DNA of 64,000 nucleotides, taken from contig JAEUHH010000055.1 in the NCBI GenBank assembly GCA_016795505.1, positions 1-64,000 of the forward strand, read 5' to 3'. Position 1 is the first letter of the stretch. Each line of letters starts with the position of its first letter. Origin of the DNA: Verrucomicrobiales bacterium (GTDB lineage: Bacteria; Verrucomicrobiota; Verrucomicrobiia; Verrucomicrobiales; DEV007). Shown here one piece after another: positions 1-64,000 of the stretch. The position numbers and the translations under genes are program-made. Under the pieces are notes generated by a model. That model made no database searches, was not told where the DNA came from, and was given only the letters and a program-made list of their open reading frames with translations.

Positions 1-1477
1 GTCGCACCTGCCTCCACATCGTAGGTGGGGCCATCGACCGACAGGCCGCTGATCGTGTATTCCCCCTCGGTGCGGAGCAGGCTCCACGGGGGCGGATCGC
101 CACCGCCGTCGCCACCGCCATTACCCGGATCACCTCCGCCGTCACCCGGCGGCGATGCGATCGTGAAATCGAGCGCGCCCGTCGCGTCCACCGTCGAATC
201 CGGGTCGGCATCCACCGCCACGGCGAGCCGCGACGGGGCACTGCCCAGGTAATAGGTGACGGAAAAGCTCCCGGTCCCATCCGTCGAAACCGACGATGAA
301 GACAGCGACCCATCGCCCGACTCGACCGTGAAGGTCACCATCCGATACGCCAGCGGCATCGAGTAATTGTAGCGCCGGTCCTCCTGGCCCAAGCCATTCA
401 CCCACACGTCCCACCGATCGATCTGCGCCGATCCCGTCACCGCCACCGCCGTGCCTGCCGGCTGTTGCGGACCGCCCTCGGCCATCAGTACAGTCATCAC
501 CGGCTCCATCTCCGTGCGATCCAGCGTCCACGTCTCCGCCGGGTCCGGCGCGGGCGGCGCGACGGTGAACAGCAGTTGCGCCGACGTCGCCTGGCCGGTC
601 GCATAGGCCACATCGACCCGCGCCACGGAATCCACCGATCCCATCGTCAGCGAGCCCGCACTCACCCCATCCGCCCCGGCTGTGCCCGCACCCGTCACGT
701 AGCCATCGCCGCTCGCCACCGACCACGTGACCTGCGCGCCGTCCGCCGGGGAGGTCGAGACATTTTCCACCCGTTGATTGCCGTAATTGCTCTCCATCAC
801 GTCCCACGTGACGTAGGACACCGTGGCCACCAGATCGCGTGCCTCCCCGGTGGGAACCTCCGCCGGTGAGCTGGACGAACCCAGCGTCGCCGTGAGGGTG
901 GCCTCGCTGTGATGATAGGCCCAAGCCTCGCCCGGTGGATCGAAGGTCAGCGAAGCCGTGCTGCCCGCCGCCATCGTCGCCGTGACCGTAGCCGATTGGG
1001 GCGCCCAGCCGGCGGTGAAAACGATCGCGCCCTCACCCGACTCGCCCGTGGTGACCGAATCCATCGAGAGAGAGCCCTCGCCAACGGTCACCGCAAAGCC
1101 AATCGTCACCCCCGGCTCCGGCGTGACGCTGCTATTCCGAATCTCCGACTCCCCGGTCGAGGGACGCTGCCAAATTTCCCAGGCAATGCGGTTGACCGCC
1201 GCCACCAGCGGGCGCGTGGTGCCCGGCAGCAGGTCGGTGGCGCCATTCGGCGCTTCCAGGGACAATTCCAGATAGCTCTCCACCCGCTGAAATGCAAACG
1301 GCTCCGGCTCGCCCGGTCCGCCGTCGCCGCCCTCGTCTTCGGCCCGGAAAATGGCGCTGCCCGCGAGGCACATCAGGATCGTCGTCGCGACCGTCGCCGG
1401 CCACGAAAGCCCAAAGCGCCGGGAGCGGGAACGGCGGCGAGGAACCGGCGGCGGCGTGGCGGCTTCATCGTGGGCAT
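1..1477 (-). CDS. Secreted Ig-like repeat protein, C-terminus beyond the window, start frame disturbed
   Basis: The minus strand is open without a stop from about 1469 to the left edge. The translation reads as a surface protein: an Arg-rich stretch, a hydrophobic segment ending LMCLAGSAIFRAEDEGG, then repeated Ig-like beta domains (segments such as ATLTATLGSSS and GALDFTIASPPGDG) and a Gly/Asp/Pro linker near 100-160. The role is unknown; Ig-like repeats usually serve adhesion or scaffolding on exported proteins. The start is a problem. The ATGs at 1507, 1477 and 1468 are in a neighbouring frame that stops at 1373, and the only in-frame ATG (1373) cuts into the signal segment. One missing base upstream would join them. 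An 11-C run at 1484-1494 lies in that stretch. I see a disrupted or phase-variable start, or a sequencing error. Confidence 0.6.
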
Positions 1478-1483
1478 GACGTA

Positions 1484-1494
1484 CCCCCCCCCCC
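1484..1494. repeat. Homopolymer run of 11 C (poly-G on the coding strand of the Ig-like gene)
   Basis: Eleven C bases in a row lie just upstream of, or within, the 5' end of the minus-strand Ig-like gene. Read on the minus strand it is a G11 tract between the ATG at 1507 and the ATG at 1477. With 12 or 9 G, the ATG at 1507 would be in frame with the long Ig-like ORF; with 11 it is not. Such tracts are classical slipped-strand sites in genes for surface proteins, but they are also common sequencing errors. Confidence 0.75.
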
Positions 1495-1716
1495 GGCTTT
1501 CTTCCATGAGAGGGGAAGCCGGGGCGTCGGAGTCGGGCGTCGGAGGAGAGAAACGCTTCATGTGGGGAGACCGGGAGAGGTTTTCGTCGAGGGAAAAGCG
1601 ATCACGCTGTGAATCGTGAGTCGGTTTTACCCAAGAGGCCGACCGAGGGTCAACGAAAAAAGTTGGCGCCGGCGAATTTTTTTTCGGAGGGCGCGGAGAG
1701 GGGCGGGGGCGATTTG

Positions 1717-1757
1717 GATGAAAGAGGGTCTGATCGGCGATGAGAGAGGGTTGGATC
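1717..1757. repeat. Interspersed palindromic repeat, locus A (2 units)
   Basis: Unit 1 (1717-1735) is GATGAAAG-AGG-GTCTGATC and unit 2 (1739-1757) is GATGAGAG-AGG-GTTGGATC, joined by the 3-base linker GGC, so the period is 22 bp. Both left arms end in AG instead of the usual AC, making this the most divergent locus of the family. It lies upstream of both flanking genes, which argues against a role only in termination. Confidence 0.75.
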
Positions 1758-1910
1758 GACTCGACACGGGTGAGAGGGACAGGCGCCAAGGTCTCCGGTC
1801 AGCGCTGGCTTTCCGCTTTTCATTTGCCCGCCTTGGGGCCAGAATAGGCCCGATTTCCGCCCGCCGGGCGGGCACCCTGCCAGAACTACCGCCAAACCCT
1901 TCCCAAGAAC

Positions 1911-2714
1911 ATGAAACCGCTGCGCCTGATCCTGCCCATCGCCACCCTCATCGTCGCCGTGCTCGCCGTCACGCTCGCGGCACAGGATGCCAAGAAGCCC
2001 GAGGCCGGCGAAAAGAAGCCGATCCGCGCTCTCCTCATCACCGGCGGCTGCTGTCATGACTATGACACGCAGAAGAAGATCCTGATGGCCGGCATCGGCG
2101 AGCGCACCGAGGTAAAATGGGATCTCGTTTATGAACAATTCGACGGCCGCGAGCACGAGATCGGCATCTACGACAAGCCGGACTGGGCCGCCGGCTATGA
2201 TGTCGTGGTGCACAATGAGTGCTATGGCGCGGTGGCCAATGACGCCTTTGTCGACCGCATCGTCGAAGGCCATGTGAAAGCTGGCGCCTCGGCCATTTTC
2301 CTGCATTGCTCGATGCACAGCTACCGGGCCGCCAAGACCGACGAATACCGCAAGCTCATCGGCGTCAGTTCCTTCAATCACGGCAAGCACCATCCCATCA
2401 CCCTGAAAAAGCTCGCCAAACACCCTGTCATCGATCCTCTGCCCGACGGCTGGGTCACGCCGAACGGCGAACTCTACAACACCAACCCCAAGACTCACCC
2501 TGACGCGAAGATCTGGGACACCGCCACCGCTCTGGCTGAAGGCACCATCCCCTCCACCGCCGATCCGCAGGCCTGCATCTGGGTCAATGAATACAAGGGC
2601 ATCCGCGTCTTTGGCACCACGCTCGGCCATCACAACGAAACCATGAGCGATCCCCACTATCTCGATCTCGTCACCCGCGGCCTGCTCTGGACGCAAAAGC
2701 GGCTCGGCGAGTGA
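1911..2714 (+). CDS. ThuA-like domain protein, exported
   Basis: The 267-residue product starts with a hydrophobic signal segment (about residues 1-25, ending near TLAAQDA), followed by a ThuA-type class-I amidotransferase-like fold: IRALLITGGCCHDYDTQ at 38-54, VVHNECYGAV near 100, LHCSMHSYR near 135, and FGTTLGHHNETM near 240. These are the usual landmarks of the ThuA family (trehalose-utilisation protein A and relatives), which is abundant in Verrucomicrobia and Planctomycetes beside sugar oxidoreductases. The enzymatic reaction of the family is not firmly known, so no substrate is assigned. The ATG at 1911 is chosen because it directly precedes the signal peptide. A Uma2-like gene follows on the same strand. 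Confidence 0.85.
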   Translation: MKPLRLILPIATLIVAVLAVTLAAQDAKKPEAGEKKPIRALLITGGCCHDYDTQKKILMAGIGERTEVKWDLVYEQFDGREHEIGIYDKPDWAAGYDVVVHNECYGAVANDAFVDRIVEGHVKAGASAIFLHCSMHSYRAAKTDEYRKLIGVSSFNHGKHHPITLKKLAKHPVIDPLPDGWVTPNGELYNTNPKTHPDAKIWDTATALAEGTIPSTADPQACIWVNEYKGIRVFGTTLGHHNETMSDPHYLDLVTRGLLWTQKRLGE

Positions 2715-2794
2715 GGCCCGCGACACGGGCGGGCCGGGTCTTCGCGTATTTCCCCCTCGCGCCGGTTGCCTGATTGGGATACTTTCATGGGTCG

Positions 2795-3538
2795 ATGCCA
2801 GCCGTCACCGCCAGACCCTTCCCCTCTCTGGAGACCAAACAGGTCCGCCCCACGACGCCGGCACCTGAACTGGTAGCGGGCGATCATCTGACCCGCGCCG
2901 AGTTCGAGCGCCGCTACCACGCCATGCCCGATCTGAAAAAGGCCGAGTTGGTGGAGGGCCGAGTTTTTATGGGATCGCCAGTCAGAATCAATCAACACGG
3001 CAAGCCACATGCTCAACTGGCAGGATGGCTGGTGCAATATCAAGCCTTCACCCCAGGTGTGGAGATAGCCGACAACGCCACGGTCCGGCTCGATCACGAC
3101 AACGAGCCCCAACCGGATTTGCTCCTGCGCATCCTGCCGGAGTACGGCGGGCAGAGCGCCAACGAGGGCGATTATGTCTCCGGGGCTCCCGAGTTTGTCG
3201 CCGAGATCGCCGGCTCCAGTGCCAGCTACGACCTTTATGAAAAGAAGACGGCCTACCGTCGCAATGGAGTCCGGGAGTACTGCGTCTGGCTCGTGGACGA
3301 AGCCGAGATCCGCTGGTGGCGACTGCTGGATGGCGACTACGTGATGATCGAGCCAGACGAGGCCGGCTTGCTGAAAAGCGAAACTTTCCCAGGACTCTGG
3401 CTCGACCCCACCGCCTTGCTGACCGGCGATCTCGCCCGCGTGCTCGACCTGGCTCGGGCGGGCACCGCTTCTCCAGAGCACGCGGACTTCGTGGCTTCGC
3501 TCCGTGGACAGTCTCCGGAGGAGACCACCCCGGCCTGA
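2795..3538 (+). CDS. Uma2 family protein (DUF820, restriction-endonuclease-like fold)
   Basis: The 247-residue protein fits the Uma2/DUF820 family: LTRAEFERRYHAMPDLKKAE near the N-terminus, VEGRVFMGSPV, the acidic motif QPDLLLRI about residue 110, then PEFVAEIAGSSASYDLYEKK and YRRNGVREYCVWLVDE. The Asp of PDLL and the Glu/Lys residues that follow correspond to the PD-(D/E)XK-like core of this family. Uma2 proteins occur in many paralogues in cyanobacteria, planctomycetes and verrucomicrobia, and their biological role is largely unknown. A TTG at 2774 would extend the frame by seven codons; I prefer the ATG at 2795. The gene stands alone, about 80 bases after the ThuA-like gene. Confidence 0.85.
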   Translation: MPAVTARPFPSLETKQVRPTTPAPELVAGDHLTRAEFERRYHAMPDLKKAELVEGRVFMGSPVRINQHGKPHAQLAGWLVQYQAFTPGVEIADNATVRLDHDNEPQPDLLLRILPEYGGQSANEGDYVSGAPEFVAEIAGSSASYDLYEKKTAYRRNGVREYCVWLVDEAEIRWWRLLDGDYVMIEPDEAGLLKSETFPGLWLDPTALLTGDLARVLDLARAGTASPEHADFVASLRGQSPEETTPA

Positions 3539-4108
3539 TACCCCGTCTTTGAACGGCACTCAGGCAGCGTCGCTGGACACGTGGTTCCGGGCGCTTCACT
3601 GAGACGATCCTCAATGAGGCGATTTCGATCGCCGTTTTCTCATCCCCGATAGCTTCCGTATCCGAAAAATCGCCCTCCCAGACCCGATTGGCTGGGGCGA
3701 GCGGGGCATGAGCGGAAATCCGTGGCTCACTCACCTCCTCTCCGGTCACAGTGGCGTTTTCCATCGCCAATCCGCCAAACGAGGCGAAGCCAGCGCCCGA
3801 CTCATCGGCTGAGACCCATCCAGATTGAGCGGATCGCCAGAACCTCCACCCAGCGCATTCAGGGCAATTGAGACAGAGTCGCATTTTCAGGCTTGAAATT
3901 TGAGTCCTTTTCGGCAAAGTCTCCCAAGCCTGATTTCGCCAAAAAGGGCTCAATTTTGAGATTGATTCTGAGAATGAATCTCATAAAGCTTTGCCTCCAC
4001 CGTTTCGGGACCCAGGGAGTCGCGATCCGGAGGAGAGAGCCAGTCTCGATGGGACTGGCTGAAATCAGGAATCAATCAACGCAATCGAAACCACATCACC
4101 CAACAATC
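3539..4108. other. Upstream region of the TonB-dependent receptor
   Basis: About 570 bases have no convincing gene. The receptor frame stays open upstream to 3893, but that extension has no signal peptide and crosses the palindrome at 3957-3983, so I treat it as untranslated. The region lies between the Uma2 gene and the receptor and holds the putative iron-responsive operator. The 5' half (3541-3880) shows nothing recognisable. Confidence 0.5.
3957..3983. promoter_or_regulatory. Putative Fur-type operator, two overlapping 7-1-7 palindromes
   Basis: A 27-bp inverted repeat with 13-bp arms around one central base has a single mismatch between the arms. It contains two overlapping 15-mers: TGAGATTGATTCTGA (3957-3971) and TGAGAATGAATCTCA (3969-3983). 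The second resembles the 7-1-7 Fur consensus of many bacteria (TGAnAAT-n-ATTnTCA). It lies about 125 bases before the ATG of the TonB-dependent receptor. Related palindromes lie at 6657-6671 and 6952-6966, which supports shared control of this locus. Assignment to Fur rather than a relative such as Zur or Mur is inference. Confidence 0.65.
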
Positions 4109-6457
4109 ATGAAACCCAACCGTAACCGTCCCATCGGCGCGATTCTCGCCACGGGTGCGATTTCTGCCCTGCTCGGCACCCCGGGCGCCATCCAGGCTCA
4201 GGAGGCGGCAGCCGAAACCGCTCCGGCAGCTCCCGCCGAAGCTCCCGTCGTCCAGACCTTCGACACCCTCGAGGCCATGACCGTCATTGGCGGCAGCGAC
4301 GACGTATTCACCCTGCCCGGATCCGGCTATTACGTCGACACCGAGGAGATCCAGGAGGGCAGCTACCTGAATGTGAACCGCATCCTCGCCAAAGTCCCCG
4401 GCGTGTATGTACGCGAAGAGGACGGTTTCGGCCTGTTCCCCAACATCTCCATCCGCGGTGGCGACGGCACCCGCTCGGAGAAAGTGACCATCATGGAGGA
4501 TGGCATTCTCACCGCCCCGGCACCCTACGCGTCTCCCTCGGCCTACTACTCGCCCAATGCCGCCCGCATGTCCGGCATCGAGATCCTGAAGGGCTCGAGC
4601 CAGGTCCGCTACGGCCCGCATACCACCGGCGGCGTGGTCAACTACCTGTCCACGCCCATCCCCGAGTCGCTCAAGGCCTTCCAGCGCACCACCTACGGCA
4701 GCGACAATACCGTGCTGACCCAGTCCTACATCGGCGACACCATCGAACTCGCCGCCGGCGGCCGCGTCGGCTACCTGGCCGAACTGTGGTGGTCACGCTC
4801 GGACGGTTTCCGCACCATCGACGGTGCGCCCGGCCTGCCCGCCTCGGACAAGACCGGCTTCGACCTCATCGAGCCGATGTTCAAGATCTTCTATGAGCCG
4901 GACTCCGCCATGCCGATGCGCTTCGAGGCCAAATACGGCTACACCCAGCTCGACTCGAACGAAACCTACGTCGGTCTCACCGAGCACGATCTGATCCACG
5001 CGCCCTTCAGCCGCTACGCCGGCACCTATCTGGACAACATCGCCACCGAACACCATCGCAGCTACTTGAAGTGGCTCGCCCAGCCGACCGACAACCTGAA
5101 CATCGAGATCGCCGGCTACTACAACACCTTCGAACGCGACTGGTACAAGATCCGCAAGGCCGGCGGCGCCGATTTGCACAAGATCCTCGCCAATCCGGCC
5201 CGCTACTCCGACGCCTTCGACAACCTGCGCCTGCTCGGCAACGGCGATCTGGACATTCGCGCCAATGCCCGCAGCTACGAGGCCATCGGCACCCACTTCA
5301 TCGGCGATCTCTCGCTCGAAACCGGCGACCTGACGCACGACTTCAACTTTGGCGTCCGTTACCACGAGGATTACATCCGCCTGTTCCAGCGCGACGACAA
5401 GATCGTCGTCGGCAGTGGCGCCCCTTTCGTCGTGCGCGGCCGCGACGGCTCCGGCGGCAATCGCTGGGAAAAGGCCGAGGCCACCTCGCTCTGGATCGAG
5501 GACAACATCGGCATCGGCCGCCTCTCCGTGAAGCCGGGCATCCGCTACGAGCATGTCCAGATGCACTACACCGACTACAAGAGCGACCCGACCGACTCCA
5601 TCACCGGCAGCGGCAGTGGCGATACTTCCATCGTCGCCCCCGGCGTCGGCCTGAACTACGAGCTGAGCGACGCGCAAACCATTTTCGCCGGCATCTACAA
5701 GGGCGTCTCCGCTCCCTCGCCCGGCAGCCATCTCAAGGATGGCGTCGAGTGGGAGGAAAGCTGGGGCTACGAGTTGGGCGCCCGTCACCGCGGCGACAAC
5801 GGCTTCTACGGAGAACTCGCCGGCTTTTTCTCCGATTATGAGAATCTCACCGGCACTGCTGCCGGTTTGGGACTCAACGCCCAGAATGCCACCAACGCCG
5901 GCCAGGCCGAAGTCTATGGCGTCGAGTTGCTCGCCAGCTACGACATCAACCAAGGCGGCGCCATCGCCGTGCCCCTGTTCGCCAGCGCCACCTACACCCA
6001 GGGCACCCTCGACAGCGCCCTCGATTCCGGCGGCGGCGAGGACATTCTGGCGGGCGGGCGTCCCGGTGCTTACCTGCCGTACATCCCCGAGTGGAAATTC
6101 GCCGTCGGCAGCGGGCTGCAGGCGGACAAATGGGGCATCGACCTCCTGGCCACCTACGTCTCCGACATACACGGCACCGCCCGCAATGTGGCCAGCCCGA
6201 TCGATTCCTCCCGCGAGGGCATGATCGACGGCGGTTTCACCGTCGACCTCTCCGCTCACTATCAAGTCAGCGAAAAGCTGAAACTGATCGGCGGCATCCA
6301 CAACCTGCTCGACGAGACGCTCACCACCAGCCGCATCCCCGAAGGTCCGCGCTCCGGCGCGCCCCGCTCCTTCTACATCGGATTCGAAATGCTGTGGGAG
6401 CCGTCCTTCAACGGCGACCTCGGCGACAAGTCGCCCATCGAAGTGACGACGAAATGA
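4109..6457 (+). CDS. TonB-dependent outer-membrane receptor, FecA-like
   Basis: The 782-residue protein has a signal peptide (about 1-32, ending AIQAQEA), an Ala/Pro-rich spacer, and a TonB-box-like EAMTVIGG near residue 55. A plug domain follows (YVDTEEIQEGSYLNVNRIL, VPGVYVREEDGFGLFPNISI, VTIMEDGILTAPAPYA, MSGIEILKGSSQVRYGPHTT), then a long beta-barrel ending in YIGFEMLW plus a short tail. This order is typical of outer-membrane receptors for ferric siderophores; the plug resembles the Fe(III)-dicitrate receptor FecA. The ligand cannot be read from the sequence. The start at 4109 is chosen for the signal peptide. A Fur-type operator lies upstream, a terminator follows at 6521-6568, and the energising TonB operon begins 570 bases downstream. 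Confidence 0.92.
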   Translation: MKPNRNRPIGAILATGAISALLGTPGAIQAQEAAAETAPAAPAEAPVVQTFDTLEAMTVIGGSDDVFTLPGSGYYVDTEEIQEGSYLNVNRILAKVPGVYVREEDGFGLFPNISIRGGDGTRSEKVTIMEDGILTAPAPYASPSAYYSPNAARMSGIEILKGSSQVRYGPHTTGGVVNYLSTPIPESLKAFQRTTYGSDNTVLTQSYIGDTIELAAGGRVGYLAELWWSRSDGFRTIDGAPGLPASDKTGFDLIEPMFKIFYEPDSAMPMRFEAKYGYTQLDSNETYVGLTEHDLIHAPFSRYAGTYLDNIATEHHRSYLKWLAQPTDNLNIEIAGYYNTFERDWYKIRKAGGADLHKILANPARYSDAFDNLRLLGNGDLDIRANARSYEAIGTHFIGDLSLETGDLTHDFNFGVRYHEDYIRLFQRDDKIVVGSGAPFVVRGRDGSGGNRWEKAEATSLWIEDNIGIGRLSVKPGIRYEHVQMHYTDYKSDPTDSITGSGSGDTSIVAPGVGLNYELSDAQTIFAGIYKGVSAPSPGSHLKDGVEWEESWGYELGARHRGDNGFYGELAGFFSDYENLTGTAAGLGLNAQNATNAGQAEVYGVELLASYDINQGGAIAVPLFASATYTQGTLDSALDSGGGEDILAGGRPGAYLPYIPEWKFAVGSGLQADKWGIDLLATYVSDIHGTARNVASPIDSSREGMIDGGFTVDLSAHYQVSEKLKLIGGIHNLLDETLTTSRIPEGPRSGAPRSFYIGFEMLWEPSFNGDLGDKSPIEVTTK

Positions 6458-6520
6458 TCGGTTTCATGGCTTCCCTTGGTTGAAGAAGCCCCCTGCCGGC
6501 AAGTCTGGCAGCCCCTCTCC

Positions 6521-6568
6521 GGGCGGTGAATGCGGTGTCAAAACTGCGTTCACCGCCCCTTTTCTTTT
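6521..6568 (+). terminator. Rho-independent terminator after the TonB-dependent receptor
   Basis: A perfect 10-bp stem (GGGCGGTGAA at 6521-6530 pairing with TTCACCGCCC at 6549-6558) is followed by a T-rich run, CTTTTCTTTT. It lies about 65 bases after the receptor stop codon, so the receptor is probably transcribed apart from the downstream TonB operon. Confidence 0.85.
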
Positions 6569-6656
6569 GCAGGAAACAGCGAACTCCCAACCCGAAAACG
6601 GAACGCCTCCACCCATCCCCATCGCCAAAAATGGCTCATCTTTTCACTTTCTTTTG

Positions 6657-6671
6657 TGAGATTGTGTCTCA
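6657..6671. promoter_or_regulatory. Putative Fur-type operator (imperfect)
   Basis: TGAGATT-G-TGTCTCA is a 7-1-7 palindrome with the same half-site (TGAGATT/TCTCA) as the sites at 3957 and 6952. It lies within an AT-richer patch where transcription could start. The arms match at six of seven positions. Confidence 0.5.
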
Positions 6672-6951
6672 TTATCTTCTCATGGCTTGAATCCCTTGGA
6701 TACGGATCAAGTTGGTTTGGAATGAGCAAACGCGACCCGGGCGGCGATCGGGCATCCCCCATCGCCGCCCGGTTCCGTCTTTTTCCACGACGCCGGGCTA
6801 CCCGCACTCTCAAACGCTCCAGAGAGACATTCCGCCCGCCACGCGGTTGCCGACGGTCCTGATCAGCTTCCTGCCTTCCGCCTCCCCCAATCCTTTCAGA
6901 GACCGAGAAATCTGGAAAAAGCCGAAAGAATCGCTTGCAACCGCCTTGTGA

Positions 6952-6966
6952 TGAGATTCAATCTCA
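6952..6966. promoter_or_regulatory. Putative Fur-type operator, perfect 7-1-7 palindrome
   Basis: TGAGATT-C-AATCTCA is a perfect 7-1-7 inverted repeat, 61 bases before the DUF3450 start codon. It is the cleanest copy of the operator motif in this locus and is placed to control the whole DUF3450-TtpC-ExbB-ExbD-TonB-TPR operon. Confidence 0.65.
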
Positions 6967-7027
6967 ATAATTTTCCCACACGCCGCGAAAAGCCTGATTC
7001 GGCTCCTTTTTTGACATCGCCAACCCG

Positions 7028-7843
7028 ATGAATCCCCTTCGTCTCGCCACCCTGCACTTCTCGCTCCTCGGCGTCCTTTTGGCGCCCCTGTCGGGCCAGG
7101 AAGCCGCTCCGCCGCCCGCGCCCAAGCCGATCGAGCCACTCCCAGCCACCGTGCAGGAAAAGATCCGCGAATGGGTGAAAACCCGGAAGCAGATCGCCCA
7201 GGAAGCCGCCGACTGGGAAGCCGAAAAGCGCTCTCTCGCCGACCTCAACGACCTCCGCAAAAAGGAGATCACCCAGATCGACGCACTCATCGCCGCCGCC
7301 GGAGACCGGTTGAAGGACGCCGAAAAACAGCGTGCCGAACTGCTCGCCGAAGAGGAATCCCTCCGCACCTGGCGGGCCTCGATCGAAGAGCGCAACGTCA
7401 AACTGGAGGCCAATCTCCGCGCCCAATTGCCCAAATTCCCCCCGCCGCTGAGGGACAAAGCCGGCGACGCCATCGCCCGGCTCGAGGATCCCCAGCCCGA
7501 CACCCCGCTGCAGAATCGCTACCGCGACGTGCTCGCCATCCTCGGCGAAGTGGGCAATTTCCAGAACACCCTGACCATCGACACCGAGCTGCGCGACTTC
7601 GACGGCGCCCAGGTCGAAGTCGACGTGCTCTACCTCGGCCTTGCCCAGGCCTGGTACGTGGATCGCACCGGTCGACACGCCGGCATGGGCCGCCCCGGTG
7701 CGGAAGGCTGGCAATGGACCGCCGACACCTCCCTCGCCGGCCGCATCCGCGACGCCATCGCCATCCAGCGCAAACTCGCCCCGCCCGCCTTTGTGGGCCT
7801 GCCCTTCACCGCCTCGCCCGCTCCCGCTCCCGCCGCGAAATGA
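7028..7843 (+). CDS. DUF3450-type periplasmic coiled-coil protein of the TonB system
   Basis: The 271-residue protein has a signal peptide (MNPLRLATLHFSLLGVLLAP, cut near SGQEA). A charged coiled-coil segment follows (about residues 45-135, with REWVKTRKQIAQEAADWEAE and SLADLNDLRKKEITQIDALI), then a C-terminal domain containing DVLYLGLAQAWYVDRTGRHAGMG. This matches DUF3450 proteins, which are the first genes of operons coding for TtpC, ExbB, ExbD, TonB and a TPR protein in Vibrio-type TonB2 systems. It is probably periplasmic and supports energy transfer to receptors, but its precise action is not established. The stop codon overlaps the next start (ATGATGA), so the two are translationally coupled. 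Confidence 0.8.
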   Translation: MNPLRLATLHFSLLGVLLAPLSGQEAAPPPAPKPIEPLPATVQEKIREWVKTRKQIAQEAADWEAEKRSLADLNDLRKKEITQIDALIAAAGDRLKDAEKQRAELLAEEESLRTWRASIEERNVKLEANLRAQLPKFPPPLRDKAGDAIARLEDPQPDTPLQNRYRDVLAILGEVGNFQNTLTIDTELRDFDGAQVEVDVLYLGLAQAWYVDRTGRHAGMGRPGAEGWQWTADTSLAGRIRDAIAIQRKLAPPAFVGLPFTASPAPAPAAK

Positions 7844-9312
7844 TGACACGCGATTTTTCCAACCCCTCCCGTTTCCGATCAAACAGGGTTGCATCGCCGA
7901 TCCTACCCTGTTTGATCGGAATCCTCGCCGCACCCCTGCTCGCGGTCTCGCAGGATGCAGCCCCGGCCGATCCCGAGATCGCCGCCTACCAGAAAGCCGC
8001 CGCCACCGTCGAAGCCGATCTGGCCAAGGAACTCGAGGCCCTCGCCGCCCAGCGCGCCACCATCGCCCAGGAAAAGCCGCCGCTCGCACGGGAAACCGCC
8101 ACCATCGCCTCCGAACTCCGCGACAAGCAGCGCCAGTCCGACCTGGCCAACCAGTCGCGCGACGCGCTGATCCACGACCTCAACTCGTTGTCCAACCGCG
8201 TGCGCCTCTGGCGTGACGAACGCAACTACATCGACAGCCTGCTCTCGGAGCACCGCAAGAACTACGAGGCCCAACTCCCGCTGGCCGAGGCCCTCGCGCA
8301 AGCCGAGGCCTTCACCGCCGCCGATGCCGCCGGCGACACGGGATTTGAAGCCAGACTCGCCCTCGCCGAGCAGGCCATCGCCCGCCTCGCCGAAACGACC
8401 GGCCCGCGGGTACGCGAGGGCGAGGCACTGGGACCCGATGGCGTGGCCCGGCCCGGCACTTTCGTCAGCGCCGGTCCGGTGAGCTGGTTCGTCGCGGCCG
8501 ATAGCTCCGTCGCCGGTCTGGTCACTGCCAGCCGTGACCTGCACCCCGAGGTCGTGCCCGGTACCGCCTCGGCTGGCGAAATCCGCTCCCTCGCCGCCGG
8601 TGAGTCGGCGCGGCCGGCTTTCGACCCCACACTCGGCACCGCAGTGGCCCTCGACGAGGCGAACCCCTCCCTGCTGGAGCATTTTCGCGCCGGCGGCCTG
8701 TGGATGTATCCCATCCTGATCATCGCCGCCATCGCCACCCTGGCCGCCATCGTGAAATGGCTGCAACTGGCCCGCATCCGCGACCTGCGCCCCGGCGTGG
8801 TGCGCGAGGTGCTCGCGGGAGTGAATGCCGGCGACCGGGAAAAAGCCGGACGCGTCCTGGCCGGAGTCAAACACCCGGCCCGCGCCCTGCTCGAGCGGGG
8901 CATCGAGGTCGGTGGACGCGTGCCACGCGACGAGGTGGAGGAGGCGCTCTATGAAAGATTTCTCGAGATCCTGCCGCCCCTGCAGCGCGGCCTGCCGCTG
9001 GTGGCGATCGCTTCGGCCACGGCGCCACTGCTTGGCTTGTTGGGCACCGTCACGGGCATGATCCACACCTTCGAGTTGATCAACATCTTCGGCACGGGCG
9101 ACGCCCGTTCCCTGGCCTCGGGCATTTCGGAGGCGCTCATTACCACCGAGTTCGGCCTCGTCGTGGCCATCCCGGCGCTCATCCTCCATGCCCTGCTGAG
9201 CCGCAAGGTCCAGGGCATCCGCTCCACCATGGAACTGACCAGCCTGGCTTTTGTCAATGGATTGAAAGAACCCGCCGGAGTCGCCACCCCGGCCACCGCG
9301 AACCATGGTTGA
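7840..9312 (+). CDS. TtpC-like MotA/TolQ/ExbB proton channel with long periplasmic domain
   Basis: The start ATG at 7840 overlaps the previous stop, giving 490 residues. After a signal peptide (about 1-40, ending LLAVSQDAAPA) comes a coiled-coil periplasmic region (about 45-200). Three membrane segments follow: LWMYPILIIAAIATLAAIVK near 287, GLPLVAIASATAPLLGLLGT near 385, and TTEFGLVVAIPALILHALLS near 435. The last two carry the MotA/TolQ/ExbB signature. TtpC of Vibrio TonB2 systems has this architecture and links ExbBD to TonB. One oddity is that the signal peptide is partly encoded by an interspersed repeat (7877-7917), giving the residues RSNRVASPILPCLIG. The repeat has probably replaced or extended the original leader. 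The gene overlaps the following exbB by 8 bases. Confidence 0.85.
   Translation: MMTRDFSNPSRFRSNRVASPILPCLIGILAAPLLAVSQDAAPADPEIAAYQKAAATVEADLAKELEALAAQRATIAQEKPPLARETATIASELRDKQRQSDLANQSRDALIHDLNSLSNRVRLWRDERNYIDSLLSEHRKNYEAQLPLAEALAQAEAFTAADAAGDTGFEARLALAEQAIARLAETTGPRVREGEALGPDGVARPGTFVSAGPVSWFVAADSSVAGLVTASRDLHPEVVPGTASAGEIRSLAAGESARPAFDPTLGTAVALDEANPSLLEHFRAGGLWMYPILIIAAIATLAAIVKWLQLARIRDLRPGVVREVLAGVNAGDREKAGRVLAGVKHPARALLERGIEVGGRVPRDEVEEALYERFLEILPPLQRGLPLVAIASATAPLLGLLGTVTGMIHTFELINIFGTGDARSLASGISEALITTEFGLVVAIPALILHALLSRKVQGIRSTMELTSLAFVNGLKEPAGVATPATANHG
7877..7917. repeat. Interspersed palindromic repeat, locus B (2 units, inside a CDS)
   Basis: Unit 1 (7877-7895) is GATCAAAC-AGG-GTTGCATC; unit 2 (7899-7917) is GATCCTAC-CCT-GTTTGATC; the linker is GCC. 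The two are in opposite orientation, so with the flanking TTCC and GGAA the outer 17 bases on each side pair perfectly into one long hairpin. The element lies in frame within the signal-peptide codons of the TtpC-like gene. Confidence 0.85.
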
Positions 9313-9883
9313 CCGATTCGTCATCGAATGCCGCGACCTGTTCGCGGAAGGCGGGCCGTTTTTCTGGTGGCTCATCGCGCTGGCCTTCGGCATCGCCTTT
9401 GCGCTGCTTTCGATCTGGCGCGCCCTGAGCCTGGCCGACATGCCGGGAGTGCCCGGATCGGGCTGGGGGTCGCTGCTGGCCGCGCCGCACCTGCCCCGCG
9501 AGCGGGTCGAAGCCCTGCGCCGCGAGATCGGCGCGGATGATCTCGACCACCGGCTCGACGAGATCGACCGTCGGTTGTTCGACCTGCCGGCGCGACGCAT
9601 CCCCTTTGCCTTCGTCCTCATCAGCGCGGCTCCGTTGATCGGGCTGCTCGGCACGGTCTCGGGCATGTTCCGCACTTTCGACGGCATGGCCGCCGCCAAC
9701 ACCTCGGCGCCGGTCGACGTGATCTCGCGCGGGATCTCCGAGGCCCTCATCACCACCGAGGCCGGTCTCGTCATCGGGGTGCCGTCCTTCATCGTCTGCG
9801 CCCTGCTCAAGACGCGCTTCGATCGCCTGCGGCTTGGCTACCAGCGCCTCGTCTCGGCCCTGTCGCAACCGCCCCGCGCCTAA
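9305..9883 (+). CDS. exbB: ExbB/TolQ-family proton channel subunit
   Basis: The 192-residue protein has the ExbB layout: a first membrane segment FFWWLIALAFGIAFALLSI (about 19-37), a cytoplasmic stretch, then RIPFAFVLISAAPLIGLLGT and GISEALITTEAGLVIGVPSF as the second and third membrane segments. The pattern GLLGTVSGMFRTFDGMA is the family hallmark. With ExbD it forms the inner-membrane proton channel that powers TonB. It starts inside the end of the TtpC-like gene (8-base overlap) and is followed 16 bases later by exbD, so all are surely one transcript. Confidence 0.9.
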   Translation: MVDRFVIECRDLFAEGGPFFWWLIALAFGIAFALLSIWRALSLADMPGVPGSGWGSLLAAPHLPRERVEALRREIGADDLDHRLDEIDRRLFDLPARRIPFAFVLISAAPLIGLLGTVSGMFRTFDGMAAANTSAPVDVISRGISEALITTEAGLVIGVPSFIVCALLKTRFDRLRLGYQRLVSALSQPPRA

Positions 9884-9899
9884 CCCACCGACTTTGACC

Positions 9900-10313
9900 G
9901 TGTCCAAACGCCTGCACCGCTTTCACGACCCCGCCGCGGAGACGCCCGGAGAGATCAACATCTCGCCGCTGGTGGACATCGTCTTTTTGCTGTTGATCTT
10001 CTTCATCGTCACCACCGTCTTCGTCGAAGAGACCGGGGTGGACATCGAGAAGCCCCGCGCCGCCTCGCAGCAGGATCTGGAGCGCAACAGCATCCTCATC
10101 GGCATCACGCCCGAGGGCGGCGTTTACTACGGCGGCCGCGAGATCGGCGTGGGAGGCGTGCGCGCCGTGGTCAGCCGCCTGATCAAGCAGGAGGCCATGC
10201 CTGTCATCATCCAGGCCGATCGCCGCACCCCCACCGAGACCACGGTGAATGTGCTCGACGAAGCCAAGCTGGGCGGCGCCGCCGATGTCTTCGTCTCCAC
10301 CGTGGGCGAGTAA
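9900..10313 (+). CDS. exbD: ExbD/TolR-family protein
   Basis: From the GTG at 9900 the product is 137 residues, the normal ExbD size. It has a short cytoplasmic N-terminus, then INISPLVDIVFLLLIFFIVT (about 18-37), whose Asp in PLVDIVF is the conserved proton-carrying residue of the family. The periplasmic domain follows, with ILIGITPEGGVYYGGREIG and PVIIQADRRTPTETTVNVLD. An upstream in-frame ATG at 9834 would overlap exbB by 50 bases and add a Pro/Ser-rich leader untypical of ExbD, so GTG is preferred. The partners are the preceding ExbB and the TonB encoded next. Confidence 0.9.
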   Translation: MSKRLHRFHDPAAETPGEINISPLVDIVFLLLIFFIVTTVFVEETGVDIEKPRAASQQDLERNSILIGITPEGGVYYGGREIGVGGVRAVVSRLIKQEAMPVIIQADRRTPTETTVNVLDEAKLGGAADVFVSTVGE

Positions 10314-10326
10314 AATCCGTCACCCC

Positions 10327-11115
10327 GTGCCTGCCCCGACCTCCAGCGCCTTTTCCAACACGCCGCCCGCGGGGTCGGTGCTGTCGCGGACGCTGTGGCG
10401 CGGAGCCCGCGTCATTGGCGCGGCGGTGCTGACGGCACTGCTGGTCGTTTTCATGGTGGCGGCGCGGCTGTTCGATTCCGATGCCCAGCCAGATCGGGAA
10501 ATTCGCAAACTGGAGACCATCGAGGAGGTCGCCCTGCCGGCCCCGCCCCCACCCCCGCCGGCCGATCCCGACGAGCCTCCCCCACCTCCTCCGCCACCGA
10601 CGCTTCCACGACTGGAAATCCAGCTCGAAAACATCGCCCCACCGGTCGCGGCCACGCTGGACCGGCGCGTGGACCTGACCATGGAGACGGTGGATTTCTC
10701 CCTCGAAGTCGATCCCGTGGCCGCGCCGCGCCCCGCTCCCCAGCCGGTGAGCCGGCCCACCCCGCCGCGACCGCAGCCCAGCACCCCGGCTCCGCCCAAA
10801 CCGGCTCCAAAGCCGGCGACGAAGCAGAGCTATTCCGCCGGCGAACTCGACGCCCGGCCGCGCCTCATCAACCGGCCTGCCGCCGCCTACCCAACTGCAC
10901 TGCTCCGGCAGGGAGTCAAACAAGGCCGCGTCGTGCTGGAGGTGGCCATCAGCCCGAGCGGCGGGGTCTCGGTGCGCCGCGTGATTTCCAGTTCCCACCC
11001 CGAACTGTCCGCCATGGCCCGCTCCTTCGCCTCTCGCGCCCGCTTCACCGTGCCCCGGAAAAACGGACAGGCAGTCACGGCGATCTACCAGTGGCCTCTC
11101 ATCCTGAAACCCTGA
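10327..11115 (+). CDS. tonB: TonB-family energy transducer
   Basis: The GTG at 10327 gives 262 residues: a membrane anchor (VIGAAVLTALLVVFMVAARL, about 24-43), a long Pro-rich periplasmic linker with runs of PPPPP and PAPPKPAPKPATK, and a C-terminal TonB domain (RLINRPAAAYPTALLRQGVK, VVLEVAISPSGGVSVRRVIS, FTVPRKNGQAVTAIYQWPL). TonB spans the periplasm and transmits the proton-motive force to outer-membrane receptors such as the one encoded at 4109-6457. It follows exbD by 13 bases. An upstream ATG at 10249 in the same frame lies within exbD and gives no sensible N-terminus, so it was rejected. Confidence 0.88.
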   Translation: MPAPTSSAFSNTPPAGSVLSRTLWRGARVIGAAVLTALLVVFMVAARLFDSDAQPDREIRKLETIEEVALPAPPPPPPADPDEPPPPPPPPTLPRLEIQLENIAPPVAATLDRRVDLTMETVDFSLEVDPVAAPRPAPQPVSRPTPPRPQPSTPAPPKPAPKPATKQSYSAGELDARPRLINRPAAAYPTALLRQGVKQGRVVLEVAISPSGGVSVRRVISSSHPELSAMARSFASRARFTVPRKNGQAVTAIYQWPLILKP

Positions 11116-11131
11116 GCCCGCCTGCGGCGGG

Positions 11132-11163
11132 AAGCTCGAAATCCTAAGCTCGAAATCCGAAAC
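11132..11163. repeat. Second interspersed repeat family, copy 1
   Basis: The short gap between tonB and the TPR gene holds AAGCTCGAAATCC followed by TAAGCTCGAAATCCGAAAC, that is, a 13-base unit and a near-repeat of it. Its last 24 bases (11140-11163) occur exactly, on the opposite strand, at 25460-25483. Function unknown; it sits immediately before the TPR start codon. Confidence 0.7.
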
Positions 11164-11171
11164 GCATTGGC

Positions 11172-12566
11172 ATGAAAAGTAGTCTCACAGCGATCGCGAT
11201 ACTCTTCCTCGGGCTGGGCTCCGCACTTGCCCGCGAACCCCTGCCGATCGATTCCCTGTGGAAGAGCCCTGAGTTCCGCCGCGCCTTCACCGGCGCCTAC
11301 GGCACCGACGGGCGCATCGAGCCGGGCATCAATACGGCCGAACGCGCCGTGCTCGACACAGTGGCGTCCGAAATGCGCGCCAACGACCGGCCCGGCGCCA
11401 TCGCCGCCCTCACCGGCAGCGCACTTACCACAGACAGCGCGGCTTTGCTCTTTTCACTGGGTAGCCTCTACTTCGAGGATGGCAGATTGGACGAGGCGGT
11501 TGACCATCTGGAAAAGGCCCTCGTCGCCTACCCAAATTTCCGCGATGCCCACCGCAATCTCGCCGTCGTGCTGGTGCAGCAGGCCAAGTTCAACGAAGCC
11601 GAGCCCCATCTGATCCGCGCGATGGAACTCGGCGCCCGCGACGGCCTCACCCTGGGTCTGCTGGGCTATGTCCACGCCAGCCGCGGCCGGCATCAGGCCG
11701 CCCTCCAGGCCTACCGCCTCGCCCAACTCACCATGCCGACCGAGGTGCAGTGGAAACTCGGAGAGGCCCACGCCCTGCTCGCTCTGGACGATCCCCGCGC
11801 CTCGGCTTCGATCTACACCGAACTGCTGCCGCTCCGTCCCGCCGACGGCGGGCTGTGGATGAACCAGGCCGACGCCTACCTCCAGATCGGTGACCCGGTC
11901 AACGCCGCCGCCAACCTCGAGTTTGCCCGCCGCCTCGGCAAACTCGATCCCGCGGAGACGATTTCACTCGGTCACCTCTATCTGAACGAAGCCATGCTGC
12001 CAGACGCCCTCGGCTGCTACCGCGAGGCGATCGCCGCCACCACCCCGGCGCCCTTTGCCAAGGCCATCGATGCCGTCGAAGCCCTGTCCCGCTTCCAATA
12101 TTGGACCGAAGCCCGCGCCCTCGCGGAGACGATCGCCGGCACTGACGCTTACGCCTCGCAGGTCAAGGCCACGCCCGAGATGACCCCGCCGGCCGCCGCC
12201 GAGCTGTCCCGCTTCGAACGGACTCGTGCCCTCATCGAACTGGAAACCGGCGACGCCACCGCCGGTGCCGCGCTCGTCGAGGCGCTCATCCAGCGCAATC
12301 CCCTCGACGCCGAAGCGCTGATCCTGCTGGCGCGCTTCCGCGCCCAGGCAAACCAACTTTCCGAAGCCGAGATGCTGCTCGAGCAGGCTGCCCGACATCC
12401 TGAGCACGAGGTGACCGCCTGGCGGACCCTCGGCGAGATCCGCGTGCGCGCCGCCGACTACGCGGGAGCCCGCATCGCACTTCAACGCGCCCTCGATTTG
12501 GAGCCCGATCCCCGGCTCGCCGATTACCTGGAAGCTGTCTCGCGGCTCGCGCCAGCCGAGAGGTGA
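11172..12566 (+). CDS. TPR-repeat protein, last gene of the TonB operon
   Basis: The 464-residue protein starts with a signal peptide (MKSSLTAIAILFLGLGSALA). Tandem tetratricopeptide helices then run through most of the length; the clearest are ALLFSLGSLYFEDGRLDEAV (about 95-115), DAHRNLAVVLVQQAKFNEAE, GLLGYVHASRGRHQAALQAY and LILLARFRAQANQLSEAEML near 395. A TPR protein closes the TonB2-type operons of several lineages and is thought to act in the periplasm as a partner of the transducer. That role is inferred here from position only. The gap to tonB (56 bases) is filled by a short repeat, so co-transcription is likely but not certain. Confidence 0.8.
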   Translation: MKSSLTAIAILFLGLGSALAREPLPIDSLWKSPEFRRAFTGAYGTDGRIEPGINTAERAVLDTVASEMRANDRPGAIAALTGSALTTDSAALLFSLGSLYFEDGRLDEAVDHLEKALVAYPNFRDAHRNLAVVLVQQAKFNEAEPHLIRAMELGARDGLTLGLLGYVHASRGRHQAALQAYRLAQLTMPTEVQWKLGEAHALLALDDPRASASIYTELLPLRPADGGLWMNQADAYLQIGDPVNAAANLEFARRLGKLDPAETISLGHLYLNEAMLPDALGCYREAIAATTPAPFAKAIDAVEALSRFQYWTEARALAETIAGTDAYASQVKATPEMTPPAAAELSRFERTRALIELETGDATAGAALVEALIQRNPLDAEALILLARFRAQANQLSEAEMLLEQAARHPEHEVTAWRTLGEIRVRAADYAGARIALQRALDLEPDPRLADYLEAVSRLAPAER

Positions 12567-12651
12567 ATCATTTCATGAAGAGGAGCACGTTACCGTCGTG
12601 CCACTGTTGACGAGCACTTCCGGCGAAGCCCGGGCCTTGGCCGCATAGCCG

Positions 12652-14151
12652 TCACAAGATCGGCGCCATCAGCTTCGCCAGCCTCACCAGCACGCGGAAC
12701 CAGACCGGCCGGCTCGTGTAGTCGCGGCCATCGACCTCGCGACATTCCGCAAAGTCGGCCGCCAGCATCGCCTCGACCTCCCGGCAGAATGCCGGATCGA
12801 GCACGACCATGCTCAGCTCGAAATTCAGGCGCAGTGACCGATTGTCGAGGTTCGCGGTGCCCACCGAAGCCATCTGGTCGTCCACCAGCATGACTTTCTG
12901 ATGAAGAAAGCCGGCCTGATAACGAAACATTTTCACCCCCGCCGCCGCCATCTCCGGCAGATAGGCAATGCCGGCCAGATAGACCGATCGATGATCCGGC
13001 CGCTCGGGAATCATGATCCGCACATCCACGCCGCGGAGCGCCGCCAGTTGCAACGCGGCCCGGATGCCCTCGTCCGGAACGAAATACGGACTCGCGATCC
13101 ACAACCGCCGCCGCGCCCGACTGATCGCGTGGAGAAAGAACAGTGTGCCCCGCTCCAGTTCCTCCACCGGATCGGTCGCCAGCGGCAGCACCGCCATGCC
13201 GTCGGCCAGCGCCATGTAGCGGGGGTGCCACTCCAACTCCGGCACCTCGCGGAGCGCCCAATACCAGTCGCCCGCAAAGATCAACTGCGTCGTCAGCACC
13301 GCCGGCCCGCGCACCCGGACATGCGTGTCCCGCCACCGGCCATGCCTGGCCGACTGCCCCAGATACTCGACCCCGACATTGTGCCCCCCGACAAAGGCCT
13401 CCCGGCCGTCCACCACCACGATCTTGCGGTGATTGCGGAAATTGATCTGAAAGCGGTTGCTCTTTCCCCGCGTGGTCTGGAATTCCGTCACCCTCACCCC
13501 GGCCGCCCGCAGCGTCTCCACATAGCCTCGCGACAGCCGATGGCTGCCGATCTCATCATAGAGGAAATACACCCGCACGCCGGCCCGACACTTCGCAGTC
13601 AGCGCATCGCGCAGGCGCAGTCCCAGGGAATCCTCCCGGATGATGAAAAACTGGATCAGGATGTAGTCCTTCGCTCCATCGATGGCGGAGAAAATGGCCT
13701 CGAACGTCCGCTCGCCGTCGATCAGGAGTTCCACCGAATTGTCGCGGGTGAAACGCCGCTCGCTCAGCGTCTCCAGCACCTCGCCATAACGGATCTCCTC
13801 CCCCACCAGGCAACTCACGTGCGGCTCCAGCGCATCCACGATCTCCTCGACCAGATCCCGATGCCTCAGGCGGGCCTCCCGCAACGTCTCCCGGTATCCC
13901 CGGAAATTTCGCCTGCCGAACACCCAGTAAAACGGCACCGCCACGAACGGAAACGAGATCAAAGCCAGCCCCCAACCCCACGCCCCCGCCGCCGTGCGGG
14001 CGCGCATGATCACGTGCACCAGGCTCACCACCGCCGCCGCCTCCGCAGTCAGCACGACCAGCGCCCCGAGCGACGCCCACACCGACAGGCCGCCTTCCGG
14101 ATTTGGAAGTCCGCCCCACGCCATGAGACCCAAGATGCCGGGAATGCCCAT
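12652..14151 (-). CDS. cls: Cardiolipin synthase (phospholipase D family)
   Basis: From the ATG at 14151 the product has 499 residues: two N-terminal membrane segments (LGALVVLTAEAAAVVSLVHV and ALISFPFVAVPFYWVFGRRN), then two PLD domains. Both HKD motifs are present: NHRKIVVVDGREAFVGGHN near residue 235 and HQKVMLVDDQMASVGTANLD near 415. This is the normal length and order for bacterial cardiolipin synthase A, which condenses two phosphatidylglycerols into cardiolipin at the inner membrane. The frame is open upstream to 14355, but that part lacks any leader and overlaps the neighbouring nucleotidyltransferase gene, so it is excluded. The next gene upstream on the same strand ends 29 bases away, so the two may share a transcript. 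Confidence 0.92.
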   Translation of the reverse strand: MGIPGILGLMAWGGLPNPEGGLSVWASLGALVVLTAEAAAVVSLVHVIMRARTAAGAWGWGLALISFPFVAVPFYWVFGRRNFRGYRETLREARLRHRDLVEEIVDALEPHVSCLVGEEIRYGEVLETLSERRFTRDNSVELLIDGERTFEAIFSAIDGAKDYILIQFFIIREDSLGLRLRDALTAKCRAGVRVYFLYDEIGSHRLSRGYVETLRAAGVRVTEFQTTRGKSNRFQINFRNHRKIVVVDGREAFVGGHNVGVEYLGQSARHGRWRDTHVRVRGPAVLTTQLIFAGDWYWALREVPELEWHPRYMALADGMAVLPLATDPVEELERGTLFFLHAISRARRRLWIASPYFVPDEGIRAALQLAALRGVDVRIMIPERPDHRSVYLAGIAYLPEMAAAGVKMFRYQAGFLHQKVMLVDDQMASVGTANLDNRSLRLNFELSMVVLDPAFCREVEAMLAADFAECREVDGRDYTSRPVWFRVLVRLAKLMAPIL

Positions 14152-14180
14152 CCGTTGACGATACGACAGTTTTCTCCCAA

Positions 14181-15155
14181 TCAAAAATCGCGATCCACCG
14201 CCGCACCTCCCGCCGTCTGGGCGGTGCGCACAATGCACCGCGTCAACCGCGCCCCCGGCTCCACCCGGCTGCCGGGCCACAGAATGCACGCCTCCACTGT
14301 GGCGCCGTCCCCGATCCGGCATCCACCACCCACCGAACTGAGCGCATCCACCCATGCCGACGGCGCGATCTCCACTCCTGGAGACACCCGGATGCAGTCC
14401 GCCGCCCGACCGTATCGGGGAAACGCCGCGTCCTCCGCCAGCATGGCCGAGGCCGCGAGGTAGCCGCTCCGGTTTCCCAGGTCCGACCAGTGCCCCTCAT
14501 CGATCAGCACCCCAGAGATTCTTTCCCCCGCCTGAATCGCCCGGAGAAATGCCATCACCACCGACTCGATCCGCCCCGGTACGAGGAACCGCAAAAACCC
14601 CGATCTCACCAGATAGAGACCCGTGAACTGATACCGCGGCAGCTTCGGTGCGGAACCGAGGGCATCCCGCATGTCCCGCACCTCGCCGGTGGCGGAGTCC
14701 CACGCCACATTCGGCAGATCGCCCCCGGATCTCAGCACCATCGTCACCAACGCTCCGGATCGCTCATGCGCCCCGATCGCCGGTGCGAGCGGCAGGTCGG
14801 TCAGGATGTCCCCGTTGTAAACCAAGAAGGAATCATCTGCCGGCAGCCAGTCGCGCACATTGTCGATGCCGCCCGCCGTGTCGAGCAAGACCGGCTCATG
14901 GCGGAACGCCACCGGCCGCCCCCGGTAACAGCCTTCGGGAAACGCAGTCGCGTAAGCCCCGGCGCAGTGGTGCGTGTTCACCAGAAAGGACTCCGTCCCC
15001 GCATCCGCGATGAGATGGTCAAAAGCATAGGTGAGCAGCGGCTTGTTCCAGAGCGGCACCATCGGTTTCGGCAGGGTGTCCGTGAGCGGGCGCAGCCGGG
15101 TGCCGAGACCGGCTCCGAGAACGAAGGCGTGACGAATGACAGGCATGGGAAGCAT
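14181..15155 (-). CDS. Sugar-1-phosphate nucleotidyltransferase (NTP_transferase)
   Basis: The 324-residue protein begins MLPMPVIRHAFVLGAG; the signature GAGLGTRLRPLTDTLPKPMV near residue 13 binds the nucleotide. FLVYNGDILTDLPLAPAIGA carries the metal-binding Asp, and EGHWSDLGNRSGYLAAS matches the family's substrate-site motif. The C-terminus (ISPSAWV-like segments and IGDGATVEACILWPG) is a short left-handed beta-helix. Such enzymes make NDP-sugars (for example GDP-mannose or dTDP/UDP-glucose) from sugar-1-phosphate, but the substrate cannot be told. Alternative starts are 15155 and 15146. It is divergent from the MFS gene, with an inverted repeat between them. Confidence 0.85.
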   Translation of the reverse strand: MLPMPVIRHAFVLGAGLGTRLRPLTDTLPKPMVPLWNKPLLTYAFDHLIADAGTESFLVNTHHCAGAYATAFPEGCYRGRPVAFRHEPVLLDTAGGIDNVRDWLPADDSFLVYNGDILTDLPLAPAIGAHERSGALVTMVLRSGGDLPNVAWDSATGEVRDMRDALGSAPKLPRYQFTGLYLVRSGFLRFLVPGRIESVVMAFLRAIQAGERISGVLIDEGHWSDLGNRSGYLAASAMLAEDAAFPRYGRAADCIRVSPGVEIAPSAWVDALSSVGGGCRIGDGATVEACILWPGSRVEPGARLTRCIVRTAQTAGGAAVDRDF

Positions 15156-15256
15156 CGCGGTAAAGCGTCCAAGATGCCGCCTCACCGCACCGGCGCAAGC
15201 CTCCCTGCCGAGCCGGCCTTCCCGCTCCCGCAATTCAGCCGAATTTCCGGGTTTCC

Positions 15257-15290
15257 AAAGGCCGCGATCCCCCCTAGGATCACGGCTTTC
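15257..15290. other. Inverted repeat in divergent promoter region
   Basis: GCCGCGATCC (15261-15270) pairs with GGATCACGGC (15277-15286) with one mismatch around the loop CCCCTA, and the pairing extends into flanking AAAG/CTTT with a one-base bulge. It lies between divergent nucleotidyltransferase and MFS genes, 43 bases before the MFS start. It could be an operator or an mRNA leader hairpin. Confidence 0.35.
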
Positions 15291-15329
15291 CCGCCCCTCA
15301 GCCCATCCCAACACAGCCCCACGGAATCC

Positions 15330-16841
15330 ATGAGTTCCCCAGAAAACGACGCCAAAGCCAGACGCAATCGACTCCTCGTCCTGCTCGCCGCCTTTCTCGG
15401 CTGGCTGTTCGACGGCTTCGAGATGGGCCTGTTTCCCCTCGTCGGTCCGCCAGCCCTGGCCGATCTGCTCGGTCCCGATGCCCCCGCGGGCGACAGTGCC
15501 AAATGGTTCGGCGCCATCATCGCCGTCTTCCTCGTCGGCGCGGCCAGTGGAGGCGTCATCTTCGGCTGGCTGGGTGACAAAATCGGCCGCGTCCGGGCCA
15601 TGGCGCTGAGCATCCTCACCTACGCCCTGTTCACCGGCTTCTGCGGCTTTGCCACCGAAGCCTGGCAACTCGCCGCCCTGCGTTTCATCGCTTCTCTGGG
15701 CATGGGCGGCGAGTGGTCGCTCGGCGTCGCCTTGGTGAATGAAGTCTGGCCCGGCAAGTCACGCGCCATCGTCGCCGGTCTCATCGGGGCAGCGGCCAAT
15801 TTCGGCTACCTCCTCGTCGCCGTGCTCAGCATGTCTCTGCTCAGCTTCATCGACAATGTCGAGGGTCTGATACTCGGTCTCGGCCTCTCCCAGGCGACCG
15901 CCGATCACCTGCTGCAAAATTCGGCCTGGCGCTTCCTCATGATCAGCGGCGCCCTGCCCGCCCTGCTCATCTTCCTGATCCGCGCCTTCGTGCCGGAATC
16001 GGAGAAATGGGAGGAGGAACATGCAAAAGGCACCACCTCCCATTGGGCCCGCGCCGACCTCGTCGGCGTGCTGGGCGGCTCGCTCGCCGCGCTCGTCATC
16101 ATCTGGGCCTGGTCACCCGCCGGCGTGGCGCCCCTGTTGGCCACCGGCATCACCGTCGTCGGACTCGCCGCGGCCGGAATCGGCTTCCTGCACCCGGTGC
16201 GCCAGTATCTGCGCCGCGCCGTTGCCGCCGGCAGCCTGAGCCCCGAAAAAGGGGGCGAGGTGCTGCGCATGATGCTCCTCGGAGCCGGTCTCGGTGCCGT
16301 CGCCCTGCTCGGCACCTGGGGCTCGACCCAGTGGGCGCCGCGATGGGCCACCGAGCTGGAGCCCGATCCCGCCAAGCATGCCAAGGAGTGGACCCTCATC
16401 TGGCTGTCCCTCGGCGCCATCACCGGCACCTTTCTCGCCGCCATCGCAGCGGGACGCTTTGGCCGCCGCATCACCTACGTCGCCCTGTGCGTGCTGTCCC
16501 TGGCTTCCGCGCTGATCCTGTATCAGGGCAACAGCAGCTACGGCGACTTTTTCCTGCCCGCCGCCTTCCTCGCCGGCACCATGACGGCATCCTTCTACGG
16601 CTTCTTCCCACTCTACTTCCCCGAGTTGTTCCCCACCGCAGTGCGGGCCACGGGACAGGGTTTTGCGTTCAATTTCGGGCGTATCCTCGCGGCGGTCGGT
16701 GGCTTGCAGACAGCGACGCTGATGAGTTTCTTCGGCGGCAGCTTTCCCATGGCCGGCTCCGTGATGGCCGCCGTCTACATCTTCGGCATCGTGCTCATCT
16801 ACTTCGCGCCCGAGACCAAGGGACGGGAATTGCCCGAGTGA
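15330..16841 (+). CDS. MFS transporter, sugar/metabolite:H+ symporter type
   Basis: The 503-residue protein has about twelve membrane segments. It opens with RNRLLVLLAAFLGWLFDGFE (about 12-31), where the Asp in the first helix is typical of the metabolite:H+ symporter branch (AAHS/MHS types). The MFS loop signature GWLGDKIGRVRAMALSI follows near residue 75, and ASLGMGGEWSLGVALVNEVW near 130 is characteristic of the same branch. The second half contains GRFGRRITYVALCVL and ends FAPETKGRELPE, the PETKG motif of sugar-porter-like MFS proteins. The substrate is unknown. The frame is open upstream to 14490 but antisense to the nucleotidyltransferase, so the ATG at 15330 is used. A four-unit repeat array follows the stop codon. 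Confidence 0.88.
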   Translation: MSSPENDAKARRNRLLVLLAAFLGWLFDGFEMGLFPLVGPPALADLLGPDAPAGDSAKWFGAIIAVFLVGAASGGVIFGWLGDKIGRVRAMALSILTYALFTGFCGFATEAWQLAALRFIASLGMGGEWSLGVALVNEVWPGKSRAIVAGLIGAAANFGYLLVAVLSMSLLSFIDNVEGLILGLGLSQATADHLLQNSAWRFLMISGALPALLIFLIRAFVPESEKWEEEHAKGTTSHWARADLVGVLGGSLAALVIIWAWSPAGVAPLLATGITVVGLAAAGIGFLHPVRQYLRRAVAAGSLSPEKGGEVLRMMLLGAGLGAVALLGTWGSTQWAPRWATELEPDPAKHAKEWTLIWLSLGAITGTFLAAIAAGRFGRRITYVALCVLSLASALILYQGNSSYGDFFLPAAFLAGTMTASFYGFFPLYFPELFPTAVRATGQGFAFNFGRILAAVGGLQTATLMSFFGGSFPMAGSVMAAVYIFGIVLIYFAPETKGRELPE

Positions 16842-16848
16842 AAATTCC

Positions 16849-16933
16849 GATCAAACAGGGTCTCATCTCCGATCAAACAGGGTCTCATCTCCGATCAAAC
16901 AGGGTTGCATCGCCGGAGCAACCCTCTTTGATC
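16849..16933. repeat. Interspersed palindromic repeat, locus C (4 units)
   Basis: This is the longest array in the window. Units lie at 16849-16867 and 16871-16889 (both GATCAAAC-AGG-GTCTCATC), 16893-16911 (GATCAAAC-AGG-GTTGCATC) and 16915-16933 (GGAGCAAC-CCT-CTTTGATC, inverted). Linkers are TCC, TCC and GCC, so the period is exactly 22 bp. The array starts 8 bases after the MFS stop codon and ends 53 bases before the AddB start codon. The inverted last unit can pair with any of the first three. Confidence 0.9.
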
Positions 16934-16985
16934 GGCTTTCTGCTTGGCTCCGGACCAAACCGGCCTACCCTACGGGCTGACACCG

Positions 16986-19970
16986 ATGCCGCCCGCCGAT
17001 CAGCCTGAACTTTTCCCCGCCGGAGACGCGGCTCCGCCGGCTCCTCGCCGGCATTTTCTCTCCTGGGATCGCCCGCTCCTTGAGCAGGCGGCGGATTGGC
17101 TGCTGGGAAGGGCCGGGGACAGGTTACCCATCGACCTGAGCCACCTGCTGGTCATCGTGCCCACGCGGAATGCCGGTCGCAGGTTCCGCGAGATGCTCGC
17201 CAACCTCGCCGATGCCCGCGGCACGGCGGTGAGCCCGCCCCTCGCCGCACCACCCACTATCCTGATCCGGCCTCAACCGGGAGCATCGGGACTACCGGTC
17301 GCCTCCGAGCTGGAAGCCACGGCGGCGTGGATCGCGGTGCTGGAGCGGACCGATCTCGGGTCGCTACGGGCCTTGTTCCCCGTCGATCCACCGGAGCAGG
17401 ACTTCACCTGGGCCCGCGGCACGGCCCGCGACCTCGGCGCGCTGAAGCGCACTCTCGGAGAGGCCGGCCTTGGCTTTGGAGATGTGTTAAAACGGCTGCC
17501 CGAAGGGCACGAGGACACGCCTCGCTGGCAGGATCTCGCCGCCTTGGAGGAGCGCTGGCGGCAGTATCTCGAGAAAACACCCGGCCGCATCGACCGGGAG
17601 CCGGCCTGCGCCCGCGCCGCCCGACAAGCCCGCCTGCCGGAGGGCATCCGCGAGGTCATCGTGCTCGGCACACCCGATCCGATGCCTCTCGCCGTGGATG
17701 CGTTGGAATCCCTCGTGGCGGCTGGCGTGCCGGTGACCGTGGCGATCTATGCACCTGACTCTTTGAGCGAAGCCTTTGACGCATGGGGCCGCCCGCGGGC
17801 GGAAACTTGGCTCCGGGAGACCATCGATTTACCCGATTTCTTCGGATCCGTCCAGGTGGTGGCCAATCCCGACGGCGTGATCGAACGCGTCCTGGATCTT
17901 GCCGAGGCCATCGAGCATCCCGCCGAGACGCTCGCGATCGGCGCGGTGGATGCGGACATGGCGCCGCTGTTGGAGTCAGCCCTGCAAGCGCGCGGCATCC
18001 CGGCCTTCGATCCCGAGGGCTCCCGCGTGAATCAGGAGGGCTTTCATCATTTTTTGAAATGCCTGACCGATCTCCTCAGCCGGCCACGGTTCGATGCGGC
18101 GGTGGAATTTCTCCGCATCCCGGTGGTGGAGGGCTGGCTCGCCACCACGGTCGATCATACGGACCGCTGGCAGAGCACCTGGGGCCTGCGGGCGATCGAC
18201 GAATGCCACGCCCGCCACCTGCCCGACTCCCTCTCGAGCCTGCGGCATTTCCTCGACCACAATGCGGCCGAACAGATGGGATACGCCCTCGCCTCTGCCG
18301 CGATCAGCCGGCTCGAAGAATTGATCGCCGATCTCAACGAGGGGCCGCTGGCGGAACGCCTGCCCACCATACTGCGCGAGATTTTCGCGTCCCTCCCCCT
18401 GCTCGACGAGTCGGACCGCCGGTGGACCGAAAAGACCATCGAGGCCGCCGCCCCCGTGCTGATGCGGGACCTTGCCCAACTCGACGGATTCGAGGATGCG
18501 GGCCTGAAATGGACCGCCGCCGACCGGATGTCCCTGCTGTTGGATAACGTGGGAGACGTCGCGCTGAGCGAGGATCGGCCTTCCGGCGCCATCGAACTCC
18601 AGGGCTGGCTCGAGCTGCTCTGGGAAGACGCCCCGCACCTCGTGATCGCCGGATTGAACGACGGCATCGTGCCCGAAGCAATCGTCGGCGACGCCTTCCT
18701 ACCCGACAACCTGCGCAGTCTGCGAACGCTGCGTCTGAAGACGAACGACGAACGATTCGTCCGCGACATCTACCTGCTCCGCGCCCTGGTGGAATCGCGG
18801 CGGGAGAGCGGACGGCTGGACATCCTGGTGCCCAAGACCAACACCGACGGCGAGCCGCGCCGGCCCTCCCGGCTGCTGTTCCGCTGCTCCGATGCCGATC
18901 TCCCCGCCCGCGTCGCGCATCTGTTCCGCGAGGTCGAACTGTCCGGCATCCAGACCTCGTGGTCGCCCGGCTTTGCCCTGGTACCGGGCCTGCCCCGCGC
19001 AGGCGAGCCGGAGAAGGTCATCGAACGCATCTCAGTGACGGATTTTTCCCAATATCTCCGGTCGCCCTTTCACTACTGGGCGCAACGACTTCGCCGCCTC
19101 GCCGAAATCGACCCGGGCAAGGCCGAAATGGATGCGCTCGACTTCGGTAATTTCTGCCACGCGGTGCTGGAGTGCTACGGCACGGACGACCAAGCCAGAA
19201 CGTGGACCGACGCCTCACGAATCGCGGCCTATTTCGACGCCAAAGCCGACGAGATCGCTCTGGCGAGCTACGGTCGCCACCCCGGCCTCGCCATTCGCAT
19301 GCAGATCGAAGCCGCCAAGCGCCGCCTCGCCGCAGCGGCCGAGGCCGAAGCGGCCGCCCGCCGGGACGGTTGGGAGATCATCGCGGTCGAAGCCCGCATC
19401 CACGAATCCTACCCATTGCCACTCGGCGGCATCGAAGTGGTCGGAAAGATCGACCGCATCGAGCGGCGGGGAGACACCATCCGGGTGCTCGATTTCAAGA
19501 CCGTCGACAGCCCGAAGAACCCGAAGCGGGATCACTTCGTCGAGAACCGCCTGGGTGACGAACCAGAGTGGCCACCGCCGTACGCGTTCTTCGATTACCT
19601 GTCGCTCTCATCCAATTCCTCGGCGTCGGCGCAGCCGAAGCGCTACCGCTTCCACAATCTCCAACTCCCCCTTTACGCACTGGCCCTGTCCGGAGTTTAC
19701 AGGGATCAGGAAATTCACTGCGGCTACTTCCAACTGGCCAAAGCCGCATCCGATGTCAAACCGGAGACCTGGGTCGTCGATCAGGCCCTGCTCGACGCGG
19801 CGAAGCGATGTGCCGAGGGCGTGATCGCCGACGTGCTGGCGGGTCAGTTCGGCCGCATCCGCCCCATGCCGCAAAACGATCCTCTCACCCCCTGGCATCT
19901 CGGCGTGCCAGAGAGAACGCTCGACCTCACCCATCTCGGCGGCGGCCGCGAACATGTCCAGACCTCATGA
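16986..19970 (+). CDS. addB: AddB-like PD-(D/E)XK nuclease subunit of a RecBCD/AddAB-type complex
   Basis: The 994-residue protein pairs with the helicase-nuclease encoded next. Its N-terminal half resembles an inactivated helicase (HLLVIVPTRNAGRRFREML) with no Walker A motif. The C-terminal part has the AddB/RecB-type nuclease: SVTDFSQYLRSPFHYWAQRL near 680, DFGNFCHAVLE near 720, and GKIDRIERRGDTIRVLDFKT near 822, with the catalytic Asp and DxK. The four-Cys iron-sulphur staple of Bacillus AddB was not seen. With AddA it should resect double-strand breaks for RecA. The ATG at 16986 is chosen over a TTG at 16944. Its stop overlaps the addA start (ATGA), so the pair is coupled. Confidence 0.82.
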   Translation: MPPADQPELFPAGDAAPPAPRRHFLSWDRPLLEQAADWLLGRAGDRLPIDLSHLLVIVPTRNAGRRFREMLANLADARGTAVSPPLAAPPTILIRPQPGASGLPVASELEATAAWIAVLERTDLGSLRALFPVDPPEQDFTWARGTARDLGALKRTLGEAGLGFGDVLKRLPEGHEDTPRWQDLAALEERWRQYLEKTPGRIDREPACARAARQARLPEGIREVIVLGTPDPMPLAVDALESLVAAGVPVTVAIYAPDSLSEAFDAWGRPRAETWLRETIDLPDFFGSVQVVANPDGVIERVLDLAEAIEHPAETLAIGAVDADMAPLLESALQARGIPAFDPEGSRVNQEGFHHFLKCLTDLLSRPRFDAAVEFLRIPVVEGWLATTVDHTDRWQSTWGLRAIDECHARHLPDSLSSLRHFLDHNAAEQMGYALASAAISRLEELIADLNEGPLAERLPTILREIFASLPLLDESDRRWTEKTIEAAAPVLMRDLAQLDGFEDAGLKWTAADRMSLLLDNVGDVALSEDRPSGAIELQGWLELLWEDAPHLVIAGLNDGIVPEAIVGDAFLPDNLRSLRTLRLKTNDERFVRDIYLLRALVESRRESGRLDILVPKTNTDGEPRRPSRLLFRCSDADLPARVAHLFREVELSGIQTSWSPGFALVPGLPRAGEPEKVIERISVTDFSQYLRSPFHYWAQRLRRLAEIDPGKAEMDALDFGNFCHAVLECYGTDDQARTWTDASRIAAYFDAKADEIALASYGRHPGLAIRMQIEAAKRRLAAAAEAEAAARRDGWEIIAVEARIHESYPLPLGGIEVVGKIDRIERRGDTIRVLDFKTVDSPKNPKRDHFVENRLGDEPEWPPPYAFFDYLSLSSNSSASAQPKRYRFHNLQLPLYALALSGVYRDQEIHCGYFQLAKAASDVKPETWVVDQALLDAAKRCAEGVIADVLAGQFGRIRPMPQNDPLTPWHLGVPERTLDLTHLGGGREHVQTS

Positions 19971-22900
19971 TCCCGCCCGCCCCACAGACCGGCACCGGGG
20001 AGCGCAATCTCCTCATCGAGGCCTCCGCCGGTTCCGGCAAGACGCACCATCTGGTGGGTCGCATCCTGCGGCTGCTGATGACATTCCGTCAGCCGGACCG
20101 CATCATCGCCCTGACCTTCACGCGCAAGGCGGCGGGAGAGTTCTTTGACCGCATCCTCGGCGCCCTCGCCAGCGCGGCGGCTTCGGATGAGGCGGCAGAA
20201 AAGACCGCCCGGGAATACCGGGTCGAGGGCCTGACCCGCGGCGCCGCGCTCGACCTGCTGCGCCTGGCCACCGATTCCCTGCACCGACTTTCTCTGGGCA
20301 CGCTGGACAGCTTTTACTCACGGGTGCTGCGCACCTTTCCGGCGGAGTTCGGCATCTCCGGTGGCTTCGAGATCATCCAGGAATCGGCCGTCCCGGGGAT
20401 CCGACGCGATGTTTTCGACGTGGTGCTCTCCGACCTGGGAAATGCGGAAGGATTTCTCGACGCCTTTCGCCAGGCCACCTTCGGCAATGACGAGAAGCAT
20501 CTGCTGTCGCATCTGGATGACTTCGTCACCGACTACCACCGACTCCTTCTCGCCTGTCCGGAGGCGGACCGCTGGAGTCGGCCCGAGATCATCTGGCCCG
20601 AGGCGCCCTGGTGGCTCGTGGCCCGATTCGAGTTGGATGATATCGTCCGTCGGCTGCTGGAGGGCGTGCCTGCCGCTGCGGCGCAGGACAAGAGAGCCGG
20701 AAAGGGCATCGAGGATTTCGCCCGCACGCTCCCGCTTTTTGCCAGCGGTGCGACCGGACGGAGATTTTCGACGCTCCACGAGAATGCCATGGAGTCGCTC
20801 GACGATCTGCGCGCGGGAAGCCTGGATACGATCGCTTACTATAAAAGGGGCGGCCTCAAGATCGACCCCGATTTCCAGCGGGCACTGGCCGAGGCGATCG
20901 GCTACATCTTTCAGCGCGACATCGCCACCCGGCTGCAACAGACCGCCGGCATCCACGCCATCGTGCGCCGCTACGAATCGCTCTACCACGCCGGCGTCCG
21001 ACGAAAAGGACGGCTGAGCTTCGACGACATCCTCGTGCTGCTGTCGGGAGCCGCGCCCGACGATTCGGCCGACAACAGCTCGGCACGGCGGGAGCTGTCG
21101 ATGATAGACGACCGTCCCGACGCCTCGCAGCGACGCCTGCGGGTCGACTACCGGCTCGACGGACGATTCCACCACTGGCTCATCGACGAATTCCAGGACA
21201 CCAGCCGCCCGCAGTGGCAGGTGTTGCAGAATCTCATCGACGAAGTCATCGACGACGACTCCGGCGACCGCTCGTTTTACTACGTCGGCGACGAAAAGCA
21301 GGCCATCTATGGCTGGAGGGGTGGCGACTCGCGGCTCTTCCAGGAAGTGCGCCGCCGCTACAACCAGCCCTCACGTCCGGTCGAGCGCCAGATCGCCGAG
21401 GAGCATCTCGACGTCTCATGGCGCTCGGGGCCCGTGATCCTCGATGCGGTGAATGCGGTGTTTGGAAATTACCAGGGCCTGTCCGACCTGCTGGGCCCCG
21501 ATCATGCCCCGGTGATTTGGGAGCGCTGGCAGCAAACCAACGCCGGCCGTCACGAACCCAGCGAGCGCACCCGGCTGCGTCCCGGCTTTTTCCAATTCGT
21601 CACCGTCGGTTCATCCGGCACCGAAGACGAGACTGGCGGAGACGATGACGGCTCCTGGGACGGCCCCGGCGCCCAGTGGGAGGTCGTCCGCGAGATCCTC
21701 AACAGCATTGATCCAGTGACGAACCGCCTCAGCGTGGCCGTCCTGATGCGCCGCACCCGGCAGGCGGCCCAGCTCGCCGATTACCTGCGTCAGCATGGCG
21801 ACATACCCGTGATGCTGGAAGGCCAGACCCTGATCGGCGCCGATCACCCGGTCGCGACTTCCTTCCACTCCCTGCTTCATCACGCGGCGCATCCGGGAGA
21901 TTCCACCGCCTGGGAGCACCTCGCCATGACACCGGCCCTGCTCCGGCTCGATCACGATTCATTGAAGCAGGAGCGCCACCGCCTGCCACGCCAGGTGCTG
22001 GCCCGCCTGCACGACCGGGGTTTTGCCGCCGTCTTTGCCGATTGGGTCGACCGCCTCGCGGCCGGGCTCCCCGACGGCTTCGACACCTTTACCCGCCGCC
22101 GCATCGACCAGATCGCCGAGGCCTGTCGCCGCTTTGACTTGACCGGATCACGCTCGATTGACGGCTTTTTGGATCACCTCACCGGCTACGCCATCTCCGA
22201 CGCTCCTTCCGCGGGCGTGGTCCAGATCATGACGATCCACAAGGCCAAGGGGCTCACCTTCGACGCCGTCATCGTGGCCGATCTGAAGCCGAAAGCCATC
22301 ACCGCACTCCAGGATCTCACCGCGCTGAAGGGATACGACGAGTCACGCCAACTCCGCTGGGTGATGACCAGCCCGCGCAAAGAGATCGCCCTGAACATCG
22401 AGCCGCTCCGCAGCGCCCATCACGAAGCCGCGATGGATGGTGCCCTCGAAGAGTTGTGCAATCTCTACGTCGCCCTGACCCGCGCGAAATACGCCAACTA
22501 CGTCGTCTCGCCGCCGCTACCCAAAGACCAGGGCAGTTGCGCACCCCATAATCTGCTGGCCCGCCAGTTCGCCGCCGCCGGCAGCACACCCCAGGGGGGC
22601 TACATCGGCGATGTACCCGTGACGATCCATCACCAGTCCGGTCTGCCCGACTGGGTGTCCGCCACCGCCGGCGAGCGCAGCGGACCGGCTCCGTCGACAG
22701 AGCGGGAATCCCGCCCGGTCGTCACCGCCCGGCGCCGCTTCCCCCCCCGACACCGACGCATCCCGTCGAATGCCGCCGACAAAAAAACCTGGGGCGGCGT
22801 CGCCCGGCTTTTCTCTCCCGACAGCGGGTCCGCCACGGGACTGGGAACGGTCGTGCATGCCCTGTTCGAGCAAATCGAGTGGATCGAGGGCCTCGACCGG

Positions 22901-23326
22901 CGCCGATTCGACGCCGTGCTCGCTGCGTCGCCGGAATTTGCCGACGAAGCGCTCGATCACCTCGACCGATCCCTAGCCATCGACGAGATCCGCGACCGTT
23001 TCACACGTAGCCGACACGCCGATCCCCTGCTCTGGATCGAAAAGCGCTTCGAGTTGATCACCACCGACGGCGAATGGGTGTCCGGTGTCTTTGACCGGGT
23101 CACGTTGGAGCGCGATGCCTCGGGCCGCTTCGTCGCCGGACACATCGTCGATTACAAAACCAACCGCGTCTCCACCCCCGCCGAGTTGGATGAAGCCACT
23201 GAGCACTACCGCTCACAGATGACCATCTACCGGACCGCCCTGGCCCGGCTCACGGGACTCGCCGAGTCGGCCATCGGCGCCGAATTGATCTTCACCCGAC
23301 CCGGCGTGATCCGTCGGGTCTTCTGA
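19967..23326 (+). CDS. addA: AddA-like UvrD-family helicase/exonuclease
   Basis: The 1119-residue protein carries the full superfamily-1 helicase set: Walker A IEASAGSGKTHHLVGRIL near 13-30, motif Ia IIALTFTRKAAGEFFDRI, motif II WLIDEFQDTSRPQW near 404, motif III GDEKQAIYGWRGG near 441, motif V VQIMTIHKAKGLTFDAVI near 755 and motif VI NLYVALTRAKYANYVV near 836. A C-terminal RecB-type nuclease follows (GTVVHALFEQIEW near 963; GVFDRVTLERDASG and HIVDYKTNR near 1040-1065). It is the motor and 5' or 3' nuclease of the AddAB complex in double-strand-break repair. The ATG at 19967 overlaps the addB stop. A two-unit repeat follows 13 bases after its stop. Confidence 0.9.
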   Translation: MIPPAPQTGTGERNLLIEASAGSGKTHHLVGRILRLLMTFRQPDRIIALTFTRKAAGEFFDRILGALASAAASDEAAEKTAREYRVEGLTRGAALDLLRLATDSLHRLSLGTLDSFYSRVLRTFPAEFGISGGFEIIQESAVPGIRRDVFDVVLSDLGNAEGFLDAFRQATFGNDEKHLLSHLDDFVTDYHRLLLACPEADRWSRPEIIWPEAPWWLVARFELDDIVRRLLEGVPAAAAQDKRAGKGIEDFARTLPLFASGATGRRFSTLHENAMESLDDLRAGSLDTIAYYKRGGLKIDPDFQRALAEAIGYIFQRDIATRLQQTAGIHAIVRRYESLYHAGVRRKGRLSFDDILVLLSGAAPDDSADNSSARRELSMIDDRPDASQRRLRVDYRLDGRFHHWLIDEFQDTSRPQWQVLQNLIDEVIDDDSGDRSFYYVGDEKQAIYGWRGGDSRLFQEVRRRYNQPSRPVERQIAEEHLDVSWRSGPVILDAVNAVFGNYQGLSDLLGPDHAPVIWERWQQTNAGRHEPSERTRLRPGFFQFVTVGSSGTEDETGGDDDGSWDGPGAQWEVVREILNSIDPVTNRLSVAVLMRRTRQAAQLADYLRQHGDIPVMLEGQTLIGADHPVATSFHSLLHHAAHPGDSTAWEHLAMTPALLRLDHDSLKQERHRLPRQVLARLHDRGFAAVFADWVDRLAAGLPDGFDTFTRRRIDQIAEACRRFDLTGSRSIDGFLDHLTGYAISDAPSAGVVQIMTIHKAKGLTFDAVIVADLKPKAITALQDLTALKGYDESRQLRWVMTSPRKEIALNIEPLRSAHHEAAMDGALEELCNLYVALTRAKYANYVVSPPLPKDQGSCAPHNLLARQFAAAGSTPQGGYIGDVPVTIHHQSGLPDWVSATAGERSGPAPSTERESRPVVTARRRFPPRHRRIPSNAADKKTWGGVARLFSPDSGSATGLGTVVHALFEQIEWIEGLDRRRFDAVLAASPEFADEALDHLDRSLAIDEIRDRFTRSRHADPLLWIEKRFELITTDGEWVSGVFDRVTLERDASGRFVAGHIVDYKTNRVSTPAELDEATEHYRSQMTIYRTALARLTGLAESAIGAELIFTRPGVIRRVF

Positions 23327-23339
23327 TCGGCGGCTTTCC

Positions 23340-23380
23340 GATCGAACCCTGTTTGATCGCCGATCCAACCGGGTTGCATC
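23340..23380. repeat. Interspersed palindromic repeat, locus D (2 units)
   Basis: Unit 1 (23340-23358) is GATCGAAC-CCT-GTTTGATC; unit 2 (23362-23380) is GATCCAAC-CGG-GTTGCATC; linker GCC. The outer flanks are TTTCC and GGAAA, as at other loci. It lies between the convergent addA and a small secreted-protein gene, immediately beside a terminator. Confidence 0.85.
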
Positions 23381-23381
23381 G

Positions 23382-23423
23382 GAAAAAAAAAGACCCGATG
23401 GAGCAGGACACTCCACCGGGTCT
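23382..23423 (-). terminator. Rho-independent terminator for the minus-strand small secreted protein
   Basis: On the minus strand the stem AGACCCGGTGGAG (23423-23411) pairs with CTCCATCGGGTCT (23403-23391), with one wobble pair, around a 7-base loop, followed by nine T. It lies about 70 bases after the stop at 23492. The stem without the T-run could also help end addA transcription from the other side. Confidence 0.85.
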
Positions 23424-23491
23424 CTGAGGAAAGTGTGATCGCGGCGAGCCAGAAATGACCGCCGCGGCCCCTTTCGGGAAGTTGACTGCGA

Positions 23492-23779
23492 TCAGGCTTC
23501 GGTGACGGAGTCGGCCTTGCTGTGCTCGCTGACGACCTTCACCTTCTTGCCCACCAGAGCGGCGAGATCGGCCTTCTTGCCGTCCTTGCCTTTGGCTTCG
23601 GTGGTGGGGGTGACGGTGACCTTGGCGGTTTTGCCGCCGGCGAGTTCGACCACGAGGGCCTTGGTCTCGGCGTCGTAGCTGGTCAGTTTGCCTTCGTCGG
23701 TGACTTTCTTGCCGCAACCGGCGTAGGAGGCGCCGGCAGCGAGGCTGAGGGCGGTGATGATGGCGATGAGGTGTTTCAT
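23492..23779 (-). CDS. Small secreted protein of unknown function
   Basis: The 95-residue product has a clear signal peptide (MKHLIAIITALSLAAGASYA) followed by a Lys/Val-rich mature part: GCGKKVTDEGKLTSYDAETK, ALVVELAGGKTAKVTVTPTT and ADLAALVGKKVKVVSEHSK. The alternating pattern suggests a small beta-barrel that binds or coats something, similar to short periplasmic proteins of verrucomicrobia, but I do not recognise a named family. The Cys near the cut site is one residue too far for a confident lipobox. It has its own terminator and no operon partner. Confidence 0.75.
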   Translation of the reverse strand: MKHLIAIITALSLAAGASYAGCGKKVTDEGKLTSYDAETKALVVELAGGKTAKVTVTPTTEAKGKDGKKADLAALVGKKVKVVSEHSKADSVTEA

Positions 23780-23968
23780 AGGATTACTGAGTTGGCTAAT
23801 TGGACCGCACGCACCGGCGCGCGGATACTTGGTCGCAATTTAAACCGGAAAGCCGCCTCCGTGTCCATGTCATTTTTTGATATTTTCCGCCGCAATGGAG
23901 CCACTGTTTCCGTCTGGCAGCCCGGAGTCGGTCATGGTAAAACTGAGTGTCTCCATCCATTTCCCGAC

Positions 23969-24517
23969 ATGAAACGCCGCCATCTCCTCTGCCTGCTCGC
24001 CAGCGCGCTGCCACTCCCCACCTTTGCCCACCCGGTGCCGGATGTGCCGGTGCGCTCGTTCTTCGAAGCCGACGGCTCGAGCCGGATCGAGGTGGAGATC
24101 GACACCCGCTGCTTCACCGCCGACCCGGAGAACGAGCCGTATCTGGTGAACCGGGTCTTCAAGCAATTCACCGAGGCTGAGAAGTCCGCCCTCGTGACGA
24201 AGGCCCAAGCCTTCATCCCGAAGACGGTCGCCCTCTTCATCGAGCCCTCCGGCAAGGTGGATCCGACCTTTGAATACACCTTCACCTCCCACCGGGGCGA
24301 GCCGCTCGTCGGCGACGAGGATCCCGTCATGGTCACCGCCATCTGGAAGTCCAAGCCGGACCCGCGGCCGAAGGCCTACCGCATCGAGGCGTTGCCGGAA
24401 GGAAAACTGAGCGTGCTGTTCCTCAACCACGTCAACGATCAGGCTGTGCCGCGCTTTCAGGTGCTGTTCCCCGGCGAGAAAAGCTACCGCCTCGACATTC
24501 CCGGCTCGGCGCAGTGA
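23969..24517 (+). CDS. Exported protein of unknown function
   Basis: The 182-residue protein starts MKRRHLLCLLASALPLPTFA, a good Sec signal peptide. The mature part is a compact domain with VPVRSFFEADGSSRIEVEID near 30-50, PENEPYLVNRVFKQF, FEYTFTSHRGEPLVGDEDPV and LSVLFLNHVNDQAVPRFQVL near the end. I do not recognise the family; the pattern is that of a small beta-rich periplasmic protein. The frame is open upstream to 23522, but that part is antisense to the neighbouring small gene, so the ATG at 23969 is used. Confidence 0.7.
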   Translation: MKRRHLLCLLASALPLPTFAHPVPDVPVRSFFEADGSSRIEVEIDTRCFTADPENEPYLVNRVFKQFTEAEKSALVTKAQAFIPKTVALFIEPSGKVDPTFEYTFTSHRGEPLVGDEDPVMVTAIWKSKPDPRPKAYRIEALPEGKLSVLFLNHVNDQAVPRFQVLFPGEKSYRLDIPGSAQ

Positions 24518-24524
24518 CCGCGGG

Positions 24525-25262
24525 CTAGCCGGTGCGCTTCCCGGGCTGTAATCCCGGAAGCAACACCAGCAGGAACAACCCCGTGCCGACGCCGATCATT
24601 GACAGCAGCCGCCAGGGATAGGGTCCGAGAAAATCGATCAGCGTGGCCGTATCCGGCTTCGACGGGCCGACAAAGCCGTAGTTCCAGCCGAAGCGGTGGT
24701 CCAGCACCGCCAGGGCTGCCATGTAGCCGACGGTGAAGAGCCACGCCCCGCGGAAATCGGCCCAGCCCGGTCGGTAGCCCTGCACCGCCAGCACCTCGGC
24801 GAGCGCCAGCGGGATGAAGACGTGATAGCCCCAGAAAATCCAAAATTCCACCGTGGCAGGACCGCCCCGCAGCACCGGGGTGAGGAAAGCCCACAGGCAC
24901 AGCGTCGGCATCCAGAAATAGAGGATCGTTTTCCAGTAGCGCCCGCGACCCAGCACGGCCGCCGCGCCGATGAGGTTGGCCAGGTTACAAAACTGGAGAG
25001 GCAGACTGATCGACCAGTCGAAACGTCCCGGCAGACACCAGAAAGCCGTATTGACCACCCACGCCACCAGGCATCCCCAGCCCGCCACGAGTCGCAGCGA
25101 CCGCATCGCCTTTTCATCGCCCGCCCGCCTCGCCCGGTGGCCGGCCAAGGCAAAAGAGACGACCATCAACAAGCATGCTCCCAGCGCGAGCCAGTGGGCG
25201 GCACTTCCGCTCTGAAAATGCTGCCCTGAAGGCGGATCTGCCAATTCCATGACCGGCATCAT
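24525..25262 (-). CDS. TIGR02206 / YwaF-family integral membrane protein
   Basis: The 245-residue protein has about seven hydrophobic segments. Features such as WSISLPLQFCNLANLIGAAA, WIFWGYHVFIPLALAEVLAV and RPGWADFRGAWLFTVGYMAA resemble the YwaF/TIGR02206 family (the LPLQFCN and YHxFIP segments are the conserved parts). The function of this family is unknown. Three candidate ATGs lie at 25262, 25259 and 25250; the longest is given. It converges with the exported-protein gene 7 bases away and is followed upstream by a short region containing a copy of the second repeat family. Confidence 0.8.
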   Translation of the reverse strand: MMPVMELADPPSGQHFQSGSAAHWLALGACLLMVVSFALAGHRARRAGDEKAMRSLRLVAGWGCLVAWVVNTAFWCLPGRFDWSISLPLQFCNLANLIGAAAVLGRGRYWKTILYFWMPTLCLWAFLTPVLRGGPATVEFWIFWGYHVFIPLALAEVLAVQGYRPGWADFRGAWLFTVGYMAALAVLDHRFGWNYGFVGPSKPDTATLIDFLGPYPWRLLSMIGVGTGLFLLVLLPGLQPGKRTG

Positions 25263-25459
25263 GCCTCGACAGGCCAGATGGCAGCAAATGAAAACTTTCG
25301 AATTCCCTCCTCAGCCGACACTCGGAAGTTCGCTTCGGTGTCAGCTTGCCGTGGCGCCATACGCCATCGAAGGCAAAGACCACCCAACAGCCGACGGCAT
25401 AGTCGGTTTGCTCCACCAGAGTTCCGTTTTTAGCCATTTTGAATTCATCCTTTGAATTT

Positions 25460-25492
25460 GTTTCGGATTTCGAGCTTAGGATTTAGGATTTA
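25460..25492. repeat. Second interspersed repeat family, copy 2 (inverted)
   Basis: The minus strand reads TAAATCC-TAAATCC-TAAGCTC-GAAATCCGAAAC. The 24 bases at 25460-25483 are identical, in reverse complement, to 11140-11163. The rest of the 277-base gap (25263-25539) shows only a weak open frame on the minus strand that looks like a shadow. Confidence 0.7.
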
Positions 25493-25539
25493 GTTCGCCG
25501 GACCAGCGTCCATTTGGCCATTGCAATGACGTCGACCAC

Positions 25540-26196
25540 ATGATTCTAGCGCTGCACAAACCCTACGGCATGCTGTCGCAATTCACTGCTGACCAGCCCG
25601 GTCAGGTGACTCTCGCGGCGGCCGGCTTTCCGGGCGGTGTCTATCCCCTCGGCCGGCTCGATCTAGACAGCGAAGGCCTGCTGCTGCTCAGCGATGAGCC
25701 TGGATTGAATGCCCGTCTCCTCGATCCCGAACACGGCCATCCCCGCACCTATCATGCGCAGGTGGAGGGCTTGGTCACCCCGGAAGCCCTGGCCAATCTG
25801 CGCGCCGGTGGACTCCTCATCCAGGGGTATCGCACCCGGCCCTGCCGGGCGCGATCGGTCGAACCCGGCCATCCCGACCGCGAGCCGCCCATCCGGTATC
25901 GCGCCGCCATCCCAACGAGTTGGATCGAACTCACCCTCACCGAGGGCAAGAACCGGCAGGTGCGTCGCATGACCGCTGCCGTCGGCTTTCCCACCCTGCG
26001 CCTCATCCGCGTCGCCATCGGAGGGCTCCTGCTCGCGGCACTCGATCTGCCCCCGGGTCACTGGCGCGCCCTGACTGATGCCGAGCGAGCCCTCGTCCTT
26101 CCCGCTTCGAACGGACCGACGCGGCCCGGGGGCCAGCGAGAGCGACCCGGCTCCGGTCGCCGCCGTCGTCCCGGCCCCCGCCCCCGGCACAAATGA
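25540..26196 (+). CDS. RluE-like 23S rRNA pseudouridine synthase (RsuA/RluB/E/F family)
   Basis: The 218-residue protein lacks the N-terminal S4 domain, as RluE does, and starts directly with the catalytic domain: LALHKPYGMLSQFT, then GRLDLDSEGLLLLSDE near residue 40 with the catalytic Asp of the GRLD motif. TYHAQVEG and ELTLTEGKNRQVRRMTAAVG near 140 bind RNA, and LIRVAIGGLLL is typical of the family. RluE makes pseudouridine at position 2457 of E. coli 23S rRNA; the exact site here is inference. An Arg/Pro-rich tail (GRRRRPGPRPRHK) is an extra likely to bind RNA. Confidence 0.88.
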   Translation: MILALHKPYGMLSQFTADQPGQVTLAAAGFPGGVYPLGRLDLDSEGLLLLSDEPGLNARLLDPEHGHPRTYHAQVEGLVTPEALANLRAGGLLIQGYRTRPCRARSVEPGHPDREPPIRYRAAIPTSWIELTLTEGKNRQVRRMTAAVGFPTLRLIRVAIGGLLLAALDLPPGHWRALTDAERALVLPASNGPTRPGGQRERPGSGRRRRPGPRPRHK

Positions 26197-26281
26197 GGAC
26201 TTGAGTCCCGCATCCCTTTCCGCCACCCTCCAGATGTTGCGAACAGCCGATCTCTGAAATCTGAAATCTCCCCCATCACCC

Positions 26282-27580
26282 ATGCACCGCCGCCATTTCC
26301 TCAAAAACAGCACCGCCACCACCCTGCTCACCACCGTGGCCGGGGCCGTCACCCTGTCGCGCGCCCAGGCAAACCCCAATGACCGCATCGCCATCGGAGT
26401 GATCGGCGTGGGCAAGCAGGGCGTCAGCGATTTCACCAAGGCGATGCGCTTTCCCCAGACCCAGATGGTTGCCATGTGCGACGTGGTCGCCCAGCGCCGC
26501 GACAATGGCAAGAAGATCGCCAACGATTACTACGCGAAGCTGAACAACCAGCCCGGCTATGACGGCGTCAAGACGTATGAGGACTTCCGCGAACTCATCG
26601 CCCGCGACGACATCGACGCCGTCATGGTCGTCACCCCCGACCACTGGCACGCCATCCCCGTGGTCGCCGCCGCCAAGGCAAAGAAGGACATCTACTGCGA
26701 AAAGCCCATCTCCCGCACCATCGCCGAAGGGCGTGCCATGGTGAAGGCCGTGCAGGACAACAAAGTCGTCTTCCAGACCGGCAGCCAACAGCGCAGCGAA
26801 TACGACGGCAAATTCCGCATCGCTGCCGAGTTGGTCCGCAACGGCAAGATCGGTCAGGTCATCTCGGTGAATATCGGCATCGGTGACCCCAATGTGCCCT
26901 GCGATCTCCCCGAGGAGGCCATCCCCGAAGGCACCAACTGGGATCTCTGGCTCGGGCCCTCCCCGATGCGCCCGTACAACCAGATCCTCTGTCCTCAGGG
27001 TGTCCACGATCATTTCCCGGCATGGCGCAAGTATCGCGAGTATGCCGGTGGCAGCGTCGCCGACTTCGGCGCCCACCATTTCGACATCGCCCAGTGGGGT
27101 CTCGGCACCGACGACACCGGCCCCGTCCGCCTCGTGCCGCCACAGGACGAAAAGGCCAACCGTGGCATGCGCCTCGTCTATGCCAACGGCATCGAGATGT
27201 TCCACGGCGGTCCCGGTGGCACCACTTGGATCGGCACCAGCGGCATCGTCTCCGTCGATCGCGGCCGCCTCGACACCGTTCCCGGCGATCTGATCGAGAA
27301 GAATCCGATCGATGAAAAAGGCACCAAGCTGGAAAACGCCGGCGGCAAAAACGGCTTCAGCCACATGGCCAACTGGATCGAAAATATCGAGAAGCGCGGC
27401 CAGTGCATCTGCCACGAGGAAATCGGCCACCGCACCGCCAGCATCTGCCATCTCACCAACATCGCCTACCAACTCCGCCGCGAACTGCGCTGGGACCCGA
27501 AGGCGGAGCAATTCATCGACGACGCCGAAGCCAACAAGCTCGTCAGCCAGGAAATGCGCGGCGACTGGTCGCTGGCCTGA
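26282..27580 (+). CDS. Tat-exported Gfo/Idh/MocA family oxidoreductase
   Basis: The 432-residue protein begins with a twin-arginine signal (RRHFLKNSTATTLLTTVAGA). An NAD-binding Rossmann domain follows (IAIGVIGVGKQGVSDFTKAM near 38-57), then AVMVVTPDHWHAIPVVAAAK and KDIYCEKPISRTIAEGRAM near 140, with the catalytic Lys of the EKP motif. The C-terminal half contains VADFGAHHFDIAQWGLG near 260, typical of exported verrucomicrobial and planctomycetal members of this family. Such enzymes oxidise or epimerise sugars and inositols; the cofactor is probably bound before export by Tat. The substrate is unknown. It stands alone, followed by a convergent globin gene. Confidence 0.9.
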   Translation: MHRRHFLKNSTATTLLTTVAGAVTLSRAQANPNDRIAIGVIGVGKQGVSDFTKAMRFPQTQMVAMCDVVAQRRDNGKKIANDYYAKLNNQPGYDGVKTYEDFRELIARDDIDAVMVVTPDHWHAIPVVAAAKAKKDIYCEKPISRTIAEGRAMVKAVQDNKVVFQTGSQQRSEYDGKFRIAAELVRNGKIGQVISVNIGIGDPNVPCDLPEEAIPEGTNWDLWLGPSPMRPYNQILCPQGVHDHFPAWRKYREYAGGSVADFGAHHFDIAQWGLGTDDTGPVRLVPPQDEKANRGMRLVYANGIEMFHGGPGGTTWIGTSGIVSVDRGRLDTVPGDLIEKNPIDEKGTKLENAGGKNGFSHMANWIENIEKRGQCICHEEIGHRTASICHLTNIAYQLRRELRWDPKAEQFIDDAEANKLVSQEMRGDWSLA

Positions 27581-27631
27581 GCGGGCCGGCTGATCGCATT
27601 CGGCCCCGACATTTTCCCACCCGATAGCCAA

Positions 27632-28108
27632 TCACCCTCCGACCGCGCCCCCAGCCGGGGCGCTCGCCGGTCCCTGCTTCATGATTCCAGCCAAGGCGTC
27701 GTAGGTCGCCCGCCAGGCATCATTCTCGGCGGACCCAAAATGGTCGCCGAGAGTGACCCCGAGGGCGTCGAGCAGGGCCTGCCGCAGCAGATCGTAGTGC
27801 GCCTCGGTGACTCCATAGCCGACATGCCGCTCCCCGAGGAGTCCCACCGCCGGAACGAGAAATTCAAAGTGATCCAGCCCCTTGACCACAAAAGACAGCG
27901 TGTCCTCCAGCTTCTTGCCCTGCTGCACCATGTCCGTATCCCGAAAGAGCCGCTCCCGAATCGCGGGATCCAATTCGAAAAGCCGGTCGTAGAAACATTG
28001 GACCAGTTGCGCGCGCTGTCCCGCCGCGGAAAGCATCCGCCAACTCGCCCGCACGAGCTTGACTTGTTCGGCATCGGGAGGCTCCACTCCCCAAGGCATT
28101 GCATTCAT
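27632..28108 (-). CDS. Single-domain globin (flavohaemoglobin-type haem domain)
   Basis: From the ATG at 28108 the product has 158 residues. EQVKLVRASWRMLSAAGQR and LVQCFYDRLFELDPAIRERL form the A-B helices with Tyr B10. FVVKGLDHFEFLVPAVGLLG precedes RHVGYGVTEAHYDLLRQALL, whose His is the proximal haem ligand F8. This pattern is that of single-domain globins and flavohaemoglobin N-termini, which bind oxygen or nitric oxide; no FAD/NAD reductase domain follows. A GTG at 28186 would add 26 residues. The gene may share a transcript with the membrane-protein genes upstream on the same strand. Confidence 0.85.
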   Translation of the reverse strand: MNAMPWGVEPPDAEQVKLVRASWRMLSAAGQRAQLVQCFYDRLFELDPAIRERLFRDTDMVQQGKKLEDTLSFVVKGLDHFEFLVPAVGLLGERHVGYGVTEAHYDLLRQALLDALGVTLGDHFGSAENDAWRATYDALAGIMKQGPASAPAGGAVGG

Positions 28109-28206
28109 GGCATCAAGGTGTTTCCGAGCGAGTAGCCCAATCCGGGACAACTGCAAGGGAAACTTGTCGGCGAACCACTCCTCCACGCCCTGAGCTGAGA
28201 GTCGCC

Positions 28207-28899
28207 TCAGGTCCGTTTTGGCCTGCTGGGTTTCTTCTGCAACACCCGGTGTTCCACGACGTGCATCAGATAGTCGGCTCCCGTCTTGAGTCCCGAAAAC
28301 AGCAGCAACATACCCATCCCGTCCCCGGCCCTGCCTCCCAGCAGGATGACCAGATGCATCGGTATGATGCGCGCATACGGCAGGAACATCATCACCCCCA
28401 GATTTGGCTTACGCTCCAGATCAGCCCTCACATTTTGATAGAACGAATAGCCATGCCCGGCCACAAAACTCAGCACAGACACGAGAAACCAACCCGTATC
28501 GCTCCACCATCCCGGGCCCGTCTCCGGAGCCCCTGCCGCCGCCAACCCGCCGCCCTTTTCCCCGCCATCCAGACCGATCAGGAACATGCCGTAGACCAAA
28601 TGAAAAATGCCGTAATGAAAGGCAAAGAAGATCGCCGTGCTGCGCTTCCCCGCAGGCGACTCCGATACCCGCCGGCCATTGCTCGTGAATCCCTCCGTGC
28701 AGAATGACCGCAGCAGCAGCATCCGGAAGAACTGCGAGATCCCGATGATGACACTTTGCACCCAGTAAATCAGCATCATCGACTCCAGACTCCAGCCCTC
28801 GAATAGCGCCAGCAGGATGACAACCCCGTTGCTGAGGAGTATCCCCATGCCGGAGTAGTCTCGCGAAGCCGTCTCCGTCGATTCCCTGTAGAATGGCAT
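28207..28899 (-). CDS. Multi-pass membrane protein, DUF6498-like
   Basis: From the ATG at 28899 the product has 230 residues with about six hydrophobic segments: GILLSNGVVILLALFEGWSL, MLIYWVQSVIIGISQFFRML, FFAFHYGIFHLVYGMFLIGL, WFLVSVLSFVAGHGYSFYQN, ARIIPMHLVILLGG and LLLFSGLKTGADYLMHVVEH. The EGWSLESMMLIYWVQSVIIG segment and the closing KTxxDxxxHxxEH pattern resemble DUF6498-type proteins, a family without assigned function. The longer frame to 29082 has a polar, unlikely N-terminus. The four genes 27632-30152 all lie on the minus strand and may form a loose operon. Confidence 0.7.
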   Translation of the reverse strand: MPFYRESTETASRDYSGMGILLSNGVVILLALFEGWSLESMMLIYWVQSVIIGISQFFRMLLLRSFCTEGFTSNGRRVSESPAGKRSTAIFFAFHYGIFHLVYGMFLIGLDGGEKGGGLAAAGAPETGPGWWSDTGWFLVSVLSFVAGHGYSFYQNVRADLERKPNLGVMMFLPYARIIPMHLVILLGGRAGDGMGMLLLFSGLKTGADYLMHVVEHRVLQKKPSRPKRT

Positions 28900-28985
28900 C
28901 AGGCAAAGGAATCCCTCCCTGCACGCGAGTCCAGCGGAAACCCGACTCACCGACAAGCAGCCCCCGCCCGTCCGGTCTGGCCCCA

Positions 28986-29489
28986 TCAAGTCGCCGCGAT
29001 CCGTTTGACCAATCGCCTCAGCAACAAGCCACCAACCAGAGACACCAGCGTGACGATACCACCCACCACCATGGGCCACCACAGCTGCTTCGCCGAGTAG
29101 ATCTCCGCCCGCTTCGGACTGCCCGGCAGATAGATCACCTTCACGCTGTCGCCTTCCTTCAGCTCATGTCCAAAGGTGCTGGTCGTCTTGAACTCGACCG
29201 GTTCCGCCCCCTCCGGCGTGTAGCGCACGTGCAGGTCGTAGGAGGTGCTGGCCGTGTTGCGCTTGCGATAATTTTCCAGAGATTCCCCCGGCCGGCGGGA
29301 CGAGGAGCCCCCGTAGGTGGTGCGGGTGGTGACCTTCGTAATGGTCCCATCCGTGGTCCGCCCCCAGGCCACGAGACGCCCTTGATTCCACATCAAGGCT
29401 GAGAAGAAAAAGACCGACGCAGCGATGAGTATCCAACTGCCGGCCGCAAAACAGCCACGGTTCTGCTGGAGAGATTGAGTTCGGTTCAT
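28986..29489 (-). CDS. DUF3592-type membrane protein
   Basis: The 167-residue protein has an N-terminal membrane segment (SWILIAASVFFFSALMWN), an extracytoplasmic beta domain and a C-terminal membrane segment (WWPMVVGGIVTLVSLVGGLL). The central part carries DUF3592 landmarks: TTDGTITKVTTRTT, YDLHVRYTPEGAEPVEFKTT, and KEGDSVKVIYLPGSPKRAEI, which is the VxVxYxPxxPxxA motif of the family. Its function is unknown; similar proteins are common single genes in many bacteria. It lies 27 bases from its upstream neighbour on the same strand. Confidence 0.85.
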   Translation of the reverse strand: MNRTQSLQQNRGCFAAGSWILIAASVFFFSALMWNQGRLVAWGRTTDGTITKVTTRTTYGGSSSRRPGESLENYRKRNTASTSYDLHVRYTPEGAEPVEFKTTSTFGHELKEGDSVKVIYLPGSPKRAEIYSAKQLWWPMVVGGIVTLVSLVGGLLLRRLVKRIAAT

Positions 29490-29516
29490 GGAAAAAAGAT
29501 CAGGTAAGTCGCCCCT

Positions 29517-30152
29517 TCACCATCCACCGCCCCTCGCGAAAAGGAGCCGTCCCTCGCGCGATACCGCCGCCCCGCCCGGCCGCAGCCCCTGGAGCAGAGT
29601 CCCCTTGTTGCCGAAGTCCCAGGTGCCGCCGTAGGCTACATCCGCGACCAGCCAGCCGGTGCCGCTCTTCGTCAGCACCACGGTATCCTGCCACTTTGTC
29701 GTCTGCCCATCGGAGCTGTATCTGAACGACATGGGAATCTCCGCCCGGTCGTCGACGATCTTCGCCTTGCCGACCGAGAATTCCTGTGGCCCCTCGAACA
29801 GGCTGCTGAAGAGATCACCCTCGATCCACGGTGGTTTCTCATCGGGGTTCTTTCTGATGAAGTCTGCCTGTTCCCGCTGCGCCGCCTCGATGACCCTGGC
29901 CAGCTCCGGAGTCATCCGCGGCTTCAGCAGCGGCCACACCGTATCGTCCGGCAGGCCCGAGACCCGGTGCTTGATGAGGATGGCGTAGAAATCCCGCGCC
30001 GCCGCTTCCGGAGTCCCATCTCCGGCCCCGCTGGCAAACATGACGGAAAACCCCAGACAGGCCGCCGCCACCAGAGCCCATCCCCGGACCTTGGGCACCG
30101 GAAAGCCGTGTCGAAAGAGGTTCAAAAAATCGTCAAACGGGGACTTCTGCAT
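29517..30152 (-). CDS. Membrane-anchored or secreted protein, DUF3828-like
   Basis: The 211-residue protein has a short cytoplasmic N-terminus (MQKSPFDDFLNLFRHG), one hydrophobic segment (GWALVAAACLGFSVMFASGA, about 24-43) and then a globular domain. TPEAAARDFYAILIKHRVSG, PRMTPELARVIEAAQREQAD and WQDTVVLTKSGTGWLVADVA match the general pattern of DUF3828-type and lumazine-like immune-suppressor domains, in which a helical start is followed by a cone of strands ending in W-x-V-x-D-V. The family assignment is tentative and no function is proposed. It appears to be co-oriented with the DUF3592 gene. Confidence 0.6.
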   Translation of the reverse strand: MQKSPFDDFLNLFRHGFPVPKVRGWALVAAACLGFSVMFASGAGDGTPEAAARDFYAILIKHRVSGLPDDTVWPLLKPRMTPELARVIEAAQREQADFIRKNPDEKPPWIEGDLFSSLFEGPQEFSVGKAKIVDDRAEIPMSFRYSSDGQTTKWQDTVVLTKSGTGWLVADVAYGGTWDFGNKGTLLQGLRPGGAAVSREGRLLFARGGGW

Positions 30153-30210
30153 CGACCCGCATCATGGGGGAGGTCAGGCTGGTCGGTCAACTGAAATTCC
30201 GATGCCCTCC

Positions 30211-32004
30211 TCACCTCCACCCCACGAAGCCATCCTCGTCCAGCGTCCAATCCGCCGCTGTCAGGCCAGGCAACAGCCGTCCGGGCGATCCGAGTTTCCT
30301 GCCCGGCTGGGACGTGTATCCGGGCGGCAACGGCACGGGATCGGCGTCGGGCTGGCTCACCGCGACGATGCCTCCACCATCCGCGATCGCCAGGTAGGCG
30401 CACAGCGGCGCGCCGACGAGCGATGAGACCCTGTCTGATCTCCGATCCAACAGGGTCTGATCGTCCGGCGTGACCACCGGGCTCAGCACAGATCGCAGGG
30501 TGGCTCGCACGGCAGGATGCCAGGGCTCCTCCAGTGCGGCGAGGGCCTCAAGTTCGGCGGCGGGCAGGATCAGGCGCCGCACGCCCTCGTCCGAGCAGAC
30601 CGCCTCGATGGCGGCGGCATCGCTCCGCCCGCCCCACGACCGCCCCACGGCCGCGTGGCGGTGCAGCACCGGCAGCCAGAAGGCCCACAAGGCGTCGGAA
30701 AAATCTGACAGGCCGGCCTCGGTGAAAAATGCCTCGCCCGCCTCGATCCACCCGCCGGATGTGAGCCGCAACGCCTCGGCGAGGATGGTGCGGTCGTCGT
30801 ACTCGCGCAGCACTCCCGCCGTATCGATCGTTGCCCAAATGGAATCGCCCTGCATTTTTTTCGGCAGTCCGATACGCCGCAGGGTCCAGCCGGCCGGTTC
30901 CCAAAACACGCGCAGCCGCTCGGCCAGCAGACGGCCCAGACCGGCACCGGCGAGAGTCGCGCCGAGATCGAGGAAGCGCACCTCATCCCCGGTCCATTCC
31001 GGATCAGACAGGGCGCCGACGAAGGCCCGCGAGGTGATCACCGTGCCCAGCCCCGCCCGGCGGATCGCCCCGGCGGCGGCTGACAGGTCGAGGGCGCCGC
31101 CGGAACTGGCTCCGGGAAACGGCAGATTCACCGGCACCCGGCCGGCGAGGATCAACGCGAGATTGAGCAAGGCGGGCGCCGAGCCGGCCGGGAGCAACAG
31201 CCCGATCCGCGGCTCGTCACCGAGCAATTCCGGCTCCTCCCGCCAGCGGCTGGCCAGGGCGAGGGCGGTGGAGAGGGCCTGATGGCGCTTTAATCGGCGC
31301 ACGGATTTCCCATGCTCGGCAAACAGGAGGGCGAAGGGATCGCGTTTCAACGACCGGATCACCGCGGCCGGCAGGGAGCGCTCGAGGTCTGGCATGGCCG
31401 CAAAAGCCGCCGCCCCGCACGCACGCAGGGCGCCACCCGCCCAGGCAACGTCGGCTTCACCGGCCGGACGGCCTTCGCCAAAGGCCACCACGACCGGCCA
31501 CGGAAGACGGTGGGGCCATTTCCAGAAATAACGACAACGTTCAGCCGAAAAAATCGACCCCCACAAGCCGTGCAGATACAGCGGCACCACCGTGGCTTCT
31601 CCCTGCCGGGCGATCAGCTCGAAGCCCTTTTTCAGCTCGTTCAGTTGCCCGGTGCGGGTCAGCTGGCCTTCGGGAAAAATGCAGACCACGTCGCCCCGGC
31701 GCAGGCACTCGGCCGTGAGGCGGATGGCATCACGGGACTTTCCCGGTGTGATGGGAATGGCTCCGAACAGGTTGAGAAACCACCGGATCGCTCCCACCCG
31801 GAGGTAGCGGGACACGATGACGAAGCGCACCGGCCGCGGACAGGCCGCATAGATGATGAACGAATCGAGATAGCTGACGTGATTGGCAATGAGCAGCACT
31901 CCGCCCGTCGCCGGCACCCGTTCGGCACCGATCGTGCGCAACCGGTAGAGCAGCCGCACCAGCGGCAGCAGGGTGAGTCGGAAAAAGGCGCGGATGGCTT
32001 CCAT
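30211..32004 (-). CDS. PlsC-type acyltransferase fused to a degenerate, truncated AMP-ligase domain
   Basis: The 597-residue protein (ATG at 32004; a TTG at 32037 adds 11 residues) has an N-terminal glycerophospholipid acyltransferase: NHVSYLDS near 40 (the HX4D motif), FPEGQLTRTGQLNELKKG near 110 and PLYLHGLWG near 140. The rest resembles the ANL ligase half of Aas-like fusions (EPRIGLLLPAGSAPALLNLA, then GYTSQPGRKLGSPGRLLPG and DEDGFVGWR at the end). The Ser/Thr/Gly-rich AMP-binding loop is not seen, and the protein stops where the C-terminal ligase subdomain with its catalytic Lys should begin. An interspersed repeat (30422-30462) is translated in this domain. It probably acylates lysophospholipids; ligase activity is unlikely. 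Confidence 0.78.
   Translation of the reverse strand: MEAIRAFFRLTLLPLVRLLYRLRTIGAERVPATGGVLLIANHVSYLDSFIIYAACPRPVRFVIVSRYLRVGAIRWFLNLFGAIPITPGKSRDAIRLTAECLRRGDVVCIFPEGQLTRTGQLNELKKGFELIARQGEATVVPLYLHGLWGSIFSAERCRYFWKWPHRLPWPVVVAFGEGRPAGEADVAWAGGALRACGAAAFAAMPDLERSLPAAVIRSLKRDPFALLFAEHGKSVRRLKRHQALSTALALASRWREEPELLGDEPRIGLLLPAGSAPALLNLALILAGRVPVNLPFPGASSGGALDLSAAAGAIRRAGLGTVITSRAFVGALSDPEWTGDEVRFLDLGATLAGAGLGRLLAERLRVFWEPAGWTLRRIGLPKKMQGDSIWATIDTAGVLREYDDRTILAEALRLTSGGWIEAGEAFFTEAGLSDFSDALWAFWLPVLHRHAAVGRSWGGRSDAAAIEAVCSDEGVRRLILPAAELEALAALEEPWHPAVRATLRSVLSPVVTPDDQTLLDRRSDRVSSLVGAPLCAYLAIADGGGIVAVSQPDADPVPLPPGYTSQPGRKLGSPGRLLPGLTAADWTLDEDGFVGWR
30422..30462. repeat. Interspersed palindromic repeat, locus E (2 units, inside a CDS)
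   Basis: Unit 1 (30422-30440) is GATGAGAC-CCT-GTCTGATC; unit 2 (30444-30462) is GATCCAAC-AGG-GTCTGATC; linker TCC. The two have opposite centres and can form a long hairpin. The element is read through in frame in the acyltransferase/ligase gene and gives the residues DDQTLLDRRSDRVSSLV. Confidence 0.85.
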
Positions 32005-32059
32005 GAACGGGGACGGGGCGGGTCGGTCGGATGACAAACTACAGGGCGCGGGCTGGCGG

Positions 32060-32383
32060 TCAGACGAGGCCGCCCCCGCGTCGTTGGACGCGCGAACGGG
32101 TGCCGGCGGCGACCGAATCGAGATAATTTCTCCAATGCAGCGGTCGCAGGGCCTCGACGCCGGTCAGCCCCCGATCCCGTTCTTCCTCCCCAATCTCCCA
32201 CCCAAAATCGCAATGCCTGCGGCCATAGTCGAGCCGGTGCATCCAGGCGCCGTAGCGGTCCTTGCGCCACAACGCCGGATCCGTGCCGGGAATGGTGACG
32301 CCGCCATCCCACACTGCGTCGATCACAGCCCGGTCAAAGGCGGCGGCGGAGAAATCGGAGGCAGGGGCGCCGTCGTCTGGCAT
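32060..32383 (-). CDS. Small HNH-like protein with the catalytic His lost
   Basis: From the ATG at 32383 the product has 107 residues. The segment DPALWRKDRYGAWMHRLDYG followed by DFGWEIGEEERDRG and ALRPLHWRNYLDS closely follows a common small HNH family (pattern WRKDxFGAWIxxxxYG, then GWEIDHIxP, then LQPLHWxxN). Here the expected DH after WEI reads GE, so the first catalytic His is missing and nuclease activity is doubtful; the PLHWRN part is intact. The role is unknown. Open frame upstream to 32974 is antisense to the NuoF-like gene and was not used. It is the gene just upstream of the acyltransferase on the same strand. Confidence 0.6.
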   Translation of the reverse strand: MPDDGAPASDFSAAAFDRAVIDAVWDGGVTIPGTDPALWRKDRYGAWMHRLDYGRRHCDFGWEIGEEERDRGLTGVEALRPLHWRNYLDSVAAGTRSRVQRRGGGLV

Positions 32384-32557
32384 GGAGCGCGGGAACGGGA
32401 GAAGAAAGGGAAAGGCTTGGGCACGGGGAACGCTGTGGAGACGGAAGCCGTCGCCAACCGGAGCCGTGCCGGGAGCTACTGTCGATTTACAAATCCCGGA
32501 TTTCAAATCGGGAGAGGTCGGGGTTAACGTTTCCCGCCTCGATTCCGCCCCAGCCTC

Positions 32558-33985
32558 ATGCCAAACGACTTTCCGACCGCGTCCGCCGTCCCCTGCCCCG
32601 CCCCTGCGGCTCGGGAGCCGAGACCCGCGCCGGCGATCGCGCACCGACTCCGCCAGGAGTTGCGCGGACAGACGACGGCGCGGCTCAGTGACGGGGATTG
32701 GGCGCAACTGGCCGCATCCATCGGCGCGCCCGAAGCTCAGGTGAGGACGGTGGCGGCCTTTTTTGAAGAGTTCTCCGGAACCACGGCCCATGGGGCCCAT
32801 TTTCCTTCGCGGCCCGACGCTCCGCCGCGCTCCCTGACGACGCCTCCCCAACTCATCGCGACGGCGGATGACACGACATCGGCTTTTTCCCTGCTGAAGA
32901 CGCTCGCCACCACAGAAAACCCGGCTGCGACGCTCGCCGGCCGGCTTTCCGCGATCGAAGGGCTCGCCCGGCATCGGATCAAAGCCGGACGGGGTCTCTC
33001 CTCACGATGGGCCGAGGCCGCCGCGACGCCGGCCGCGGAGCGCTTTGTCATCTGCCACACCGACGCCGGCAATCCCGGCTCCTGGAGTGGTGAGTGGCTG
33101 CTGGAACACCGTCCGGGACTCGTCATCGCCGGCATGTGCTTCGCCGCCCTGGCCATCGGCGCCGGCGAGGGCGTCATCTGCGTCGACCGGTCACACCTAT
33201 CGCTCATCTCCCGCCTGCGGACCGCAACTGAGCAGGCGCGGGCAGCAGGAGTGCTGCCGGACGACTTCGAGATCTCAGTCTTTCCCACTTTCGGCAGCCC
33301 GGTTGGCGGGGAGGAGACCGCCCTGCTCAATGCCATCGAGGGCCGCGTCGGCGAAGCCCGTTCCCGCCCGCCCGAACCCGAGGTCGCCGGCATCTTCGGC
33401 AAGCCGACCGTCGTCGAATCGGCGGAAATCTTCGCGCGCCTGCCCGGATGGCTGCGCTCGGGCCGGGACGACGGACAGCGGCTCATCGGGCTGCTGCCGC
33501 CCTTTGCGCAGCCCGGCCTGGTCGAAATCGACGCCACCGTGACGCTGCGGCAGGTGGCCAGTGACGCAGCCGGGGCCGATGGTCTATCTTCCATCGCCGC
33601 GCTGACTGTAGGAGGACGTTTCGGCAGCCTGGCCTTTCCTGAAAAATGGGACACGCCCCTGGATCTGGAGACGCTCCGGAAGGCCCGCATCGAACCCGCG
33701 AACTTTTCCCTCTCGCCCGTCCCGCAGGGCCAACCTTTTTCCGACTGGGCCCGCGATCAACTCAACTTTGCAATGTCGGAGACCTGCGGCCGCTGCCTAC
33801 CCTGCCGGTTGGGTCCGCTCGCGGCCCTGGGCGAACTCGACGCCTCCGGAGAGCCCACCCATCGGCTCCGCGAGATCCTCGACACGGTCGCCGCGACCAG
33901 CCTGTGCGGCTTCGGCCGCGATTTTCCCCGGCCCATCCTCCAATGGATCGAACGATGGCGGCACCAACCCGCCGGCGCCTCATGA
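32558..33985 (+). CDS. Divergent NuoF-like flavoprotein with remnant NuoE domain
   Basis: The 475-residue protein begins with a helical NuoE-like part (LSDGDWAQLAASIGAPEAQV, TVAAFFEEF near 65) whose [2Fe-2S] half and Cys ligands are absent. A NuoF-like part follows: RFVICHTDAGNPGSWSGEWL near 167, VGGEETALLNAIEGRVGEAR near 250 and IFGKPTVVESAEIFARLPGW near 280. Near the C-terminus SETCGRCLPCRLGPLAAL plus a later SLCG supply the four Cys of the N3 [4Fe-4S] cluster. The glycine-rich FMN/NADH loop (normally GRGGAGFPTG) reads GRGLSSRW and the usual GEPG reads GNPG, so nucleotide binding may be changed. It overlaps the next gene by 4 bases (ATGA), which suggests one enzyme complex. Confidence 0.75.
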   Translation: MPNDFPTASAVPCPAPAAREPRPAPAIAHRLRQELRGQTTARLSDGDWAQLAASIGAPEAQVRTVAAFFEEFSGTTAHGAHFPSRPDAPPRSLTTPPQLIATADDTTSAFSLLKTLATTENPAATLAGRLSAIEGLARHRIKAGRGLSSRWAEAAATPAAERFVICHTDAGNPGSWSGEWLLEHRPGLVIAGMCFAALAIGAGEGVICVDRSHLSLISRLRTATEQARAAGVLPDDFEISVFPTFGSPVGGEETALLNAIEGRVGEARSRPPEPEVAGIFGKPTVVESAEIFARLPGWLRSGRDDGQRLIGLLPPFAQPGLVEIDATVTLRQVASDAAGADGLSSIAALTVGGRFGSLAFPEKWDTPLDLETLRKARIEPANFSLSPVPQGQPFSDWARDQLNFAMSETCGRCLPCRLGPLAALGELDASGEPTHRLREILDTVAATSLCGFGRDFPRPILQWIERWRHQPAGAS

Positions 33986-36045
33986 AGACGGCCCACATCA
34001 ATTCGCGACCGGTGGAGATCCGACCCGGCGAGACCATCCTCGCCGCGGCCCAGCGAATCGGCATCGACCTGCCCGCTCCCTGCCGGACTCCCGGCCCGGA
34101 GCCGCTGGAAAGTTGCCGGCTGTGCGTGGTCCAGGTCAACGGTCAGCCCTTTCCGGTGGCGGCCTGCGGCACGATGCTGGAGGCTGGCATGGATGTGCAG
34201 ACGCACCATGTCGCGGTCGAGCGCTGGCGCACCAGCCTGCTCCGCATCGTTGCGGAAAGCGCCGCCCGGACTGATCATGCCCCCTCCCGGGTGCGGGACG
34301 GCGTTTGGTCCGAACTGCTAAGCCATTACGGTGTCACGCCCCCTGCACCGCAGCGGAATGATCTCTCCAAGCCGGAACGCGACACGAGTCACTCGTGGCT
34401 GCGCTTCGATCCCGCCGCCTGCATCAGTTGCGGCGCCTGCCTGACAACCTGCGAAACCGTGGCGCACCAACATGTATGGGAAATCGCCGGACGAGGCCCG
34501 CGCCGTCGCATCCAACCCGTCGGAGGCCGACCGCTGGCCCTGACGCCCTGCACCGCCTGCGGCGCCTGTATTGACCCCTGCCCGACTGGAGCCCTCGTCG
34601 AACGGCACGGACACCATCCCGCCGAAGAACCGCGACGGTCCGTGGAAAGCGTCTGTGGCCTGTGCCCGGTCGGCTGCGGCCTGAGAATCGAGTCCGCCGA
34701 TGGCGAGGTGCGCCGGGTGAGCGGTCTTGTCCATTCGCCCACCAATCCCGGCGGCCTGCTGTGCAAGCGGGGAAAATTCGCCCACGTCGCCCACCAGAAT
34801 TGGGATCGCATCACCCAACCGATGCTGCGGCGGGGTGCCGGCTTCTGCAAGGTGTCGTGGGACGAGGCGCTCGACTTTATCGCCAAACGGCTCTCCGCCC
34901 TGGTCCATGCCCACGGACCCGCTGCCTTCGGGGCCATCGCGGGAGCCGGACTCTCCACGGAATCAGCTTACTTGTTGCAGAAATTCACCCGCTCCGTGAT
35001 CGGCAGCCCCCACATCGACAGCGTGGCGCACACCGATCCCGCGCTCGACCCGGTGTGTCGCGCGGCTTTTCCCGGCACCGCGTCCTTCGCCGATCTCGAC
35101 CGCGCCACCTGCATCGTGGTGCTCGGCGCCGATCTCGACGAGAGCCACCCCGTGCTGGCTGCACGGGTCCGTCAGGCCGTCGCGGACGGGGCGGCGTTGA
35201 TCGTAGTGCATCCCCGTCGCATCGCCCTCTCCAAATCGGCTGATTGCCACCACTCGGACCTCACACCACCACCACCCGATGACTCAAGCGACGACCCTCT
35301 CTGCCGCCTGCTCCTCACCCACCGATCGGGCACGGTCTGCCTCGTCGGATCGGACATTGCCACCCCCGAACACTTGTCCGGTTGGATGTCGAGGCTCAAC
35401 GGATTGGGTACCAGCGCCCTCCCCGGCGCCGGATTGATCTTCCTCGGCGGGGTTGGTAATCATCAGGGACTGCTCCTGTCCGGCGCGCTGGCTGATTCCC
35501 TGCCGGGACACGTACCGGTCTCCGATTCGCAGGCCCGGGCTCGCATCGAGGATCTTTGGGGTCGGTGCCTCCCGGTCGAAAGCGGGCTACCCCTGACCGG
35601 CATGCTTGTCGGCGCACGCGATGGACGGCTCCGTGGGCTGTGGCTCGCGGGATACGAACCAGACAGGGTCACGGCCGATGCCACGCTCGCCGGGCTCGAC
35701 CTGCTCGTGGTGCACGATCTGATTTACCAAAACGCCTCACGCCACGCCCATGTGCTGCTGCCCGCCGCCAGTCTGCATGAGCAAACCGGCACCGCGATCA
35801 ATGCCGAACGTCGCGTGCAACTCCTCCGCGCCGCCGTTCCGCCACCGGACGAGGCCCGGCCCGACTGGGCGGTACTCACCGTACTGGCACGCCGACTTGG
35901 CGTCGAGTGGCCCTACCTCGATCCGGCGGAAATTTTTGCCGAACTGGCGCTGCTCGCGCCCGACCGGCTCGCCGGCATCACCCACCGGCGACTGGACGAG
36001 CAACCGGAAGGTATCCAGTGGCCCTGTCCCGGCGGCAACGCATGA
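33982..36045 (+). CDS. FdhA/NuoG-like iron-sulphur protein lacking the Mo-binding Cys/Sec and C-terminal domain
   Basis: The 687-residue protein carries every N-terminal cluster site of NADH-linked formate dehydrogenase alpha chains and NuoG: a [2Fe-2S] set (PAPC, ESCRLC, AACG), two [4Fe-4S] ferredoxin motifs (CISCGACLTTC near 150; CTACGACIDPCP near 190) and the molybdopterin-oxidoreductase cluster CGLCPVGCG plus LLCKRGKF near 224-255. In formate dehydrogenases the next region has a Cys or Sec in a CHSPS-like motif; here it reads HIDSVAHTDPALDP. The protein ends at EGIQWPCPGGNA, just where the cofactor-binding C-terminal domain should start. It may be an electron-transfer subunit without formate activity, working with the NuoF-like partner. 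Confidence 0.75.
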   Translation: MKTAHINSRPVEIRPGETILAAAQRIGIDLPAPCRTPGPEPLESCRLCVVQVNGQPFPVAACGTMLEAGMDVQTHHVAVERWRTSLLRIVAESAARTDHAPSRVRDGVWSELLSHYGVTPPAPQRNDLSKPERDTSHSWLRFDPAACISCGACLTTCETVAHQHVWEIAGRGPRRRIQPVGGRPLALTPCTACGACIDPCPTGALVERHGHHPAEEPRRSVESVCGLCPVGCGLRIESADGEVRRVSGLVHSPTNPGGLLCKRGKFAHVAHQNWDRITQPMLRRGAGFCKVSWDEALDFIAKRLSALVHAHGPAAFGAIAGAGLSTESAYLLQKFTRSVIGSPHIDSVAHTDPALDPVCRAAFPGTASFADLDRATCIVVLGADLDESHPVLAARVRQAVADGAALIVVHPRRIALSKSADCHHSDLTPPPPDDSSDDPLCRLLLTHRSGTVCLVGSDIATPEHLSGWMSRLNGLGTSALPGAGLIFLGGVGNHQGLLLSGALADSLPGHVPVSDSQARARIEDLWGRCLPVESGLPLTGMLVGARDGRLRGLWLAGYEPDRVTADATLAGLDLLVVHDLIYQNASRHAHVLLPAASLHEQTGTAINAERRVQLLRAAVPPPDEARPDWAVLTVLARRLGVEWPYLDPAEIFAELALLAPDRLAGITHRRLDEQPEGIQWPCPGGNA

Positions 36046-36058
36046 CCGGCGGATTCGA

Positions 36059-37084
36059 TCACTCTGCCACCAATTTTGCCGCCTCAGCCCGGGCCTTTGC
36101 CAACACATCGGCCACCGCGACCGGCTTGCCGCCCTGACGCTGGCTCTCATCGGCAGCCTCCATGAAGGCGAACATTTCGATCGTCTCCTCCGCACTCACC
36201 GGCGGCTCGCCGGTGCGGAAAAACTTCCCGATCTGCCGGCAGAGCCGCTCATAACTCGGTTGCTCAGCCACCTGGACGATGCCCTTGCTGCCGTACGCGG
36301 TCACCCCGTAGTCGGCCTTGCCTTTCAGGATGCCGCGGAAGGTCCCCACCCGCCCGTCGGACCACACGCCGGTGACCTGGTCGTGCACGGGGCCTTTCAG
36401 CCGCGCCACCGTCTCGCAGCCCGTTCCCATCACGGTGAACAGAGATTCCACCCCGTGAATGGCGTAGAAAAACAGGTCCGGCGTCCCCGGCTGGTACGAG
36501 CACGGTCCCCACGTCGTCGCACCCAGCAGATCACCGAGCGCCTCCTGCCCGCGGATCGCCGACACCTTGTCGCCGAAGCGGGTGGATGAGCTGGAGAAGC
36601 AGGGCACCCCGTGCTTTTTCGCCAGTTCGAAAATCGCGATCGCCTCGGCCAGCGTTCCCGCCACCGGCTTGTCGATGAAGACGGGCTTGCCGCCCTTGAA
36701 GATCTCCCGCGCCTCCTGGAGGTGGATGCGGCCATCCACACTCTCCAGCAGCACCACATCCACCTTCTCAAGCAGCGCCGGGATGGAATCGACGATCTCC
36801 ACACCCATCTCGCGCACCTGCTGGGTGAATTTTTCCACCCGGTCCTTGCTCGCCGGCATGTCGGTGCCGCCTGGATAACCCGCCACCACCCGGATGCCGG
36901 CCAGATCGCCGTCGGCTTTTGGATTGTTGAACAGGCGGGTGAAAGCCGGCACGTGCGAGGTGTCCAGCCCCACCATCCCGGCCCGCAGCGGTTTCGGAGC
37001 ATCCTGGGCAGAGGCGGAGGGAGCGGCAGCAGCGGTGAGACTCATGGCGACGAGGGCGGACAGGAAAAGGTGGGGCGTTTTCAT
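36059..37084 (-). CDS. Exported Gfo/Idh/MocA family oxidoreductase
   Basis: The 341-residue protein has a signal peptide (LFLSALVAMSLTAAAAPSAS, cut near AQDAP). PLRAGMVGLDTSHVPAFTRL then forms the start of the Rossmann fold, with VDVVLLESVDGRIHLQEARE near 115 and KPVFIDKPVAGTLAEAIAIF near 135, which holds the DKP version of the catalytic EKP motif. The second half (GPCSYQPGTPDLFFYAIHGV, GTFRGILKGKADYGVTAYGS) belongs to the subgroup often found beside ThuA-like proteins in Planctomycetes and Verrucomicrobia. The substrate is unknown. It is probably co-transcribed with the ceramidase-like gene 75 bases upstream on the same strand. Confidence 0.85.
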   Translation of the reverse strand: MKTPHLFLSALVAMSLTAAAAPSASAQDAPKPLRAGMVGLDTSHVPAFTRLFNNPKADGDLAGIRVVAGYPGGTDMPASKDRVEKFTQQVREMGVEIVDSIPALLEKVDVVLLESVDGRIHLQEAREIFKGGKPVFIDKPVAGTLAEAIAIFELAKKHGVPCFSSSSTRFGDKVSAIRGQEALGDLLGATTWGPCSYQPGTPDLFFYAIHGVESLFTVMGTGCETVARLKGPVHDQVTGVWSDGRVGTFRGILKGKADYGVTAYGSKGIVQVAEQPSYERLCRQIGKFFRTGEPPVSAEETIEMFAFMEAADESQRQGGKPVAVADVLAKARAEAAKLVAE

Positions 37085-37159
37085 CGGATCGCCCGATCCT
37101 AGCCCACGCTCAAGGGAAAAGGCGACTCCGCGATGGCGCCGCACGAGAAACGTCCAGGC

Positions 37160-38593
37160 TTACTTCAACTGGCCCATCAGTTCCTCCACCCGGGCGAGGA
37201 TCTTGGTCGACGCCTCCGGCTCCAGATAGCTCGACCGCGCCCGCCACGTCTCGTAGCCGCCCAGTTCGTGATGTCGCGGAGTCGGCAGATAGCCGTGGTA
37301 GGCATTCGCCAGCGACACGACGAAACTGCCCGGCTGGCGCTCCCGCAACTCCATGCCGATCTCCACAAATACCTCCGCCGGGATCGCCGCCAGACGGCGG
37401 TCGCCGATCTGGATCACCTGGATGGGCGCGGACACCTCTTCAGGAAACTCGCCCAGCAGCACCGTCTCCCGCGCATAGACCTGCTCCAGCGTCTCCATGC
37501 GGGGATACAGCTTCGACTGCTTCATCACCTCGCGCGCCTTCTCGATCTCCCCGGCGGTTGGCAGCCGCACGCCCAGTTTCAGCTCACCCTGCGCCGCGCC
37601 CAGCTTGACCCAATCCTGATAAGCCAGCGTCTCATGGACGCGGGCCACCTCGTCCGCCACATCACCAGCCACCAAACGGATCTGGCCATAGGGCGGCTGC
37701 TTCGCCTGTCCGCCGCGAAAGTCAATGTTGTTGATGTCCCCGCTCGCCCCGTTCGACAGCATCCCGACGAAGGGCGGATCCAACCGGTCAGCCTTCAGCC
37801 GTTGCTGGATGCCGTCGGCAAACGCGCCGAAGTAATCCGCCGAGATATGCCCCGGACCCGTGCCGCCCACGTAATGAAGCGAGTAGTTCGCATAGAGCGC
37901 GATCGGGCGCCCGTCCACCGAGCGGACCGAGAGAAACGGCACCTCGGGATCCGTTGGCCCCGCCGGATGGTCGAGCAGCGGATTGTTCACCCCCGGATTG
38001 GTGCGCACCTGATCGGTCGTCACCCCCAGGGGCGACGGAGGAATGCCGCCCTCTTTCATGTGCCAGCGCCGGTTGAACACATGCTCGGGCACCCGCCCCA
38101 CGCCCCAAGCCACCCGGGCCGGCTCCAGATTCTGCCAGGCCCGCCGCACGCCGTCGGCGATCCGCCGCGCCACGAAACGCTGATACAGCGGGTCTGGATC
38201 GCTCTGTCCCACCGCCTGCAGCGTGCCACAGGAATGCGCGTGCGTTGCCGACATCAACTGATGCTCCATCGGCAGGCCTGTCGCCTCCTGCACCATCTTT
38301 TTCGCCTCGTCGAAAATCTCCCGGCCGATCACGCAACTGTCCACCACGACCAGCGCCACCTGCGTCGTGCCGTCGTCGAGCACCAGACAGCGCGCGTGCA
38401 ATTCATCGTGGATCTGGGTCGCCTGCCGGTCGTGAAAGCCCCCGTTGATCGACGTGCCCAGCGGCGGCGTCACATTGCTCGTCGCCGCCCCCGCGCGAAA
38501 TGCCTTCGAAGCCGTCTCCGCCCCGGCAGCGACCGCGAGCCATCCCCAGCACACGCCCAGCACCAGCCAGCGAAATATGGATTCGATCTTCAT
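37160..38593 (-). CDS. Neutral/alkaline ceramidase-like exported protein
   Basis: The 477-residue protein has a signal peptide (MKIESIFRWLVLGVCWGWLA, cut near GAETA). The mature part begins FRAGAATSNVTPPLGTSING, typical of ceramidase-like proteins (AGxAxxxITPP). Metal-site segments MSATHAHSCGTLQAVGQ near 115 and LYANYSLHYVGGTGPGHIS near 235 follow, then LSNGASGDINNIDFRGG near 275. Near the end AIPAEVFVEIGMELRERQPG and ANAYHGYLPTPRHHELGGYE match the family. Members hydrolyse amide bonds of ceramides in known cases, but in these phyla the substrate is not established. The gene is followed by the Gfo/Idh/MocA gene in a likely two-gene unit. Confidence 0.85.
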   Translation of the reverse strand: MKIESIFRWLVLGVCWGWLAVAAGAETASKAFRAGAATSNVTPPLGTSINGGFHDRQATQIHDELHARCLVLDDGTTQVALVVVDSCVIGREIFDEAKKMVQEATGLPMEHQLMSATHAHSCGTLQAVGQSDPDPLYQRFVARRIADGVRRAWQNLEPARVAWGVGRVPEHVFNRRWHMKEGGIPPSPLGVTTDQVRTNPGVNNPLLDHPAGPTDPEVPFLSVRSVDGRPIALYANYSLHYVGGTGPGHISADYFGAFADGIQQRLKADRLDPPFVGMLSNGASGDINNIDFRGGQAKQPPYGQIRLVAGDVADEVARVHETLAYQDWVKLGAAQGELKLGVRLPTAGEIEKAREVMKQSKLYPRMETLEQVYARETVLLGEFPEEVSAPIQVIQIGDRRLAAIPAEVFVEIGMELRERQPGSFVVSLANAYHGYLPTPRHHELGGYETWRARSSYLEPEASTKILARVEELMGQLK

Positions 38594-38660
38594 CCCGCCA
38601 GCCTGCCAGCCAGCCCGCGGCGCATCAATCGTCTTTCGTGGCGCAAGCGCGGCAGTTTCC

Positions 38661-38701
38661 GATCAGACCCTCTTTCATCTCCGATCAAACAGGGTCTCAT
38701 T
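38661..38701. repeat. Interspersed palindromic repeat, locus F (2 units)
   Basis: Unit 1 (38661-38679) is GATCAGAC-CCT-CTTTCATC; unit 2 (38683-38701) is GATCAAAC-AGG-GTCTCATT; linker TCC; upstream flank TTTCC. It lies in the divergent region between the ceramidase-like gene and the ClpX-like gene, so it is upstream of both. Confidence 0.85.
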
Positions 38702-38816
38702 ACAATCCCCGCCCGATCGTATAATGGTCGGGGCAGCGATCGGGCGCGTTTTTCGCAATCGAAATTTGAACCCTTTCCGTCTCACAGACACCCACTCCCC
38801 TGACAACCCGTTTCCC

Positions 38817-40583
38817 ATGGCCAGCAAAGACGACGACAACAACCAGCCGCCCCTCCCGACGCCGGACGAAATCACGCGGCGGCTCTCGGAGTTCATGAAA
38901 GCCAACTTCGGCGATGCCGTCAGCTTCACCAGTTCGGTGATGCCCGGCTTCGGCTCGGGCAATCCCTTCGCCCCCCAACCTAAAGACGATGTTTCCGACG
39001 ACGAGCCGGAGCCGCGACCGGCGGACCGCTCCATCTTCGACTTCGATCTCACTCCCCGTGAGATCAAGACTCACCTGGATCGTTATGTGATCCGGCAGGA
39101 CGAGGCGAAGAAGGTGCTCTCCATCGCGGTGTGCGATCACTACAACCACGCCAAGTTCCTGCGGCGACTGGAAAAAGCCGATCCAGACAAGGCCCGCCAG
39201 GTGGAATTCGCCAAACAGAACGTCATCGTGGTCGGCCCGACCGGCGTGGGCAAGACCTACCTCGTCAAGCACATCGCCGAGTTGATCGGGGTGCCGTTCG
39301 TGAAGGCCGATGCCACGAAATTTTCCGAAACCGGCTATGTCGGCGCCGATGTGGACGACCTCGTCCGCGAACTGGTGCGCAAAGCCGGCGGCGATGTCGA
39401 ACTGGCGGAGTACGGCATCATCTACATCGATGAGATCGACAAGATCGCCACCCAGGGCACTCTCGGAGGGCGCGATGTGAGCGGGCGCGGAGTGCAGACG
39501 ACCCTGCTCAAGCTGATGGAGGAAACCGAGGTGCCGCTGCGGGCCGGCAACGACATCCAGTCACAGATGCAGGCCATGTTCGAGATGAGCCGCGGCCGCA
39601 TGCCCACCCGCGAGACGATCAACACGCGGCACATCCTGTTCATCGTCAGCGGCGCCTTCGGCGGGTTGGAGAAGATCATCCAGCGCCGCACCCGGCAGGG
39701 CAGCATCGGGTTCGGCGGCGAGAGCCGCACCACCGCGGACGAGCGCGAGCTCTACCACCAGGCCGCGACACAGGACTTCATCGAGTTCGGCTTTGAGGCG
39801 GAATTCATCGGCCGCCTGCCCGTCCGGGTGGTCTGCGACCAGCTCGAGGCTGACGACCTGTTCGACATCCTGAAGCACTCCGAGGGCAGTCTGATCCGGC
39901 AGTACGAGCGCGAATTCGAGGCCTTCGGCATCCGCGCCGCTTTTCACGACGACGCCCTGCGCCGCATCGCCGCCCTTGCCTCCACGGATAAAACCGGGGC
40001 TCGCGGCCTGCTCACAGTCTGCGAGCGGTTGTTCCGCGATTTCAAATTCGAACTGCCCGGCACGGCAGTCACCGATCTGACCGTGGATGGCAGCCTGGTG
40101 GACGATCCGGCCGGCTCACTGGCCCGCATCCGCGAAGCCGGGCTGATGCTGGCCGACACGAAGGTGATGGGCGAGCTTTCGACCTTCCGCCGCCAATTCG
40201 CCGAGGAACACGGGGTGCGCCTGTCCTTTGACGCCGGGGGCATCGCCGCCATCGTGGAGGTGGCGCGCCGGAGCGGAGGCAGCGCCCTCGAGGTGTGCCG
40301 CGACCGCTTCCGCGACTACCAGTTCGGCCTGAAATTGATCCAGCGCAACACGGGTCAGGACGCCTTCACCCTGCCCGCCGAAGCCATCGCCGATCCAGAC
40401 GGCTACCTGAGCAATCTGGTGGTCGCCAGCTACGCCGGACGCGGCGGGCGCGAGGACGGGACGGTCAAAGCCGCCGACCGACCGCCGCAGGGCCCCTCTC
40501 TGGCAGATGATCCGGCGGACCGCATGCCCGAGCCGCGCGACGGGAGCGATCCAGATCAACCACAGACCGGTGGCTTGGCCTGA
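38817..40583 (+). CDS. ClpX-like AAA+ unfoldase without the zinc domain, with a duplicated C-terminal domain
   Basis: The 588-residue protein has Walker A GPTGVGKTYL near 140, the GYVG pore loop (FSETGYVGADVDDL) near 170, Walker B IIYIDEIDKI near 201, GAFGGLEKIIQRR, a GSIGFGG segment near 295 that matches the ClpP-docking IGF loop, and sensor 2 GARGL near 393. Unlike ClpX, the N-terminus is a 75-residue acidic/Pro-rich leader with no zinc-finger Cys. After the usual small AAA+ subdomain there is a second, similar domain (about 445-540; FAEEHGVRLSFDAGGIAAIV and FRDYQFGLKLI). It probably unfolds proteins, perhaps for ClpP, with different substrate selection. The upstream open frame to 38445 is antisense to the ceramidase gene and excluded. 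Confidence 0.85.
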   Translation: MASKDDDNNQPPLPTPDEITRRLSEFMKANFGDAVSFTSSVMPGFGSGNPFAPQPKDDVSDDEPEPRPADRSIFDFDLTPREIKTHLDRYVIRQDEAKKVLSIAVCDHYNHAKFLRRLEKADPDKARQVEFAKQNVIVVGPTGVGKTYLVKHIAELIGVPFVKADATKFSETGYVGADVDDLVRELVRKAGGDVELAEYGIIYIDEIDKIATQGTLGGRDVSGRGVQTTLLKLMEETEVPLRAGNDIQSQMQAMFEMSRGRMPTRETINTRHILFIVSGAFGGLEKIIQRRTRQGSIGFGGESRTTADERELYHQAATQDFIEFGFEAEFIGRLPVRVVCDQLEADDLFDILKHSEGSLIRQYEREFEAFGIRAAFHDDALRRIAALASTDKTGARGLLTVCERLFRDFKFELPGTAVTDLTVDGSLVDDPAGSLARIREAGLMLADTKVMGELSTFRRQFAEEHGVRLSFDAGGIAAIVEVARRSGGSALEVCRDRFRDYQFGLKLIQRNTGQDAFTLPAEAIADPDGYLSNLVVASYAGRGGREDGTVKAADRPPQGPSLADDPADRMPEPRDGSDPDQPQTGGLA

Positions 40584-40663
40584 TCGCCGGGCGGCGGGAG
40601 CGGGTGCATTTCGGATCGAAACGGGACGATTCGCGATTACGTTGCGGCTTCCCCGCGATCCCC

Positions 40664-41959
40664 ATGCGTAGATATCTGCTGGTTTCCCTGATCATAGGCA
40701 CGGCTGTCACCGCCGTCGTGCTGCTGCTGACCCGGCTGGGGGCCTTTGCGCCCCTCGCCGAGGCGCTCGGCCGGCTCTACGCGTCGGCTGGCTTTCTCCC
40801 CGCGGCCACGGGAGACGCCGAAGGGCTGGAGGTCGCCTGCGTGGTGATCGCCGCCTTCGCCGCCGCCTGGTGCACGGTGGACATCCCGCATCCGAGTCAC
40901 AAAATACTGGTATGCCTGCTGCTGCTGCTCGTGCTCGTCGGGCTGTCGCCCACCCTGGCCCTGCATGGCGTGCTCTATGCCCCCTTTCCCGCCGTGGGAT
41001 CGGCCGTGCTCGCCACCGCAGCCGGCTTTTTCTACGCCGGCACCGAGAGCGGCCTGCGCAAGCGACTGCTGCTCGATCTGCTGGGTGACCGCGTATCACC
41101 GGCGACCTTTGCCGACCTGCTCGACGCCCGGGAGCCCCTGCGTCTGTCCGGCGACACCCGCGAGGTCACCGTGCTGACCTGCCGGGTCTTCAATCACGCC
41201 AGCCTCCGGGAAAAGCTCGATCCCGCCGAGGTCGTCTCGATGACCAACCTCTTTCTCCGCACCACTGCCGACTTCCTCCTCTCGCGAGGCGCCTACCTCG
41301 ACGAATCCAGCCCCGACTCCGTGCGCGTGTATTTCGGCCTGCTGAAACCCGGCGAAAATCACGCCCTCGACGCCTGCCGCGCCGCGCTGGAGTTGCGCCC
41401 CCGGCTGCGCAATCTCAATGACGAATGCGAAACCCGCTGGTTCCAGCGACTCGACTACGGCGTCGCCATCAGCGCCGGCACGATGACCGTCGGCGTGTAT
41501 GGATCGCCCCGGCACCGCTACTTCACCGGCATCGGGGGCGACGCCGATTTTGCCCGCCGCCTCGCCCAGGCCAACGTCCGCTATCGCTCCGATGTGCTGA
41601 TCAGCGCCCGCTGCCAGCAACTGGTCAAGGACGCCATCGAAGTCCGCCCCGTGGAGATGGTTTACGATCCCGGCCGCCACCTCCTCACCGAAGTGTACCA
41701 GTTGCTCGCCCTCACCACCGACTTCAGCGAAACCGACCGCGAGCGCCGCGATGCCTACTGGCAGGGAGTCATCCATTACCGCGCCGGCCGACACGATCAG
41801 GCCCTCGCCTGCTTCGCCCGCGCCGCCGTGCCCGGTCGCGAGGATGGACCGCTCGACTACTTCGTCAGCCTCAGCCGGTCGCACCTGCCCGGCTACGCAT
41901 CGACCGAACCGGCTGAGCCCACCGGCCCCGCCCACGCCCGCCTGCTCAACCGGATGTGA
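40664..41959 (+). CDS. Membrane protein with degenerate class III nucleotidyl cyclase domain
   Basis: The 431-residue protein starts MRRYLLVSLIIGTAVTAVVL and has about four membrane segments up to residue 145 (among them VACVVIAAFAAAWCTVDI and ILVCLLLLLVLVGLSPTL), as in CHASE2-associated cyclases without the sensor. A class III cyclase domain follows (about 165-350): REVTVLTCRVFNHASLREKL, then GAYLDESSPDSVRVYFG, then GVAISAGTMTVGVYGSPRHR. The first metal-binding Asp of the family (FADIRGF) is replaced (LTCRVFN), and KFIGD reads ESSPD. Catalysis is therefore doubtful; it may bind nucleotides or act as a regulator. A short helical tail follows. recR begins 16 bases after it. Confidence 0.78.
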   Translation: MRRYLLVSLIIGTAVTAVVLLLTRLGAFAPLAEALGRLYASAGFLPAATGDAEGLEVACVVIAAFAAAWCTVDIPHPSHKILVCLLLLLVLVGLSPTLALHGVLYAPFPAVGSAVLATAAGFFYAGTESGLRKRLLLDLLGDRVSPATFADLLDAREPLRLSGDTREVTVLTCRVFNHASLREKLDPAEVVSMTNLFLRTTADFLLSRGAYLDESSPDSVRVYFGLLKPGENHALDACRAALELRPRLRNLNDECETRWFQRLDYGVAISAGTMTVGVYGSPRHRYFTGIGGDADFARRLAQANVRYRSDVLISARCQQLVKDAIEVRPVEMVYDPGRHLLTEVYQLLALTTDFSETDRERRDAYWQGVIHYRAGRHDQALACFARAAVPGREDGPLDYFVSLSRSHLPGYASTEPAEPTGPAHARLLNRM

Positions 41960-41975
41960 CACCCTTTTCCACCCC

Positions 41976-42587
41976 ATGCCTGTCGATTACCCGTTTCCGG
42001 TCAAAGCCCTGATCCAGCAGCTCAAGCGCCTGCCCGGCATCGGGCCAAAGAGCGCCGAGCGCATCGCCATCTGGCTCATGCAGCGCGGCTGCGAAGCTAC
42101 CGCTCCCTTTGCCGAAGCCCTCAATGCCGCCGGCACCGAGGTGAGCGAGTGCGATGTGTGCGGCTTTTTCGCCACCGAAGCCGAAGGCTGTGCCGTCTGT
42201 GACGGTCCCGGCCGCGACCATGCCGTGCTCTGCGTGGTGGAGCAGCCCACCGACATCCTGCCGCTGGAGCGCAGCGGCGCCTACCGCGGCCATTATCACA
42301 GCCTGCGGGGAAAAATATCGCCCCTCGAAAATGTCGGCCCCGAGGACCTGCGCATCGCCGAGTTGATCGGCCGCATCCGCGACGGCCACTTTGCCGAGGT
42401 GATCCTCGCCTTCAGCGCCGATGTCGAGGGCGAAGCCACCGCCAACTACCTCGTCGAGATCCTGTCCGCCTTTGACGGCGTCCGCGTCACCCGCCTCGCC
42501 CACGGTCTCCCCGTCGGCGGCGGCCTCGAAAATGCCGACGAACTGACTCTCTACCGTGCCCTCGAAGGCCGGGTGGGGCTGCGGTGA
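41976..42587 (+). CDS. recR: Recombination protein RecR
   Basis: The 203-residue protein has the full RecR order: a helix-hairpin-helix start (VKALIQQLKRLPGIGPKSAE), a four-Cys zinc finger (CDVCGFFATEAEGCAVC near 53-69), the Toprim domain (AVLCVVEQPTDILPLERSGA and RGHYHSLRGKISPLENVGPE near 85-115), and the C-terminal IILAFSADVEGEATANYL-type Walker-like segment near 140. RecR loads RecA with RecF/RecO at gaps. The length is normal. It follows the cyclase-like gene by 16 bases and is probably co-transcribed with it. No dnaX or YbaB partner is nearby. Confidence 0.95.
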   Translation: MPVDYPFPVKALIQQLKRLPGIGPKSAERIAIWLMQRGCEATAPFAEALNAAGTEVSECDVCGFFATEAEGCAVCDGPGRDHAVLCVVEQPTDILPLERSGAYRGHYHSLRGKISPLENVGPEDLRIAELIGRIRDGHFAEVILAFSADVEGEATANYLVEILSAFDGVRVTRLAHGLPVGGGLENADELTLYRALEGRVGLR

Positions 42588-42667
42588 AGGGGGATACCCC
42601 ATGATACCCCATCCGGCCAGGGGATTAGGCTTGCCATCTTTCGGCAAATCTGATACCAAGCCGGACC

Positions 42668-44020
42668 ATGGCTACCAAAAAAGATTATCTCCACGGCGAA
42701 CGCCTCGCATCGGCAGCTGCAGTGACGCTGCTGCTGACTCTCGCATCGGCCCAATCTGCCGAAATCCTCGAGTTGCCCAATGGCGGCTGGATCTCCGCGC
42801 CGATCACAGTTGATGCCGAGACACGCCCTCCCTCCACATCCGGCTGGTCGGAACCCTTTTTCAGCTACCTTGTAGCGGAGGACAAATCGTTTTCCCGCGT
42901 CCTATTCGATGCCCTGCCATCCGCCCTCCAGGCAAAGGTGAAGACACCACCACCCACACCCCGATCCAGCCACTCATCAGGGGATGTGGATCAGGCACTC
43001 GTCTTTCCCTGCGGCCAGCTGACATCCGACGATCTCCGCAAATATCGCTTCGCCTTTGCCGACTCGACCGGCGCGATCGGATCTGCGGACACCTTGGAGT
43101 TCACGATTATCGACAATGTCTGTCTCATCACCCCCGCTTGCCTGCCCCGCCTCAGCCGCGACATCACCCTCCATGCCTGGCGCCAGCCAGAGTCGTCCAG
43201 CAGGGAGTTTGATACTGGCGTCCCTCCAGTGGCTTCCCTCACCTTCCGCAATCCCCTGTATGGCCAGGAAAAGCTCTGGGAAGAAGGCAAACAAGTCACC
43301 GAACTCGACTGGCGTGGCCGAACTCTCCGTCTGATGCAGGCGACCAGCCAGAGAGGAAATTTCGATGTCCGGCTCGAGTTTCTGGGACTGCGAACCAAAG
43401 AAGATTTCGATTGGGATGCCTCCCACACCTGCATAGAAGACAGCGGGGGCAACCGGACCAGGTGTATTGGCTTCTTCTCCGGTACAGACCACCGGGAATT
43501 CATTTTTCCTGCCCCCCTTTTCTGGCCGGAGAACCCCAATCTGCGTTTTACGATTTTCGCAGTACCCAACACTCTTCTGGCGATGCACGCCCACGAGAAG
43601 CACACTCTCGATATCGACCTGCCCGAAAATTGGGATCGTCTGGACCTCAGCGACAAACGGTTTGAAATCAACGGCGTCCGCTATGAGGCCCTCGAGTTGT
43701 CCAAAACGAATTGGAACACGAAGAATGAAGAAACTCGACACTTTGATCGGTGGTTTGAACAGGTGAAACTGTCCTACCACTGCGGTCCCGTGCCGGAAAA
43801 CATTGCTCCGAGAATCCATGCCCTCGAAGATGGCATCGTCCCCCAACACGAACGCTTCGAAGAAATCAGCAAACCCGTCAAGCTGTTGGGAACCCCTGGA
43901 AAGACCCAGTTGGGGATCTGGATATCCAAAGGGGCGAAGCGGCTAAGCATCATCTTCGTCGCGCCGACGGTAGAGCCGTTGGAGTTTTACTTTCAATCCG
44001 GCTACGAACGCCCAAAATGA
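42668..44020 (+). CDS. Secreted protein of unknown function
   Basis: The 450-residue protein has a signal peptide (LASAAAVTLLLTLASAQSAE, about 13-32). The mature part is rich in beta strands and aromatic residues: LELPNGGWISAPITV, FPCGQLTSDDLRKYRFAFAD, VCLITPACLPRLSRDITLHA, FWPENPNLRFTIFAVPNTLL and KTQLGIWISKGAKRLSIIFV. Scattered Cys pairs may form disulphides. I do not recognise a family. Codon use is less GC-extreme than that of its neighbours, with AT-richer stretches, which may mark a younger or transferred gene. A two-unit repeat lies 74 bases after its stop. Confidence 0.7.
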   Translation: MATKKDYLHGERLASAAAVTLLLTLASAQSAEILELPNGGWISAPITVDAETRPPSTSGWSEPFFSYLVAEDKSFSRVLFDALPSALQAKVKTPPPTPRSSHSSGDVDQALVFPCGQLTSDDLRKYRFAFADSTGAIGSADTLEFTIIDNVCLITPACLPRLSRDITLHAWRQPESSSREFDTGVPPVASLTFRNPLYGQEKLWEEGKQVTELDWRGRTLRLMQATSQRGNFDVRLEFLGLRTKEDFDWDASHTCIEDSGGNRTRCIGFFSGTDHREFIFPAPLFWPENPNLRFTIFAVPNTLLAMHAHEKHTLDIDLPENWDRLDLSDKRFEINGVRYEALELSKTNWNTKNEETRHFDRWFEQVKLSYHCGPVPENIAPRIHALEDGIVPQHERFEEISKPVKLLGTPGKTQLGIWISKGAKRLSIIFVAPTVEPLEFYFQSGYERPK

Positions 44021-44094
44021 GGGCCGCACCGCTTGGCCGATCCACTGCCGGGCCAAGCCAGCTCCATCAACACCGTCGGGGAAATCGCAAATCC

Positions 44095-44135
44095 GATCGA
44101 ACCCTGTTGGATCGCCGATCAAACCCTGTCTCATC
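44095..44135. repeat. Interspersed palindromic repeat, locus G (2 units)
   Basis: Unit 1 (44095-44113) is GATCGAAC-CCT-GTTGGATC; unit 2 (44117-44135) is GATCAAAC-CCT-GTCTCATC; linker GCC; flanks AATCC and GGAAA. Both units have the same centre orientation. It lies between co-directional genes, 107 bases before tdh. Confidence 0.85.
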
Positions 44136-44241
44136 GGAAACTCCCCCACCCCGTCCGACCATGACACGGATGGCCGTTTGCGGGCCTTGCGATCCGGCCG
44201 GGCCGGCGCTCCTGTAGGAACACAGCGCAACCCCATCTCCC

Positions 44242-45270
44242 ATGAAAGCCCTCGTCAAACGACACGATGCCCCCGGTCTCTGGCTGGAGGAGGTTCCCGA
44301 GCCCGAGATCGGCATCAACGATGTGCTCATCAAAGTGGACCGCACCGGCATCTGCGGAACCGATGTCCACATCCACAACTGGGACGCGTGGGCGCGCAAG
44401 ACCGTGCCGGTGGGGCTGGTGGTGGGCCACGAGTTCGTCGGCGAGATCGTCGCGGTCGGCTCGAACGTGTCGGACTTCCGCCCCGGCGAGATCGTCAGCG
44501 GTGAAGGCCACGTGGTCTGCGGCCGCTGCCGCAACTGCATGGCGGGCCGCCGCCACCTCTGCGCCGACACGAAGGGGATCGGGGTGAACCGTCCCGGCGC
44601 CTTCGCTGAATACCTCTCCCTGCCGATGACGAATGTCTGGCACCACGCCGACGGGATCGACCGCGACATCGCCGCCATATTTGATCCCTTCGGCAATGCG
44701 GTCCACACGGCGCTGACATTCGAGGTACTGGGCGAGGACGTCCTGATCACCGGAGCCGGTCCGATCGGCTGCATGGCCGCCGCGGTGTGCCGCCACGCGG
44801 GCGCACGCTACGTGGTGGTGACCGATGTGAATCCCTGGCGGCTCGAACTGGCCAAAAAAATGGGCGCCACCCGCGTGGTGGACGTGCGCCACGAGCGCCT
44901 CGCCGAGGTGCAGAAGGAGTTGGGCATGCACGAGGGATTCGATGTGGGGCTGGAGATGTCGGGGAATGCCTCGGCTTTCCGCGAGATGCTGGCCAACATG
45001 TGCCACGGCGGCAAGATCGCCATGCTCGGGATCCCGTCGGAGGAGATCGCGATCGACTGGAACACAGTGGTGTTCAACATGCTCACCATCTCCGGCATTT
45101 ACGGCCGGCGGATGTACGAGACCTGGTACAAGATGACCGTGATGCTCCAGGGCGGTCTCGACATCAGCCCGGTAATCACCCATCATTTCGATTATACCGA
45201 CTACGAGCAGGGCTTCGAGGTGATGAAAAGCGGGCAGTCAGGGAAGGTCATCCTGCAGTGGAATCGCTGA
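44242..45270 (+). CDS. tdh: L-threonine 3-dehydrogenase
   Basis: The 342-residue zinc alcohol-dehydrogenase-family protein has the catalytic-zinc Cys and neighbouring residues of Tdh ([18 protein letters not shown] near 37), [20 protein letters not shown] near 62, a structural zinc site ([15 protein letters not shown] near 93) and the NAD loop [20 protein letters not shown] near 172. The combination of GICGTDxHI and later [16 protein letters not shown] is specific for threonine dehydrogenase. It oxidises threonine to 2-amino-3-ketobutyrate, which Kbl (45927-47120) cleaves with CoA to glycine and acetyl-CoA. The two genes are normally adjacent; here hicBA lies between them. Confidence 0.95.
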
Positions 45271-45316
45271 AGGGAGACATTGCGCCTGCGTTATCAGTCA
45301 ATTATTCTCTACCACC

Positions 45317-45520
45317 ATGACCCTGAAGGCCATTATTCACGAAGCTGAAGAAGGAGGATTCTGGGCCGAAGTGCCCGCTCTTCCCGGATGCTTCACTCAA
45401 GGAGACTCCCTAATTGAACTGGAGGCCAATCTGCGCGAAGCCATCGAGGGCTGGCTGTTGGCCGCAGAACCCACCGAGACCCTGTCGTCTGGTGATAGAG
45501 TCGTGGAAGTCGCCGTATGA
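45317..45520 (+). CDS. hicB: HicB-type antitoxin (short form)
   Basis: The 67-residue protein shows the HicB fold: LKAIIHEAEEGGFWAEVPAL and PGCFTQGDSLIELEANLREA, matching the family pattern (YxxxxxxxxDGGYxAxxPxLPGCxTxGDTxEEA). The DNA-binding ribbon-helix-helix tail of longer HicB proteins is absent, so repression would need another factor or a different mode. It is encoded first, with the toxin gene overlapping its stop (ATGA). HicB neutralises the HicA mRNA interferase. Confidence 0.9.
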   Translation: MTLKAIIHEAEEGGFWAEVPALPGCFTQGDSLIELEANLREAIEGWLLAAEPTETLSSGDRVVEVAV

Positions 45521-45723
45521 AAGCCGTCTCTGGCAAGAGACTCGCAAGACTGGCCGAACAAAAGGGCTGGAAACTGAACCGGGTCTCCGGAAGCCATCAC
45601 GTTTTTACCAAAGAGGGTCGGATTGAACGCTTGGTAATACCGATTCACGGAAATCATTCCCTAAAAGTCGGCCTTCAAAAGGCCTTAATGAGACTGATTC
45701 CGTTAGACGAGAGCGAGTTGTAG
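45517..45723 (+). CDS. hicA: HicA-type mRNA interferase toxin
   Basis: The 68-residue protein has the dsRBD-like HicA fold: VSGKRLARLAEQKGWKLNRV, then GSHHVFTKEGRIERLVIPIH, where the second His of GSHH is the usual catalytic residue, then GNHSLKVGLQKALMRLIP. HicA cleaves mRNAs independently of ribosomes when free of HicB. Start and stop overlap with hicB indicate translational coupling. The pair splits the tdh-kbl unit, and its base composition is more AT-rich than both flanks. Confidence 0.9.
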   Translation: MKAVSGKRLARLAEQKGWKLNRVSGSHHVFTKEGRIERLVIPIHGNHSLKVGLQKALMRLIPLDESEL

Positions 45724-45926
45724 CCCCCTTTTGCTTCAAAGACGTCTGCCGAAGCGTGCGAGTGGATCGTTTTTTCCACAGGAAACGAACCAGACCACGC
45801 AGCGAGGATTCGAACGCTTGCCAAAGAGCTTTGGCGAAAAGAATTCTTTCTCAATTGGGAAGAGTTCGGATCGATCTGTGTCATATCGGTGGCTAAGTCC
45901 GGAAAGACTGTCATCCTTTTCCGGAA
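45724..45926 (+). pseudogene. Possible coding relic between hicA and kbl
   Basis: Directly after the hicA stop the same frame stays open across nearly all of this gap and reads like protein: SAEACEWIVFSTGNEPDHAA, then TLAKELWRKEFFLNWEEFGS, then [18 protein letters not shown]. There is no start codon and no family that I recognise. It may be the remnant of a gene carried in with hicBA, or chance. The gap also has to contain any promoter for kbl. Confidence 0.3.
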
Positions 45927-47120
45927 ATGTACGCCTCCTTCAAAGCCCATCTCGAACATCATTTGGCCGCAGCCCGCCAGGCCGGCCTCTACAAGAACGA
46001 GCGCGTGATCACGACGCCGCAATCGCCCCACATCGGCGTCGCGGGCGGGCGCGAGGTGCTCAATCTGTGCGCGAACAATTACCTCGGACTGGCCGACGAT
46101 CCGCGGGTAGTGGCGGCAGCCCGAGAGGCGCTGGACCGCTGGGGCTACGGACTGTCGTCGGTGCGCTTCATCTGCGGCACGCAGCAGATCCATAAGGATC
46201 TGGAGGCGAAACTGAGCGACTTCCTCGGGACGGAAGACACGATCCTGTATTCGTCATGCTTCGATGCCAATGGCGGGCTCTTCGAGACGCTGCTGGGACC
46301 GGAGGACGCGGTGATCTCGGACGAGTTGAACCACGCGTCGATCATCGATGGCGTGCGGCTGTGCAAGGCCCGGCGCTACCGCTATCGCAACAATGACGTG
46401 GCGGATCTGGAGGCCCGGCTGGTCGAGGCGAAAGACGCCCGCTTCCGGATGATCGCGACAGACGGGGTCTTCTCGATGGACGGATCGATCGCGAATCTCG
46501 CGGCGATCTGCGATCTGGCGGAACAGTATGACGCGCTGGTGATGATGGACGACTCGCACGGAGTCGGCGTGATCGGCGAGACGGGTCGCGGCACCCACGA
46601 ATACAGCCGCACGATGGGACGGGTGGACATCATCACGGGCACGCTGGGCAAGGCACTCGGGGGAGCCAGCGGCGGCTACACGAGTGGTCGCCGGGAGATC
46701 GTGGAATGGCTCCGCCAGCGGTCGCGGCCCTATTTGTTTTCCAACTCGCTGGCGCCCTCCATCGTGGCGGCCTCGATCCAGGCGCTCGACCTGTTGACGA
46801 CCTCGACCACGCTGCTGGATCGGCTGCGGGAGAACACGGCTTACTTTCGCGAGGCGATCGTGCAGGCTGGCCTCTCGGTGCTGCCGGGCGGGCATCCCAT
46901 CGTGCCGATCATGCTCGGCGACGCCCGCCTCGCCTCGGCGATGGCGGAGCGCCTGCTGGAGCGCGGCCTGTACGTGGTGGGATTCTCCTTTCCGGTGGTG
47001 CCGGAAGGGCGGGCCCGCATCCGCACCCAGGTCTCGGCGGCCCACACGCGCGAGGACCTGGCTTTTGCCGTGGAGCAATTCGCCGCGGTGGCGAAGGAAC
47101 TGGGTGTCTCAGCACCATAG
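45927..47120 (+). CDS. kbl: 2-amino-3-ketobutyrate CoA ligase (glycine C-acetyltransferase)
   Basis: The 397-residue PLP enzyme matches Kbl in length and order: [20 protein letters not shown] near 46, [20 protein letters not shown] near 74, [39 protein letters not shown] near 210 (the Asp that pairs with PLP nitrogen) and [18 protein letters not shown] near 240, whose Lys binds PLP. It cleaves 2-amino-3-ketobutyrate with CoA to glycine and acetyl-CoA, completing threonine breakdown with Tdh. Its separation from tdh by 656 bases holding hicBA is unusual. A strong hairpin follows at 47145-47171. Confidence 0.95.
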
Positions 47121-47144
47121 GCACCCGCCGACCCGGTTGAAGCA

Positions 47145-47171
47145 GCCGCGCCGGTCATCTCCCGGCGCGGC
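47145..47171. terminator. GC-rich hairpin between convergent kbl and aldolase genes
   Basis: GCCGCGCCGG (47145-47154) pairs perfectly with CCGGCGCGGC (47162-47171) around a 7-base loop. No T-run follows on either strand, so it is not a standard rho-independent terminator, but its place between convergent genes suggests a role in ending both transcripts. Confidence 0.5.
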
Positions 47172-47194
47172 GGCAACCCGGCTGACTCCGCCAA

Positions 47195-47959
47195 TCACTC
47201 GAACTGCTTCGCTCCTTCGAGCAAGCCGTGATAGAGGATCATGAAATCGCCGGTGTTGGCGAGCATCCCGGCCCCTTGGGCGCGGCGACGCTTGATCTCC
47301 TCGGCTGAGCCGACCGGACAGGCCCAGGCCACGCCGTGGGCCTGGCACGCGGCGGCGACGCGCTCGTAGGCGGCCTCGAGGCGCGAGCCGTCGGTGCAGC
47401 CTTCGATGGCGTAGCGCAGTCCGAGGTCGCCGGGGCCGACGAACAGCATGTCGACTCCGGGAACGGCGGCGATTTCCTCGACATTCTCAACCGCCTGGGG
47501 CGTCTCGATCTGCACGACGAGGAAAGTCTCGCGATTGGCGTCGCGGGTGAAGGCGAGCGCATCGTGGTTGGCCCGGTAGGAACTGTCGTAGCCGGCATTG
47601 TCCAGACCGCGGTCGCCGATGGGGGGAAATTTCACCGCCTGCACGAGTTCGCGGGCGCGATCGGCCGTGGAGACGTGGGGAATCATGAGGCCGGTGGCAC
47701 CCTCCTCGAGGTAACGGTAGAGACCGGTCTTTTCCAGCGTGGGGGCGCGGAGCATGCAGTCGATGTCATACTCGCGGAAAATGGGCATCAGCGCCTGGAT
47801 CTCGCGGATGTCGATGGCCCGGTGCTCGAGGTCGAGCCAGATGCAATCGTAGCCGGCACGGGCGGCGTGCGCGATGTAGGCGGGGATGAAGTGGCCGAGG
47901 GCGGTGCAGCGCACCAGGCCCCCTTCGCGGATTTTCTTCAGGGTCTTGCTGGTTCTCAT
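47195..47959 (-). CDS. HpcH/HpaI family aldolase (class II, metal-dependent)
   Basis: The 254-residue protein has the HpcH/HpaI signature: RAGYDCIWLDLEHRAIDIRE near 36 (with the Glu/His active site), EGATGLMIPHVSTADRAREL near 86, and FLVVQIETPQAVENVEEIAA followed by GVDMLFVGPGDLGLRY near 145-180, where the Glu and Asp bind the metal. The family cleaves 4-hydroxy-2-oxoacids to pyruvate and an aldehyde; the natural substrate here is unknown. The gene ends just before a strong hairpin shared with convergent kbl, and its start abuts the stop of the HEAT-like lipoprotein gene, 1 base apart, so the two are one transcript. Confidence 0.88.
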   Translation of the reverse strand: MRTSKTLKKIREGGLVRCTALGHFIPAYIAHAARAGYDCIWLDLEHRAIDIREIQALMPIFREYDIDCMLRAPTLEKTGLYRYLEEGATGLMIPHVSTADRARELVQAVKFPPIGDRGLDNAGYDSSYRANHDALAFTRDANRETFLVVQIETPQAVENVEEIAAVPGVDMLFVGPGDLGLRYAIEGCTDGSRLEAAYERVAAACQAHGVAWACPVGSAEEIKRRRAQGAGMLANTGDFMILYHGLLEGAKQFE

Positions 47960-48838
47960 TTATTTGGCTAGGAAAAGGAGGGATTGGGCGGCGCGGATGC
48001 GGGCATCGGCATTGGGATCGGCCAGCATTTTCTCCAGCTTCGGCTGGGTGAAGGCGGCGCCCGCCTCGCCGGCGAAATTGGCGGCATAGGTGCGCACGGC
48101 GGCATCGTCAGAGTCGAGATTGCGGCTCAGGGCGACGAGGCCGTCGGGATCGCCCAGCATGGCGAGGGCATGCTCGATGTAGGCGCGGATGATGGGCGAG
48201 GGCGCGTCCTGAATCCGGGCACGCAGCGGCTCGACATCCTGGGCACTGCCAATCTGCCCGAGAATCCATGCGGAAATCTGGATGCCGTTGGGATCGGAAC
48301 CCCGGAGGGTCTCCCGGATGGTGGCGATGGCATCGAGGTCTCCCTGTCGGGCCAGGGCAGCCGCCGCCATGAGGCGCAGCTTGATGTTGGCCGTCTGCTC
48401 ATAGTGAGCCCGCATCGCCTTGGGATCGCCGACCTCATACACTTTGAAAAGGCTCTCCGCGGCGTGGACATGACCGTAGGCATCGGGGCTGGTCAGCACG
48501 CCGGTGAGGATGGAAAGCTTCGACTTGTCGCCGGCGCGCACGAGTTCGCGAGCGATGCCGCACCGGTGCTGGGCATCCTGATCCGTGGCGAGACGCGGCT
48601 CGATGGCCTGCCGGGTCTCGTCGCCGTAACCGGCCAGAGTGAGACCTTCGGCGGCGTGCATGGCGGGCCAGAAATTCGCATCGCCACCGGCCTTCACCCC
48701 CTCGCGGAGGATCTCCAGCGCCTGCTGGCGGGTGGAATCGCTGAGGGTGGCCTTGCCACGCCCCAACTCGTTGGTTTTGCATCCGACAGCGGTCATGACA
48801 GTGGGGAGCAGGATGAGGGAGAGGAGGGAGGGTTTCAT
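47960..48838 (-). CDS. HEAT-repeat lipoprotein
   Basis: From the ATG at 48838 the product has 292 residues with a lipoprotein signal (LLSLILLPTVMTAVGCKTNE; lipobox ending at the Cys near residue 20). The mature part is built of paired helices of the HEAT/PBS-lyase type, for example FWPAMHAAEGLTLAGYGDET, MAAAALARQGDLDAIATIRE, AYIEHALAMLGDPDGLVALS and ARIRAAQSLLFLAK. It is probably a membrane-anchored periplasmic scaffold; no enzyme role can be read. The start codon overlaps the symporter stop (ATGA), and the aldolase begins 1 base after its stop. All three lie in the same direction as the PPC and DUF1549 genes upstream. Confidence 0.8.
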   Translation of the reverse strand: MKPSLLSLILLPTVMTAVGCKTNELGRGKATLSDSTRQQALEILREGVKAGGDANFWPAMHAAEGLTLAGYGDETRQAIEPRLATDQDAQHRCGIARELVRAGDKSKLSILTGVLTSPDAYGHVHAAESLFKVYEVGDPKAMRAHYEQTANIKLRLMAAAALARQGDLDAIATIRETLRGSDPNGIQISAWILGQIGSAQDVEPLRARIQDAPSPIIRAYIEHALAMLGDPDGLVALSRNLDSDDAAVRTYAANFAGEAGAAFTQPKLEKMLADPNADARIRAAQSLLFLAK

Positions 48839-50571
48839 GGAGGCGGGACGGTGGATGGATTTTGACGACGGGGCAACACCTGACAGAGGATCCAGCCCAA
48901 ACTGATCGTTACCACGAGCGCCGTCAATTGAATCCACTGAAAACTGATGGGATCCGGCACGCTTCGGGTGGCCTGTCCGGTGCGCGGATCGGTGGATGTC
49001 ACCAGTTCAGTGCCGAAGACCGCCGGATCGACGCCATGGGCATCGTGCAGCCACAGCACCAACGGTCCCGAAAAGGCCACCGCCGCCGTGGCCAGCGTAC
49101 CCACGATGGTGGCCACCCAGACAGCCACCGGATGGGCACGCTTTACGAACAGGGCGAAGAAGAACAGGCAAAAGATCGGCACAGTCAGGAGATTCACCGT
49201 TTTGGTGGTGACTTCGGTGATGTTTCCCGGCACCCGATCCACGTAGGCACTGCCCAGCACGACGATCACCCCGATGGAGGCGGCGATGGTCCGGGCCACC
49301 CAGACATGCTGGCGCTCCGTGATGGGCTGGCGACGGAAGCGGTCGATGAAATCGCGGCTGATCACCGCGGTGATGGAATTCACCCCCGAATCAATGCTCG
49401 ACATCGCGGCAGCGAACAGCCCGCTCACCACCAGCCCGCTCACCACCGGCGGCAGGTGGAAGGCAATGAAGTGGGGAAAGATTTTGTCCGCATGGGCCTT
49501 GCCCGACAGGTCCGGCGGCAGCAGTTCCGGATGCGCCTGGAAGTAGCCCAGCATCGCGAAGCCGGCCAGGCCGAGAGTGATTCCCACCAGGGCCGAGATG
49601 GCGAGCTGGGTTCCCATCGCCCGGCGCGCCGCGGCGGCATCGGTCGTGGACATGAAGCGCTGGACGGACACCTGGTCACCGCCCGAAGTCGCCACCATCC
49701 AGATCAGCACGGTCAATACCGAGCCCACCACCGTGACCCGCGTGCCCGGATCGGTGCTGAAAAAAGGCTGAGTATCCCAGGTGGACACCCACTCGGTGGG
49801 AAACCAATGCACGCCGCCCATTCTCACCGAAATGGTCGCTATGACCAGCACCGCCCCTCCGTAGAGCAAGATCGATTGCATCAAGTCGGTGACGACGACG
49901 GCGCGCATGCCACCCATCGCGGCATAGGTCACGGAAATCAGCCCGATCCCGGCCACGAACCAGGGCAGTCGCTCATCGATCCAGAGATCGCGGCTGAGGA
50001 CATCGGATGGCACAATCATCGTCACCACGGCACGCGCCGTCAGGGAGATCAGCAGCGTCATCCAGACCAGGCGCAGGATCAGGAACAGGCTCGCCCCGAG
50101 CAGTCGCACGCTGAGACCGAGCCGCTCCTCCAGCAGCTCATACGCACTGGTCACCCGCAGCTTCATGTAGATGGGGAGCATGAAGTAGCCGACGATGATG
50201 AACACCAGCGGATAGGCCAGGTAATTCGTCAGAAAGACCGGCCCCTTGCCCATCGTCTCGCCCGGGATCGAGAGGTAGGTGATCGTACTGAGCAGGGAGG
50301 CGAACAGCGACACGCCGATGAGCAGCGGATTCATCCGACCCGAGCCGGTGAAGTACTCCTTGATCGACGTCTGGGTGCGCCCATACCACCAGCCCATGCC
50401 CAGCGTGGTCGCGGCATACAGGCCAATGATGACCCAGTCGATCACCAGGAGTCCTCGCGCCTGCAAGGCCGGAGCCGCCGCCGGAACGGACTCGGCCGCC
50501 ATGGCGCCGGCGTTGGCAGCCAGCCACAGGCCGCCCACCGCCAGGAAATAGGGTTTCATCGATCGCGTCAT
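48835..50571 (-). CDS. Sodium:solute symporter (SSS family)
   Basis: From the ATG at 50571 the product has 578 residues with about thirteen membrane segments. SSS landmarks include STITYLSIPGETMGKGPVFL near 98, YELLEERLGLSVRLLGASLF near 148, TYAAMGGMRAVVVTDLMQSI near 225, and SGLFAAAMSSIDSGVNSITA near 390, the SSxDSxxNS motif typical of the family. The substrate is unknown. It is followed without a gap by the HEAT lipoprotein and aldolase genes, so these three probably take up and process one compound, for instance a sugar acid. This is inference from the operon. The extended frame to 50661 overlaps the PPC gene and was not used. Confidence 0.9.
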   Translation of the reverse strand: MTRSMKPYFLAVGGLWLAANAGAMAAESVPAAAPALQARGLLVIDWVIIGLYAATTLGMGWWYGRTQTSIKEYFTGSGRMNPLLIGVSLFASLLSTITYLSIPGETMGKGPVFLTNYLAYPLVFIIVGYFMLPIYMKLRVTSAYELLEERLGLSVRLLGASLFLILRLVWMTLLISLTARAVVTMIVPSDVLSRDLWIDERLPWFVAGIGLISVTYAAMGGMRAVVVTDLMQSILLYGGAVLVIATISVRMGGVHWFPTEWVSTWDTQPFFSTDPGTRVTVVGSVLTVLIWMVATSGGDQVSVQRFMSTTDAAAARRAMGTQLAISALVGITLGLAGFAMLGYFQAHPELLPPDLSGKAHADKIFPHFIAFHLPPVVSGLVVSGLFAAAMSSIDSGVNSITAVISRDFIDRFRRQPITERQHVWVARTIAASIGVIVVLGSAYVDRVPGNITEVTTKTVNLLTVPIFCLFFFALFVKRAHPVAVWVATIVGTLATAAVAFSGPLVLWLHDAHGVDPAVFGTELVTSTDPRTGQATRSVPDPISFQWIQLTALVVTISLGWILCQVLPRRQNPSTVPPP

Positions 50572-50657
50572 GATCGGCGATGCTGGCGGCTGGGCCCGAA
50601 AATGTCGAGAACGCGTTCGCGTTTCGCTTTTCGACAAAGCCGGCCGACGAGCCACCC

Positions 50658-53201
50658 TCACGACTTCGGAGCGGGCGCCGTCACCTCCACCGTGATGGGC
50701 AGGGACAGGGTGGAAAAGCGCGTGTCCGTCTCCTTCGCCTTCGTGGTGGCAGCCTCGGCCGTCTTGGCCGCTTCTGAGGCGAGGTCGCGGCCGCGTTTCA
50801 CTTTGGCTTCGAGATCCGCGACCGTCTTTTTCGCGGCGGCGAGGGCGGCCTCGGCCTCCTTGACCCGCTGGGCCAGGGCCGCCTGATCGGTTCCGGTCGC
50901 GCTGGCGGCATTGGCCTTGGCAGTGTCGAGCGCCTGCTGCGCCGCCGTGACTTGGCGTCCCGCCTCGGCGACCTGCTTCTCAATACCCTGGGTGAGCCCC
51001 TCGAGCCGCGCCTTTTCCGCGGTGGCGGCATCGATCGCGCCCGTATGATAGCGGTATTTGGCCAGGCCGATGCCCTGGAGCACGAACTGGTAACGCCCCG
51101 GCTTGATCGCGAAATTCCCGCTCGGTTTCATCTCAAACGCCAGCACCCCGTCCGTGGCGCCCTCGTTGATCGTGACCGACGGCGGGCTGCGGTGCAGGCC
51201 GGGAAAGCCGAAGGGAATCACCGTCAGCGCGCCTTTTCGCGTACCGAGGTCGGTCACCTTCACGGGAATCTCGATCTTGCCGTTCAGTTCGACCTGCCAG
51301 GTCTTGGCCGGATCGGCCTGGGCCAGAAAAGCCGGCGCCGTCTCGTCGCCCGAGACCGACAGAACCGTCTCCAGATCGAGCCGGGTGCGCACCCGCATGG
51401 CATCGGCAAAAATCACGCCCCAGACCAGCGAGGCGTTGCGCGCCACCCGGACGACTTCCTTGCTACCGACTTTGGCTTTGCCTTGAATCGTGATCGGCCC
51501 CGACCACGCCGGCGCATCGGGCGCGGCCGCCACGGTCAGAAATCCCGTCTCGCTCGCACCACTGAGCACCAGAGGAGCGGCGGTGATGCCCGGCGGCAGC
51601 CCCTCGGCCGTCACCACGATGTCCCCGTCGAAGCCGTCGCGGCGCGGCGCCAGCACCCGGTAGGCGATGGAGCCCCCGCGGCGCACCAGCGGCGCGGCGG
51701 GATAGCCGGCTCGGCCATTCGTGGCTGTCACCTCCTGCTCGGTGGCAGTGAGGAGCTGGAAATCCGGCGTCGCCTCCCGGATGGCGAGCCGGTAGCGGTG
51801 GGCGATGCCGCCGCTGGCGAGATTGTTGAGCAATTTCACCTCATAGACGGCATCGGCGTCGGCCGTGAAGCTCAGCACGGCATCGTTGGTGTCGGCATGG
51901 GTGGCATCCTGGTTGTTGATGCTGAAAAAACTGGGCGGATCGTCATTCTCGGCCACCGCCGTCAGCGTCTCAGCCCCCTGGGCATCCTTCCCGATCTTGC
52001 GGAGCAGGATCACGGTGTCGGTGCTGGCGGTGAGCTGCTCGGAGAGCGACTCGATCCAGTAGGTCACGCCTTTTTTGGCCGAAAAACGATGGGCGTCGCT
52101 GTCGCCATCCGTCTCGAAGCGCCCGGCGATCTCGCAGGGCACCGCAACGGTCTGGAAAGCCGCGTCACCCGGCTGCTCCAGCACCACCGGGGCGGTGGCA
52201 AAGCCGATCCGCGTCGCATTCGATCCGGGCAGGCGATACTCGATCGCCGGCAGGATGGTCTGGCGCGGCGTGTCGGAGGTGAAGGTGAGCGGCGACACCG
52301 GATCGGCCGGCATCGCGATCTCGACCTCGAGAGTCTCCAGGGGCTTGCCATCGAGCGTGAGCCCCTCGCCGGGACTGCCGCCGGGCAGATTCCGACCAAA
52401 CAGGGTCACTCTGGCGGTCTGACCCGGTTGGATCGCGGGCGGAAAGACAAAATCGATCTGCGGCCGGCGGGTCACCTGCATCCGGTAGAAATAGGAGGAG
52501 CCTCCCCCGCGGTAGAGGATGTCGGACAGGCCGATGAAGTAGGTCCCGTCGGCCGGCGCGGTGAAATCCGCCAGCGGATCGCGGCCGAAGGTGTCATTCT
52601 GGCTTTCCAGCTCCCGACCGTCGGCATCGGTCACGATGACGCGGGCGTCGAGGCGGGAGTCGAGCCGCTCCGCCCAGACTTCGACCAGGAGGCGCTCGCC
52701 TTTTTTTGCCGTGATCTTGAACCAGTCGATCCGCTGACCGTCGACGATGCCGCGGACGCCGGTCTCGATCGGCAGTTCCATCGCGGTCTGACGCTTGGAG
52801 ATGTCCCCCGTCTCCACGATCTCCGCCGCGCCAGCCGGCAGCACCAGGAAGGGCCGCGCCGTCGACAGGCCGAAATAGCCGCGCGACCTGACCTCGTAGA
52901 TCCCCGGCGGCAACTCGGCGGGCACGGTGACGGTGAAGCGGTTCTTCTGGATGCGGCCCTCGGGGAAAAAGTCATCCGGCGCGGATCGGACCGGCACGGC
53001 GACGATGCGGGGCTCGTTGAAGCGCAGCCCCTCGATGTCCTCGAGGTGATCGCCGCTCAGCGTGACCTCCAGACTCTCCCCGGCTTTGGCGATGGCCGGC
53101 GAGATGGTGTGCAGATCCGTGTAGGGCAGCTGGGCGCGGCCCGCCACAGGCAAAGCCAGCGCAGCAACACCCGCGGCGAGGCAAAACAGTCGGCTCGTCA
53201 T
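50658..53201 (-). CDS. Secreted PPC-domain protein with C-terminal coiled coil
   Basis: The 847-residue protein has a signal peptide (LFCLAAGVAALALPVAGRAQ). An IPT-like start follows (ISPAIAKAGESLEVTLSGDH), then pre-peptidase C-terminal-type domains (IDWFKITAKKGERLLVEVWA near 150, GTYFIGLSDILYRGGGSSYF near 215, HRFSAKKGVTYWIESLSEQL near 370). A long helical coiled coil closes it (about 720-825), rich in Ala, Glu and Lys. PPC proteins of this layout are encoded beside DUF1549/DUF1553 proteins in Planctomycetes and Verrucomicrobia, as here (4 bases from the next gene), and are probably cell-surface partners. No enzymatic motif was found. Confidence 0.82.
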   Translation of the reverse strand: MTSRLFCLAAGVAALALPVAGRAQLPYTDLHTISPAIAKAGESLEVTLSGDHLEDIEGLRFNEPRIVAVPVRSAPDDFFPEGRIQKNRFTVTVPAELPPGIYEVRSRGYFGLSTARPFLVLPAGAAEIVETGDISKRQTAMELPIETGVRGIVDGQRIDWFKITAKKGERLLVEVWAERLDSRLDARVIVTDADGRELESQNDTFGRDPLADFTAPADGTYFIGLSDILYRGGGSSYFYRMQVTRRPQIDFVFPPAIQPGQTARVTLFGRNLPGGSPGEGLTLDGKPLETLEVEIAMPADPVSPLTFTSDTPRQTILPAIEYRLPGSNATRIGFATAPVVLEQPGDAAFQTVAVPCEIAGRFETDGDSDAHRFSAKKGVTYWIESLSEQLTASTDTVILLRKIGKDAQGAETLTAVAENDDPPSFFSINNQDATHADTNDAVLSFTADADAVYEVKLLNNLASGGIAHRYRLAIREATPDFQLLTATEQEVTATNGRAGYPAAPLVRRGGSIAYRVLAPRRDGFDGDIVVTAEGLPPGITAAPLVLSGASETGFLTVAAAPDAPAWSGPITIQGKAKVGSKEVVRVARNASLVWGVIFADAMRVRTRLDLETVLSVSGDETAPAFLAQADPAKTWQVELNGKIEIPVKVTDLGTRKGALTVIPFGFPGLHRSPPSVTINEGATDGVLAFEMKPSGNFAIKPGRYQFVLQGIGLAKYRYHTGAIDAATAEKARLEGLTQGIEKQVAEAGRQVTAAQQALDTAKANAASATGTDQAALAQRVKEAEAALAAAKKTVADLEAKVKRGRDLASEAAKTAEAATTKAKETDTRFSTLSLPITVEVTAPAPKS

Positions 53202-53205
53202 GGTC

Positions 53206-55713
53206 TCAGCGGTTGAACAGGAATTCCTTGGTGTTCGCCAGCACCCAGATGATGTCCTCGAAGGCCTGCTGCTCGGCCTGGGCCGGAGGCAGCTTCGCCG
53301 GATCAGCGGCGGCGAGGTCGCGCTTCTTCTTCAGGTGCGCCCTGGCCAAGGCCAGTTCGTCGGCGGTGGGCTCGCGGGACAGGCCGGTCAGGTAGAGATC
53401 GCGCAGCCGGTCGTCATCGGACCGCTCGGCGGCCTTGGCCAGCAGGGCGGCCCGGCCCGTGCCGGTGGAGAGCTTCTGCTGGATCAGGTCCGAAGCGATG
53501 AGGTGCAGGCTCTGGCCCAGATTTGCCTCGCTGGTGCGCTCGCACTCGCAGGCGGTGTCCATCTGCGGACGTCCGAACATGGTGAGAAACTCCGACTGCT
53601 TGTTGGCGCTGTCGTCGGGCAGGGCGATGGCCCGCACGCCGATGGGGAGCTTGCTGAAGGAATTTTCCGCCCCGGTGATGTCATTGAAGGCGTCCAGCAA
53701 CACCTCGGCAGGCAGGCGCTTCGGGTAGTAGCGGGCGAAATTCTGCGTGTCCTCGGCATTACCCTCTTTCGGTTCCGAGCTCAGTTGGTAGGTGCGGCTG
53801 TTGCAGATCGTGCGCACCAGATCCTTCAGGCTGTGGTCGCTCTCGACAAAGTGGCCCGCCAGCCGGTCGAGCAGCGCCGGATGCGAGGCGGGATTGGTCG
53901 GGCGGATGTCATCCTCCGGCTCCGACAGGGCGCGGCCGAAGAAGTGCTTCCAGTAGCGGTTGACCAGCACCTTGGCGAAATAGGGATTCTCCGGCTCGCG
54001 CAGCCATTTTGCCAGCTCGCGGCGCGGATCCTCCTCCGCCGGGATGTCAAGCGGCGCCCCGCCGAGCACAGCCGGCTTGAGCATTGCTCCCGAGGCGGGA
54101 TTCTTCATTTCGGCCGGCTTGCGGTTGTGGAACAGGATGTCGTCCTCGGGCAGCCGGTGGACTTCCTTGCGCTGGAGCGTCGAAAAGAAGGCCGCGAAGC
54201 TGTAATAGTCGTCCTGCGACCATTTCTCATACGGATGGTGGTGGCACTGGGCGCACTGCATCCGCACGCCGAGGAACACCTGGGCGATGTCCTGCATGCG
54301 CTCCTTGGGATCGATCACGGCGCGATACCAACTCGCGGCAGGGTTTTCACCCGTCTTGCCGCTGGCGGTGACCAGCTCCGCCGCCACCTCGGAGAATGGC
54401 CGGTCGGCGATCAGCGCCCCGCGCAGCCACCCGTGGAAGCCGTAGGTGTCGCGCGCGCCCCCATCGCCTCCCTCGGCCTTGTTGCGCAGCAGTCCGGCCC
54501 ACTTGCCGGCGAAAAAATCGGCGTAATCGGTGCCCTCCAGCAGCGCGTCGATGCGGGCGGCGCGCTTGTTCGGATCGGCGGAAGCCAGGAAAGACCGCGT
54601 TTCCTCCAGCGTCGGCAGACGACCGGCGATGTCGAGGGTGACGCGGCGGATGAAGGTCTGGTCGTCGCAGAGATCCGACGGCGGCAGGCCGAGCAGGCTC
54701 AGTTTGTTCAGGATTTCCTCGTCGATGAAATTGTTCGGCTTCGGCAGGTCCTTGATCTCATCCCCCAGCGGCACAGTGGCCAGAAAAACATCGACATGCT
54801 CCTGGAACCGCACCAGCACCGAGGTGCTGCCCGGCTTTTTCCCGATCCGGACCAGGCCCGACTCCTCGGCCTCGGCCATGTCGGGCTGATTGCCCTCGTA
54901 TTGCGCGGCGTGGGTGATGTCCCGCGTGGTTCCGTTGCTCAGGAAAGCCGTCACCACGAGCTGCTGGGCATCGCCGGGCGCCAGCACCCGCTCCCGCGGC
55001 GCCACCTCGATGCGCTCCACCGTGGGATCGCCCTCGGGGGCAAAGGGCAGGCCCCCGCCGATCCAGCGTTTCAGCAGCAGGTAGTCCGCCGAGGCCGGGT
55101 CGAGCCGCGCACCGCCGCCATGGGGCAGCTCGCCCGTCGCCTTCATCAGCAGCAGGCTGTGCTCCGGCGCCGCGGGGAAGACCCGGCGGCTGCGTACCTG
55201 CAGCGCGAGCATCTCATAGTCCTGCCGGGCATCGTAACCAAACAGCGACAGGTGAAAGCCGTTGTGCTCCGTCGTCTTCGCATGGCAGGCGCCCATGTTG
55301 CAGCCGTTGCGGGTGAAGACCGGCACCACGTCGTTGGGAAAGCTGATCGGCTGCGCCTGGCCAAAGGATTCCACCTTGACCGCGAGCCGCGCCGTGACCC
55401 CGCCCAGCTCGGCCGTGACCGTCGCCGCCCCGTCGGCCAGCGGCCGCAGCAGCCCGTGACCATCCACCGCCGCCACCCCGGCCGGCTCGACCGTGTAGCG
55501 TGCCGAGCGGGTCGCATCGACTTCGCCGAAGCGCTGCCCCGGCCGATAAGCCGTCACCGCCAGTTGCTGCGTGGCATCCGGACCGATCAGCCGCAGGTCG
55601 GAGGTGCCGGAGCGGGCCTGGATCGATAGACTGGCTGGCGGCGGAGCATCGGCCGCCGACAACAGACCGGCAGACCAGCCGGCGACGATGAAGAACAGGG
55701 ACAATCGGGCCAT
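53206..55713 (-). CDS. DUF1549/DUF1553 protein with cytochrome-c-like haem motifs and Ig-like domains
   Basis: The 835-residue protein has a signal peptide (LSLFFIVAGWSAGLLSAADA), an Ig-like part (YTVEPAGVAAVDGHGLLRPL), then a haem-type motif CNMGACH (CX4CH) near 138. A second Ig-like stretch, DUF1549 (NKLSLLGLPPSDLCDDQTFI near 330) and a CAQCHHHPYEKWSQDDYYSF motif (CXXCH) near 488 follow. DUF1553 closes it (YFAKVLVNRYWKHFFGRALS near 570, FLTMFGRPQMDTACECERTS near 720). Such PSCyt-type proteins are hallmarks of Planctomycetes and Verrucomicrobia; they usually pair with a DUF1501 protein, here encoded 900 bases away on the other strand. Their function is unknown. Confidence 0.9.
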   Translation of the reverse strand: MARLSLFFIVAGWSAGLLSAADAPPPASLSIQARSGTSDLRLIGPDATQQLAVTAYRPGQRFGEVDATRSARYTVEPAGVAAVDGHGLLRPLADGAATVTAELGGVTARLAVKVESFGQAQPISFPNDVVPVFTRNGCNMGACHAKTTEHNGFHLSLFGYDARQDYEMLALQVRSRRVFPAAPEHSLLLMKATGELPHGGGARLDPASADYLLLKRWIGGGLPFAPEGDPTVERIEVAPRERVLAPGDAQQLVVTAFLSNGTTRDITHAAQYEGNQPDMAEAEESGLVRIGKKPGSTSVLVRFQEHVDVFLATVPLGDEIKDLPKPNNFIDEEILNKLSLLGLPPSDLCDDQTFIRRVTLDIAGRLPTLEETRSFLASADPNKRAARIDALLEGTDYADFFAGKWAGLLRNKAEGGDGGARDTYGFHGWLRGALIADRPFSEVAAELVTASGKTGENPAASWYRAVIDPKERMQDIAQVFLGVRMQCAQCHHHPYEKWSQDDYYSFAAFFSTLQRKEVHRLPEDDILFHNRKPAEMKNPASGAMLKPAVLGGAPLDIPAEEDPRRELAKWLREPENPYFAKVLVNRYWKHFFGRALSEPEDDIRPTNPASHPALLDRLAGHFVESDHSLKDLVRTICNSRTYQLSSEPKEGNAEDTQNFARYYPKRLPAEVLLDAFNDITGAENSFSKLPIGVRAIALPDDSANKQSEFLTMFGRPQMDTACECERTSEANLGQSLHLIASDLIQQKLSTGTGRAALLAKAAERSDDDRLRDLYLTGLSREPTADELALARAHLKKKRDLAAADPAKLPPAQAEQQAFEDIIWVLANTKEFLFNR

Positions 55714-55857
55714 GGCAGGGCGGGGAATTCAGGTGAACGCAAAAACGAGCGAAACGGTAGCTCACAATGGCCCGCCTTTTCAGCCCCAACTTATGGCGCA
55801 ATCTCGGCGGGAGGGAGTTCGGGGCAAAAAACGTCGCAGGCGCCCGTTCCATTGTGG

Positions 55858-56250
55858 TCACCACCGTTCCCACGCCAATCCCTCAATCCGATCGAAATGG
55901 CGATCGGTCGAAGCCGGTTTCAAATCCCACCGCATGGCGCAGGCCGCGATCCAGACATCGTTTTGCGGGATCGGAGCCCCTTTCGCCGCCAGTTGGGCAC
56001 TCAGACGCCCATATATCACCGCCGTCTCCACATCCGGAACGACCACCTTCACGCCCGTGAGGAACGTTTCGATCAGCTCCACATGCTTCGCCGGCCGAGC
56101 CGTCCGCAACGCGCCGGAATACAACTCACCCAGAGCAATGCTCGGCAGATACAGACCATCCAACCGCTCCAGCCGATCCGTGACCGCTCCACCATGGCGG
56201 AAATGGCAGATCACAATATTTGAGTCCAAAAGCCGTTGATTTTCAATCAT
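55858..56250 (-). CDS. vapC: VapC-type PIN-domain ribonuclease toxin
   Basis: The 130-residue protein has the four acidic PIN residues: Asp in RLLDSNIVICHFR near 9, Glu in SIALGELYSGALR near 42, Asp in IPQNDVWIAACAM near 96, and Asp in STDRHFDRIEGL near 115. It is probably a site-specific RNase held inactive by the protein encoded just upstream (56243-56464), with an 8-base overlap. The ATG at 56250 is preferred over the longer frame to 56346, which runs through the antitoxin gene. The pair is inserted between the DUF1549/1553 and DUF1501 genes. Confidence 0.9.
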   Translation of the reverse strand: MIENQRLLDSNIVICHFRHGGAVTDRLERLDGLYLPSIALGELYSGALRTARPAKHVELIETFLTGVKVVVPDVETAVIYGRLSAQLAAKGAPIPQNDVWIAACAMRWDLKPASTDRHFDRIEGLAWERW

Positions 56251-56464
56251 CGGCGTCGATACGATCCGCCTCCTCGCGCACCGCCCGTTCGAATTCCGCG
56301 CCCTCCTCGCCATCCAAACACCCCGCCGTGATCCGGAGCGCCGCACGGGCCTTTTCCTGGCTCGGCTCTACCGGCAACAGGCCGCGCACGAAGCGCGACA
56401 CCTCCTCCAACTTCGCGTCGGACAGGTCACTCAACTCCTTCACGATGGATTCGACCGTTGCCAT
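56243..56464 (-). CDS. VapB-like antitoxin
   Basis: From the ATG at 56464 the product has 73 residues and is mostly helical and acidic: MATVESIVKELSDLSDAKLE, EVSRFVRGLLP, then EGAEFERAVREEADRIDADD, the last part being a likely toxin-binding tail. No clear DNA-binding motif is seen (not AbrB-like and not a good ribbon-helix-helix). It overlaps the PIN-domain toxin gene by 8 bases, which is typical of toxin-antitoxin operons. The longer frame to 56533 would add an unlikely Gly/Met-rich leader. Confidence 0.75.
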   Translation of the reverse strand: MATVESIVKELSDLSDAKLEEVSRFVRGLLPVEPSQEKARAALRITAGCLDGEEGAEFERAVREEADRIDADD

Positions 56465-56622
56465 GGCCCTATCCATACCGGAAAAACTCCGCCCCGGCAA
56501 GCCCATGCCCATCGACCCGGCTCGTCCCTCCAAAAAGCCGGATGGCGCGATCTCGCCCCGGAAATCCGTGGGTTTTCGGGCACAAATAACCGATCTTTCC
56601 GCACTCCCACCCGCGACAACCC

Positions 56623-58047
56623 ATGGACCAAGCCCATACCCTCGCCCGCTGCGCCGGCCCCATCAAACGCCGCAGCTTCCTCCAGCTCGGCGGACTCAGC
56701 GTGCTCGGACTCGGCATGGGCGACTTCCTTCGCTACCAGGCCGCGGCAAAAGCGGGAGGCTCCGCCTTCGTCGACCGCGACACCTCCGTCATTTTCATCT
56801 GGCTCCCCGGCGGCCTGCCCCACATGGAGTTTTACGACCTGAAGCCCGATGCTCCCGCCGAATACCGCGGCGACTTCCGGCCCATCAAGACCAACGTCCC
56901 CGGCATCGAAGTCGGCGAACTCCTGCCCCGCCACACCAAGATCGCCGACAAATTCACCCTCATCCGGTCCATCCATCACGAATTCGCCGACCACGGCGGC
57001 GCCCACAAGCGCATGATGACCGGCCGCCTGCCCAAGACCCCCACTGGCACGGTCAATGACGCCCCCGCCGTCGCCAGCATCGTCAAAAAGGTGATGGGAC
57101 ACACCGGCACCGACATGCCCGTCACCGTCGCCTGCGTCGACAACGGCCGCGCCGGCATCGACACCTTCGCCATGGGTCCCGCCTGGCTTGGCGCCGCCAC
57201 CAGCCCCTTCCTCGTCGCCGGCAATCCCAGCGAGACCGGCTTTCAGGTCCAGAACATCGGGGTGAAAAACGAGATGGAGACCCGGCTCGACGACCGCCTC
57301 TCCATGCTCACCGGCATGGACCGCCTGCGCCGCGACATCGACAAGAGCGGCGCCATGGATGCCATGGACTCCTTCAACCGCCAGGCCATGGAGATGCTCA
57401 CCAGCCAGCGTGTCCGCGACGCCTTCGACCTGGCCAAGGAAGACACCCGCACCCGCGACCGCTACGGCATGCACGCCTACGGCCAGCGCGCCCTGATGGC
57501 CCGCCGTCTCGTCGAAGCCGGCAGCCGCTTCGTCACTCTGGTGTGGGAAAATCCCTTCCCCGGCCAGCCCATCCCCAAAAACTGCGCCTACAACTGGGAC
57601 TGCCACGCGGTGAACTGCCATATCTTCGAAGACACCAAGTGGCGCGCCCCCGTCTACGACCAGGCCCTCACCGCCCTCATCGAGGACCTCTACCAGCGCG
57701 GCTTGGACAAAAAGACCCTTCTCGTCGTGGGCAGCGACTTCGGTCACACCCCCAAGATCAACGTCCAGCGCGGCACCCAGACCGGCGTCATGCAGCCCGG
57801 CCGCGACCACTGGCCCCAATCCATGTCCGTCCTCGTCTCCGGCGGCGGCATGCCCATGGGCCAAGTCATCGGTGCCACCAATGCCAAGGGCGAGCACCCC
57901 GTCGAGCGCGTCATGACCCCCAACGACCTCTGGGCCACCGTCTACCACCACCTCGGCATCGACTACAATCACTACCTCACCAACATGGAGGGCCTCCCCA
58001 TGCAGATCCTGCCCTTCGGCAAGCCGATCAAGGAACTGGTGAGCTGA
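56623..58047 (+). CDS. DUF1501 protein, Tat-exported
   Basis: The 474-residue protein has a twin-arginine signal ([20 protein letters not shown]). DUF1501 landmarks follow: [20 protein letters not shown] near 55, [20 protein letters not shown] and [20 protein letters not shown] near 112, [20 protein letters not shown] near 370 and [20 protein letters not shown] near 395. The fold resembles alkaline-phosphatase/sulfatase proteins, but no reaction is known. DUF1501 genes pair with DUF1549/1553 genes in Planctomycetes and Verrucomicrobia. Here that partner is divergent, with vapBC-like genes in between. Confidence 0.92.
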
Positions 58048-58192
58048 GATAGCTGAAATCCCGCCGATTTCGACCGGGCGCCGGCCTTTTCCCCCGTTTC
58101 GGCGCGCGACGATACCGTCACCCCAGACCGTGGCGCTCCCCGCTTGCCACCCCGGCCCGCGTGCCCTAGGGTGCGCGCCCTGCGCCTCGTCA

Positions 58193-59194
58193 ATGATCAT
58201 CCGCACCCAGTCCCACGCCCGGGCCGGCCTCGTCGGCAACCCCTCCGACGGCTATTTCGGCAAGACCATCTCCTTCATCGTACGGAACTACACCGCCACC
58301 GTCGAGTTGTGGGAAACGCCCGAGCTGGAGATCCTCCCCGCCGCCCGCGACCACTCCACCTTCCCCAGCCTCGCCGCCCTGCGCCAGGACGTCGCCTGGT
58401 TCGGCTACTACGGCGGCGTGCGCCTGCTCAAGGCCACCGTCAAACGCTTCTACGACTACTGCCAGCAGCACGGCATCGGCCTCGCCGACCGGAATTTCAC
58501 CATCCGCTACCACAGCGACATCCCCTCCCAGGTCGGCATGGCCGGCTCCTCCGCCATCATCACTGCCGCCCTGCGCGCCTTGATGACCTTCTACGAAGTC
58601 TCCATCCCCCGGGCCCTCCAGGCCAACCTGATCCTCTCCGTCGAGAACGATGAGCTGAAAATCCCCGCCGGCCTCCAGGACCGCGTCATTCAGGCCTACG
58701 AAGGCGTCGTTTACATGGACTTCGACCGCGAGATCATGGCCCGCCAGGGACACGGCCACTACGAGGAACTCGACCCCACCCTGCTCCCACCCCTCTACAT
58801 CGCCTATCATCACCACCTGTCCGAGGGCACCGAAGTCTTCCACAACGACATCCGCGGTCGGTTCAACCGCGGAGAGCCCGAAGTCGTCGACGCCATGATC
58901 CAGTGGGCCGACCTGGCCCGCCAGACCCGCGACCTCCTCCTCGCCGGCCGCGGCGCCGAGATCGGGCCGCTCCTCGATGCCAATTTCGACCTGCGCCGCC
59001 GCCTCTACCGCATCAGCGACGGCAACCTGCGCATGGTCGACACCGCCCGCTCCGTCGGCGCCACCGCCAAATTCACCGGCTCCGGCGGCGCCATCGTCGG
59101 CACCTACGAGGACGATGCCATGTTCCAGCGCCTCACCGACGCCCTCTCGCCCCTCGGCATGACCGTCATCAAGCCGCGCATCCGGCCCGAGTAA
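58193..59194 (+). CDS. GHMP-family sugar kinase (glucuronokinase-like)
   Basis: The 333-residue protein shows GHMP kinase motifs: [20 protein letters not shown] near 10, the ATP-binding [20 protein letters not shown] near 112, and [15 protein letters not shown] near 300, the C-terminal motif III. GNPSDGYxGK and [12 protein letters not shown] are found in glucuronokinase- and D-glycero-manno-heptose kinase-like members. It phosphorylates a sugar at the anomeric carbon in related cases, producing a substrate for nucleotidyltransferases like that at 14181, but the two are far apart. The ATG at 58193 is used; the frame to 58130 has a poor N-terminus. A three-unit repeat follows. Confidence 0.83.
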
Positions 59195-59210
59195 GCCAGC
59201 CGGATTCTCC

Positions 59211-59273
59211 GATCAAACCCTGTCTCATCGCCGATCGAACAGGGTCCCATCGCCGATCAGACCCTGTCCCATC
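59211..59273. repeat. Interspersed palindromic repeat, locus H (3 units)
   Basis: Units are at 59211-59229 (GATCAAAC-CCT-GTCTCATC), 59233-59251 (GATCGAAC-AGG-GTCCCATC) and 59255-59273 (GATCAGAC-CCT-GTCCCATC), linkers GCC and GCC, period 22 bp. The centre alternates CCT, AGG, CCT while the outer arms keep the same direction (GATC on the left, CATC on the right). It starts 17 bases after the GHMP kinase stop. Confidence 0.9.
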
Positions 59274-59354
59274 GGCCTTGGGGAAAAGAAAATACGCGAT
59301 GTCGCCCTGAATTCGTCCTTTGCGCGGCGGAGTCTTTTTGGTACGATCCGACCC

Positions 59355-60875
59355 ATGAGCCAGCAAGACACCCCCATGACCCCGCCCACCCAATCGACCA
59401 ACTCGCGCCGACAGGTGCTCAAGTACGGCGCCGGCTTCGGCATCGCCCTCGCCTGGCCCGGCTCCCGCGTGCTGGGCGCCAATGAAGATGTGCGCGTCGG
59501 CGTCGTCGGCATCAATGGCCGCGGCGGCTCCCACATCGACGCCTTCAGCAAGATGAAGGGCGTGCGCCTCGCCGCCCTTTGCGACGTCGACCCCCGCGTG
59601 CTCGACGGCAAGATCACCAATCTGTCGAAGAAAACCGACTACAAAACCACCGGCTTTTCCGACATGCGGAAGATGCTCGACAGCAATGAAGTCGATGTGC
59701 TGAGCACCGCCACGCCAAACCACTGGCACACCCTCGCCGGCGTCTGGGCCCTCCAGGCCGGCAAGGACGCCTACGTGGAAAAGCCCATTTCCCATAACGT
59801 CTGGGAGGGCCGCCAGCTCGCCAAGCTGGCCCGCAAGCTCGACCGCATCTGCCAGGGCGGCACCCAGAGCCGGTCCGTGGGCAGCCTGCGCGCCGCCGTG
59901 AAATTCATCCAGGACGGTGGCCTCGGCAAAATCAAGTATGCCAAGGGCATGTGCTACAAGCCCCGCCAGAGCATCGGCAAGGGCGGTGGCGCCGCCATCC
60001 CCGACGGCCTCGACTACGACCTGTGGTGCGGCCCGAAACCGGTGGAGAATCCGATCCGCCGCAAGAAATTCCACTACGACTGGCATTGGTTCTACGCCTA
60101 CGGCAACGGCGACATGGGCAACCAGGGCATCCACCAGATGGATGTGGCCCGCTGGTTCCTCGGCGAGGACAAGATCGCCCCGCGCACCCTGAGCATCGGC
60201 GGCCGCCTCGGCTATGATGACGACGGCGAGACGCCGAACACCCAGATCGTTTACCACGACTACGAAGCCGCCCCCCTGATCTTCGAAACCCGCGGCCTGC
60301 CCAAGGACAAAGCCGCCCAGGAAAGCGGCTGGGGTGCCGGGATGAACCGCCCCGACGAATTCCCCGATGGCAGCGGCATTTCCGTCGTCATCGTCTGCGA
60401 GGGCGGCAACCTGTTCGCCGATGCCGGCGGCAAGGTGATGGTCACCGACAAGGAGGGCAAGAAGATGGACGCGCCCAAGGCGATCGAGAGCGACGACATC
60501 TTCACCAACTTCATCAAGGCCGTCCGCAGCCGCAAGCGCGAGGACCAGTATGCCGAGTCCGAGGAGACCCACCTGTCCAGCGCCCTGTGCCACACCGGCC
60601 TGATCTCCCATCAGCTCGGTCAGACCATGAGCCAGGGCGAGATCCTCGAGCGCATCAAGGGCGACGACCTCCTGGCCGACCGCTACGCCTCCATGGCCGA
60701 TCACCTCGGTCAGAACGGGGTGAATCTCGACCAGAACAAGCTGACTCTGGGCGCCTGGCTGAAATTCAACGGCGATACCGAGTGGTTCGAAGGCAACGGC
60801 GATCTCGACGGCCCGGCCAACAAGCTGGCTCGTCCCGAATACCGCGACCCCTACGTGGTGCCCGAGGTGGCCTGA
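59355..60875 (+). CDS. Tat-exported Gfo/Idh/MocA family oxidoreductase
   Basis: The 506-residue protein has a twin-arginine signal (SRRQVLKYGAGFGIALAWPG near 17). The Rossmann domain follows (VRVGVVGINGRGGSHIDAFS near 47), with VDVLSTATPNHWHTLAGVWA near 114 and KDAYVEKPISHNVWEGRQLA near 138, including the EKP lysine. The second domain has GKIKYAKGMCYKPRQSIGKG and WHWFYAYGNGDMGNQGIHQM near 245, typical of the long exported members in Planctomycetes and Verrucomicrobia. The substrate is unknown, probably a sugar derivative. It has its own rho-independent terminator at 60937-60974 and appears to be a single-gene unit. Confidence 0.92.
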   Translation: MSQQDTPMTPPTQSTNSRRQVLKYGAGFGIALAWPGSRVLGANEDVRVGVVGINGRGGSHIDAFSKMKGVRLAALCDVDPRVLDGKITNLSKKTDYKTTGFSDMRKMLDSNEVDVLSTATPNHWHTLAGVWALQAGKDAYVEKPISHNVWEGRQLAKLARKLDRICQGGTQSRSVGSLRAAVKFIQDGGLGKIKYAKGMCYKPRQSIGKGGGAAIPDGLDYDLWCGPKPVENPIRRKKFHYDWHWFYAYGNGDMGNQGIHQMDVARWFLGEDKIAPRTLSIGGRLGYDDDGETPNTQIVYHDYEAAPLIFETRGLPKDKAAQESGWGAGMNRPDEFPDGSGISVVIVCEGGNLFADAGGKVMVTDKEGKKMDAPKAIESDDIFTNFIKAVRSRKREDQYAESEETHLSSALCHTGLISHQLGQTMSQGEILERIKGDDLLADRYASMADHLGQNGVNLDQNKLTLGAWLKFNGDTEWFEGNGDLDGPANKLARPEYRDPYVVPEVA

Positions 60876-60936
60876 TCGCCGCGGCCACGACGCCTGATCC
60901 GAATTTGGTTTGGATAGTAACGTTGTTCATTGCAGC

Positions 60937-60974
60937 GGGCCGTCCGGCAGAGTTGCCGGGCGGCCCGTTTTTTT
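60937..60974 (+). terminator. Rho-independent terminator after the Gfo/Idh/MocA gene
   Basis: GGGCCGTCCGGCA (60937-60949) pairs with TGCCGGGCGGCCC (60954-60966), with one G-T wobble and a 4-base loop, followed by G and seven T. It lies 62 bases after the stop codon and just before the convergent Arg/Gly/Asp-rich protein gene. Confidence 0.9.
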
Positions 60975-61054
60975 CGTCTCTCCGCGGCTCGGCGGAAAGG
61001 AGCGAGCCCCGAGATCGAACGCGGGATCGCCCGAAACGCCAGGTCAACAACCGC

Positions 61055-63289
61055 CTAAACCGGCTCTTCGCCGCGGGGAGGCTCGGTGGCTTCTGCCGGC
61101 TCGACGATTTCTTCTGTCGGCGAATCCGTTTCCGCGAGCCCTTCGGCTGGCGATTCGGCCGCTTCCTCCGGCTCTGGCTCTGGCTCCGGCTCGGACGCGT
61201 CAATTTCCTCGACGGGAGTAGGCATTTCCTCCACTGCCGGGGCGATTTCGTCGATCACCTCGACGACTTCCTCAGATGCCGGAGCGACTTCGGCCTCGTC
61301 CACGTTCACCTCTTCCACGCTTTCCATCGCCACCTCGTCGGAGGCGGCTTCGGGCTCGATGACCGACGGGGCGGTCTCCTCCCCGGCGCCAGAATCGGCG
61401 GCGGGAGCCGGACCGGATTGGGGCGGACGCGGATGGCTGGGAATCTTGGAGGAGGTCTTTTCTTTCTTACCACCGCCGCCAGCCGGGGCCGATGGGGCGG
61501 GCGGATCTGTTTTGGCGAGGACCAGCTCGGTGCCGGGGAACTCGAGCACGTAGCCTTCGAGCGTCAGCCAGCGGAGATCGGCCAGCACGGCGTGCTCGCG
61601 CTCGGTGAGCTGATGGTCGGCAAAACTTTCGCCCTCCGGCGGCCGCTGATAGTCGGACACGAGGGCGTCGAGGAGGTCGACGACCTTCTTCTTGGGGTGC
61701 TTGCGGATGAATTGCACGATCTCGCGCACGCGCTCGGACAGGGCTTCCTCATCCTCAATGCCCCGGGGCCGGGTCACGGAGACATGGAGGGCCTTTTTGC
61801 CGCGCTTGAAGAATCGCAGGCCGGTCTTTTCAAACTCCCGGCAGAGATGCTGGATCATCTGGAGGGGGAAGGACCGGCGCTGGCGCTCGGACTCGGTCTT
61901 GAGCAGGGTCAGCAGGCCGCGGGAGAGGGATTTTCCCGGAATATTGCCGGAAACGACGGCCTCGGGGACCGATTGCACGGCTTCGGCGGCGAAATGGAGC
62001 CGGAAATGCCGCTCCAGCGCCTCGGTGGACTTCAGCACCTCGCGGCCGTCGCCCGGGGCAGCGGCGGCAGGGGCGTCTTCGCCGTTCTCCACTTCGGCGG
62101 CTTCGTCCGCAACGGGCGCGTCGTCGCCCTCGGCAGCCGGGGCGGCCTCGGGCTCGGTGGCTTCCGGCTCCGGGGCAGCGGGGGCTTCGCTCTCGGCCGT
62201 GGCCTCGGGCTCGGCGCCTTCAGCGGCGGATGCATCGTCGGCGATTTCCGGCTCGGCGGCGGCTTCAGCCGATTCGGCGGGAGCGGGCGGCGCGGTCTCG
62301 GCATCGCCGGCTTTTTCCAGCGCCGCGAGAGCATCCGCGGACAGAGGCTCGGGCCGGACGCGGTATTGGCGGCGAACGCTGACCTCGGCCTTCCACTTTT
62401 CGATGGTTTCTTCGTCGCGCTTCATCTCGATGCGCGACTTGTAGCGGTCGAAAGGCATGTCGCTGAAGCGCTCGCGATGGAGCCGGGCGACATTCAGAGA
62501 AAATTCGTGGTGGTTCGGCGGCCCAAGGACGCGGCCGGAGAGACCGCAGACGGCGACGACGGAGAAATTCCCCTTCGGCGGATCGACGGCCACGTCTTCG
62601 ATCTCGTAATATTGCCGCAGGGCCGGACCGCGCAGGATGTGCGAGACGGCTTCCTCCTTGGTCAGCCACAGCGACTGGTCGGCGGCACAATAATACAGCG
62701 GACGCTCACCGGGATTGTCCGAGTGGAACCGCGCCTGATAGCGATCGCGCCCCAGAAGGATCATTTTCGCCAAATCGGCCAGCGCGTAGGTGCGTCCAGT
62801 GCTGCGAATATGCCGTGCGAGCGCCTCCACGGCGAGCACTTGCGGCTCCAGACTGACGGACACCCCGCTCGGCGGCTGCTCGTCGGCGAAATCCGGCCGC
62901 GATCCACCGCGCCGGTCGTCTCCGCGCCGGGAGCGATCCCGATCCCGGCCGCCACGAGGCCCGCGGTCACGGTCGCCCCGGTCCCGGCTGCGATCACGAT
63001 CACGATCGCGGTTCGGCCCCTGGTCGCGCCCACGGTCGGAGCGCGGACCGCCCTCGCGTCGAAATCCGCCGCCACCACCACCGCCGCCGCCTTCTCGGCC
63101 ACGGCCCGGCCCGCGATCGCGACCTCCCCGATCTCCGCGGTCGCCACGTCCACCGCGCCCGTCGCGGGAACGGGCAGGTCTTTCCTCCGACTCGTCGGAA
63201 AAGGCCTGATGAAGATTTTTTTCCAGATTTGTCACCCAGTCAGGCATCAAATCCTGAGGCGACAAGGAGATCCGTTCGGGTTCGCTCAT
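61055..63289 (-). CDS. Arg/Gly/Asp-rich, low-complexity protein, possible RNA-binding protein
   Basis: From the ATG at 63289 the product has 744 residues in blocks: a short helical start (QDLMPDWVTNLEKNLHQAF near 12), an RGG/RDR-rich low-complexity segment (about 35-130, with GGRDRGPGRGREGGGG and DRDRDRSRDRGDRDRG), and a conserved globular part (SVSLEPQVLAVEALARHIRS, GERPLYYCAADQSLWLTKEE, HHEFSLNVARLHRERFSDMP near 140-290). An acidic Ala/Glu/Pro linker, a second globular part (RRSFPLQMIQHLCREFEKTG, PRGIEDEEALSERVREIVQF) and an acidic tail follow. RGG-type regions bind RNA and favour condensates. I cannot name the family. The frame to 63478 has no better start. Confidence 0.72.
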   Translation of the reverse strand: MSEPERISLSPQDLMPDWVTNLEKNLHQAFSDESEERPARSRDGRGGRGDRGDRGGRDRGPGRGREGGGGGGGGGFRREGGPRSDRGRDQGPNRDRDRDRSRDRGDRDRGPRGGRDRDRSRRGDDRRGGSRPDFADEQPPSGVSVSLEPQVLAVEALARHIRSTGRTYALADLAKMILLGRDRYQARFHSDNPGERPLYYCAADQSLWLTKEEAVSHILRGPALRQYYEIEDVAVDPPKGNFSVVAVCGLSGRVLGPPNHHEFSLNVARLHRERFSDMPFDRYKSRIEMKRDEETIEKWKAEVSVRRQYRVRPEPLSADALAALEKAGDAETAPPAPAESAEAAAEPEIADDASAAEGAEPEATAESEAPAAPEPEATEPEAAPAAEGDDAPVADEAAEVENGEDAPAAAAPGDGREVLKSTEALERHFRLHFAAEAVQSVPEAVVSGNIPGKSLSRGLLTLLKTESERQRRSFPLQMIQHLCREFEKTGLRFFKRGKKALHVSVTRPRGIEDEEALSERVREIVQFIRKHPKKKVVDLLDALVSDYQRPPEGESFADHQLTEREHAVLADLRWLTLEGYVLEFPGTELVLAKTDPPAPSAPAGGGGKKEKTSSKIPSHPRPPQSGPAPAADSGAGEETAPSVIEPEAASDEVAMESVEEVNVDEAEVAPASEEVVEVIDEIAPAVEEMPTPVEEIDASEPEPEPEPEEAAESPAEGLAETDSPTEEIVEPAEATEPPRGEEPV

Positions 63290-63728
63290 GGGAAAAGTAC
63301 GGCTGCGACGACCGGTTCCTGTTGGATCGTCATAAATTTTATTATAGGCCTGCCCCCGACACTCTGCACCTGACATTATCGACACCACCGGCTTCAATTC
63401 GCTTTTCCCATCGATTTTTTCCGATTTCATCGCCTGAAAATCAGCGAATTGAATGAAATCAAGCGGCATGGGAGTCAAAAAGAGTCACTCCGCCTCATCC
63501 CAAAGACAACGGTGAACGAATTGTGACTCGGGTCCTTGCTTTATTGTCTTGCACTTCGGCTCCAAAGGTGGCTTTATCAAAAAAATCCAAAAAACGAGAG
63601 AAGAAACGGAAGAGTCTAGAACCCCTCGAAAAATCATAAATATTATTTGATTTTTAGGTCCTCTTAATTATTCTGGTTGCGGAGGCCGATCCTTTCGCCA
63701 TACACACCCGCTCCCTATCCCACTCGCC
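63290..63728. other. AT-rich divergent intergenic region
   Basis: About 440 bases between divergent genes are clearly more AT-rich than the rest of the window (especially 63580-63680, with runs of A and AAATATTATTTGATTTTTAG). No credible gene was found. It probably contains promoters for both neighbours; a TATAAT lies at 63341-63346 on the minus strand. Confidence 0.55.
63341..63346 (-). promoter_or_regulatory. Candidate -10 box for the Arg/Gly/Asp-rich protein gene
   Basis: On the minus strand the sequence reads GCCTATAATAAAATTTATG, with a consensus TATAAT 52 bases before the ATG at 63289. No good -35 hexamer is found 16-19 bases upstream, so this is tentative. Confidence 0.35.
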
Positions 63729-64000
63729 ATGAACTCCACCTCCACCCGCAACGCATCGGCACCGCGCATCGGCTTGGTGGGTTCTGGCTTCCTCGCAAAA
63801 GGGATCATCCGGGCCGCCGACGCTGCCGGATACCGGGTCGGACCGGTCCTGACCCGCCGGCCGCTCGACTCGTCGTTCGGATTTCCGCTCGATGTCGCCG
63901 TCACCAACCACGCCGGCTACTTGATCGAACACTCCGACCTGATCGTGGAATGCTCCGGCGATCCCATCCACGCCACCGAGGTGGTCGATCAGGCGATGAA
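63729..64000 (+). CDS. NAD(P)-binding oxidoreductase, N-terminal part only
   Basis: The frame opens with ATG at 63729 and runs off the right edge after 90 codons. The N-terminus is a Rossmann fold (APRIGLVGSGFLAKGIIRAA, then GYRVGPVLTRRPLD) followed by YLIEHSDLIVECSGDPIHAT, resembling homoserine-dehydrogenase-like and SAF-domain oxidoreductases (the VECSGD segment is typical of proteins related to homoserine or aspartate dehydrogenases). The catalytic part lies outside the window, so a substrate is not proposed. It is divergent from the Arg/Gly/Asp-rich protein gene across an AT-rich region. Confidence 0.75.
   Translation, partial: MNSTSTRNASAPRIGLVGSGFLAKGIIRAADAAGYRVGPVLTRRPLDSSFGFPLDVAVTNHAGYLIEHSDLIVECSGDPIHATEVVDQAM

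Follow-up and report, generated by a model that had tools for sequence, protein, structure and literature searches.

The window analysed here is a 64,000-nucleotide stretch of the genome of a Verrucomicrobiales bacterium (G000). Pfam domains in it follow one another in the order DUF3450, MotA/TolQ/ExbB (twice), ExbD, TonB and TPR, and the genes are therefore assigned to a DUF3450-TtpC-ExbB-ExbD-TonB-type operon, in which the name TtpC is given by resemblance. The ATG of the TtpC-like gene (7840) shares bases with the DUF3450 stop codon in an ATGA overlap, and a 41-bp element at 7877-7917 begins 37 nt past the A of this ATG. The features of the junction are as follows, with > and < denoting the two orientations of a repeat unit:

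7028-7843, + strand: DUF3450 gene (Pfam PF11932, E 7.8e-30), stop TGA at 7841-7843
7840-9312, + strand: TtpC-like gene with a periplasmic coiled region and a MotA/TolQ/ExbB domain (Pfam PF01618, E 1.5e-29), its start supported by comparison of start codons
7873-7921, no strand: full inverted repeat with outer flanks TTCC...GGAA, forming a 17-bp stem as RNA
7877-7895, + strand: unit 1 (>) of a two-unit array, GATCAAACAGGGTTGCATC
7899-7917, - strand: unit 2 (<), reading GATCCTACCCTGTTTGATC on the + strand, 22 bp from unit 1 with the spacer GCC
7918-7953, + strand: native hydrophobic core and cleavage region GILAAPLLAVS/Q (slash at the predicted cleavage), 3' of the element and aligning with the leaders of array-free relatives

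The element is predicted to be translated in frame as RSNRVASPILPCLI(G), the codons at 7876-7920 giving RSNRVASPILPCLIG, and the predicted leader reads MMTRDFSNPSRF-RSNRVASPILPCLIG-ILAAPLLAVS/Q. Judged by charge, hydrophobicity and the -3/-1 rule only, part of the signal peptide is thus encoded by a repeat, which runs in frame upstream of and into the hydrophobic core. Between the arms (7873-7896 and 7898-7921) complementarity is 92%, and the corresponding RNA stem has a predicted energy of -30 kcal/mol (z = -8.2). In these respects a preliminary description of this DNA, which gave the coordinates, the frame, the ATGA overlap and the 17-bp stem, agrees with both sequence and fold. One correction is that the core is mostly native sequence downstream; the element contributes the n-region and the first core residues.

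The same description spoke of a repeat, and the element does belong to a genome-wide family, with hundreds of copies against none in a reversed control. It took the 41-bp palindrome as the unit; the repeat is real, but the true unit is a 19-bp dyad-symmetric site, GAT-N3-ACAGGGT-N3-ATC, recurring with a period of 22 bp (consensus CCGAT-N3-ACAGGGT-N3-ATCGG, outer flanks TTCC/GGAA), and the >< arrangement is one of four orientations. Allowing up to 2 mismatches, the half-element has 384 copies in the 6.55-Mb genome of G000, as opposed to 0 for the reversed pattern, and 167 units lie in 724 kb, again with no match for the reversed pattern. In 164 of these 167 cases a second unit lies 21-23 bp away, leaving only three isolated. 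The dimers of G000 comprise 15 <<, 13 ><, 10 <> and 10 >>, such that the << and >> forms, which are incapable of a long stem, are as frequent as >< and <>; in G061 nearly all dimers are ><. The variable triplets of the G000 dimers display no base-pair covariation, either within or between units. Given this free orientation and lack of covariation, a long inter-unit stem is not the common denominator of the arrays. Common to them are a dyad-symmetric unit and a constant spacing close to two helical turns, which point to recognition of duplex DNA by a protein.

Arrays occur about once per 10 kb, and most of them, 37 of the 52 in 464 kb, are intergenic (with genes called by a simple codon-usage model that has no trained start model), although 85-90% of the sequence is coding, and they often lie within tens of bases of stop codons. 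The sequence underlying these statistics amounts to 464-724 kb for G000 and to about 100-124 kb for each of four relatives. The idea of a single mobile 41-bp palindrome unique to the TtpC-like gene was dropped after the orthologue and genome-wide comparisons. Further arrays in the window are:

16849-16933, no strand: four-unit array, 7 nt past the end of the preceding gene
23340-23380, no strand: two-unit array between convergent genes
44095-44135, no strand: two-unit array after a gene end
52394-52434, no strand: degenerate two-unit array within conserved coding sequence (contig C51), encoding AIQPGQTARVTLFGR
59211-59273, no strand: three-unit array, 16 nt past a gene end

With the dialect-free pattern ACAGGGT-N15-ACCCTGT we searched 251 genomes of the order. 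Arrays number 63-162 per genome in the genus here called g1, 92 and 528 in g9, and 1-150 in g2; in the rest they are essentially absent, with one single match, and the reversed control is near zero. The flanks are species-specific, being GATC/GATC in G000, GAAC/GTTC in G061 and looser forms in G001-G003. None of the viral contigs searched carries an array in the G000 dialect.

At the DUF3450/TtpC junction an array is present in the same frame, adjoining the hydrophobic core, in G000, G002, G003 (the TtpC orthologues of G002 and G003 being 60-62% identical) and G061 of genus g9, that is, in four species of two genera, or five species if the two degenerate array pieces of G062 are counted. None of the other genera sampled has it. 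When scored with matrices built per genome without the TtpC arrays themselves, the matrix of its own genome gives each array the highest score or one within 1 bit of it: 31.6 bits in G000 (other matrices at most 19.3), 31.2 in G061 (at most 18.0) and 11.0 in G003 (at most 6.6), whereas in G002 the 10.0 bits of its own dialect are about tied with the 10.8 of the G001 matrix. The preliminary description had regarded conservation of the peptide without the palindrome as telling against its proposal; the orthologues instead retain the paired DNA site, each in the dialect of its genome, and it is the variable residues that differ. The residues of the leader that are conserved (NRV..S...PC) mirror the conserved DNA bases, and hence provide no evidence of a function of the peptide.

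All five carriers use the in-frame ATGA start, and in all the g1 and g9 orthologues examined, as well as in most array-free ones, the ATG overlaps the DUF3450 stop codon (ATGA or TGATG). The leader up to the likely cleavage site spans about 20-26 residues in all the array-free relatives compared, as against about 35-42 in the carriers, that of G062 being longer still. As most relatives without an array have their start in the same overlap and a leader that is shorter, the element lengthened the n-region of an existing signal peptide. Hence the proposal that the repeat supplies a functional leader stands insofar as it is translated as part of one, but it extends a leader rather than creating it; likewise, the expected relatives without the element do exist outside g1 and g9, but their start does not move to another codon.

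A single origin of the array agrees with the TtpC tree. G069 and G074, both without an array, belong to the same unresolved part of the tree; G074 (L085, genus g18) lies beside G000 with support of 94/87 on a long branch. To judge from this placement, a loss or a second gain may have occurred, and transfer or a tree artefact is a possible cause of the placement itself.

Positions are partly conserved between species at other genes as well, among them the ends of PGK, TatD, GspK, FtsX and Lon and the start of TrpS. The marker names used here (PGK, TatD, GspK, FtsX, DnaN, S1, Lon, TrpS, ProA, Hsp70, PSD1-type) are those we presume from our reading of the sequences, and the argument is independent of their exactness. 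For genes followed by an array in G000, an array lies within 160 nt past the stop at 14 of 29 orthologue loci in G001, G002, G003 and G061, against 6 of 29 for hand-chosen control genes lacking a G000 array, a modest contrast in which four of the six control cases are Lon, common to all four relatives. For TrpS, an array immediately precedes the gene in G000, and G001, G002 and G061 have theirs at the equivalent position.

Coding arrays, too, keep their site and frame in relatives, as in an Hsp70 paralogue within g1, in C75 and in a second signal-peptide gene. The Hsp70 paralogue carries them in G000-G003, at a slightly shifted position in G061 and G062, and not in G068; a linker, which we take from our own sequence reading, without a Pfam scan, to be of a beta-lactamase/DUF1343-type protein, carries them in G000-G003 only; and C75 33207 has one at the same site in G000 and G002. 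In the second signal-peptide gene of G000 (C51 66222-66262, MKIARLLPLLFLLTIPIVQGQIADPTGSDR...) the array spans the cleavage region, a position at which G001, G002 and G003 also carry arrays.

The ProA-like gene (C88:84364-84404, glutamate-semialdehyde-dehydrogenase-like) has an array in G000 only, scoring 43.2 against at most -15.9 in the relatives and a null maximum of -9.3, and has no extra residues there. The 52394 array likewise shows no length change relative to five array-free relatives, though orthology is less certain here, the gene family having several paralogues in each genome. Both cases speak for formation by substitution; the same kind of length test was used for the Haemophilus USS (PMC1626085). 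A PSD1-type gene has almost no gap at its array. In contrast, gaps occur at the Hsp70 paralogue and C21 arrays, and genomes with an array encode longer versions of TtpC, the Hsp70 paralogue and the C21 linker. Some copies may therefore be insertions, and the mode of origin may be mixed. As for the insertion of a mobile repeat, put forward in the preliminary description as the origin of the leader, mobility is no more than a possibility, and in at least two coding genes the arrays appear to have formed with no insertion.

The most probable reading of these observations, in our judgement, is that the 41-bp element consists of two units, in one array, from a clade-specific family of dyad-symmetric DNA sites, each of 19 bp and set 22 bp apart. 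Such an array would have arisen once at the DUF3450/TtpC junction, before the separation of g1 and g9. Because of the ATGA overlap it falls in translated sequence, where it would have become an n-region extension of the pre-existing TtpC signal peptide, tolerated rather than beneficial, and would have kept its frame as the variable bases and flanks shifted with the dialect of each genome. The family as a whole would then comprise paired recognition sites on duplex DNA for a putative DNA-binding protein, conceivably a nucleoid or chromosome protein, or else a DNA-uptake receptor. To judge from sequence comparison, its behaviour is that of paired sites of a protein-binding or DNA-uptake type and not that of a mobile hairpin.

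The uptake receptor is one of the two possibilities left within this interpretation, and we entertain it tentatively, at a rather low probability: the pairs would be a watermark, spread by biased uptake and recombination, of a DNA-uptake-signal type in Verrucomicrobiota, with obligate 22-bp pairing, dialects switching genome-wide between sister species and proteins remodelled without transposition. The family has the hundreds of copies, strong consensus and species dialects of the Neisseria DUS and Haemophilus USS, and shares with them limitation to a clade, long-stable positions, pairs near gene ends (DUS pairing at terminators being known in Neisseria) and, at ProA and 52394, coding copies apparently formed by substitution (PMC3630211, PMC1626085). 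Single sites, however, are common and sufficient in those systems and nearly absent here. The density of about one array per 10 kb is also below that of the USS. The ComEC family is present, but it is as common in genera without arrays, and we discarded it as a discriminating marker. If the watermark reading were true, signal peptides, linkers and loops would be reshaped by a drive acting on DNA sequence; whether through biased uptake or an abundant binding protein, a constraint unrelated to protein function would rewrite them across a clade without any transposition.

We regard as unlikely the alternative that the family is a REP/REPIN- or MITE-like palindrome, mobilised by a transposase in trans and landing in frame by chance, as described for Rickettsia RPE and Yersinia RU-2. 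The dispersed and mostly intergenic copies, the inverted and direct dimers, the longer TtpC leaders of carriers and the presence of Y1_Tnp genes would all suit it. The units resemble REP elements, which include intragenic copies in Opitutus terrae (PMC3733652), in being short and palindromic, in their dimers and clusters, in their intergenic bias with some intragenic copies and in their occurrence in Verrucomicrobia. But the units carry neither a GTAG nor a CGTC tag, their orientation within the 22-bp pairing is free, and only 3 of 12 Y1_Tnp loci examined are flanked by arrays, about the number expected from density. Membership in the REP/RAYT class, for which a tag, a Y1 transposase flanked by repeats and a predominance of head-to-head dimers were sought, was rejected on these three grounds. 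The conserved positions with species dialects and the indel-free arrays of ProA and 52394 likewise stand against mobility. The Y1_Tnp family has 17 Pfam matches in G000 (L039-L050 and others), of which several are truncated or at contig ends.

An RNA element, that is, an mRNA hairpin acting as a 3'-end stabiliser, a terminator or a brake on TtpC translation, is quite unlikely. It would explain the many arrays just past stop codons and the strong stem in G000, but half of the dimers cannot make such a stem, the variable bases do not covary, the fold in G003 is no better than that of shuffled sequence (z = -0.55), G061 folds differently, and an Rfam search of the window returned no match. The effect of the hairpin on translation suggested in the preliminary description sits poorly with this lack of conservation. 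Finally, that the array is untranslated, with TtpC starting downstream and the ATGA frame coincidental, is improbable, for although TTG 7912 lies in frame within the element and is preferred by the codon-usage caller, and G002 and G003 have an ATG and a GTG just past the array, the ATGA overlap is in frame in all carriers, G061 has no in-frame ATG, GTG or TTG between its ATG and the hydrophobic core, and a start at TTG would leave the n-region devoid of positive charge.

Signal peptides encoded in part by repeats are already known: a Yersinia YPAL/RU-2 repeat forms part of the predicted signal peptide of YPO1552, where the leaders of relatives are unrelated (Delihas 2007, PMC2759123). That case concerns a 168-bp MITE with a target duplication at one locus (PMC2759123), whereas the site described here is paired, of 19 bp, common to species of two genera and concordant with genome dialects. 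The Rickettsia RPE are likewise palindromes lying in frame in genes for conserved proteins, which tolerate them (Ogata 2000, reviewed in PMC2229807), but they span 105-146 bp (PMC2229807) as opposed to arrays of a 22-bp module, some of which entail no change in length. What is new is the paired site that tracks dialects; a search of literature accessible without subscription found no description of this repeat family. As the arrays are orthologous and the dialects of sister species distinct, how a set of sites shifts together becomes testable, and this offers a route to the cognate protein.

Some arrays also adjoin gene starts. In G000, those at C51:159217-159257, C39:17955-18017 and C82:65735-65797 may contain the probable start codons and n-regions of Tat- or Sec-type leaders (for example MIGDDTLLHRRRFLASLPGFGLTLLPG; MTLSHRLTRRSLIAAGLTCAF). 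After the FtsX-like gene, the start ATG of the downstream gene lies inside the array in G003 (L188), and in G002 (L185) the array overlaps the start or leader of that gene, MILTITLPSLVSDLTLLTRLAVALLL. The genomes of G001-G003, G061 and G062 each encode dozens of paralogues of a cytochrome-type (PSD1/DUF1549-like) protein.
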